From Desulfurococcales archaeon (GTDB taxonomy: Archaea > Thermoproteota > Thermoprotei_A > Sulfolobales > NBVN01): a stretch of 42,160 nt of DNA. The position numbers were made by a program, and so were the translations under genes. Location of the stretch: the NCBI GenBank assembly GCA_015521295.1, contig WAOL01000010.1, positions 1 through 42,160 of the forward strand. The letters are read 5' to 3'. The notes beneath the pieces are model-generated. The model worked only from the letters and a program-made list of their open reading frames with translations, did not search any database and was not told the origin of the DNA. Of this stretch, positions 1 through 42,160 are shown in pieces. How positions within the stretch are numbered: position 1 is the stretch's first letter; each line of letters begins with the position of its first letter.

Positions 1-234
1 ATGAAGAAGTACTACTACAGGAGGGACTCAGCACGCGGACTATACGCCACATTCACATGGCTCGTTGAGGAGGTTGGTGAACTCGCCGAAGCGCTGCTCT
101 CAGGTGATAAGGAAGCAATCGCTGAGGAAATAGCTGATGTCCTCGCTTGGCTATCCTCAGTATCGAACCTTGTTGGCGTTGATATTGAGGAGGCATTCAG
201 GAAGAAATACATGAACCCTGAACCTCCGTTATAG
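1..234 (+). CDS. MazG-like nucleotide pyrophosphohydrolase, short; may begin upstream of the window
   Basis: Translation contains MazG-type EEVGELAEALL...EEIADVLAWL motif; ORF begins at base 1. Confidence 0.8.
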   Translation: MKKYYYRRDSARGLYATFTWLVEEVGELAEALLSGDKEAIAEEIADVLAWLSSVSNLVGVDIEEAFRKKYMNPEPPL

Positions 235-639
235 TGGGACAAAATTCCCACTCCACAGGAATCCAAGGGGTCCCAAACCCACAACAACAAGATGTGTGGC
301 ACACATCACCACCACAGCTCCCACCCCCTTCCAGTTCACTTCCAAACACATTCAGAGCTACTCAACTTGAAGATATAGTTTACCTTTTGTAGAGTTACAA
401 AATGTAGGGAAATTAAAAAGAGAAAATGGTGAGAAATGGTGTTTGTTTATATTCTCATCATTATTCAATTATACAAACTGCTTTCTTAAATAGTTAGCAG
501 TTTCCAGTGGAAGTATAGGGGTATGGGGGTCTTGTTACCTGCCCTAATTACGTTTGAGCGCAGAGGTTAGAATTGAGTTGCTCTGTAAGGTTTGTTGTTT
601 TGGGTGGGAAATAAGTGGGTTCCAAAAGAAGGGTTGGGG

Positions 640-1533
640 TTACTTGCTGACTAGTTTTAGTATGGTGTTCCAAGCGTCGTCGACGGCTTTCTCCAGTATC
701 TTTATGTCGTCCTTGGTTAGTGTTCTGAATCTTCCTTGTAGTTTGATGTATTCCTCAATGGGTTTCCTTTTGCTCTTGTCTGCGTAGGGTCTGCTTGGTG
801 GGCTTATGGTTACTTTCCCGTTTTCGGCTTCGAATAAGATCCACATGCCTGTCTCTACCGCTAGTTTGGCTACCTCGACTGTTTTTGATGGGTCAAATCT
901 CCACCCTACTGGACATGGGGCGTGTAGGTGTATGAACTTGAAGCCCTTGATTGACGCCGCCTTCCTTAGTTTCGCTATGAAGTCGAGGGGATATCCGACA
1001 CTGGCTGTCGCTACGTAGGGCACTTTATGCATGAGCATTATTAGTGGGAGTTCCTTCTTGTTCTCCCTCTTCCCCCTCCATGTCGTGGTGGTCCACGCAC
1101 CATAGGGTGTTAGTGAGGACCTCTGTATCCCCGTGTTCATGTATGCCTCGTTGTCAACGCAGATGTGGATTATGTTGTCATTCCTCTCAGCAGCGCCTGA
1201 AAGCGTCGCGAACCCTATGTCCGCAGTTCCTCCGTCACCTCCCCACGCAACCACCACAGCGTCCTCACCGAGGATTTCCTTAGCCGCTGATACTCCAGCA
1301 GCTACCGCATCCGATGACGCGAACGGGACGTTGAGTGTTGGGTAGATGAATGCACCGCCCGGCATTAGGCCCTGAATTATTGAGGTGCATCCGGCAGGCA
1401 CCACTAGGATAATTTTCTTCCCTAGCGCCATCCCCAAGTACTTGAGGCCCAGTGCCTCAGGGCATCCTGGGCATGACGCGTTGCCGGGTAAGAGGAGCTT
1501 TTCCTTGGGTAAGTCCCTCAACGTGACCGGCAC
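640..1533 (-). CDS. porB: 2-oxoacid (pyruvate-type):ferredoxin oxidoreductase beta subunit (TPP-binding)
   Basis: CPGC motif, GDGGTADIG TPP-binding motif, NEAYMNTGIQRS; last gene of a G-D-A-B operon. Confidence 0.93.
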   Translation of the reverse strand: MPVTLRDLPKEKLLLPGNASCPGCPEALGLKYLGMALGKKIILVVPAGCTSIIQGLMPGGAFIYPTLNVPFASSDAVAAGVSAAKEILGEDAVVVAWGGDGGTADIGFATLSGAAERNDNIIHICVDNEAYMNTGIQRSSLTPYGAWTTTTWRGKRENKKELPLIMLMHKVPYVATASVGYPLDFIAKLRKAASIKGFKFIHLHAPCPVGWRFDPSKTVEVAKLAVETGMWILFEAENGKVTISPPSRPYADKSKRKPIEEYIKLQGRFRTLTKDDIKILEKAVDDAWNTILKLVSK

Positions 1534-1539
1534 ACTCCA

Positions 1540-2727
1540 TCACCTCCCATAATACCATTCAATAAACCTCGAGAACTTACCTGTCTCCTCGACCTCCGCG
1601 ACGGACTTCAGCACAGCGTCAGCTATGTCCTCATACGTCACGTCCAACCCGGTAATCCCTGCTAGAATGTTCTTCACGGGTACACGGATCCCTGCAGCCA
1701 TTAGATGGGCGGCAACATCAAGGAATAATGGGCCTGCCGAACCTGCCGACACTGACCTGTCGAACACTATGACGCTTTTGGCGTTAACTACCCACTTAAG
1801 TATGTCCTCACGCGGGAATGGCCTAACGTAACGTACCTTAATCAACCCAACTTTAATGCCGTTTGTCCTTAGAGAGTCCACAGCCTCACGCATGTCGCCT
1901 ACCCAAGCACCCATCCCAACGATGAAGTGGGATGCGTCCTCACACCTGTAGCACTCGATTAACCCTCCATACCTCCTCCCAGTCAGTTTACCCCATTCCT
2001 CATCAACTTCTTCGATGACTTTCTTAGCTGCTTCCAGTGAGTTGTGGATGTCCTCCCTCATCCTCATGTTCTCCTTAAGGTTGCGGGGCACGTTACCCAT
2101 TAGTAACGAGTCACCAGGCTTGAACACGTATGGCTGCCTCCTAGGTGGCAGGAATGTGTCCACGAGCTCCTGGTCAGGTATGTCCACGGGTTCGGTCGTG
2201 TGGCTAAGTATGAATGCGTCAAGACCAACTATCCCGGGCAGGAACACACGTGGGTCCTCAGTTATCTTGAACATCTTTATTGTCTCGTCCAGAACCTCCT
2301 GGTTGTGTTCAGCCATCATTATTAGCCAGCCACTGTCACGCTGATCCATTATGTCTGAGTGGTCAGTCCAGATATTCCAGGGCGGACCTAAGGTCCTCGT
2401 AACTATGGCCATTACGAGAGGTATCCTCGAGCCCGCGACCCACCACACCATCTCATGCATGTACAGTAACCCCTGAGATGATGTGGCTGTGAATGCCCTA
2501 ACACCTCCTGACGCCGCACCGTACGCCGCTGCTAGTGCTGAGTGCTCCGACTCAACCCTAATCATCTTTGCGTCCATCTCACCATCCTCTATGAACTGCG
2601 CTAGCTTCTCAACAATCGTTGTTTGCGGGGTTATTGGGTACGCAGCCACTACCTTAACCCTTGAGAGCTTGGCGGCATACGCCGCCGCGTAATTACCTGT
2701 TAAGGGCTTAACCACCATCACAATCAC
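1540..2727 (-). CDS. porA: 2-oxoacid:ferredoxin oxidoreductase alpha subunit
   Basis: AAYPITPQTTIVEKL, RVESEHSALAAAYGAASGGVRAFTATSSQGL motifs; operon context. Confidence 0.93.
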   Translation of the reverse strand: MIVMVVKPLTGNYAAAYAAKLSRVKVVAAYPITPQTTIVEKLAQFIEDGEMDAKMIRVESEHSALAAAYGAASGGVRAFTATSSQGLLYMHEMVWWVAGSRIPLVMAIVTRTLGPPWNIWTDHSDIMDQRDSGWLIMMAEHNQEVLDETIKMFKITEDPRVFLPGIVGLDAFILSHTTEPVDIPDQELVDTFLPPRRQPYVFKPGDSLLMGNVPRNLKENMRMREDIHNSLEAAKKVIEEVDEEWGKLTGRRYGGLIECYRCEDASHFIVGMGAWVGDMREAVDSLRTNGIKVGLIKVRYVRPFPREDILKWVVNAKSVIVFDRSVSAGSAGPLFLDVAAHLMAAGIRVPVKNILAGITGLDVTYEDIADAVLKSVAEVEETGKFSRFIEWYYGR

Positions 2728-3002
2728 CCTTCAGGAACCATGGTTATGGCGTTCTTGGGACATACGGACGCGCAGATCCCACACCCCTTACAGTAGTCAT
2801 AGTCTATCTTGATGAAGGGTCCTCCCCCCTCACTCAAGTCGATGGCGTTCTCGGGGCAGTAGAGCCAGCAGAGCCTACACTTAATGCATTTGGAGTCATC
2901 GTACACTGGCCGCATAACTCTCCAGGATCCTGTCTTACCCGCGACACCTACGCAGGGCTTCGATATTGGGAGAACCTTACCCTTAATTTCCCCTTCACTC
3001 AA
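2724..3002 (-). CDS. porD: 2-oxoacid:ferredoxin oxidoreductase delta subunit, 2x[4Fe-4S]
   Basis: Two CxxCxxxC...CP clusters (CIKCRLCWLYCP, CKGCGICASVCP). Confidence 0.93.
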   Translation of the reverse strand: MSEGEIKGKVLPISKPCVGVAGKTGSWRVMRPVYDDSKCIKCRLCWLYCPENAIDLSEGGGPFIKIDYDYCKGCGICASVCPKNAITMVPEG

Positions 3003-3558
3003 GGACCTTCACCTCCTCGTAAGCCCTTCTAGCGGCTTTCGCGTTGACCTCACCTCTGCCACCGCCTAAGTAATCCTTTATTGCCTCCTCAATGACGCCT
3101 ATCTCGAACCCTAGCGGCCTTGCTAGTGCGCCGAGTATGGCGGTGTTGACTAAGGGCCACCCGGCAAGAACTAGGTTTAAGTCTAAAGCGATTTTACTTG
3201 CGTTCACGTAATAAACCCTGTAACCCTCACCGAACTCAGGCTTTGACGGAGAGTTAATGACTATTACCCCACCCTGCTTTAAACCGTCCAGCACGTTCAC
3301 TAACTTAGGTAACGCTGGGTCAAGCACTACGACGATGTCGGGGTGTCTGATCATGGATCTTACCCTAATCCTCCTCTTCGAGATCCTGGCGAACGCCATT
3401 ACCGGCGCTCCACGCCTCTCAGCACCGAAGAATGGGAACGCCTGCCCCCATAGCCCTGCTTTGTAGGCAGCGTAAACTAGTATGTTTGCTGCGGTAACAG
3501 CTCCCTGCCCTCCCCTACCGTGGAATCGGATTTCAATCATTCCGTTACTCAAGCCCAA
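2995..3558 (-). CDS. porG: 2-oxoacid:ferredoxin oxidoreductase gamma subunit
   Basis: [22 protein letters not shown]-terminus typical of gamma subunits; start may be at the internal Met of MIEIRFHG. Confidence 0.92.
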
Positions 3559-3683
3559 GTTACCGCCTCACGTAATCATTCATTGAACTGTGTAAAATAT
3601 ATTACCCTAACTAATGTAGAAAACCTATGTTTAGCAACGTCAAATTTTGCACAAATATTTTAAAAAATTTAAGCATGATCTCC

Positions 3684-4304
3684 TCACTTAGTCAAAGTCA
3701 TCCTCGCAAGGTCCTGTGGAGTGTCAACATCGGCGAGTATGCCGACATCCTCAGTAGGCATGTAAACAATGTAGTTACCAAACCTCCTAAGGAAGCCCTT
3801 CAATCCCCTAGTCTCCTCCCCTATCTCAAGCACGTACCTGAGTAATCCCTTACTAACCACGAGGGGGTGCCCACCCTTCCCTGTCCTAACGTACCTAGGA
3901 ATAACTACGAAGTCGCCGCTCGACCTAAGGGTGGACGCGACCAAGATCAAGTTACGGAGGGTGGTTGGCTTAATGAACGGGAGATCACCCGGGTGAATAG
4001 CTACGATATCTGAGTACGGCATCACGGCAGCCACGCCTGCCTTAACGGATGATGACATCCCCTCCTCATATCTCCTATTAACAACGAAAGCCACACTGTC
4101 GAAGTCAACAGCGTCGATCACTTTCTCCTTCTCGTGACCCACGACAACCACGATGCTGTCAAATACCCTAGACTCAATGAACTTCCTGATAGTATGATGT
4201 ATTAAGGGGGCCCTAATACTGTCGAGTTCCACCTCAGTAACTAATTTATTTCCAGGAAACCTAGTTGAGAGACCTGCAGCGAGTATCACTGCTGTCACGA
4301 TCAT
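3684..4304 (-). CDS. MobA/MocA-like nucleotidyltransferase (probable molybdenum cofactor cytidylyltransferase)
   Basis: VILAAGLSTRFPGNKL, GDLPFIKPTTL, GKGGHPLVVSK; divergent to xdhC-like gene. Confidence 0.8.
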   Translation of the reverse strand: MIVTAVILAAGLSTRFPGNKLVTEVELDSIRAPLIHHTIRKFIESRVFDSIVVVVGHEKEKVIDAVDFDSVAFVVNRRYEEGMSSSVKAGVAAVMPYSDIVAIHPGDLPFIKPTTLRNLILVASTLRSSGDFVVIPRYVRTGKGGHPLVVSKGLLRYVLEIGEETRGLKGFLRRFGNYIVYMPTEDVGILADVDTPQDLARMTLTK

Positions 4305-4371
4305 TTTTGTTCATCCCGATCACCATAGGTACACACTCTACTAAATATTAAGGTGTTATAACGGTAAATTA

Positions 4372-5253
4372 GTGGGAGCTAGTATGGGGAGGAGCTTACC
4401 CGATAATGAATTAATCAAGAAAGCAGACGAGCTACTGAATTCAGGCAAGCCCATAGCCATAGCAACAATAGTAAGGAAGGAGGGTTCAGGACCGAGAGAT
4501 GTTGGAGCGAAGATCATAGTCACGCAGGAAGGTGAGGTCTACGGAACGCTTGGCGGAGGGTTCTTCGAGCAACACGTAGTTGGTGAAGCTGTGAAGGCGA
4601 TAAAGGAGGGGAAACCCAAGACACTGAAGTATTCGTTCACGGGGAAGGAGGTAGAGGGAGCCATTAATACCGGCTTAATATGCGGTGGTGTGGTGGAGGT
4701 GTTCATCGACGTGTTAAAGCCAGTTCCTAAAGTAGCTGTGTTCGGTGTTGGGAGAGTTGGAGGCCCTTTAGCAAGGATAGCGAAGTTCACAGGATTCGAT
4801 GTGATCATAGCGGACACTAACGAGGAGGTGATAAGTGAGGACCTTAGGAAAATAGCGTCACATGTGATCGTCGGCGACCCCAAACGCATTGGGGGCGAAC
4901 TCAGCAAGCACTTAGCCGAACATGATTACGCGGTCATAACGTATGGTGAGATCAACGCTGACTACATAGTACTGAAGGAATTGATAAATTCCAACGTCGG
5001 GTACGTAGGGTTGCTTGGAAGTAGGAGGAAGGTTGCTGAGTTCATTAAGAAACTCATTGCTGAGGGCGTACCCGAGGAGAAAATACTGGAGAAGCTTTCC
5101 GCCCCTACAGGAATAGACATAGGAGCGGAAACCCCTGAGGAGATAAGTGTCTCTATAGTTGCTGAAATCATAGCTAAGTTCAGAGGTCATGAAGCTCCAG
5201 GCAGGCTCTCCATAGTGAGAACCGTGCTGGAAAGTTTGAAGCAAGGCAAATAG
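4372..5253 (+). CDS. XdhC/CoxI family molybdenum-hydroxylase maturation protein
   Basis: IATIVRKEGSGPRDVGAKIIV ... GTLGGGFFEQHVV N-terminal domain plus C-terminal Rossmann domain (VAVFGVGRVGGPLA) and YVGLLGSRRK, SAPTGIDIGAETPEEI motifs. Confidence 0.92.
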   Translation: MGASMGRSLPDNELIKKADELLNSGKPIAIATIVRKEGSGPRDVGAKIIVTQEGEVYGTLGGGFFEQHVVGEAVKAIKEGKPKTLKYSFTGKEVEGAINTGLICGGVVEVFIDVLKPVPKVAVFGVGRVGGPLARIAKFTGFDVIIADTNEEVISEDLRKIASHVIVGDPKRIGGELSKHLAEHDYAVITYGEINADYIVLKELINSNVGYVGLLGSRRKVAEFIKKLIAEGVPEEKILEKLSAPTGIDIGAETPEEISVSIVAEIIAKFRGHEAPGRLSIVRTVLESLKQGK

Positions 5254-5293
5254 TTAACCTAGTTAATGGAAAGGATTTACGACCGCGAAATAA

Positions 5294-5313
5294 GTTAATG
5301 TCTCCTCATTAAC
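5294..5313. repeat. Inverted repeat GTTAATG-tctcct-CATTAAC upstream of the molybdenum hydroxylase genes
   Basis: Perfect 7-bp arms, ~70 bp before ATG 5384 and upstream of the AT-rich TATA-like stretch (5355-5368). Confidence 0.6.
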
Positions 5314-5383
5314 ATTATTAAAACAATTAATTATAAATCAGTCAATCACGGTAATATTTTTATTATAACAGGCTAAACTTTAG

Positions 5384-6274
5384 ATGGTGATATGTATACC
5401 GCGGTTCAACGTTTACATACCAAAAGACGTTAGTGATGCTCTGAACGCACTCTCTCAAAGAAAGGACTTAATACCGATGGGTGGTGGCTCAGACCTCCTA
5501 GTACTGATAAGGAGCGGGATAGTCAAGGCGGACACCGTCCTCGACCTATGGCCACTAAGAAAGGAACTAGCTTATATTAAACGAGAGAATGGCACCGTCA
5601 GGATAGGGGCCCTAACAACGGTTTCCGAACTCTGCGAGTCAGACCTAATCAAGGACGTGAGGTACGCAGGCCTAGCTGACGTTTGCAAGAAGTTCAGCAC
5701 ACCGTTCATAAGGAACATAGCTACGGTCGGGGGGAACGTGGGTGCAGCCCATCCATTATCTGACATAGCGTTAATGTTACTAGTGCTCAACGGGAAGGTG
5801 AAGCTACTAAGTAAGAATGGAGAGAGGGAAGTGAACATAGCGAAGTTCTTCAAGGGTAAGAGACGAACTGTTAGGAATCATGACGAAATCATAGCTGAGG
5901 TAAGCTTCACTGAAACACCACCTAATTCTTCAACAGCTTTCATAAAGTTTGATAGAAGATGGGGACACGCGATGGGCTACGTTCTTGTTGGGGCTTACAT
6001 GCAATTACGTGACAACATAATTAAGGACGTGAGGATAGCGTTCGACAGTACGGGGAACCCATACCCGGAGAGGGTGTGGACGACTGAGGAGTTCCTTAAG
6101 GGGAAGGAATTCAGTGACGAGCTAATCAAGCAGGCGCTAAACAATGTCCTACCCAAGGAAATGAAGAGGATAACAGACTACAGGGCATCAGCGGAGTACA
6201 GGCTTGACTTATCAAAGGTTCTTCTGAGACGCGCACTCCTCAAAATAAAATCAAGGATTGAGGGTGGTGGTTAA
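5384..6274 (+). CDS. Molybdenum hydroxylase FAD-binding (CoxM/XdhB-like) subunit
   Basis: FNVYIPKDVSDALNAL, IPMGGGSDLLVLIRSG, IRNIATVGGNVGAAHPLSDIAL FAD-binding motifs. Confidence 0.92.
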   Translation: MVICIPRFNVYIPKDVSDALNALSQRKDLIPMGGGSDLLVLIRSGIVKADTVLDLWPLRKELAYIKRENGTVRIGALTTVSELCESDLIKDVRYAGLADVCKKFSTPFIRNIATVGGNVGAAHPLSDIALMLLVLNGKVKLLSKNGEREVNIAKFFKGKRRTVRNHDEIIAEVSFTETPPNSSTAFIKFDRRWGHAMGYVLVGAYMQLRDNIIKDVRIAFDSTGNPYPERVWTTEEFLKGKEFSDELIKQALNNVLPKEMKRITDYRASAEYRLDLSKVLLRRALLKIKSRIEGGG

Positions 6275-6818
6275 CGTGAGTGTGATTCCGCGTGAGGAAT
6301 GGGATAAGTACCCAGACATAGAGATAACACTAAACGTTAACGGGAAGGACTATAAGGTGAAGGTCAAGCCCTACGAACGCCTACTTGACGTGCTGAGGTA
6401 CAAGCTAGGATTTACTGGCGTCAAGGAGGGATGCGGACGTGGAGAATGTGGGGCTTGTGTAGTCCTAATGGACGGTAAGCTAGTCCCATCATGCCTAGTG
6501 CTGGCTGTGAGAGCCAATGGTAGTAAAGTACTGACGGTTGAGGGGCTAGCGCCTGAAGGAAAGCTCCACGCAATACAGAAAGCGTTACTCGACACGTACG
6601 CGGTTCAGTGTGGCTTCTGCTTCCCCGGAGTCATACTGGCGATAAAGGCATTACTGGACAGGAACCCCAACCCAACCGACGAGGAAATCAAGGACGCGTT
6701 AAGCGGTCAGCTATGCAGGTGCGGGAGTTACCTGAGGTTCATAAAGGCAGTGAAGCTCGCCGCCCAATACATTCGTGAAGGCAAAGAATACTTCGATGAA
6801 TCGGGGGCGAGGGGGTGA
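6258..6818 (+). CDS. Molybdenum hydroxylase 2x[2Fe-2S] (CoxS/XdhC-type small) subunit; probable real start GTG at 6276
   Basis: CGRGECGACVVLMDG and QCGFCFPG...LCRCGSY cluster motifs. The TTG at 6258 lies inside the upstream gene; a GTG follows directly after its stop. Confidence 0.9.
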   Translation: MRVVVNVSVIPREEWDKYPDIEITLNVNGKDYKVKVKPYERLLDVLRYKLGFTGVKEGCGRGECGACVVLMDGKLVPSCLVLAVRANGSKVLTVEGLAPEGKLHAIQKALLDTYAVQCGFCFPGVILAIKALLDRNPNPTDEEIKDALSGQLCRCGSYLRFIKAVKLAAQYIREGKEYFDESGARG

Positions 6819-9211
6819 GATCCATGTCCGAGTTACCTGAGTATGTGAGGATAGTGGAGGAGATATTCGATAAGTATAAGGATAAGGAGTTCCTGTACGT
6901 AGGTAAGAGGATACAGCGCTGGGACGCTGTTGAGAAGATTAAGGGGAGGGTGTTATTCACGGCGGACTTCGCCAAGTACTACAGAAACGCTGTATTCGTC
7001 TACAGCGTCAGGACCAAGTATGCCCACGCTAAGATAAAGTCAATAGATATCAGTGAGGCTCAGAGGTATCCTGGAGTCCTACGCGTAATAACGGCTAAAG
7101 ACATACCTGGAGTCAATGATGTGGGTTATGTAATACCAGACCAGCCGCTACTCGTCAGTGATAAGGCAAGATACATAGGCGACATAGTAGCCCTTATAGT
7201 TGCGGAAGATCCTAACGTAGCTAAGGAAGCTGGTGAGCTGATCAAGGTAGACTACGAGAAACTACCCGTAATAACGGATCCACTCCAAGTGATTGACCTA
7301 AGGACTCTTAAGGAGAAAGAGCACCCACTAATTCACGAGGAGAGAGGTAGTGACGTAGTTGCACATTTCAAGATAAGGAAGGGAGACGTTAGAAAGGCAT
7401 TTGATGAAGCCGATGTGGTTGTTGAGGGAGAGTACAGCACGCCCTTCCAAGAACATGCATACATGGAGCCAGAAGCTGCCATAGCGTTACCCGAAGCTGA
7501 CGGAGGAGTGACTATAATAGCAACCACTCAATGCCCCTTCGACGTTAGGAAGGCCGTAGCTAAAGTTCTAGGGGTAACCCAAAACAAGGTTAGGGTAATA
7601 GTACCTGCAGTTGGAGGAGGCTTCGGTGGTAAGGAGGACGTAGCTAATGAGTTAGGTGCGAAGGCGGCCCTAGCAGCGCTAATGACTGGCAGGCCAGCGG
7701 TGGTGATTCATAGTAGGGAGGAGTCAATGATAGGTCACAGCAAGCGTCACCCAATGAAGGCATGGTATAGGCACGCGGCTAAGCGGGACGGGACGTTACT
7801 AGGAGTGGAGGCTAATATAGTATTTGATACGGGAGCGTATGCATCACTGGGTCCATTCGTGGCGTGGAGAGCAACGGTTCATGCGACCGGGCCCTACAGG
7901 GTCGAGGCAGCTAGGGTAGATACGCTCTCAGTATACACAAATAATGTCTACGCGGGTGCCTTCAGAGGTTTCGGGTGCCCGCAAGTGACATTTGCGATAG
8001 AGTCGCAGATGGATGCCCTAGCAGAGGAGTTGGGTATGGATCCCGTGGATCTGAGATTAAAGAACATACTCAGGGAAGGTGACAGGACAGTACATGGTCA
8101 GCTCCTCACAAGGGACCATGGTGTTGGGTTAGAGGAAGCTATACTGAAGGCAGTTGAGACCTCCAGATGGTATGAGAAAAGGAAACTATTCAGTAAGCAA
8201 GTAGGAACCCTGAGAAAGGGGATAGGTATTGCGTTACTGTGGCACGGTAACTCCATAGGTGTGGAAGGGGCAGACTACTCTTCAGCTACCCTGATAATAA
8301 ACAGAGACGGGTCAATAACGTTCAGAGTTGGCTTAATAGACATGGGTCAGGGATCGCAGTGGGGTATGGTTCTAATAGCATCGGAAATCTTGGGCGTGCC
8401 GCCTTCATACTTCAGGGTTGAGCAACCAGACACCGCGGCAACTCCTGACTCAGGCCCAACAGTAGCGTCAAGAAGCACTGTGATGGGCGGCGCAGCAGTA
8501 GTAAATGCAGCGTACAAACTTAGGCAGAGACTAAACAAGGTAGCTTCCACACTCCTCGGATGCGACCCAGACGACGTAGAAATAAAGGCACCCGATGTAT
8601 ACTGCAGGTCGAACCCGGAGAAGAAAGTGTCGTGGAGTGACGTGGTGGAGCAGAGCTTCTGGCTAGGAATACCGCTCCAGGAGTTCGGTTACTTCAGGGC
8701 TCCGCCAGCGGAGTGGGATGAGGAGACAGGTCAGGGAGCTCCATACATAACCTACACGTTTGGAGCAATAATCGCTGAAGTAACGGTTGACCTAGAGACT
8801 GGCGGCGTTAAGGTCGACAGAATGGTGACGGCATACGACATAGGGAAGGTGATAAACAGAGTTGGTGCCGAGCTCCACGCAGAAGGTGGTGCTATACAGG
8901 GCCTAGGCTATGCGTTAATGGAGGAGGTAGTACATAATAAGGACGCGTACGTAATGAACGCGAATCTGTCAACTTACTACATACCAACGATACACGACGT
9001 GCCTGACGAGATAATACCGATATTTGTCGAGGCAAAATATAGGAGAGGACCATTCGGAGCTAAGGGCCTAGGCGAACCATCCATAAATGGTATAGCACCA
9101 GCAATAGTGAACGCCGTCAGCCACGCAACCGGGTTAAGGTTCCACAGCATACCGCTAACGCCGGAGAAAATCTACATGGCCCTAAAGAAAGCAGGTAAAA
9201 CACTATTCTAA
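6815..9211 (+). CDS. Molybdenum hydroxylase large (molybdopterin-binding) subunit, xanthine dehydrogenase/aldehyde oxidoreductase type
   Basis: VGGGFGGKEDV, YAGAFRGFGCPQ, GAKGLGEPSINGIAPAIVNAV motifs; probable start at ATG 6824. Confidence 0.93.
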   Translation: MRSMSELPEYVRIVEEIFDKYKDKEFLYVGKRIQRWDAVEKIKGRVLFTADFAKYYRNAVFVYSVRTKYAHAKIKSIDISEAQRYPGVLRVITAKDIPGVNDVGYVIPDQPLLVSDKARYIGDIVALIVAEDPNVAKEAGELIKVDYEKLPVITDPLQVIDLRTLKEKEHPLIHEERGSDVVAHFKIRKGDVRKAFDEADVVVEGEYSTPFQEHAYMEPEAAIALPEADGGVTIIATTQCPFDVRKAVAKVLGVTQNKVRVIVPAVGGGFGGKEDVANELGAKAALAALMTGRPAVVIHSREESMIGHSKRHPMKAWYRHAAKRDGTLLGVEANIVFDTGAYASLGPFVAWRATVHATGPYRVEAARVDTLSVYTNNVYAGAFRGFGCPQVTFAIESQMDALAEELGMDPVDLRLKNILREGDRTVHGQLLTRDHGVGLEEAILKAVETSRWYEKRKLFSKQVGTLRKGIGIALLWHGNSIGVEGADYSSATLIINRDGSITFRVGLIDMGQGSQWGMVLIASEILGVPPSYFRVEQPDTAATPDSGPTVASRSTVMGGAAVVNAAYKLRQRLNKVASTLLGCDPDDVEIKAPDVYCRSNPEKKVSWSDVVEQSFWLGIPLQEFGYFRAPPAEWDEETGQGAPYITYTFGAIIAEVTVDLETGGVKVDRMVTAYDIGKVINRVGAELHAEGGAIQGLGYALMEEVVHNKDAYVMNANLSTYYIPTIHDVPDEIIPIFVEAKYRRGPFGAKGLGEPSINGIAPAIVNAVSHATGLRFHSIPLTPEKIYMALKKAGKTLF

Positions 9212-9269
9212 GCACAACGTTTTTAACTTAAAACAATTGAAGAATAGTTAATGATGGATGTGAGAAGGA

Positions 9270-9533
9270 TTGAAAGTCATTATTCGAAGAAACGAAATAA
9301 CAATTGAGGAGATAGCCACACACATTACCGCTGAGCTACTGACCAAGCAGTTAAGCGAGTTACTAGAAACACGTGAGAGAAGGGTAGCGTTCTTCTATGA
9401 GGGCGGGCCGGGCCCGTTAAACAAGGGAATGATAATTAAGGTGAGGCTATCTAAGGAATTAGGGGACAGCGACTTAGTAGCAGTGAAGAAGTTTTTCGAG
9501 GTTCGTGGGATACCCGCTAGAGTGATGGTGTAG
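9270..9533 (+). CDS. Small protein (87 aa) of unknown function downstream of the molybdenum hydroxylase genes
   Basis: Open frame with TTG start, same strand, 58 bp after the Mo subunit; composition coding-like. Confidence 0.6.
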   Translation: MKVIIRRNEITIEEIATHITAELLTKQLSELLETRERRVAFFYEGGPGPLNKGMIIKVRLSKELGDSDLVAVKKFFEVRGIPARVMV

Positions 9534-9628
9534 TAGTCATCACTCAAAATTAATCGCTGACTATGTATCAAGCCTACTTAAGGTAAGCAATATTTCTACC
9601 TAACTCTAACATTACGTGGTGACCTTAG

Positions 9629-10060
9629 ACGGCCGAGAAACCTGCCCGTAAGTTAGTTGTTAGGGTAAAGGACATTATGACTACGCCCGTAGTAACAGCA
9701 ACAAAGGAGTTTCCCATAGAGGATGTGGCTAAGTTAATGTTTGATAATAGAATAGGTAGTGTCGTAATAGTGAATGATGAGGGAAAGATCGAGGGGATAG
9801 TGACGGAGCGAGACATGATTTACGCCATAGCTAAGAACAAGGTAGGTAAGGGAATACCTGTCTACACAATCATGACGGAGAACCCCATAACAATAGACCC
9901 GGACAAGCCCCTTATAGATGCTGTCCGTAAAATGCGGGAGGCCAAAGTAAGGCACCTCCCCGTAGTGAGAGATGGTGTGCCGGTAGGGATGGTTTCATTA
10001 AGGGATATTATAGAGGTGATGGTATATTTAGCTTCTGGGGGAGAGCACCTGGGAAGGTGA
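9629..10060 (+). CDS. Tandem CBS-domain protein; annotated ATG at 9677 appears to truncate the first CBS beta strand
   Basis: Two CBS repeats (VKDIMTTPVVTA...IGSVVIVNDEGKIEGIVTERDM; YTIMTENPITI...HLPVVRDGVPVGMVSLRDI). In-frame sequence upstream of the ATG reads TAEKPARKLVVRVKDI after a TAG at 9626-9628. Confidence 0.85.
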   Translation, partial: TAEKPARKLVVRVKDIMTTPVVTATKEFPIEDVAKLMFDNRIGSVVIVNDEGKIEGIVTERDMIYAIAKNKVGKGIPVYTIMTENPITIDPDKPLIDAVRKMREAKVRHLPVVRDGVPVGMVSLRDIIEVMVYLASGGEHLGR

Positions 10061-10061
10061 T

Positions 10062-10733
10062 ATGGGTTTGAAAGTCAAGGTCCTAGATCATCCCTATATT
10101 CAAGCAATACTCACCGTGCTGAGAAATAAGGACACGAAACAAATAGAATTCAGGAAATCGCTTGTTCGGATGGGTAGGGCGTTCGGGTTAGAGATGATAA
10201 AGGACTTTGAGACCGAAGAAGTTTACGTTGAGACCCCCTTAGGAGTTAAGGCGAAGGGACTGAAGATAAAGGGTGTTGATAAGGTAGTGATAGTAACGGT
10301 GCTTCGTGCTGCATGGCCCATGGTTGAGGGACTCATTAAGATATTCCCGCAAGCAAGGCAAGGGATAGTGTCTGCTAGAAGAGTTGAGGAGAAAGGCATG
10401 TCACCCAATGGTCGATTCGATGTTGAAATATCCTACGCGAGGATACCCAACATAAGTAGCGATGATATAGTAATACTAGTTGACCCGATGGTTGCCACAG
10501 GCTCAACAATGGAGACCATACTAAGGAAAGTCGTCGAGAAAGGAAGAGCGAAGAAGTACGCTATAGTATCAGTCATAACGACTCCCCACGCTATAGAAAG
10601 ACTATCTGAAGTATGTGATGAGTTAGGGATAGACGCGGTGATGTACACAGCATCAATAGATCCTAAATTAAATGATAAGGGTTACATAGTGCCAGGACTA
10701 GGTGACGCTGGTGATAGGGCCTTCGGCGGGTAA
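10062..10733 (+). CDS. upp: Uracil phosphoribosyltransferase
   Basis: VLRAAWPMVEGL and PRPP-binding VDPMVATGST motif; C-terminal GLGDAGDRAFG. Confidence 0.93.
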   Translation: MGLKVKVLDHPYIQAILTVLRNKDTKQIEFRKSLVRMGRAFGLEMIKDFETEEVYVETPLGVKAKGLKIKGVDKVVIVTVLRAAWPMVEGLIKIFPQARQGIVSARRVEEKGMSPNGRFDVEISYARIPNISSDDIVILVDPMVATGSTMETILRKVVEKGRAKKYAIVSVITTPHAIERLSEVCDELGIDAVMYTASIDPKLNDKGYIVPGLGDAGDRAFGG

Positions 10734-10771
10734 GGAAGTTAATAAAGCTTCCATTACAAGTTAAGGAAAAC

Positions 10772-12268
10772 ATGCAGTTAAAATTTTTAAATAGGGTTAA
10801 CCTCAGTAAAACGAGTCCCCCTTACCGGGTGATGAGTATTAGTGTGAGTAAAACGCTAAGATGGTGTGTGTCAGGTTTAGATGACGAGTTAGGGGAGATA
10901 CAGCCGGGAACTCTAATAGTGCTCTTGGGTCATCCTGGCGCGGGTAAGACAACGCTTGTCTCTAAGGTAGTATCCTGCAACATGGATAGGCTCGGCATTA
11001 AGGTGGTTTACTTCAGTACATCCGAAACTAAGGAGAAGTACTTCACGTACATGGAGAACCTAGGTTTGAGGCTCAAGGACTTCGAGAATAAGGGGTTACT
11101 GAAGTTTATTGAGTTACCGACATTCTCAGGAGAGATGGCGTGTGACGTGTTTGTCGACATACTTACCCGCACGGTTACGGAGGAGGATCCGGACTTAATA
11201 GTGATAGATAGTGTGACACCGATACTCTGGTACCTTAAGGACGACCCATCCCGTCGTTCCTTTCTGCACGCCGGAATATACAAGGTGGTCTCGGAGCTTC
11301 GTAAGACCATGATATTAATAGGTGACTTACCTTACGGTAAGGAACGCGTTGACTTGGGTGGTATAGAGTTCGTGGCTGACGTGGTGCTGGTGGCAAAGCT
11401 ACTTAGTGAGCGTGGGAAACCCACACGAAGGCTTGAGATAAGGAAGTTTAGGGGAAGGAGCGTGAGGGTGAGCGAGTTTCCATTTGCTATTGTTGAGGGG
11501 GCCGGGATAAAGGTAGTAAAGCCTCCGTATACATGGAGCCCCAAGCACAAGGTTCGATCTAAGCTAACGATACTTGATGGTGATCCCCTGAGCAGGGTGA
11601 TAGGTCCAATATTCAGGGGTGAGCAGATCCTAGTGACGTACCCCATAGGATCAGGTGTTCCGTTAAGATTTGCAACGATAATCGCGCGTAGAGCGGTAAG
11701 GAATAAGCTGAGGTTACTGATAGTGACGAGCTCATCTTCAGCAGAGCTCATCAGTACGTATGTATACTCAGCATTAAGAGCGCTTGGTGAGGACTGCTCT
11801 AAGGAGGACTTCAGTAAGTATGTGAAGATTCATGTTCAAGATCTATTCACAATGTCGGTTACGGAACTCATGGGTAGAACCTTAGTAGTGTCTGAGGAAT
11901 ATGACCCAGATATTGTATTAGTGCTGGACGTGACGGTTGAGAGGGACGTGCTGTGGCAGAATATGGAATTATTCAATCAAATGAATTATGCGTTTGTATC
12001 GATAGATAGGTCCAATGGGATAGTAACCTTTAGGTTGTTCGGGACCCGCGGAAACGATATTAGGGAGGCAGGACTCCTCGCGGAGATGAGTGATGTTGCC
12101 ATACAGGTAACACCGCAATCATGTTGTGAGTATTCTGTGAAAGTTATTAAGAATCCTTTCAGGAAACCAAGTCCCTCAGCGATCCAAAAGCTGGAGAGGG
12201 AGCTTAACTCAATAGCACCTCATGAGGAGGAGTTTATCCAGAACCTATCGTGGATGAAGGACTGTTAG
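10772..12268 (+). CDS. KaiC-like RecA-family ATPase with two tandem domains; probable start at ATG 10832
   Basis: Walker A GHPGAGKTTLV, Walker B DLIVIDSV in the first half; second half has a related but degenerate P-loop-like segment. TATA-like tttttaaata at 10784-10793 lies inside the longest ORF, favouring the downstream ATG. Confidence 0.82.
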   Translation: MQLKFLNRVNLSKTSPPYRVMSISVSKTLRWCVSGLDDELGEIQPGTLIVLLGHPGAGKTTLVSKVVSCNMDRLGIKVVYFSTSETKEKYFTYMENLGLRLKDFENKGLLKFIELPTFSGEMACDVFVDILTRTVTEEDPDLIVIDSVTPILWYLKDDPSRRSFLHAGIYKVVSELRKTMILIGDLPYGKERVDLGGIEFVADVVLVAKLLSERGKPTRRLEIRKFRGRSVRVSEFPFAIVEGAGIKVVKPPYTWSPKHKVRSKLTILDGDPLSRVIGPIFRGEQILVTYPIGSGVPLRFATIIARRAVRNKLRLLIVTSSSSAELISTYVYSALRALGEDCSKEDFSKYVKIHVQDLFTMSVTELMGRTLVVSEEYDPDIVLVLDVTVERDVLWQNMELFNQMNYAFVSIDRSNGIVTFRLFGTRGNDIREAGLLAEMSDVAIQVTPQSCCEYSVKVIKNPFRKPSPSAIQKLERELNSIAPHEEEFIQNLSWMKDC

Positions 12269-13254
12269 GTCACCGTACTGAGTACTCTGTAAAGTAACTC
12301 TTCATAAGAATCCTGCGGCAGTCCATCAACCATAACCCTAGACATACCCGTAACGCCGTCTACAGCCCCGTTGGATACCGCGGACTTCAAACACAGTATC
12401 TCATTACTGACCGTATGCGCGTAATTCAACTTACCAAGTAACTTAAGTAGAAGTAACTCCATGGCGTAGGCACCTACATTCGAAATCACTGACGTTACTA
12501 GGTAATCAACCACGGAACTCGCGGCTATACCGCCTCTGCAGGGACACCTGCAAGTGTTGCCATAAGGTACTACCCTCCTAATAGTATCCTCAATAACCCC
12601 CATACCGACTTCATTTCCTCCATCACCAACAGATATCGTGATGGTGCCGTAGGTTCTAGTGACATTTATAACCTCCTCGATGTGTGAGTGGTGTTGTGAG
12701 ATGTCGATCCCCTTCATAGAGTGATACACTCCTAAGTAGTTGTGTCCAGCCTTCTCCACAAACACTATTGCTGAAGGTGGTAGGTTATCGAATATTTCTG
12801 TAAGGTCGCCCCTAGTTAGGGGGTATGCTGTCCTCAGAGTAAGTATGGGGACCCAAGCATTACGTAGGCTACGCACGCTAAGAGGGCATCCTTCCGTAAG
12901 CACAGGTTTTAAACCAATTGCCCTTAAAGACTCCTCAGTTACGCGGATTAGGTCTGTCCGTTTGTCAATTATTAGGGCGGTAGTTACGCCAAGCCTCTTC
13001 AAAGCCCTAGCAAGGAATATTGCCCCAGTAACCCCGTCCGTTTCCTGCACGTATTTTGGGGGTGTGGCGAAACCGAATGAAATGAAGATCACATCAGCCT
13101 TATGATGCTGTATGATATCTGCGAGAGTCTCGCATACCAGCAGGAGTGGGTTAACACCGTACTTGCTGGTGGTGGCTTTGCAGAGGTCACCTATTACCCC
13201 ACGCTTGTTGACGTCCGCGCATATGATATCATGTAACTTGCTGGCTAGACTCAC
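12265..13254 (-). CDS. DUF4392 family protein, related to the D-glutamate cyclase C-terminal domain
   Basis: TDGVTGAIFLARALKRLG, IEKAGHN-like VEKAGHNYLGVYHSMKG, SVGDGGNEVGMG motifs. Confidence 0.72.
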   Translation of the reverse strand: MSLASKLHDIICADVNKRGVIGDLCKATTSKYGVNPLLLVCETLADIIQHHKADVIFISFGFATPPKYVQETDGVTGAIFLARALKRLGVTTALIIDKRTDLIRVTEESLRAIGLKPVLTEGCPLSVRSLRNAWVPILTLRTAYPLTRGDLTEIFDNLPPSAIVFVEKAGHNYLGVYHSMKGIDISQHHSHIEEVINVTRTYGTITISVGDGGNEVGMGVIEDTIRRVVPYGNTCRCPCRGGIAASSVVDYLVTSVISNVGAYAMELLLLKLLGKLNYAHTVSNEILCLKSAVSNGAVDGVTGMSRVMVDGLPQDSYEELLYRVLSTVT

Positions 13255-13464
13255 GTTGCTCAGACCGCATTCCCCCTGCTATGGTTCTCCTAAGGTAAAT
13301 ATTATCTTACGTTATGAGGTGTTCACACTGTATATTCTTCTGATGTTTTCTCATAATGTAGCATTTTATAATGGATTTTGAGTTAATTGTGAATGTTAAC
13401 TGTTTGGATCGTATTCATATTTTTAAGCTGTTTGCTTCAAAATATACAGGGGCTGTGATGATTA

Positions 13465-14424
13465 ATGGTGATAGAGAGGTCATTCGAGGTAGTCACAGTA
13501 GTCCCCCCTGAAGATGTCCTTGAAATTTTATCCGACCTCGAACTCAGCATACCGATGTGGTCTATTTATGAGTCGATGGAGCTAATCAACGATAATGAAG
13601 CTTACGTTACACTCAGAATCTCCGGCTCCACTTACAGGTTGAGACTGAGGTTGAGAAGGGAGAGGAACCGAATAATAATTGAGGGGGCAGGTCCCATAGC
13701 ACTCACAATAGTGATAAATGTTGAGAGGCGTGGTGCGGGAACAATAATAAGCGGGAAAGTTGTAGTTAAGGCAGGGTTCTTTAAGGAACGAATACTTGCT
13801 CCAGGAATAGCTGCGTTCATAGACGATACTAAAAACAAGATAATGTTTCAACTACCAATGATTGCTGAGGTGTATAGGGAAAGAAAGAAGGTCATGGAGA
13901 AAACCCCAGTAGAGAAGGAGAAGCCAAGGGAGAAAGTTAAGGAGGTTAAGAAACCTGAGGTTAAGGCACCAGCACCGACTCAGCGTGAAGTCAAACCACA
14001 GCCTAAGGAGGTACGCAAGTACGAAGAAGCCCCCGAGAAAGTGAGGGAAAGGAAGGAGGCACCAGCACGAATCAATATCAGAGCGAATCCTGACAAGTTA
14101 GGCGACGAGTTAATACTAGGCATGATTCTGCTTAGGTCTGAACTAATTGACACTACGAAAGTCAGCCTAAGCGGTGAAGAGGTACTGAATCAGGTCAGCA
14201 GGAAGTATGGTGACCTCAAAGAAGACATACTGTACATGAACATTAGGTCCTCGGACAGGAAGATTAATATGAAATTCCTCATAGAGAAGGGGACGTTAAC
14301 GGGGGTCAGGGTGGATCTCCAAGATAGGGCACTAAACGGTAAGGAAGCACTGGAACATATAATGAGCTTGCCTAAGGTAGAGGGGAGAATGTACGTGTTC
14401 AAGGTTCCTCCAGGCACTGTGTAA
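13465..14424 (+). CDS. SRPBCC/CoxG-like N-terminal domain, charged K/E/P linker, uncharacterised C-terminal domain
   Basis: N-terminal ~135 aa alternating-strand pattern resembling the CoxG/START fold; low-complexity linker (about aa 138-195); globular C-terminus. Confidence 0.55.
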   Translation: MVIERSFEVVTVVPPEDVLEILSDLELSIPMWSIYESMELINDNEAYVTLRISGSTYRLRLRLRRERNRIIIEGAGPIALTIVINVERRGAGTIISGKVVVKAGFFKERILAPGIAAFIDDTKNKIMFQLPMIAEVYRERKKVMEKTPVEKEKPREKVKEVKKPEVKAPAPTQREVKPQPKEVRKYEEAPEKVRERKEAPARINIRANPDKLGDELILGMILLRSELIDTTKVSLSGEEVLNQVSRKYGDLKEDILYMNIRSSDRKINMKFLIEKGTLTGVRVDLQDRALNGKEALEHIMSLPKVEGRMYVFKVPPGTV

Positions 14425-14522
14425 GTGGGAATCACACACGATACTACAGGGAACGCTACGGCATCACTTAATTAGGATATTAAGGTAAGCCATCATCAAT
14501 AGTAGGACGTAAGGCGCATGAA

Positions 14523-15287
14523 ATGATACCGATACTAATAGTAATCGGTGCACTCGGAATAGGATTCATCTCAGCCATGGCTGGGATAGGTGGAGGAAGC
14601 CTACTAGTACCGTTCCTTGTTTTAGCTCTTGGTTATGACGTTAAAATCGCGATAGCGACCAGCCTTATGTGCATAGTTGTTACTTCATCCTCCGCCTCAA
14701 GCGAATACCTTAGACGTGGATTAGTGGATATGAACACGGCACTATTACTAGAACCCCTCACAGCGTTGGGGGCGATAACAGGTGCTTACGTAACACTGTC
14801 GCTACCGGCAAACGTCCTCAAGGTAGCCCTTGGTGCCCTATTCCTGTACATATCAACCGAGACAATATGGAAAGCGCTACGCGAACAAAGGAAACACGCA
14901 GAAGCTCCCGGAAACGTAACGACCCTCCGCAAAGCAATAAGCTCTACCCTCTCATTCATGGCGGGACTAACCTCTGGGGTCTTCGGGATAGGTGGGGGTG
15001 TGATTAAGGTACCCATAATGACGTACATAATGAAGCTCCCCATAAAAACGGCGGTAGCGACAAGCTCCTTCATGGTGGGCCTCACAGCAGCTAGCGGGGA
15101 AATAGTCTATCTAACGGAGGGCTTTACGGACCCCCTAACAGCGACGCTACTCTCGATGGGCATAATACCTGGCGCTATCCTCGGGGCAAAGTGCCTAAAG
15201 AAAACAAAGCCAAAATACGTGAAGATAGTGTTCGGCGCAGTACTACTATACGCATCCCTAAGACTACTCACATCGATAACTCCATAA
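14523..15287 (+). CDS. TauE/SafE family sulfite/anion exporter-like membrane protein
   Basis: Two repeats of GIGGGSLLVPFLVLALGYDVKIAIATSL and GIGGGVIKVPIMTYIMKLPIKTAVATS, multiple TM segments. Confidence 0.9.
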   Translation: MIPILIVIGALGIGFISAMAGIGGGSLLVPFLVLALGYDVKIAIATSLMCIVVTSSSASSEYLRRGLVDMNTALLLEPLTALGAITGAYVTLSLPANVLKVALGALFLYISTETIWKALREQRKHAEAPGNVTTLRKAISSTLSFMAGLTSGVFGIGGGVIKVPIMTYIMKLPIKTAVATSSFMVGLTAASGEIVYLTEGFTDPLTATLLSMGIIPGAILGAKCLKKTKPKYVKIVFGAVLLYASLRLLTSITP

Positions 15288-15300
15288 TGGGAGGAAAACT

Positions 15301-15573
15301 ATGGAGTATAAAATACCATCACTAATCCTAAGGTACGGCACAATCACCGGACTAATAATAGCGGTACTAGGGGAGACACTAACAACAATAAACCCTACAT
15401 TCAAACCACTAACATATTACGGACTAGGAATAATAATAGCTGCACCCATAACGTCACTAATAACAATAGCCGTCATACATGCAATTAAACGCGACCTAAA
15501 AACATTTGCACTAGCCACACTCGCGCTAGCAATAATACTCACAACAATAATTATTATGCTAACAAAATCATAG
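15301..15573 (+). CDS. DUF1634-like small membrane protein, partner of TauE/SafE
   Basis: About 90 aa, three predicted TM segments, immediately downstream of TauE/SafE as is common for DUF1634. Confidence 0.7.
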   Translation: MEYKIPSLILRYGTITGLIIAVLGETLTTINPTFKPLTYYGLGIIIAAPITSLITIAVIHAIKRDLKTFALATLALAIILTTIIIMLTKS

Positions 15574-15630
15574 CGGAAAACGACATTATAGAGCATCCTG
15601 GATATTTTCGCTACCCTACCTTAGATTAAG

Positions 15631-15654
15631 ACACTGTAGTGTGTTCCTTAAGGA
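15631..15654. repeat. Two adjacent palindromes: ACACT-GT-AGTGT and TCCTTAAGGA
   Basis: Perfect dyads at 15631-15642 and 15645-15654 in the gap between the DUF1634 gene and tRNA-Gly. Confidence 0.6.
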
Positions 15655-15700
15655 TACCGTGCTATTGACTTGGAGTTCAATAATTTTGTAGGAGATTGGT

Positions 15701-15775
15701 GCGGCGGCCGGGATTTGAACCCGGGATCTCCGGCTTGGGGGGCCGGCGTCCTAGACCAGGCTAGACGACCGCCGC
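15701..15775 (-). tRNA. tRNA-Gly(CCC)
   Basis: Minus strand folds to a cloverleaf: acceptor GCGGCGG/CCGCCGC, anticodon stem CCGGC-CCCCCAA-GCCGG, T arm CCGGG-TTCAAAT-CCCGG. Anticodon CCC; position 33 is C. Confidence 0.93.
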
Positions 15776-15800
15776 GCCATGCTTTCTGTTTGGGGTGAGG

Positions 15801-15808
15801 CTTATAAG
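15801..15808 (-). promoter_or_regulatory. TATA-like box (CTTATAAG) for tRNA-Gly
   Basis: CTTATAAG about 26 bp upstream of the tRNA 5' end, the expected archaeal TATA spacing. Confidence 0.55.
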
Positions 15809-15814
15809 TTCTAG

Positions 15815-16606
15815 TTATTTTCTCTTTATTGATTTTATAATTTCTACACATTTTTCGGGGTCTTTCTCTACGATTGTTCCCGTTACTATGATATCTGCAC
15901 CTGCCCTTACGGCGGCCTTGGCTTTCTCGGGTGACCTTATGCCTCCTCCGACGATGAGTGTTAGGTTCTTCTTTACTTTGGCTGCGTACCTTATGAAAGT
16001 GGGTGGTATTGGTTCTGGCGCCCCAGATCCTGCTTCGAGGTATGCGTACTTCATCCCCATCATCCTGGCTGCTAGTACATATGCGGCCCCTATTTCGGGG
16101 CGGTCGTACGGTATTGGCCTTGCCTTCCCAACATATCCTGCCGCACCGCCATACCCAACTATTATGTAAGCTGTGGGCAAGGTTTCTAGTCCGTATCTTT
16201 CTATTATTGGTGCTCCAAGTACCTGCGCACCTATGATGAAGTACGGGTCGTCTGAGTTTAGGAGTGAGAGGAAGAGTATGGCGTCAGCATACCTGGATAT
16301 ACCGGTGATGTTCCCTGGAAATAGTATGACTGGGACTCCCAACCCCTTAAGTTCCTGAACTACAGCGTCCGCGTCCCTCTCCGAGACCCCCACAGACCCG
16401 CCGACGAGGAATGCATCCGTTCCTGCCTCAACCATGAACTTACCCAATTTGCGCACGTTCTTTAACGCTTCTCCGTAAGCCTTGTCGGGATCTATTAGCG
16501 TGAAGTGTAGCGCACCTTCCTCAGCGATCTTATTAGTGATGTAGTCATGCACTGATGACCAGTTATTCTGTGTCCTCCTCAACGCTTTCCTCCTCGGGAG
16601 TCTCAT
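15815..16606 (-). CDS. Geranylgeranylglyceryl phosphate synthase family protein; probable start is the GTG of VHDYITNKI, downstream of the longest-ORF ATG
   Basis: LHFTLIDPDK, LVGGSVGVSE, LFPGNITGIS, YLEAGSGAPEPIP, IVGGGIRSPEKAKAAVRAGADIIVTGT motifs. Confidence 0.93.
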   Translation of the reverse strand: MRLPRRKALRRTQNNWSSVHDYITNKIAEEGALHFTLIDPDKAYGEALKNVRKLGKFMVEAGTDAFLVGGSVGVSERDADAVVQELKGLGVPVILFPGNITGISRYADAILFLSLLNSDDPYFIIGAQVLGAPIIERYGLETLPTAYIIVGYGGAAGYVGKARPIPYDRPEIGAAYVLAARMMGMKYAYLEAGSGAPEPIPPTFIRYAAKVKKNLTLIVGGGIRSPEKAKAAVRAGADIIVTGTIVEKDPEKCVEIIKSIKRK

Positions 16607-16898
16607 AAGTTACCTCAATCTCACCGGAAGTGAATTTATCTAAGAACTTCGAGTAGATGTCCACAGCGTCAAGTATCGGGGGTATGTCCTCCATAGTTGC
16701 GCGTAGCCCACACGAAGGATTAAGGCACTTGATTACAGCTCTTTTCCTAGTGAAGCTCTCGTCTCCCTCGTTAACGGTGTATTCCTCAACATCGATAACT
16801 AAGTTAGGTAACCCACAGGCAGGACATTGAAACACTTTAGGCAGTCGGCGCCTCTGCTGCCCTATCTTCTTATAGCGTTTCCTTCTACGCCTACCCAT
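16563..16898 (-). CDS. Elf1-like transcription elongation factor (zinc protein)
   Basis: MGRRRRKRYKK N-terminus, CPACG...CLNPSCGL zinc-binding pairs. Confidence 0.75.
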   Translation of the reverse strand: MGRRRRKRYKKIGQQRRRLPKVFQCPACGLPNLVIDVEEYTVNEGDESFTRKRAVIKCLNPSCGLRATMEDIPPILDAVDIYSKFLDKFTSGEIEVTYETPEEESVEEDTE

Positions 16899-16939
16899 TA
16901 AATCACCGTGTTAGGGGATACGTGAGGCCTATAATTAAG

Positions 16940-17332
16940 TTACCGCCGCCTGAGAAGTAACTTACGTAACGTATTGGATTTGCCGTCGAGTATGAGCTCG
17001 TATACTATATCATAAAATTCATCGGTACGCAACCGAAGCTCCCTAACAGTACCCATCCTCTCAGCAATCTCTGTTGCCACGAGGTGATAGCAGGCAGGCC
17101 TCCTACGGCGTAACACGACGTTGAACTCGAAGTCCTTACATGTGCAGAGGAATCTCCTCACGATGAAGTAATCACGATCCCTACCCTTAAAGAAAGTGAA
17201 GTTTCTACCCCTAACGCTTACCCTCATCACTCTTTTCTCACGTATTGCTGTCTTGGATCGTGGCGGTATGTCTAAGTCGTCACTAGATAAGTAGGTTAGG
17301 GTTCTTACATATCCTTGAACTTTATGGAGCAT
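16940..17332 (-). CDS. SWIM zinc-finger protein
   Basis: FLCTCKDFEF...ACYHLVA (CxC...CxH) SWIM motif. Confidence 0.8.
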   Translation of the reverse strand: MLHKVQGYVRTLTYLSSDDLDIPPRSKTAIREKRVMRVSVRGRNFTFFKGRDRDYFIVRRFLCTCKDFEFNVVLRRRRPACYHLVATEIAERMGTVRELRLRTDEFYDIVYELILDGKSNTLRKLLLRRR

Positions 17333-17359
17333 AGAACACTACCTCGTAACTAGTACTAG

Positions 17360-18910
17360 TTATATGAGCTTCAGTGATATGGTTATGCCGTACTCACTCT
17401 CAAGCTTCCTTAACTTTCTCCTTAGTCTCTTGAGTGACCTGAGATCCTCCCTAGGAACAAGTATTGTGACTTCACTACCCTCTACACGGATCTCAGCTGT
17501 CGGTACGATGTTATGGAGTATTCTGCGTAACCTGCTCTCCAACCCGGTGATTCCAAGGCCCCTGACGGGAACCACTATTGTTTGCTCACCGAAGGTGTAT
17601 ATTTCGTATTCTAGCTGACCAGTAAGGAAGTCCTTCACCTCCACCACGGGTCTCGCTAACTCAGCTTCCCTTAAGCCTGTGGGTAACTTCACGGTCATAT
17701 TTAACTCATATACTTTCCGTACTTCACCCTCCTCAATGAATATGACTGTGTCGATTATGGATGGTATCATACCTAGGTCGACCCTACGCAGGAACCTTTG
17801 AACTGCGTCTATGGGTGTAGTTGCATGTACGACGCCAATCATGCCTATGCCAGCTAACCTTAAATCAACATAAAGTCTGAAGTCGTCATCGGTCCTCATC
17901 TCGTCAAATACCGTGTAGTCTGGTCTGGAGAGAAGGAGTATGTCATGTAGCTCGTCAGGCGATGCATACACTTTAGAGTACTGAGTTACATCCGGCGGTA
18001 ACCTCATGTCACGCGGTGATTCAATGGTCTTCACAACCTTCCTTTTACGCATATAGTACTCGGCGAGTGCTTGCGCGAATGTGGTCTTACCCATACCTGG
18101 CGCGCCAGCTATTAATATACCCTCAGCACGTTCCTCCAGCCTCCGCACTAGCTTGGGAGGCAAGTTGTAGTCCTCTAGCCTGGGCTTGGCTAGTGGGCGT
18201 ACCGCAGTGATCTCCCACCCGTCGCTCATCGGTGGCCTAGTAATCACTATTCTGTAATCGCCGAGCTGAACTATCGTTGACCCCATTCTCTCAACCTCTA
18301 CGACGGCCTCAGACGTTGTCCTAGCAGCCTCTATGATCTCATCAGCTATCGCCTCTACCTCCTCCCTACTGAGTGGTGACTCACCCAACTGAACTAAGGA
18401 CCAGTGGCCAGGATACCCCTTCTTAGCGTACGGAGGTGCGCCCTCCTTCAAGTGTACTGACATAGTTGAATCGTCGAAGAACCTCTCAAGTAGTGTTAGG
18501 CGTGCCCTAGGTGGTGGGACGTAAAGCACCTTAATGCCTAAGGACTCAGCAGCTAACTGCTGAACCTTCGATGAAGTTATGAGTGTTGCACCCGATTCCA
18601 AACAATAACTACGTGTTAGAGAGTCAAGTGTTGAGTACTTCCTTCTTCCAGACATCTCAACAACATCAAGTTCAATACCCTTATTCTCACACGCTACCCT
18701 AATCAGCCTCAGTTCCTCAAGGCCTATAAGACCAACAGCTCGCCCCTCCTTGGCCTGCTCCTCAAATGAATCCACTATCTCCTTAAGTATCACGAGCCTG
18801 CCCTTGAGTTTTTCGTCAATTACTAACCTACGTAGCGTGCCGTCAATAATCACACTAACGTCAGGCACGAACACCTCAACACCTATTTCTCGGATCCCCA
18901 AGACATCCAT
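17360..18910 (-). CDS. PIN domain-PilT-type ATPase-KH-like fusion protein
   Basis: N-terminal PIN-like segment (FVPDVSVIIDG), ATPase (GAPGMGKTTFAQAL; RPDYTVFDEMR), C-terminal KH-like tail. Confidence 0.88.
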   Translation of the reverse strand: MDVLGIREIGVEVFVPDVSVIIDGTLRRLVIDEKLKGRLVILKEIVDSFEEQAKEGRAVGLIGLEELRLIRVACENKGIELDVVEMSGRRKYSTLDSLTRSYCLESGATLITSSKVQQLAAESLGIKVLYVPPPRARLTLLERFFDDSTMSVHLKEGAPPYAKKGYPGHWSLVQLGESPLSREEVEAIADEIIEAARTTSEAVVEVERMGSTIVQLGDYRIVITRPPMSDGWEITAVRPLAKPRLEDYNLPPKLVRRLEERAEGILIAGAPGMGKTTFAQALAEYYMRKRKVVKTIESPRDMRLPPDVTQYSKVYASPDELHDILLLSRPDYTVFDEMRTDDDFRLYVDLRLAGIGMIGVVHATTPIDAVQRFLRRVDLGMIPSIIDTVIFIEEGEVRKVYELNMTVKLPTGLREAELARPVVEVKDFLTGQLEYEIYTFGEQTIVVPVRGLGITGLESRLRRILHNIVPTAEIRVEGSEVTILVPREDLRSLKRLRRKLRKLESEYGITISLKLI

Positions 18911-18933
18911 CCCTATGATGAAGAACTAAGCAA

Positions 18934-18943
18934 GCTTATAAGC
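18934..18943 (-). promoter_or_regulatory. Palindromic TATA box GCTTATAAGC; leaderless promoter for the PIN/PilT gene
   Basis: Centre about 28 bp upstream of ATG at 18910. Confidence 0.5.
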
Positions 18944-18998
18944 GCCTAGGCAGAAACCAATTTTAACCCGTTATGCCCCACAAAATAATGGGTCGTGT

Positions 18999-19073
18999 GG
19001 CTCCGGTAGCGCAGATCGGTAGCGCGCGGGGCTGTGGACCCCGAGGTCCCGGGTTCAAGTCCCGGCCGGAGCC
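18999..19073 (+). tRNA. tRNA-His(GTG); G-1 encoded at 18999, CCA encoded at 19074-19076
   Basis: Acceptor GCTCCGG/CCGGAGC, D arm GCGC/GCGC, anticodon arm CGGGG-CTGTGGA-CCCCG, T arm CCGGG-TTCAAGT-CCCGG; G-1 opposite C73. Confidence 0.97.
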
Positions 19074-19137
19074 CCACCTACCCCTTAATTAAATCACCGG
19101 CCCTAGCAATATTCCAGGTTCAGGGATAGTCAGGGTG

Positions 19138-19605
19138 TTAGGGTTCTTCCCCCAATGCTCGTCTGAAGCTGATGGCGTACATGAGTAATGTACCTATCTC
19201 CCGCCTGAGGACCCTTAGGTGTATGGGGTACAGCCGTAAGGGAGGACTCTCAGGTTCACTAATATTGAGGATCCTGCAAATCAGCTTTATGGCGATGGGG
19301 TCCTCGACCTCAGCAACCATCTCCTTTAGCTCGGCCCTCATTTCGAGGATTATTGGTAGGAGGAGTTTTCCGCAGAGCTCATTCCCTAGGACATCGCAGG
19401 CTTTCTGGAGTTCGGAGTATCTGAACATGTGGGCACTACCGTCACGCAGTGGGACATGTGGGTATTCCTCGTTGAGGAGTTCTTTGAGTTTTTTCCTCTT
19501 CTTTGGAAGCATGTAGTTAACGGCCTTGAGTTCGTCGCGTAGTAAGCGCTCCAGAACCCTATCGGTAGTGTCGCTTCCAAACTCTTCACCATTAAGTGGA
19601 AGCAG
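19138..19605 (-). CDS. UPF0216 (DUF61) family protein; probable non-canonical CTG start
   Basis: DELKAVNYMLPKKRKKLKELL...RDGSAHMF matches my recollection of the UPF0216 pattern. The annotated ATG (19512) lies inside the conserved N-terminus; the frame stays open upstream to a CTG preceded by AGGAGGGG. Confidence 0.78.
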   Translation of the reverse strand: MLPLNGEEFGSDTTDRVLERLLRDELKAVNYMLPKKRKKLKELLNEEYPHVPLRDGSAHMFRYSELQKACDVLGNELCGKLLLPIILEMRAELKEMVAEVEDPIAIKLICRILNISEPESPPLRLYPIHLRVLRREIGTLLMYAISFRRALGEEP

Positions 19606-20242
19606 AGACGGTCCCCTCCTTTCGTGCGAGTATTTGTTTCACTTTCTTCATCCTAGTCTTATCCTCACGCTCCCTCTCCTCAAACTTGAATTCTAGGAAC
19701 TTTATGGTGTTCTCCATCCTAGGTATTAGGACGTTCTCTAACGCGTTAACCCTTCTCTTAACACGCGCTACCTCAGCACCCAACCTAGTTATGGAAGCCT
19801 CTACCTCACCCAGCCTAGCTATGAGGTCCAGTAGCTCCTCGAAGCACCTGCTAGTAAGCGTCAGCAGTATGGGGTACTCTGGACTCTCCCTAGGCTTACC
19901 TTTCCTCACGACCTCGATTAGTGGTACGCGGACGCCGGCAACCACGCGCGACCCTATCATACCCTCGATCTTATCGTACTTGGTGCGGGCGTAGGATTCC
20001 ATTAAGGAGGGGTCGATGAGGGGTGTTGACTTAATGAGGAGGGACTCGCATTCCTGCACCTTATCGCAGACCTTCTGACGTAACTCAACGGCATCCTTCA
20101 TCAGCATTATAAGTTCCTGCGTCAGTATTATGAGACGATCCTTCAGCACTTTATGTAATCTCCTAGCTACCTTAACACGCTTCTTTAACCTGATTAACTC
20201 TATCTTCGTCGGCCTAGTTACCCTTAGTGTTTGTTGCGACAC
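19592..20242 (-). CDS. atpD: A-type ATP synthase subunit D
   Basis: [37 protein letters not shown]-terminus typical of subunit D; operon position after B. Confidence 0.93.
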
Positions 20243-21653
20243 TTACCTCACCACCTTTCAGCGCTTTGCGGTACTTGGGGTGGTACTTCTTAATGTTCTC
20301 CACGCTGATTAACTTCAGATCCTCCTCCGGTAGCATTGATAGGAGTTCCCAACCGATATCCAGGGTCTCCTCAATAGTTCTGCGCTCGAACTCACCCTGG
20401 TTTATGAATTTCCTCTCGAATAGTTCCGCGTACTCAAGGTACCTTTTATCACGTTCGCTTAGCGACTCAACACCTATTATTGCGGAGAGTTCCCTCAGGT
20501 ACTGGCCCTCCGTATATGCTGCTATTAACTGCATGAATACCTGGTAATGGTCTTCCCTAGTCTTGCCGGGACCAACGCCGTCTTTCATGAGCCTAGAGAG
20601 CGAGAGGAGAGCATCTACTGGCGGGTAAACACCCTTTCTATGCAGGTCCCTTGAGAGCACTATCTGTCCTTCGGTTATGTAGCCCGTGAGGTCGGGTATG
20701 GGATGCGTTATGTCGTCGTTAGGCATCGTAAGTATGGGCATCTGTGTTACCGAACCCTTCATACCTTGAATTCTTCCGGCCCTTTCATAGATTGTTGCAA
20801 GGTCCGTGTACATGTAGCCCGGGTACCCCCTCCTCCCGGGTATCTCCTCCCTAGCAGCGCTTAATTCACGTAGCGCCTCACAGTAGTTAGTCATGTCGGT
20901 CATCACCACTAGGACATGCATGCCGTGGCGCCATGCGAGGAACTCAGCCGTGGTCAAGGCCACCCTAGGAACGACGATTCTTTCGATCACAGGCGAGGCC
21001 GCGGTGTTGATGAACGCGACGATGTTTTCAATGTTCCCTGTCTTCCTTAGGTTCTCTATGAAGAAGTACGCCTCCTCGTAAGTTACGCCTATCGCAGCAA
21101 ATATTACGGCGAAGCGTTCCCCCTTACCCTTAACCCTTGCCTGACGCACTACCTGCGCAGCTATCCTGTTATGGGGTAAGCCAGCCCCGCTGAATATAGG
21201 AAGCTTCTGCCCCCTAACCACTGAGAACAAGCCGTCGATGGCTGAGATACCTGTCTCAATGAACTCGGAGGGTGGCTCCCTAACCGCAGGGTTTATCGGA
21301 GCACCGTTTATGTCTAGCCAATCTTCCGGAACTATCTGGGGACCGCCGTCAATAGGTCTTGCTAAACCATCAAAGATACGTCCAAGCATGTCCAAGGATA
21401 CAGGTATCCTGAGGACCTCGCCCTTGAACCTTACGTGAGCATTCTTCAAGTTAACCTCGCTGACCCCGCCGAAGACTTGGAGGACGGCAACGTCTCGTGA
21501 CACGTCTATTACTTGTCCGAACCTTGTCTCACCGGACTCTAGGATTACTTCGGCTACTTCATTATACTTAATTCCGGGGACGGGTTTAACGAAGAGTAAC
21601 GATCCCTTAGCACTCAGTGCTTTCCTAACTTCCTTCACGTAGAGCTCTGTCAT
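20214..21653 (-). CDS. atpB: A-type ATP synthase subunit B
   Basis: [79 protein letters not shown]. Confidence 0.97.
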
Positions 21654-23434
21654 TCCGCACCCACCTCCTTAAGCAACTCTTTGATGCTGTCCTGGATCTC
21701 TGTAATTAGTGTGTTGTAAGCATCCTTGAACTGATCGTAAGGTACCTCCTTCATACGGGCTATCTTAACCCTTACTGGTAGTGCCCTAATCTTCTCGAGC
21801 GGTACGCCGTTATTTAATGCTCTTAGCGCCTCATGATAGAATGTAAGTATGACATCCATCATAAGCACGGTCTTCTCTGGCGGGCAATAACTATCTATTG
21901 GATGGAAAGCATTTTGCTGTAGGAAGTCCTCCCGAATCATCCTAGCTGCGTCGAGTAGCAACTTATCATTGTCAGGTAGCGCATCAGGCCCAACTAACCT
22001 AACGATCTCCATGAGTTCCGCCTCACGCTGAAGAATGTTCAATGCCTCGTCCCTAAGCCTTCTCCATTGAGGGAATGATTCCCTCCACCAACGCTCAACA
22101 GTCTCCACGTAGAGTGAGTAGCTAAGTAACCAGCTCACGGCGGGGAAGTGCCTGCGGTTAGCTAGTGACACGTCAAGCGCTATTAACGTACCAATATACC
22201 TTAGGGTGTTCTGCGTGACTGGCTCGCTGAAGTCAGCACCAGGAGGCGATACCGCGCCGACTATGGTCAGTGACCCCACGCGGTTACCTTCACCCAAGCA
22301 TTTCACTCTTCCTGATCGCTCGTAGAACTCGGCGAGCCTTGACCCTAAGTATGCGGGGAAGCCCTCCTCACCAGGCATCTCCTCAAGCCTCGCGGAGATC
22401 TCCCTCATTGCCTCAGCCCACCTGGAGGTTGAGTCAGCAACTAGGAGCACATCATACCCCATGTCACGGAAGTACTCCCCTATAGTGACTCCTAGGAACA
22501 CGCTTGTCTCCCTAGCCGCTACAGGCATGTTTGAAGTGTTAGCAATAAACACGGCTTTCTCAGCTAGAGGTCTTCCTGAGGCCGGGTCTTTGAGCTTAAG
22601 GAAGCTGTGGAGGGCATCCGCCATCTCATTACCTCGCTCCCCACATCCTACGTAGATGTTCAACCTAGTGCGTGCCCACTTGGTAAGTGTCTGGAGGAGT
22701 ACGGTCTTACCGCTACCGAAGCCTCCGGGCACGGCTGCCTTACCGCCCCTGGCTATCGGGAACATCATGTCAAGCACTCGTTGCCCCGTGATTAAGGGTT
22801 CCGTGGGTTCAAGCCTCCTTACGTAAGGCCTTGGTTTTCTCACGGGCCACTTCTGAAGCATAGTTAACTCAACTTCCTTTCCATCTGCCTCAACCACCGC
22901 TATGAGGTCAGTTATTGTGTAGTCCCCATCACTAACAAGTTCCTTCAGCCTCCCATGGATGTTTGGTGGAACCATTATGTAGTGATCAATGAGTTGAGTC
23001 TCTTTGACTACCCCAAGAATTGTTCCCGGCCCCACTTTATCGCCGGGTTTCAATTTACTGTTCCTAGTGAAGTGCCACTTAACGTCACGCGGGAGTGCTG
23101 GGACCTTCACACCTCTCTTCACGAAGGGACCTATGAGGCTCCCAATAACTGACAGGGGGCGCTGAAGCCCATCAAAGACTTTGCCAACGATCCCAGGTCC
23201 TAACTCAGCGAATAAAAGGCTTCCTGAACCTTCTACGGGTTCCCCGACCTCAAGTCCTGAGGTATCCTCGTAAACTTGGATGTAAGCGTGGTCACCTTGT
23301 AAACCTATGATCTCGCCTATGAGGCGCTCCTCACCGACATACACTACCTCGTAAACCATGGATCCACTCATACCTTCAGCCACGACCAGCGGGCCTGAGA
23401 TACGTCTTATCTTACCCACGACCAAAGGTATCAC
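21650..23434 (-). CDS. atpA: A-type ATP synthase catalytic subunit A
   Basis: P-loop [72 protein letters not shown]. Confidence 0.97.
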
Positions 23435-23784
23435 CCAAGTTCCAAAGCTATACCTAAGTAACGTCTTATTAAGGAGGAATAATACTCCTTAACCTCCGCC
23501 TTAGAGGCGGACGTAATGTCAGGAACATAAATAACAACACCTTTACTTAGTGATTGCCTCACCCTCTCGAAATAGGGTTTGAGTTTATCTTGTACAATTA
23601 CTAGTGTTATACCTTTCTTGGATAAATCATCAACCACGGTATTTAATACCTTAAGCACCTCATCATCGGGAGCGTTGATACTAACTACGTACCTCTCACT
23701 AGCCCCTCCTAACGCAAAACCTAGCGTAAAGTATTCATCCCCGACAACACATATGCTACCCTTACTTACCGGTAATTTTGTCAT
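23431..23784 (-). CDS. atpF: A-type ATP synthase subunit F
   Basis: VVGDEYFTLGFALGGASERYVV N-terminus; ATGA overlap with atpA. Confidence 0.88.
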   Translation of the reverse strand: MTKLPVSKGSICVVGDEYFTLGFALGGASERYVVSINAPDDEVLKVLNTVVDDLSKKGITLVIVQDKLKPYFERVRQSLSKGVVIYVPDITSASKAEVKEYYSSLIRRYLGIALELG

Positions 23785-24751
23785 AGGTATTCAACCACCT
23801 ACTAAGTACTTCATCGAGAAAATATTTGCCCAAACCAAGAGCCTGCGACCTAATAAACGATGAAAGGAGAAATGCCTCATACTCCTTCGCAACCATATAC
23901 GCGATAGTCACATCATGTGAAAGAGGACTGAACACCATCTCATCAACGCACATAGCATATCTTAGCGTAGCAATGATGAAATCAGCCCCTAAGGGATCAC
24001 TGTCTCCAATAACTTCGGAAATCTTTGAGGGTAGTTTCGGAAGATCCGCAGAGACTTCCTTACCTTCAAGGAATGCCTCCCTAACCCTTAACCCAAGCAT
24101 ATCAATTAGCTTGAGATTCCTCAAGCACTTATCGAACTTTACCTTAGGCTGAATACCACTGGCTACGGACTCTATTCTGCGCCAGTAGTCCTCAACTACA
24201 GAATCGCGTAGGGAATTAACGTTAAGTTCGTGAATAGAGCCCTCAGTGCTCAGCATAAGGGCATCAGCCACTATCATCGCAGGTACTGAACGGTACTCTC
24301 TGAGCACGGATATCAGGTGTTGAGTGCTCTCAGCACTTGCGAGTCTCTCCAGTAACCACTCACTAATGAAGGGAAAGCGGGTTAGTACTCTCCGATTTAA
24401 CGAAAGCTCTCGCAGTGCTTCAAGTAACTCTAGGAGTTCATACCTTTTCATAAACAATGTAATAAACCGGACAACGTTCTCCCCAGGTTTAGTTAGTTCC
24501 GCAATGTTCGTTAGATCGTCATGCCAGCACCTCATGAGCGCGGCGAAAATCTCCTTAAGGGACGCTTCCCGAATGTCAATGCCAGTCCGTGCCTTCAAGC
24601 ATTCAATAGCTGGGTAAGGGTTCAAGGATTCCAAGAAGGCATCAATGTTTGCTAGGTTGGACTCACTTAGCGAACGCAGTAAATCGGGAGTTACGATGTG
24701 TTGAAACTCAACCTTGACCTTCTCAAGAAAGTTTAGGTTGCCTGAACTCAT
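23762..24751 (-). CDS. atpC: A-type ATP synthase subunit C
   Basis: Operon position E-C-F; length and helical pattern; C-terminal EYEAFLLSSFIRSQALGLG. Confidence 0.82.
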   Translation of the reverse strand: MSSGNLNFLEKVKVEFQHIVTPDLLRSLSESNLANIDAFLESLNPYPAIECLKARTGIDIREASLKEIFAALMRCWHDDLTNIAELTKPGENVVRFITLFMKRYELLELLEALRELSLNRRVLTRFPFISEWLLERLASAESTQHLISVLREYRSVPAMIVADALMLSTEGSIHELNVNSLRDSVVEDYWRRIESVASGIQPKVKFDKCLRNLKLIDMLGLRVREAFLEGKEVSADLPKLPSKISEVIGDSDPLGADFIIATLRYAMCVDEMVFSPLSHDVTIAYMVAKEYEAFLLSSFIRSQALGLGKYFLDEVLSRWLNTYDKITGK

Positions 24752-25359
24752 TTTTGGATTACCCTTTCAGACTGGAATATCTTAGCGTTGAGTATACTCA
24801 TAATTTCAGGCATTGCCTTCTCAAGCCGCGTGGTGTAAGTATTATCAATGGCATGCTCTCTATCAAGGCTCTCAACAAGTACACCACCTAATCTTCTCGG
24901 GTCACATAATTCCACAGCAGTCACAATGTCCTTAAAATGCTCTTGAACAATCTCCTTAATTACATCGGAGTCCTTGGGAACCACCTTAACTATCACGTTA
25001 CCGGTAAAGACGCCGCTTTCGATGCTCTCCCTAAGAAGAATCTTGAGAGATTCCTTGCGCTTGGAGATAGGTAGCTCTGTCAGCTCCCTTCGTACCTCTG
25101 CTAGGATTTCATTAAGTATTCTATTCTTAAGCTTCAGGAGTTCAGTATTAAACTCCATTAACTTGCTGACATACTCCGCGTTTTTCTTCTCGGTGAATTC
25201 CTGTAGCGCCTTCCTCCTAGCATTCCTTAACTTCTTGTAATATTCTTCCTTAGCCTCAGCGATGATTCTCTCTGCCTCCTCCCTAGCCTTGCGTAATATT
25301 TCCTCTGCCTCTCTCTGCGCCTCCTCCAAAATCCTCTTCCTTAGTTCCTCTAGGCTCAT
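24748..25359 (-). CDS. atpE: A-type ATP synthase subunit E (longest ORF extends to 25413 but overlaps atpK)
   Basis: MSLEELRKRILEEAQREAEEILRKAREEAERIIAEAKEE coiled-coil N-terminus; operon position. Confidence 0.88.
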   Translation of the reverse strand: MSLEELRKRILEEAQREAEEILRKAREEAERIIAEAKEEYYKKLRNARRKALQEFTEKKNAEYVSKLMEFNTELLKLKNRILNEILAEVRRELTELPISKRKESLKILLRESIESGVFTGNVIVKVVPKDSDVIKEIVQEHFKDIVTAVELCDPRRLGGVLVESLDREHAIDNTYTTRLEKAMPEIMSILNAKIFQSERVIQK

Positions 25360-25369
25360 AACGCATCGC

Positions 25370-25846
25370 CTACACAGGTAGGCCAGCCACCATGGTGAGA
25401 AGTAAGTACCCAAACACTAATCCAAGGATTCCGAACAGCTCAACGTAGGACGCGAGTATCATCGTGTGTACCCATATTCCTCCCTTAGTTTTCGGTACTT
25501 CTATAATACCCGACATACACACGACGCCCTGCATCCACGCGGATGCGAACTCGGCACAGAATACGGCTATTCCTATGCCTAGGAAAGCCCAGCCCTTAAG
25601 GGCAGTTAACTCGCTAACGGAGGGAAGCACTGACGTGAGACCCAGTAAGGTGAAGATCAGACCGTAGAACGTTTGAGTCATAGGTAATGCGGATAGTATC
25701 AGCACTTGCTTGAAGTACCCGGGCTCCTCAGCCAACACTGTAAGCCCAGCCGACGCTGCTCTAGCGGTTCCTATGGATGACCCTGCTAAACCTCCTGCCA
25801 GACCTAAGGCTATGCCTAGTGTCGCAACGAAATTCACAATATCCAC
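25370..25846 (-). CDS. atpK: A-type ATP synthase membrane rotor subunit K (c), two-hairpin form
   Basis: Duplicated glycine-rich hairpins; LPMTQTFYG in hairpin 1, SYVELFGILG in hairpin 2. Confidence 0.93.
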   Translation of the reverse strand: MDIVNFVATLGIALGLAGGLAGSSIGTARAASAGLTVLAEEPGYFKQVLILSALPMTQTFYGLIFTLLGLTSVLPSVSELTALKGWAFLGIGIAVFCAEFASAWMQGVVCMSGIIEVPKTKGGIWVHTMILASYVELFGILGLVFGYLLLTMVAGLPV

Positions 25847-26026
25847 GGCGTCGCACCTTCGATATTATAAAATAAGGGGGGCTTATAAAGAATATTATAT
25901 AATGAACTATACAAATTTTTCAAATCCGTAACGTAATGATAGTGACGTATAACTAATGATTGAGGACATTCGTCTAGAAGATAAATTACTGCACTACGCA
26001 AAAATGATGAACGACCCTTAGCAGGA

Positions 26027-28084
26027 TTAGGAGCTGTGAATCCCGCCGGAACCTATGAGGATGGCGTCCTCAACCTTTATTGTGAAGGGCTGGAACTCTT
26101 TTCCATCCCCTTCATAGAACTTGGGGAGGAACTCCACGAAGCATAACCTCAGCGAGTGAACAAATGCGCCAATTATTCCGAATGCTATGTTCAGTAGGTT
26201 AGTTAGTATCATGACGATAAACATGGCTATAGCGCCGAGAACTAATCCCAAAGCGTGTATCGGTATCGCCGACGAAATAGCACCGCCGAGTTCTAAGGAA
26301 AGGCTATTAAAATTCTGCGCCAGTAATGATGTAGCCAGGCCTATCCCCGCTAGCCTCGTGTACGACATTATGTCACCGAGAAGTCCTGTCAGGTCGAAGA
26401 GCCAGAACAGCGAGCCCAGCGCCTTGTAAGCTATTAGCTTACCAGCAATTAGCAGAGATAACCCAACAATTATGCCGTACACTAGGTAGTTTGCAAAGGA
26501 GTTCAAGGGCGCTGGTAGGCTAACGTTGAGGAATTTGTACAGGACGTATGGTATGCCGAATACTTCGCTTATGAAGAACCCTACCTTGGAGATGATCTCT
26601 CCCTTATCTCTTAATTTAATGTACTTTATGAACGAGAGAATATGTGCTATGTTAACGTGTACTAGTCCAATAATTAGTGCAAGGTTTATGAAGAACATGG
26701 GGTTAAGTAGCGGTAGCAAAGCCTGTAGCGTTGATCCTGAGGATGCGACAAAGCTTATCCTACCGTTATTGAAGACTATTGAGTACCCGGCAAAGCTGTT
26801 GGAGAGTAAACCGAAGAATATCGACGATAATGAGAGGTAAGTGCAGAGCCTCTTGAATAACCTGTATCCCTCAGAGTAGGGGTTCTCTATGAACCCTGTC
26901 TTCTCTAGAAGGTAGTTAACTATGATGAACATAGCGGTACCGTAGATCACATCAGCAAACATTAGACCGAAGAATAAGGTAAGGGAGTACGTAATTATTG
27001 GGGTCGGGTCATACTCATTGTAATTCGGAACGCCGTAAATCTTCGTTATCATTTCATAGGGCTTAAATATGCGCGGGTTCTTAAGCTTCGTCGGCGGTGT
27101 CTTATCGGGTGGTGGAGGAGAATCAACGACATACACGTACTTCAAACCGGAATAAAGGAAATCCTCCAACCACTTCCTGCTCGAGAGAGGCACCCATCCC
27201 TCAACGGCGACTAGATACCTTCCCTTCAAAGCGGAGAGGAGAACCTGTAGCCTATCCCTGTACGCTGTGACCACTACCTTACCCAGGGCCAGATCCTTTG
27301 AGACCTTGCTTACAAGCTTCTCGAACTCGTCCTTAAGTTTGCCTAGCTCTACACGGAGATCCTTGATACGCGCCCTCAACTTTTTCAGAAACTCTGAGAT
27401 AGTGACGTGCTTTTCAGGTATCTCGATTACCTTACCTCCAACACTCCTGGAGACCTCATTAACAGCTTCCACATCACTCCTCGGGCCAGCAACTATGATT
27501 ACTGCCTTCCTATACTCCTTTAAGGTCACTATGTCAAGCACTACTCGCTGCTTGAGGTCTTTAGGTAACTCAGCGAGAAATTCATCAACAAGATCCTTCT
27601 CCAGCAGTATTGTGCGTGCAGCCACGATATTCCCGTTAAAGGATATGTTGTCAATGGAGACATTGCTGTATTTCGGAATTGCAGACAATATTGATAATAC
27701 CCACAGGATTTCTTCAGACTTAGTGATTTCCTCGCTGATTTGCTCAATCTTAGCCTTAATGCTCTTGGCTTGTTGTAAAGCTTCCGAGAGTTTGCTCAGC
27801 AGGCTTAGGAGGTAGTCGTGAAGCTTACTTGCTGATATCTCACCATCTAACTTAACGAGGATCTGTCTGGGGATGATTGTGTCGAACTCGCTGAGTACGC
27901 GTTCTAGCTTACGTAGTCTCTCAGCCTCCTTAGAGAGGACCTCACGGTCTTTTTCGCTGATCTCGGTAAGCAACTCGGGGTGTAGGGAACCGGCGCTCTG
28001 GAGGGCCTCCAGCAATTTCCCAGCAAGTTTCTTCTCAGTAAGCACCCTTACGTAGACTACCTTCTCTGGGGTAGATACGATCAT
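26027..28084 (-). CDS. atpI: A-type ATP synthase subunit I (a)
   Basis: N-terminal cytoplasmic domain, P-rich YNEYDPTPIITYSLTLFFGLMFADVIYG, GDIMSYTRLAGIGLATSLLA. Confidence 0.95.
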   Translation of the reverse strand: MIVSTPEKVVYVRVLTEKKLAGKLLEALQSAGSLHPELLTEISEKDREVLSKEAERLRKLERVLSEFDTIIPRQILVKLDGEISASKLHDYLLSLLSKLSEALQQAKSIKAKIEQISEEITKSEEILWVLSILSAIPKYSNVSIDNISFNGNIVAARTILLEKDLVDEFLAELPKDLKQRVVLDIVTLKEYRKAVIIVAGPRSDVEAVNEVSRSVGGKVIEIPEKHVTISEFLKKLRARIKDLRVELGKLKDEFEKLVSKVSKDLALGKVVVTAYRDRLQVLLSALKGRYLVAVEGWVPLSSRKWLEDFLYSGLKYVYVVDSPPPPDKTPPTKLKNPRIFKPYEMITKIYGVPNYNEYDPTPIITYSLTLFFGLMFADVIYGTAMFIIVNYLLEKTGFIENPYSEGYRLFKRLCTYLSLSSIFFGLLSNSFAGYSIVFNNGRISFVASSGSTLQALLPLLNPMFFINLALIIGLVHVNIAHILSFIKYIKLRDKGEIISKVGFFISEVFGIPYVLYKFLNVSLPAPLNSFANYLVYGIIVGLSLLIAGKLIAYKALGSLFWLFDLTGLLGDIMSYTRLAGIGLATSLLAQNFNSLSLELGGAISSAIPIHALGLVLGAIAMFIVMILTNLLNIAFGIIGAFVHSLRLCFVEFLPKFYEGDGKEFQPFTIKVEDAILIGSGGIHSS

Positions 28085-28086
28085 CT

Positions 28087-28392
28087 TTAACTCCCTTGAG
28101 TAGCCCCCGCGACTAACTCTACAACCTTGGAAACAATTTCACCCTTGTACCGACTATACCTCTCCTCTATTACTCGCTTCATCCTCTCGAAGTCTTCCTG
28201 TGCCTTCTCAAGTTTCACACGGAACTCTTCCTCAATTTCCTTAATCTCATCCTCGCTCAATGATGCGTCGACTTCTGCGCTCCTCAATGACTCTGCTTCC
28301 TCCTTAGCTTTACGTAGTATCTCCTCTGCCTCCCTCTTAGCTCTCTCTACGATCTCCTTAGCTTCCCTCTCAATATCGCTTAAGGAAGACAA
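28087..28392 (-). CDS. atpH: A-type ATP synthase peripheral stalk subunit H
   Basis: IEREAKEIVERAKREAEEILRKAKEEAESLRS coiled coil; first gene of the operon. Confidence 0.8.
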   Translation of the reverse strand: MSSLSDIEREAKEIVERAKREAEEILRKAKEEAESLRSAEVDASLSEDEIKEIEEEFRVKLEKAQEDFERMKRVIEERYSRYKGEIVSKVVELVAGATQGS

Positions 28393-28428
28393 CCTCTCAC
28401 TCCCTAAGATTTGTTAGAAGTTTTCAAA

Positions 28429-28442
28429 TAAGCTTTAGCTTA
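28429..28442. repeat. Inverted repeat TAAGCT-TT-AGCTTA upstream of the ATP synthase operon
   Basis: Perfect 6-bp arms around TT, in the atpH/PCNA divergent intergenic region. Confidence 0.6.
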
Positions 28443-28575
28443 CCGAAAGGAGGCCATCAGCCCTCACACGGTTCTTCATGCTTTTTAAAGCGTCTAATCC
28501 GCTCCGGAGTGGTCCTCATCACGCGCACGCTAATGTTTTTAGAAACTTAATTAACATTACTTCGGGATTGTTGAG

Positions 28576-29322
28576 ATGAGTGAGGAGTATATCGTCAAGT
28601 TTGAGCATTCTAGCGCTAAGCAATTAGTGACGGTCTTGGAGGCGTTAGGGAACATCGTTGATGAGGCGCTATTTAGGTTCACACAGGAGGGCTTGACCGT
28701 TAAGGCGCTGGACCCAGCGCAAATAGCGTTGATAGTTATAAAAATACCTTCGGAGGCATTCCTTGAGTACAGCATAGAGAAAGACCTGGAGGTCGGTGTA
28801 AATGTCAACAATCTCATCAAGACCCTACCCAAACCCAAGAAAGGCGATAAGTTCGTGTTCAAGGCCAATGAGGAATTCTACGAAGTAATAATAGAGGGTA
28901 TGTCAACGAAGAGATACAAGTACAGGTCCATAGAGGTTTCAGCGCAGGAAGTCGGTGAGATAACGCCTGAGTTTAAGGTTTCAGCACTCGTAGTTGCTAG
29001 GGCCTTTAAGGAGGCCCTCAAAGACCTTAAGGGTGCTGGCACAATAACTTTCGCCGCTGAGGATGATCAGTACCTCTACTTAAAGGCGCTAGAGGTAAAT
29101 GCTGAAGCAAGGCTTTCTAGGATGGGAGGATCCATACTTGAGATGGAGGTTAAGGAGCCTTCACGAGCTAACTATGATGAGGACTACATATTAAAGGTGC
29201 TCAACTTGACAGGCGTGACCGATGCCGTAAACATAAAATTTGGGAGCGATGTTCCCCTCTACCTTTCATTCACCCTTGTTGAAGGGGGGAACGTTGAATA
29301 TCTACTGGCGCCAAAGATGTAA
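28576..29322 (+). CDS. pcn: Proliferating cell nuclear antigen (DNA polymerase sliding clamp)
   Basis: FRFTQEGLTVKALDPAQIALIVIKIPSEAFLEY; C-terminal VEGGNVEYLLAPKM. Confidence 0.95.
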   Translation: MSEEYIVKFEHSSAKQLVTVLEALGNIVDEALFRFTQEGLTVKALDPAQIALIVIKIPSEAFLEYSIEKDLEVGVNVNNLIKTLPKPKKGDKFVFKANEEFYEVIIEGMSTKRYKYRSIEVSAQEVGEITPEFKVSALVVARAFKEALKDLKGAGTITFAAEDDQYLYLKALEVNAEARLSRMGGSILEMEVKEPSRANYDEDYILKVLNLTGVTDAVNIKFGSDVPLYLSFTLVEGGNVEYLLAPKM

Positions 29323-29359
29323 TGATAAGATTTTTATTTGACTGATGATAAAAAATTAA

Positions 29360-29830
29360 GTGGGTGCTACCTTGGCCGTCTTAGATTTAGACGAGATAGA
29401 CAAGAAATTAATAAATATTCTCCAAGAAAATGCCGACCTAACGTATGCAGAGCTAGGAAGGATGTTAGGCATAAGTTCTTCTACAGTCTATATGCGTGTT
29501 AAGCGTCTTAAGGAGAGAGGCATTATTAAGAGAATCGTTGCGGAGGTCTCGCCAGAGACCTTGGGATATAATTTAAGATCCTTAGTCTTCCTTGCAGTAG
29601 ACATAAAGAAGTATAATGATATAGTGCAGGCGCTCCTTAAGATTCCGCAGATAAAAGTAATTTACGACATCACAGGGGAATGGACGTTCGCACTAGAGAT
29701 ACTTGTCAGGGATCATAAGGAGCTCTCGGAACTCCTCGACAAGATAGGAACCATTGAAGGCGTTCAGCATACATCAACGGCAGTCGTGCTACGAGTAATT
29801 AAGGAGGACAGAAAGGTAACGCCACCGTGA
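29360..29830 (+). CDS. Lrp/AsnC family transcriptional regulator
   Basis: LDEIDKKLINILQENADLTYAELGRMLGISSSTVYMRVKRLKERGIIK HTH plus RAM-type C-terminal domain. Confidence 0.93.
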   Translation: MGATLAVLDLDEIDKKLINILQENADLTYAELGRMLGISSSTVYMRVKRLKERGIIKRIVAEVSPETLGYNLRSLVFLAVDIKKYNDIVQALLKIPQIKVIYDITGEWTFALEILVRDHKELSELLDKIGTIEGVQHTSTAVVLRVIKEDRKVTPP

Positions 29831-30390
29831 AGCCTGTATTCGGGTACTGTTACTTCACGGTAGATAGGTCAGGGCAATTCACGGAAGTAATAGTTTTTGA
29901 GTATATCGATGAAGACCAGGAATTTGCGGAGATATTATCAGATAATCTTAGGCTACGTGAGGAGTTAATTAAGGTAAGGGAGAACATGCAATCGTTTATT
30001 GATACTGAGGAAGTCAGGGTAAACGGAAAACGTGTTCGCCCGCGAATAATTAAGGCTCTAGTGGGTATTGCGGGTGACCCGTGTAGACCCTATATATCAT
30101 TTATTATCAGGTTTAGGGGAATCCTTAAGCCTGGGTTGAACGTGTATGAGGATAAGTACGAGGAGGACGTTGCTGAGTACGACTACACGGTTACATGGGT
30201 TTTACCCCCAGGAAGCCGTGTTATTGAAGCTGAGTTTGGGTTTAAGTATGAGGTAGGTCCCGATAATGTAGTTTCGTTTAGGGTTCCGAAGGGTTCCTCT
30301 ACTCCTGGGTATGAGAAGATACTGTTTTACCTCCCCCCGCTTTCCGAGAAGCACGTAACTGACGCCAGTAATACTGGAGAGGGCTCTTAA
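29827..30390 (+). CDS. Conserved archaeal-type protein of unknown function
   Basis: 187-aa ORF translationally coupled (ATGA-type overlap) to the Lrp gene; coding-like composition. Confidence 0.65.
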   Translation: MKPVFGYCYFTVDRSGQFTEVIVFEYIDEDQEFAEILSDNLRLREELIKVRENMQSFIDTEEVRVNGKRVRPRIIKALVGIAGDPCRPYISFIIRFRGILKPGLNVYEDKYEEDVAEYDYTVTWVLPPGSRVIEAEFGFKYEVGPDNVVSFRVPKGSSTPGYEKILFYLPPLSEKHVTDASNTGEGS

Positions 30391-31456
30391 CTCCGCATTC
30401 CGCCACACACATACCTAGGGTCTTCATCTTCTCACAACTATACATACTATACTTTTTCCTAGACCCTCTTAACCCCGCCAAATGCTCTACCTGGTAACGA
30501 GCTATTCTCTCGTTGAAATCCGGGAGATTACGCATCAGGTCAACCACGTAATCAACATCCGCACCAATATTCAGGAGAAACGTGGCCAAGGCGAAACGCT
30601 GGTGATGTGAGAGATGTTCGCCCTTAAGCAAGGTATTCATGATCTCCGTTATGCAAGGAGGAAAGAATTTCTCCACGATCTGACCCTTGAGTTCCTCCAT
30701 GAATTTATCTTTCTCTGTACTTAAGAAGCCACGTACGCTACGTACAAGTTCCCTAAGCTCATTAACTTCAGGCATGACGCGCTCCGGGTCAATACTTGCG
30801 GTTGATGTAAGCTCGCTTGCTAACTCAATAATCCTTGATTTGACGGCGTTCTCAAGTAACCTAGCAGCATCACGCTTGTTTAGGTATACATACCCGCGGA
30901 TCACGTACCTATTCACTAATTTCCATTTAGGATCTGAAACAAGTGATTCCGTTAACCGCAGGTAAGTAGGGATAGTCACTCTGAAAGGGTGGCACTCAAC
31001 TATCTCCTTGCCTGTGCGCTTCTCTACGCCCACCACCACTCTATGGCCGCAGATGTTTGACTCTGAGCCAAAATACTCTAACTCAACTCCAAGTTTTCCA
31101 GCTATTATGCTGATTACCTTATCCCTATCCCCCAGCATGAAGTTAACGGCGCGCTTGGCCTCAACATCGGCGTATTTACGTAAAGCCCAAGGATCTACGA
31201 TGACAGCGAACATTAACGCCAAGTAAAACGAAATAACCTCCTGATCCTCATCAAACGAAACCGAGTAGGAGCCTTTCCCCAGCGCTGACCTAACTCTTAG
31301 TAGTCCGCGCTCCTTGAAATCATGTAAGTCAAGTAAGTCATTAAGTGTTAGCTCGGTTCCGTAAGTATGTAGAAGGTACTCCCTTAAGGAGACCATAAAA
31401 GGATACTTAGCGTAGAAGGGCCTTTCCTTAGGCATCTTCTCCAAGCCCCACCACAA
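30299..31456 (-). CDS. priL: DNA primase large subunit
   Basis: FPPCI, YSCEKMKTLGMCVAECGVKSPLQYY: four Fe-S cysteines typical of PriL; YAKYPFM N-terminal pattern. Confidence 0.92.
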   Translation of the reverse strand: MWWGLEKMPKERPFYAKYPFMVSLREYLLHTYGTELTLNDLLDLHDFKERGLLRVRSALGKGSYSVSFDEDQEVISFYLALMFAVIVDPWALRKYADVEAKRAVNFMLGDRDKVISIIAGKLGVELEYFGSESNICGHRVVVGVEKRTGKEIVECHPFRVTIPTYLRLTESLVSDPKWKLVNRYVIRGYVYLNKRDAARLLENAVKSRIIELASELTSTASIDPERVMPEVNELRELVRSVRGFLSTEKDKFMEELKGQIVEKFFPPCITEIMNTLLKGEHLSHHQRFALATFLLNIGADVDYVVDLMRNLPDFNERIARYQVEHLAGLRGSRKKYSMYSCEKMKTLGMCVAECGVKSPLQYYWRQLRASRKAGGGKTVSSHTQE

Positions 31457-31565
31457 GTCGTAAACAACGCTATAATAGGTATCTCACCAGAAAGTCAGTC
31501 ACGGTAATTAATACGGGCGTGTTACGTGTTAAGAGTGACTCTAACTAGTAAGCGAGGAACTTTAA

Positions 31566-31973
31566 TTAAACATTGATCTCTGGTAACAGGTTCTCTCCCT
31601 TTATCTTGACCGATATTCTTGAGAGGGCTTCATATGTCTTCTCGTCGACTAGTACGTCCTCACCCTCTACTAGTATGCCGAGACCCTCGAACGGCGAGAT
31701 CGGCGGGTCAGGGAGGTGAGGATCAGGCTTGTCCCTACCTACGTATACCCACCTGATTTTCCCTTTTCGTTTTATTACGCGGTACCAATAACGCCCAAAG
31801 TACAGGTACTTTAACTTCCTCCCGCCAACGACCTTATGTACTATGTGGAGGGGTTTCAAGTAGTAACCACTGTCCTTTATCCTGTCATTGTACTCGTATA
31901 TCCTAACTCGGTAGGGGGAGTATAACTCCATCACTATCCTATATCCGCCAACTATTCTTAGGCTCTTCACCAT
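31566..31973 (-). CDS. Conserved hypothetical protein
   Basis: 135-aa ORF, no competing frame, coding-like composition (aromatic/basic rich). Confidence 0.6.
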   Translation of the reverse strand: MVKSLRIVGGYRIVMELYSPYRVRIYEYNDRIKDSGYYLKPLHIVHKVVGGRKLKYLYFGRYWYRVIKRKGKIRWVYVGRDKPDPHLPDPPISPFEGLGILVEGEDVLVDEKTYEALSRISVKIKGENLLPEINV

Positions 31974-32021
31974 GATCTCTCTACTCTGATTACCTGTTAC
32001 ATCAGGTATTAAACTTACGGA

Positions 32022-32483
32022 TTATTCTTTACTCAAGCAAATATCCGTTAGTTTGAGTTTAAACCTCTTTAGCTCTTTATAGACATTGTTTTTAAATTTC
32101 TCTAGCTCCTCTGGGGGGACTCCTCGCTCGGCAGCGATTTTCTTCACTTCATCCTCAACTATGGCATATTTCTTATACTTCTCATTTAGAGCTTTCCATG
32201 GTATGCCTTTGAGGGCGTCACCTATTCTCGAATCGTACGGTAAGGCCCCCTTAATCATGAGCACAGCTATTATCGGGTAGCCCACGTACCCTCTATACAC
32301 TGTACCGTTATCGGTGCTACACGCTTCCTTCCGCGTCAGGTCGACGTAGACCGAGTATCTCCGGCTACCGTCGGATGACACCACTGCAGCATTCCTCTCA
32401 TTGGTGAAAGTAATCCTGCCATCCGCTATCGCACCTGCCGCTTCTAGAACCTTTATCTTGGGAGGCATTCTGAGATAAGGCAA
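32022..32483 (-). CDS. Conserved hypothetical protein
   Basis: 153-aa ORF, no competing frame. Confidence 0.6.
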   Translation of the reverse strand: MPYLRMPPKIKVLEAAGAIADGRITFTNERNAAVVSSDGSRRYSVYVDLTRKEACSTDNGTVYRGYVGYPIIAVLMIKGALPYDSRIGDALKGIPWKALNEKYKKYAIVEDEVKKIAAERGVPPEELEKFKNNVYKELKRFKLKLTDICLSKE

Positions 32484-32574
32484 TGCTTACCACCCAGTAT
32501 TCCATATCCTATAAAGCCTATAAAGTAAGAAGTACTGAACAGCGAAAAACCTTATGGGTGAGTTTCCTTGACTA

Positions 32575-33006
32575 CTACTCCTCCTTGGCCCTAATTTTCT
32601 CCGCGTAAGCCTCGGGGCTCAGGAACTTGCTCTCATCTATGGGTTCGGCAGGCTTTATCTTAACTAACCATCCCGCGCCGTAAGGATCCTTATTTATTAG
32701 GTCAGGCGTATCGTAGAGTTCCTCATTAACCTCTAGCACTTCACCAGAGCATGGAGAGTACGCGTCAGCCACGGACTTTACGGATTCCAGTGTAACTATA
32801 GGCTCGCCCGCATTCACCGACCTGCCTGGTTCGGGTAACTCAACGTTCACCACGTACTTTAGCTTTTTCTGTGCGTAATCTGTTATGCCAAGAGTGATTG
32901 TACTGTCCTGAACCTTGATCCACTCGTCGCTTTCAGTGTAGAGTAACCCCTTCTTAACAAGGTATTCACCAAGTTTTGTCTTTACTAGAATATCCTCTGC
33001 ACTCAT
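32575..33006 (-). CDS. gcvH: Glycine cleavage system H protein
   Basis: Lipoyl site VTLESVKSVADAYSPCSGEVLEVNEEL. Confidence 0.96.
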   Translation of the reverse strand: MSAEDILVKTKLGEYLVKKGLLYTESDEWIKVQDSTITLGITDYAQKKLKYVVNVELPEPGRSVNAGEPIVTLESVKSVADAYSPCSGEVLEVNEELYDTPDLINKDPYGAGWLVKIKPAEPIDESKFLSPEAYAEKIRAKEE

Positions 33007-33025
33007 GGGGTTTCACCGAATCACA

Positions 33026-34135
33026 CTATATTAGAGGGAAATCAAGTATTTTAGCTTCATAGGTTTTGCCGCGGATGTCTATGGTTACCTTGAAACCTAT
33101 GTAGGAGTGTGTTGCCTCAATATATCCCATACCAATGCTTCTCCCAAGTACAGGAGAGTACGCCCCGCTAGTTACGTAACCCACAACTTTACCATCGATT
33201 AACACATTGTTCCCGTGCCGGGGGATCCTCCTAACGCCTTTCTTAAGTTTAAATGCTACCCTAAACTTACTTACCCCTTCCCTGTAGATCCTCCTTAGGG
33301 CCTCCTCTCCCAGGAAGCCCCGCTTCTTGAGACTAAGGGCCATCCAGTACCTCGCCTCTATAGGGTTCACGTCGTTCCCTATGTCAACGCCTATGAGTGG
33401 GTACCCCATCTCCAACCTTAGACTATCTCTAGCTATTAGCCCTGCAGGCTTAGCCCCCGCTTTGACCGCTGCCTCAAAGATGTGTTTCCCATGCTTGACT
33501 GTGGTCATGATCTCATATCCGTACGAACGCACCTCTTCACCCGTCCAGCCAGACCTACTCACGAGTATTGCCTCTTCCCCCAGTGCGCTAGGGCGATGTA
33601 GGAATTCAAGTATACTCAAGCTCTCTGCTTCCTTCACGCCTAGCTTCTCAATAACTTCAGGAGCTCGGGGACCCTGAATAGCTATAAGAGCTGTACTCAG
33701 AGTGATATCCTCGATCGTGATGCTATATCCCCACTCCTTAGCCCATTTTAACATCCAGGCGCGATCTTTCTCAATGTTAGGCGCATTAACAACGGCAAGC
33801 CACTCAGTATCACTTAAGTAGTACAGCATGACGTCATCAATAATATACGCATTCTCATTAAGTAGTAGTACTGGGCCACTCATGCGCCCTTCCTTGAACT
33901 TACTCAAGTCCTTGGACACTAATTTCTGGAAGAACTCGAAGATGTTGTCCCCGCGTATGAGGTACCTCCCCATATGCGACACGTCGAACACCGTAACGGA
34001 GTTGCGGGTCGCCATATGTTCTTCAAGGGGGTTCCCGTAGTCCATCGCGGTTATCCATCCCGCGAATTCCCCTACACTGGCACCGTACTTTCTGAGGGTT
34101 TCTAGGAGTGGTGTCTCCCTAGCCGTTTTTAACAC
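33026..34135 (-). CDS. gcvT: Glycine cleavage system T protein (aminomethyltransferase), GTG start
   Basis: AGWITAMDYGNPLEEHMATRNSVTVFDVSHMGR, LIARDSLRLEMGYPLIGVDI. Confidence 0.96.
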   Translation of the reverse strand: MLKTARETPLLETLRKYGASVGEFAGWITAMDYGNPLEEHMATRNSVTVFDVSHMGRYLIRGDNIFEFFQKLVSKDLSKFKEGRMSGPVLLLNENAYIIDDVMLYYLSDTEWLAVVNAPNIEKDRAWMLKWAKEWGYSITIEDITLSTALIAIQGPRAPEVIEKLGVKEAESLSILEFLHRPSALGEEAILVSRSGWTGEEVRSYGYEIMTTVKHGKHIFEAAVKAGAKPAGLIARDSLRLEMGYPLIGVDIGNDVNPIEARYWMALSLKKRGFLGEEALRRIYREGVSKFRVAFKLKKGVRRIPRHGNNVLIDGKVVGYVTSGAYSPVLGRSIGMGYIEATHSYIGFKVTIDIRGKTYEAKILDFPLI

Positions 34136-34291
34136 CTTGAAATTCTCGCGGTGATAGCTGATTAACTTTTACCTAAGCAGGTACACTGCAACATATAAAA
34201 ATTGAGGTGTAATCACAACATTAATCACCGCCTCATGCGTGGATAGTTAAACACTTTTAGTGATACCCCTAATTAGTAAGGGAATGTTAGA

Positions 34292-35701
34292 ATGCCACAT
34301 TACTGGATACCGAACTCCGTTAAAGAAGTGAAGCAGGAGATGCTCAAGGAAATAGGGGTCGATGACATTGAGGAGTTCTTTAAGGACATCCCGGAGCAAC
34401 TTCGTTTGAAGAAGGAATTACGCGTAGGATTCGGCAAGCCTCTGCTTGAACACGAGGTCAGAAGGAAGTTCCTTGAAATGCTAAGTAAAAATAAATTCAC
34501 GGGATTCACGGACGCTCACCGAGTGTTCTTAGGTGGAGGTGTTTGTGTTCATTATATTCCCTCAGTGGTTAAGGCCATAGTGTCCCGAGCAGAATTCTAT
34601 ACTGCCTACACACCCTATCAGCCTGAAATAAATCAAGGCATACTTCAGGCATTCTTTGAGTACCAGAGCCTAATGGCGGAACTCTACGGCGTTGATATAG
34701 TAAATGCCTCAATGTATAATGTGAGCACTGCGGCAGCTGAAGCAGTTAGGATGGCACTCAGGGTTAAGAGAGGAAGGAAGAGAATACTTGTAGCGTCCTC
34801 AGCGCATCCTGAGATTAAGGAGGTTATTAGGACTTGGGTTAAGGGGTTAAACGTTCGGTTAGAGGAGATCCCCTACGGACGAGAAGATGGTGAGCTTGAC
34901 GTTAGTGCACTCCGCACAAAGCTCAGCGATGACGTAGCCGCGGTTTATGTGGAATCCCCTAACTTCTTTGGTGTTATTGAGCGTAAGCTACGTGATATTA
35001 TAGAAGTTACCCATGATGTAGGGGCACTCGCTATAGTGAATGCGAACCCACTCTCATTAGGGGTATTCAAGGGCCCTGGGGAGCTCGGTGCCGACATAGT
35101 GGTTGGAGACGCGCAACCTCTAGGTGTAGGCCTGAACTACGGTGGTCCATCAGCCGGAATATTAGGTATTCAGGATAGAAGGGAACTCTTAAGGCAACTC
35201 CCTGGGAGGCTTGTCGGCATGACTAAAACTGTTGATGGGTCGGAAAACGGCTTCATGCTGATCCTGCAAACTAGGGAGCAACATATAAGGAGAGAGCGCG
35301 CAACATCGAACATTACAACGAATTCCGGCCTTGAAGCAATAGCTGCCGCCGTGTATGTGTCGTTACTCGGTGCTAAAGGTCTTAGGAGGTTGGGCGAGGC
35401 GTTGCTGGGCCGCACTACGTACTTCTTAGAGACCTTACGTAAGCGCGATGTTGAGGCCGTACCACTCTTTGAGAAAGGGCTATACTTCCGTGAGGTCACG
35501 ATCTCCTTCAAGGGCAGAGACGCAAGGGACGTGATAAGCCAATTAGAGAAGCATGGAATCCACGTAGGGCCGCCGTTGTCTAAGTTTTATGATGTGATGC
35601 ACGACTGTAGCTTACTGTGCTTAACGGAACTTCACAGTAAAGATGACATAGATGAGCTAGTAAGTAAGCTAGCCCTAGTACTCGGAGGTGAGGCAGGATG
35701 A
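34292..35701 (+). CDS. gcvPA: Glycine dehydrogenase (decarboxylating) subunit 1
   Basis: FLGGGVCVHYIPSVVKAIVSRAEFYTAYTPYQPEINQGILQAFFEYQSLMAEL. Confidence 0.96.
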   Translation: MPHYWIPNSVKEVKQEMLKEIGVDDIEEFFKDIPEQLRLKKELRVGFGKPLLEHEVRRKFLEMLSKNKFTGFTDAHRVFLGGGVCVHYIPSVVKAIVSRAEFYTAYTPYQPEINQGILQAFFEYQSLMAELYGVDIVNASMYNVSTAAAEAVRMALRVKRGRKRILVASSAHPEIKEVIRTWVKGLNVRLEEIPYGREDGELDVSALRTKLSDDVAAVYVESPNFFGVIERKLRDIIEVTHDVGALAIVNANPLSLGVFKGPGELGADIVVGDAQPLGVGLNYGGPSAGILGIQDRRELLRQLPGRLVGMTKTVDGSENGFMLILQTREQHIRRERATSNITTNSGLEAIAAAVYVSLLGAKGLRRLGEALLGRTTYFLETLRKRDVEAVPLFEKGLYFREVTISFKGRDARDVISQLEKHGIHVGPPLSKFYDVMHDCSLLCLTELHSKDDIDELVSKLALVLGGEAG

Positions 35702-37218
35702 AGTACAGGCAGGCACGCTGGGATGAACCACTAATATTTGAACTAGCCTCTAACCAAGACAGAGAAACATTCCAGCTCGGAGACGACTACTTCGCTAGGC
35801 TAGGTAAGGAAACCCTCACTGAAGTAGCGCAGGACATCGTTCGAAAGGAAGGTCCTAACATACCTAACCTCAGCGAGCCCGAAGTTGTGCGACACTACAC
35901 TCGATTAACTCAAATGTCCTATGGAATAGATGTAGGTGTAGTTCCACTCGGTTCATGCACGATGAAGTACAACCCTAAGATTTGTGAGGACCTAGCAAAC
36001 GACGACAGGATAACATATGCTCATCCCTACATGAATGAGGAGCACCTGCAAGGATTACTGGAAATGCTTTACACCCTGCAGGAGTGGCTAGCTGAATTAA
36101 CTGGTATGGACGTATGCTCCCTACACCCCCCGGCAGGGGCTGCAGGCGAGTTAGCTGGCGTACTAATAATTAGGGAATACCTGCAGGATAAGGGATACAC
36201 GCATAAGGATGAAATCCTAGTACCTGAGAGCGCGCACGGAACGAACCCAGCTAGCGCTGCCATGGCAGGATTTAAAGTAGTACACATACCTGCAGACGAG
36301 AGAGGAAACACGGATCTAAACGCGTTGAAAGCCGCAGTCTCTGATAGGACGGCAGGGATAATGCTAACAAACCCAAGTACACTTGGATTATTTGAAGAGA
36401 AAATAACGGAGGTATCCGACCTGATACACTCTAAAGGAGGGCTCCTTTACTACGATGGAGCAAACCTGAACGGCATACTGGGCATAGCTAGGCCAGGCGA
36501 CATGGGGTTCGACATCGTCCACTTAAACCTGCATAAAACATTCGCGGCACCTCATGGCGGAGGCGGACCAGGAGCAGGCGCCATATGCGTTAAGAAGGAA
36601 CTTGCTGACTACCTGCCTAAACCACTAGTAAGGAGGGAAGGAAGCATGTATTACCTAGACTATAATGTTAGGAAAAGCATAGGGAGGATAACGTGGTTCT
36701 ACGGCAACATCGTGCCAGCTATAAAATCATTTATATACTTAATGATGTTAGGTCCCGAAATACGTGAAGTAGCTGAGGTAGCTGTATTAAACACCAACTA
36801 CTTCATGAAGAAAATCAAGGAGCTTCCAGGAATCGACCTAATCTATGGGCGTGAACGCTGGAGAAAGCACGAGGTCGTAATAAGTTTTGAGAATCTTCAT
36901 CGTGAGACTGGCGTGAGCGCAGAGGACGTAGCGAAAGCCCTACTAGACAGAGGAATACATGCCCCAACAATATACTTTCCTCTCACAGTCCCTGAAGCGC
37001 ATATGGTGGAATTCACGGAAAGTGAAAGTAAGAGAACAATAGACGAAGTAATAAACGCGTACAAGGACATCGTACGCCAAGCGTATGAGGATCCAGGTAA
37101 GCTGAAGGGAGCACCTAGAAACACGTCAGTAGGACGACTAGATGTGCTGAGGGCTAATCACCCAAGGACGTTAGCGCCCACATACAAGTACGTTAGGAAG
37201 AGAAATATCAACGGGTAA
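35698..37218 (+). CDS. gcvPB: Glycine dehydrogenase (decarboxylating) subunit 2
   Basis: PLGSCTMKYNPKI, PESAHGTNPASAAMAGF, HLNLHKTFAAPHGGGGPGAG (PLP Lys). Confidence 0.97.
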   Translation: MKYRQARWDEPLIFELASNQDRETFQLGDDYFARLGKETLTEVAQDIVRKEGPNIPNLSEPEVVRHYTRLTQMSYGIDVGVVPLGSCTMKYNPKICEDLANDDRITYAHPYMNEEHLQGLLEMLYTLQEWLAELTGMDVCSLHPPAGAAGELAGVLIIREYLQDKGYTHKDEILVPESAHGTNPASAAMAGFKVVHIPADERGNTDLNALKAAVSDRTAGIMLTNPSTLGLFEEKITEVSDLIHSKGGLLYYDGANLNGILGIARPGDMGFDIVHLNLHKTFAAPHGGGGPGAGAICVKKELADYLPKPLVRREGSMYYLDYNVRKSIGRITWFYGNIVPAIKSFIYLMMLGPEIREVAEVAVLNTNYFMKKIKELPGIDLIYGRERWRKHEVVISFENLHRETGVSAEDVAKALLDRGIHAPTIYFPLTVPEAHMVEFTESESKRTIDEVINAYKDIVRQAYEDPGKLKGAPRNTSVGRLDVLRANHPRTLAPTYKYVRKRNING

Positions 37219-38356
37219 GTAACGTCGGATCACTAGCAGGCACTACACGCATCATCATTTCTTCCCTGTAACCAGTTATAACGCGTACATATCCACTTAA
37301 CTCAGCATCCAGCACAGGATCCCCGGTATCCACTAGCAGGTATTTCAATCCTCTGAGCTTTGTTTTAGTCGCCAGCACGAGAATATTGTTCCTACCAACG
37401 CGCCGTATAACCTCAGGAGTGAACTGCTGGTTGCCTCGCCCGAACAGGTACCCCTGTCCCCCGATTATCGTCACGACTATTCTGGCTTGAGCAAATGAAT
37501 TCAATAGGTCAAGGATTTCACGGTACCCTAGATCCTTGGCAACTATTGATCTGTTGAATAACGCATCAACACCCAGGATAGTTTTCGGAAGTCCCAGCAC
37601 GTCTGTTATAGCCTTTATAGTGGACCCGGGACCGAGCAGGTAGAGGATATTATCATAAAGGTACTCCTCAATGAAGTATTCGGCCAGCGCATACTTTTCC
37701 TCGGAAGAGCCCGAAGCCCCGAAATCTTTACTCTGAACGCTGAGACCATCTGCGCGTACTGTAATCGCTCTGAAAAACTTCCTAACTTTGAGTTCTCCTG
37801 CTTGTAGGGAATTCTCATCAATATCGGCAACGTCAGCGTAATCAAGTACTGTGTTGCCCTCGCAAAACATCGTCACTAGCTCAGCAGCTGCTTCGGGGGA
37901 TGCAGCGAATATTCCTGAATACATCTTAACGCCTGAGGGTATACCTAACACAGGTACCTCACAGTCAAGAACCTCCACAACGTCCCTAGCTGTTCCGTCT
38001 CCGCCCACAAATACTAAAAGATCAATCCCGCGTTCTAACATCATCTTTACGACAGCCTTTGTGTCTATGCTGGAAGTTTCCTTCTGTGATTCTGGAGGGT
38101 GGCTCAGGCACTCATACTTTAGAGAAGGGGTTTGTCCCAAATACCTGCAACCCATAACCCCACCAGCTACGAGTAAACTGTGATCAAACCCTACTTGACG
38201 TAAGTGCTTGAGAAAACGTAACGCACGCGAAGGAGCTACAGGTGCTGCTCCTCTCCTCACTGCCTCAATATAAAGTCTGCCGTCAGTTCCCTTTAACCCC
38301 ACAGAGCCCCCCATACCAGCAATTGGATTAACAAGAAACCCCACCGCTACTGGCAC
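37208..38356 (-). CDS. ATP-NAD kinase-like (COG3199-type) protein
   Basis: GFLVNPIAGMGGSVGLKGTDG and LLVFVGGDGTARDVVE NAD-kinase GGDGT motif. Confidence 0.88.
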   Translation of the reverse strand: MPVAVGFLVNPIAGMGGSVGLKGTDGRLYIEAVRRGAAPVAPSRALRFLKHLRQVGFDHSLLVAGGVMGCRYLGQTPSLKYECLSHPPESQKETSSIDTKAVVKMMLERGIDLLVFVGGDGTARDVVEVLDCEVPVLGIPSGVKMYSGIFAASPEAAAELVTMFCEGNTVLDYADVADIDENSLQAGELKVRKFFRAITVRADGLSVQSKDFGASGSSEEKYALAEYFIEEYLYDNILYLLGPGSTIKAITDVLGLPKTILGVDALFNRSIVAKDLGYREILDLLNSFAQARIVVTIIGGQGYLFGRGNQQFTPEVIRRVGRNNILVLATKTKLRGLKYLLVDTGDPVLDAELSGYVRVITGYREEMMMRVVPASDPTLLTR

Positions 38357-38483
38357 GGGGTATTCACCTCCCCAACCCTTGGGCTCCGGAATAAAAGTTT
38401 CACAGAGCTCTCCCTCACACCATAGATTAGCAACCCAGCAAATAAGAAAGAGTAATACCCTCGACCACTACGCGGTAAGGAAT

Positions 38484-39086
38484 ATGAGGTGTCCCTACTG
38501 CGGATCTAACGACATTGTTTGGGACTATGTGAGAGGCGATGTTATCTGTGCATCATGCGGCACGGTCCTCGAGAGAATATATGTTACTGAGCAGCACGCT
38601 AATCAAGAACTCGTGCAGGAGCCTGTAAAGACCCGTACCTACAAAAGGTACGGAAATAATAGGCGGGTTACCCTAACGAAGTACACGTCAGAGTACCTAA
38701 AACTAATAGATAAGGTCAAGAGAAGTAAAAGGTTAAAGAACATAGTCATAGATTCTGAGCAACTAAGGAAGTATGTTGACGGGGAGGGACCGCCCGTCAA
38801 GATATTTAAGAGGAACCCGCAGAATGTTCAGACATTGTTGAAAGATCCTAAGGTTAGACTAGTGCTAGAGGTAATGTTGCGCTTCCCCAGATTATCCTCT
38901 AGGACGGATCGTGCTAAGGTAGCATTAGCGCTGATGGCGTTGATGCTCTTAGCCGGAAGGAGGATTAATGCTAGGGAGGTTGCTGAGAAATCCGGAATCA
39001 GCGCAATGCATGCTCGTAGACTTGCCAAGACCCTAGAGGAAAACAGGGAATTCGTGGAGGAATTAAAGAAAGCTATTAAGCAATGA
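38484..39086 (+). CDS. TFIIB (TFB)-like zinc ribbon protein with a reduced core (longest ORF starts 38379)
   Basis: CPYCGSNDIVWDYVRGDVICASCGTVLE zinc ribbon; C-terminal INAREVAEKSGISAMHARRLAKTL helix-turn-helix-like segment. Confidence 0.82.
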   Translation: MRCPYCGSNDIVWDYVRGDVICASCGTVLERIYVTEQHANQELVQEPVKTRTYKRYGNNRRVTLTKYTSEYLKLIDKVKRSKRLKNIVIDSEQLRKYVDGEGPPVKIFKRNPQNVQTLLKDPKVRLVLEVMLRFPRLSSRTDRAKVALALMALMLLAGRRINAREVAEKSGISAMHARRLAKTLEENREFVEELKKAIKQ

Positions 39087-39088
39087 CA

Positions 39089-41008
39089 TCATTTGCTGCA
39101 GTGCTCACTAATGTATCTAGTCAGGGATTCCTTAACTAATTGAGCAACTTTGCTACCGTCCACTCTACCCCTAACTTTAGACATTACCTTCCCCATAACG
39201 AGCCCAAACGCCCTAGTTCCTCGAGCACATACTGTTTGGGCGTTGTCGTTAATCACTTCGTTAATTATCCTGAGGAGTTCCTCATCTGATAGGCTCCCGT
39301 ACTTTTGTAGGATTTCCTCAATGGGTGATCCTGAGCTTAAGTATTCTGCTAGTACCTCAGGGATAGCTTCCTTCGCTATGTATCCCTCGCCAACCTTGGA
39401 TAGCACCGTGAGTAGGTCTTTGAAGGATATTTTACTCACGTCAAGACCTTCCGATTTAAGGGCTTTCAAGTGGATAAGCAGGGTTGAAGCAATAATCTGC
39501 GGGTGTACCTTACCGTAGAGTTCCCTTAGAAGGTCAAGGTAGGTTGTGAAGACGGGGTCCTTTATCAGCTGGTATGCTAGCTCCTTACTAAGCCCGTGAA
39601 CTTTGATAAGTTCCTCTAGGACTTCTTCGGGTGTCTTTGGCTTTAACTTTTCTGCTTCCTTAAGGATGTCCGTAGTTAACCTTAATGGAGGCACGTCAGT
39701 TTCCGGGTACATGCGGGCGGCGCCTGGCTGCGGGCGTAAGTACCTAGTGGTGCCGTCGGGGTTCGCCCCACGCGTCTCGGGAGGTATTCCCTTGAGCGCA
39801 TACCTAGCCCTATCGACTAATGCCCTCAACGCTCGCTCACATTTCTCCTTATCAGCGATTACTATGGCGTACGCGTCCCTCTGAGGGTCGAGCCCGAGGA
39901 CTTTGAAGAGCTTGTCTTTGAGCTCCTCGCTTATCCTGTAAGCTGGTAGCTCATCACTATGTATTATGCCCCCGACACCGCCCCATGCTTTAGCGTAGTC
40001 TGATAGTTCGGTGCCGAAGCGACGTGATGGCTGTACCTCCATGCCGAGTAGGCCTCCGAAGCCCTTGAGCCTCACAGCAAGTGCTCTCGCTCCCCTCTTG
40101 ATGGCTCGCTGTATGAACCCGGTCTTGACGTCCTTGAGGATTTCCGTGACGTCAATGAACTCATAGGTTAGTTCCTCTTCGCGCACACCTCTTCTGATAA
40201 GCTCTTCCTTAATTTCAAGAAGTCTTAATTGACGCATTACCTCATACTCCACTATCTTCGGTATTAGCTCGAGTTTGCTTACGCCCTTTACCTCGGTTTT
40301 TACCCCGCCTGAAATCGATATGTTAAGGTCCTGCCTTATGGTTCCTAATCCGCGCTTAACCTTACCAGTTAGTCGTAGGAGCATACCTATCTTAAGAGCT
40401 ACCCGCATTGCCTGTTCTGGTGAATGTATGTCGGGACTCGTGGATATCTCGATTAACGGTATGCCCAGCCTATCGAGGTTATACTCCACGTAACCCGGGC
40501 CTTCACCAACCTTCCTTGCAGCGTCCTCCTCCAAGCATATCGTCTGTATCCCTACGCGTCCCTCCTCATCATCTATGTAGCCTCCTAATGCTACTATGGC
40601 GGTTCGCTGGAATCCCGTAGTGTTTGAGCCGTCTATCACGATCTTACGCATGACGTAGATTTCATCGACTGGCGTTGAGTGAAGTGCCTTCGCCACAGCT
40701 AGAGTGATGATTACTGCCTCCCTGTTGAGGTCGTGAGGGGGCTCTTCATCCGTCTCAACCATGCATGCGTGTCCTTGTGGAACGTGGTATATTATCCTTC
40801 GTCCCTTCTTCATTTCATAAAGGGCGGCAGGATCTATTTCCCCTACCTCGCTCTTCGCTACCCTGAGGTAACGGGTGATCGTGGTTTCAGGGGTGCTATC
40901 GTTTGATAGTGACGTGGGGCATGAGCAGAAGAGCTTGTGCTTAGTATCAAGTTGTTGATGTATTTCAAGCCCTACCTTCAGACCTAGCGCCTTATAGTCA
41001 ATCTCCAT
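39089..41008 (-). CDS. gatE: Glu-tRNA(Gln) amidotransferase subunit E
   Basis: GLKVGLEIHQQLDTKHKLFCSCPT, DLNREAVIITLAVAKAL, RQDLNISISGG. Confidence 0.97.
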   Translation of the reverse strand: MEIDYKALGLKVGLEIHQQLDTKHKLFCSCPTSLSNDSTPETTITRYLRVAKSEVGEIDPAALYEMKKGRRIIYHVPQGHACMVETDEEPPHDLNREAVIITLAVAKALHSTPVDEIYVMRKIVIDGSNTTGFQRTAIVALGGYIDDEEGRVGIQTICLEEDAARKVGEGPGYVEYNLDRLGIPLIEISTSPDIHSPEQAMRVALKIGMLLRLTGKVKRGLGTIRQDLNISISGGVKTEVKGVSKLELIPKIVEYEVMRQLRLLEIKEELIRRGVREEELTYEFIDVTEILKDVKTGFIQRAIKRGARALAVRLKGFGGLLGMEVQPSRRFGTELSDYAKAWGGVGGIIHSDELPAYRISEELKDKLFKVLGLDPQRDAYAIVIADKEKCERALRALVDRARYALKGIPPETRGANPDGTTRYLRPQPGAARMYPETDVPPLRLTTDILKEAEKLKPKTPEEVLEELIKVHGLSKELAYQLIKDPVFTTYLDLLRELYGKVHPQIIASTLLIHLKALKSEGLDVSKISFKDLLTVLSKVGEGYIAKEAIPEVLAEYLSSGSPIEEILQKYGSLSDEELLRIINEVINDNAQTVCARGTRAFGLVMGKVMSKVRGRVDGSKVAQLVKESLTRYISEHCSK

Positions 41009-42160
41009 GGTACCACCTCGGATAATGCCTCATGTCGTGAACGGGGTTTATCTCGAAAACCATGTTTCTGGTCAACATCTCCACACGTTCTTCCCTCTCA
41101 GTGTCCGGGAAGTTACCTATGATCCACGAAAGCTTAACGTATGCGGTCTCAGGGAGCATGTCAGAAAGCGGTACAGCCCCAGCCTGCAGGAGCCTTCTTC
41201 CGTTAGTATATACCTTGAGGTTAACTCTGCCGAATAACGTCTGTGACGTGATACCTACGATAACTCCCTCCTCAGATGCTCGCTTCACGGAATCTATGCA
41301 TGGACCCCTTATGTGTCCTAGACCTGTTCCTTCAATGATTATTCCCTTGTAACCCTTATCGACTAGGTAATCTATCAAGGTGCAGTCCATGTTGGGGTAG
41401 AATTTCAGTAGTGCTACCTTATCACTGAATTTAGGCCTCACGAGGAGTTTCCCTTTCTTTCGGGGTAGGTATGTGTTGCTTAGCTGAATGAATTTACCTT
41501 CAGGCATGATTACTTTGCTTAAAGGTATGTCGTTAATGGACTGGAAGGCATCCCTTCTACTGGTATGCATTTTCCGGACCTTAACACCTCGGTGTACTAG
41601 CATGTATTCGTCTGAGGTTGTTCCATGCATGACAACAACTACCTCTCCGTAGGGGGCGTGCTTAGCTATGCTTATGCATGCCTTAAGGTTAAGCACAGCA
41701 TCAGTACTCGGTCTATCACTACTTCGCTGAGCGCCAACAAACATTATGGGTATGGGGAGGTTTTGCAACGCGAAGGCAAGTGCGGACGCCGTGAATGCCA
41801 TGGCGTCAGTACCGTGAGCAACTATTATAGCATCGAAACCCTCATTAATCCTCTTAGCCACCTCCCGCGCTAACTTACTCCAGTGCTCTGGCGTTATATC
41901 CTCGCTGAAAATCCGGTAGAGCTCAAGCACCTCTATTAGGGAGGAGTTCTCCAGGAACTCGGGAACCATCTCCACAAGCTCCTCCGCCGTGATAGCTGGT
42001 TTCACAGCTCCTGTCTCATACTCCACTTTACTCACTATAGTGCCACCCGTACTTATCAATGATGTTTTTAGGGAGCCTTTCCCGGAAATCCTGCTGGTGC
42101 CTGGCGGGATCACCTTCCCAAAGTCTATGGCTTTCTTGCGTAGAATCTCTACCTTAGCAC
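40998..42160 (-). CDS. gatD: Glu-tRNA(Gln) amidotransferase subunit D (asparaginase-like); 5' end runs off the window
   Basis: ISTGGTIVSKVEYETGAVKPAITAEEL, IVAHGTDAMAFTASAL, EGTGLGH; the frame stays open to the window edge, so the predicted start at 42113 is not the true one. Confidence 0.93.
   Translation of the reverse strand, partial: AKVEILRKKAIDFGKVIPPGTSRISGKGSLKTSLISTGGTIVSKVEYETGAVKPAITAEELVEMVPEFLENSSLIEVLELYRIFSEDITPEHWSKLAREVAKRINEGFDAIIVAHGTDAMAFTASALAFALQNLPIPIMFVGAQRSSDRPSTDAVLNLKACISIAKHAPYGEVVVVMHGTTSDEYMLVHRGVKVRKMHTSRRDAFQSINDIPLSKVIMPEGKFIQLSNTYLPRKKGKLLVRPKFSDKVALLKFYPNMDCTLIDYLVDKGYKGIIIEGTGLGHIRGPCIDSVKRASEEGVIVGITSQTLFGRVNLKVYTNGRRLLQAGAVPLSDMLPETAYVKLSWIIGNFPDTEREERVEMLTRNMVFEINPVHDMRHYPRWYHGD

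Follow-up and report, generated by a model that had tools for sequence, protein, structure and literature searches.

Cytosine at position 33 is a recurrent lineage trait of tRNA-Gly(CCC) in an archaeal order

The tRNA-Gly(CCC) Locus

The stretch of DNA analyzed here (the window, 42,160 nucleotides of contig WAOL01000010.1) belongs to a thermophilic Desulfurococcales archaeon whose genome of 1.39 Mb is 98% complete and is distributed over 99 contigs. Its minus strand carries a gene for tRNA-Gly(CCC), preceded by a TATA-like box and by a gene of the PcrB family (table 1). The latter marks the genomic place of the tRNA and is not part of the tRNA feature. It overlaps a gene for an Elf1-like zinc ribbon, the two together occupying 15815-16898 (-) and ending 39 bases before the tRNA. 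Elsewhere in the window, at 13465-14424 (+), a protein of 319 amino acids with a charged middle portion rich in lysine and proline is encoded; it has no Pfam match.

Table 1. Features of the tRNA-Gly(CCC) locus, in coordinates of the window
Feature	Position	Strand	Basis
Gene for tRNA-Gly(CCC), 79 nt including an encoded 3' ACCA	15697..15775	-	ARAGORN and Rfam RF00005
Position 33, C instead of U	15740	-	Direct reading; ARAGORN loop cccccaa
Anticodon CCC (positions 34-36)	15737..15739	-	Direct reading and ARAGORN
TATA-like motif TTATAAG, at -32 to -26 relative to the 5' end of the tRNA	15801..15807	-	Direct reading; kept in 5/5 genomes of the genus
PcrB family gene (geranylgeranylglyceryl phosphate synthase-like), co-directional, upstream of the tRNA	15815..16606	-	Pfam PF01884, E = 1e-59

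The tRNA gene scores 60.5 bits in Rfam, where the gathering score is 29, and every stem is paired; it has both the standard cloverleaf and the CCC anticodon of an elongator tRNA-Gly(CCC). Its anticodon arm, read directly, is CCGGC-CCCCCAA-GCCGG, with a seven-base loop C32-C33-C34-C35-C36-A37-A38 (position 32 at 15741, A37 at 15736, and A38 at 15735). U33 is nearly invariant among tRNAs, without being an absolute rule, and accepted exceptions exist; here the base is C. The original prediction for this DNA had described a minus-strand tRNA-Gly(CCC) with C33, paired stems, and a TATA-like box some 26 bp upstream, and direct reading, ARAGORN, and Rfam all bear out the gene, as does the TTATAAG motif the box. 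Of the bounds that it had given, 15701-15775, the 5' end was correct and the 3' end one base short (it lies at 15700, or at 15697 with the encoded CCA). A thermodynamic fold of the unmodified tRNA-Gly(CCC) RNA did not yield the cloverleaf, a failure that is common in computed folds of unmodified GC-rich tRNAs. The possibility of a tRNA pseudogene was also considered and rejected: the stems and the TTATAAG box are conserved, and no second copy with U33 was detected.

Distribution of C33 among Related Archaea

An exact scan of a species-level genome collection with the C33 anticodon arm returned 65 contigs. The majority come from archaea and have the arm embedded in an intact tRNA-Gly; matches in bacteria are due to chance. 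Within the order, degenerate patterns allowed 160 of the 214 genomes to be typed, and tRNA-Gly(CCC) has C33 in 59 of these, U33 in 101, and both in none, a non-tRNA U33 match in G020 having been removed. Since no typed genome has both alleles, the C33 genomes are without a detected normal CCC copy; a U33 backup gene for tRNA-Gly(CCC), sought in the C33 genomes of the order, was found in none of them. Pattern matches in G145, G167, G020, G232, G429, and G504 were rejected as non-tRNA, their stems being unpaired, and an ARAGORN scan of the loci in G145, G232, G429, and G504 detected no tRNA.

The window's genus is uniformly C33 (five of five genomes), and its family is divided (9 C33 vs. 15 U33). 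Family f4 is C33 in 31 of 31 typed members; family f9, which we infer to be the Sulfolobaceae, is U33 in 23 of 23 typed genomes. The C33 allele is also present in genera of f1, f3, and f7, and in f10 and f11, and two genera of f8 hold both C33 and U33 genomes. Even with polytomies resolved most favorably, the taxonomy requires at least six changes at position 33 within the order. C33 is an inherited lineage trait that recurs in the order, not the singular oddity that the original prediction implied, and the window gene alone is an ordinary member of its clade. That prediction had itself foreseen that C33 could prove to be an ordinary lineage feature, and most close relatives do have it; it was also right that C33 is rare and that the loop to be expected in archaea is CUCCCAA, the allele of the 101 relatives.

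The acceptor stem and the arms of the C33 tRNA-Gly(CCC) match those of the relatives' U33 tRNA-Gly(CCC). A comparison of C33 and U33 genes by eye, made for compensatory changes elsewhere in the tRNA, revealed no fixed difference, the stems and loops being the same. Verified C33 tRNA-Gly(CCC) genes also occur beyond the order (G217, G227, G270, G327; archaeal contigs L048, L055, L058, L062). The form at L251 (G227) and, by pattern only, at L252 (G228), likewise outside the order, combines U32 with C33 in the loop UCCCCAA. One genome that is 55% complete (G153) has three matches to the C33 tRNA-Gly(CCC) arm, which are either duplicate copies or the product of mixed strains.

Position 33 in Other tRNAs

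Sets of tRNAs were read from stretches of two genomes, the source genome and G106, and from scattered loci. The source genome has 41 tRNAs by ARAGORN run around the Rfam hits, and tRNA-Gly(CCC) alone among them lacks U33. A tRNA-Tyr flagged as another exception was discarded as an intron mis-parse by ARAGORN; the intron-containing tRNAs that the program mis-parsed in this genome are U33 by eye. The loops of its other glycine isoacceptors are CUUCCAA in tRNA-Gly(UCC) and CUGCCAA in tRNA-Gly(GCC), which bears an intron. Among the readable tRNAs of G106, C33 is limited to tRNA-Gly(CCC) and tRNA-Gly(UCC). When distinct tRNA sequences are counted over every locus retrieved, a choice of loci that biases the tallies towards C33, Gly(CCC) has 32 C versus 16 U and Gly(UCC) 10 C versus 4 U. 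All the non-glycine tRNAs on these loci are U33, except for a single uninspected Arg call with A.

A pattern search, from which one non-tRNA match was removed, located C33 in tRNA-Gly(UCC) of 31 genomes; the CCC gene is typed in 24 of them, and in all 24 it is C33 as well. tRNA-Gly(GCC) is U33 in nearly every genome matched, and the two with C33 (G048 and G049) were verified as having intact tRNAs. In these members of genus g17 the loop is CCGCCAC (L327, L328), and a congener, G050, has U33 (L329).

Discussion

U33 is deemed near-universal since it makes the U-turn of the anticodon and, at least with the eukaryotic Elongator, triggers the modification of U34. Human Elongator requires U33 for this modification, and in yeast mcm5U34 disappears from a tRNA that carries U33C (PMC11096365). 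The open-licence literature yielded no description of C33 in an archaeal tRNA-Gly and nothing on C33 in connection with Desulfurococcales; GtRNAdb and the older tRNA compilations may list it. An archaeal tRNA-sequencing preprint of 2025 deals with nine species, including Sulfolobus, and the terms "Desulfurococc" and "position 33" are absent from its text (PMC12247713). The authors of PMC7668247 (2020) remarked on C33 in the tRNA-Cys(GCA) of Sulfolobales, which resembles our case in that C33 extends over a whole lineage and the tRNA is an archaeal elongator from the same phylum, with the mature RNA isolated in neither; it is, however, a different isoacceptor, and the tRNA-Gly(CCC) of the inferred Sulfolobaceae keeps U33. 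The eukaryotic initiator tRNA-Met likewise retains C33 in a functional tRNA (PMC9023262), but it is an initiator that enters the P site directly, whereas the tRNA described here is an elongator. tRNA-Pro(GGG), listed among the U33 exceptions in PMC11096365, is likewise an elongator that lacks U33 and decodes a GC-rich codon; it serves another amino acid. Canonical archaeal tRNA-Gly(CCC) agrees with the window's tRNA in stems, T-arm, length, and encoded CCA, and differs in its U33.

The gene is, in our view, genuine and single-copy, and its product is probably an expressed elongator tRNA-Gly(CCC) that retains C33 when mature, accepts glycine, and decodes GGG, with C33 as a tolerated, lineage-fixed T-to-C variant. 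GGG accounts for 216 of the 891 glycine codons (24%) in the window ORFs and is therefore in regular use. The T-to-C change arose, or reverted, at least six times within the order and almost only in tRNA-Gly, mostly in CCC, then in UCC and rarely in GCC, and the mature RNA would be both unedited and functional. Glycine isoacceptors may tolerate C33 through their strong GG:CC codon pairing, a plausible though unproven mechanism. CCC would presumably be the freest of them: with C34 there is no U34 for a U33-dependent modification by Elp3/Elongator, so that one demand on U33 would fall away. The N3-H donated by U33 in the U-turn is missing from C33. Tolerance of C33 is not free, because U33C in yeast tRNA-Gln(CUG) gives a pseudohyphal phenotype, interpreted in the original study as a sign of less efficient decoding or charging (PMC3664417). 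Against this explanation also stands the loss of U33 in far more genomes for UCC than for GCC (31 vs. 2), for which neither the pairing strength nor the Elongator argument accounts. C33 in archaeal tRNA-Gly might, more tentatively and with a rather low probability, be selected and not merely tolerated: it would loosen an over-strong GG:CC decoding of GGN and, in UCC, block the U33-dependent modification of U34 by Elp3, with a spread from CCC to UCC to GCC. In that event the glycine codons read by tRNA-Gly(UCC) would change. Two sets with C33 have GGG shares of 21% and 17%, versus 34% in a set with U33, a comparison confounded by GC content and phylogeny.

Against the tolerated variant, several other explanations must be weighed. 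The original prediction had raised C-to-U editing, by which an encoded C33 would be deaminated to U33 before the tRNA works and the normal U-turn restored; the enzyme would have to come from a family other than those detected. This would explain the repeated tolerance of C33, and C-to-U editing of archaeal tRNA has a known precedent, C8 of a Methanopyrus tRNA being edited by CDAT8. However, the cytidine deaminase family PF00383, to which a CDAT8-like system would point, has no match at E<=1 in the source genome, nor do three congeneric genomes have one; among 40 genomes, the deaminase is present in 14 of 25 with C33 and in 8 of 15 with U33 (Fisher p = 1). The restriction to glycine tRNAs is moreover left unexplained unless the enzyme is very specific, and we consider editing of C33 to U unlikely. 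It is distinctly unlikely, too, that the tRNA has become redundant or been retired in part, with both GGA and GGG read by tRNA-Gly(UCC) while the CCC gene drifts or serves a nonribosomal role. The source genome does have a normal U33 tRNA-Gly(UCC), which could also read GGG, so that CCC need not bear the load, and C33 is commonest in the CCC isoacceptor; yet many species conserve all the stems of the tRNA along with its T-arm, CCA, and promoter box, the gene has not been lost, UCC is itself C33 in 31 genomes, and GGG is a common codon.

The five-C loop could in principle allow C33-C36 to pair with GGGG (CCCC:GGGG) or to shift register, with unusual decoding or a frameshift as the outcome. Unusual decoding had been suggested at the outset, but nothing positive speaks for it, GGG being a normal and frequent glycine codon here: 64 of 213 GGG codons in the window ORFs precede a G, which indicates neither avoidance nor special use, and this redundancy is missing from the UCC form (CCUCC). 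We regard a four-base reading as highly improbable. The chance that faulty sequencing or assembly has altered the run of six C, a worry natural enough for a C homopolymer within a metagenome-assembled genome and one that the original prediction had raised, is negligible. Independent projects have recovered the same base in 59 genomes of the order, among them the single-contig assemblies G048, G086, G103, G106, and G111, and a homopolymer error would alter the length, yet the loop has its seven bases. Because it recurs in genomes that were independently sequenced and assembled, C33 is neither chance nor error.

This archaeal order, some members of which can be cultivated and whose closely related species differ repeatedly at position 33 of their glycine tRNAs, is a natural experiment, and its C33/U33 contrast permits a direct test of the role of U33 on the ribosome and in archaeal U34 modification. 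The pattern may show when the "universal" U33 can be given up, and it merits the attention of specialists. In G106, the bodies of tRNA-Gly(CCC) and tRNA-Gly(UCC) are identical except at position 34 (L270, L257), so that gene conversion could move C33 between them.
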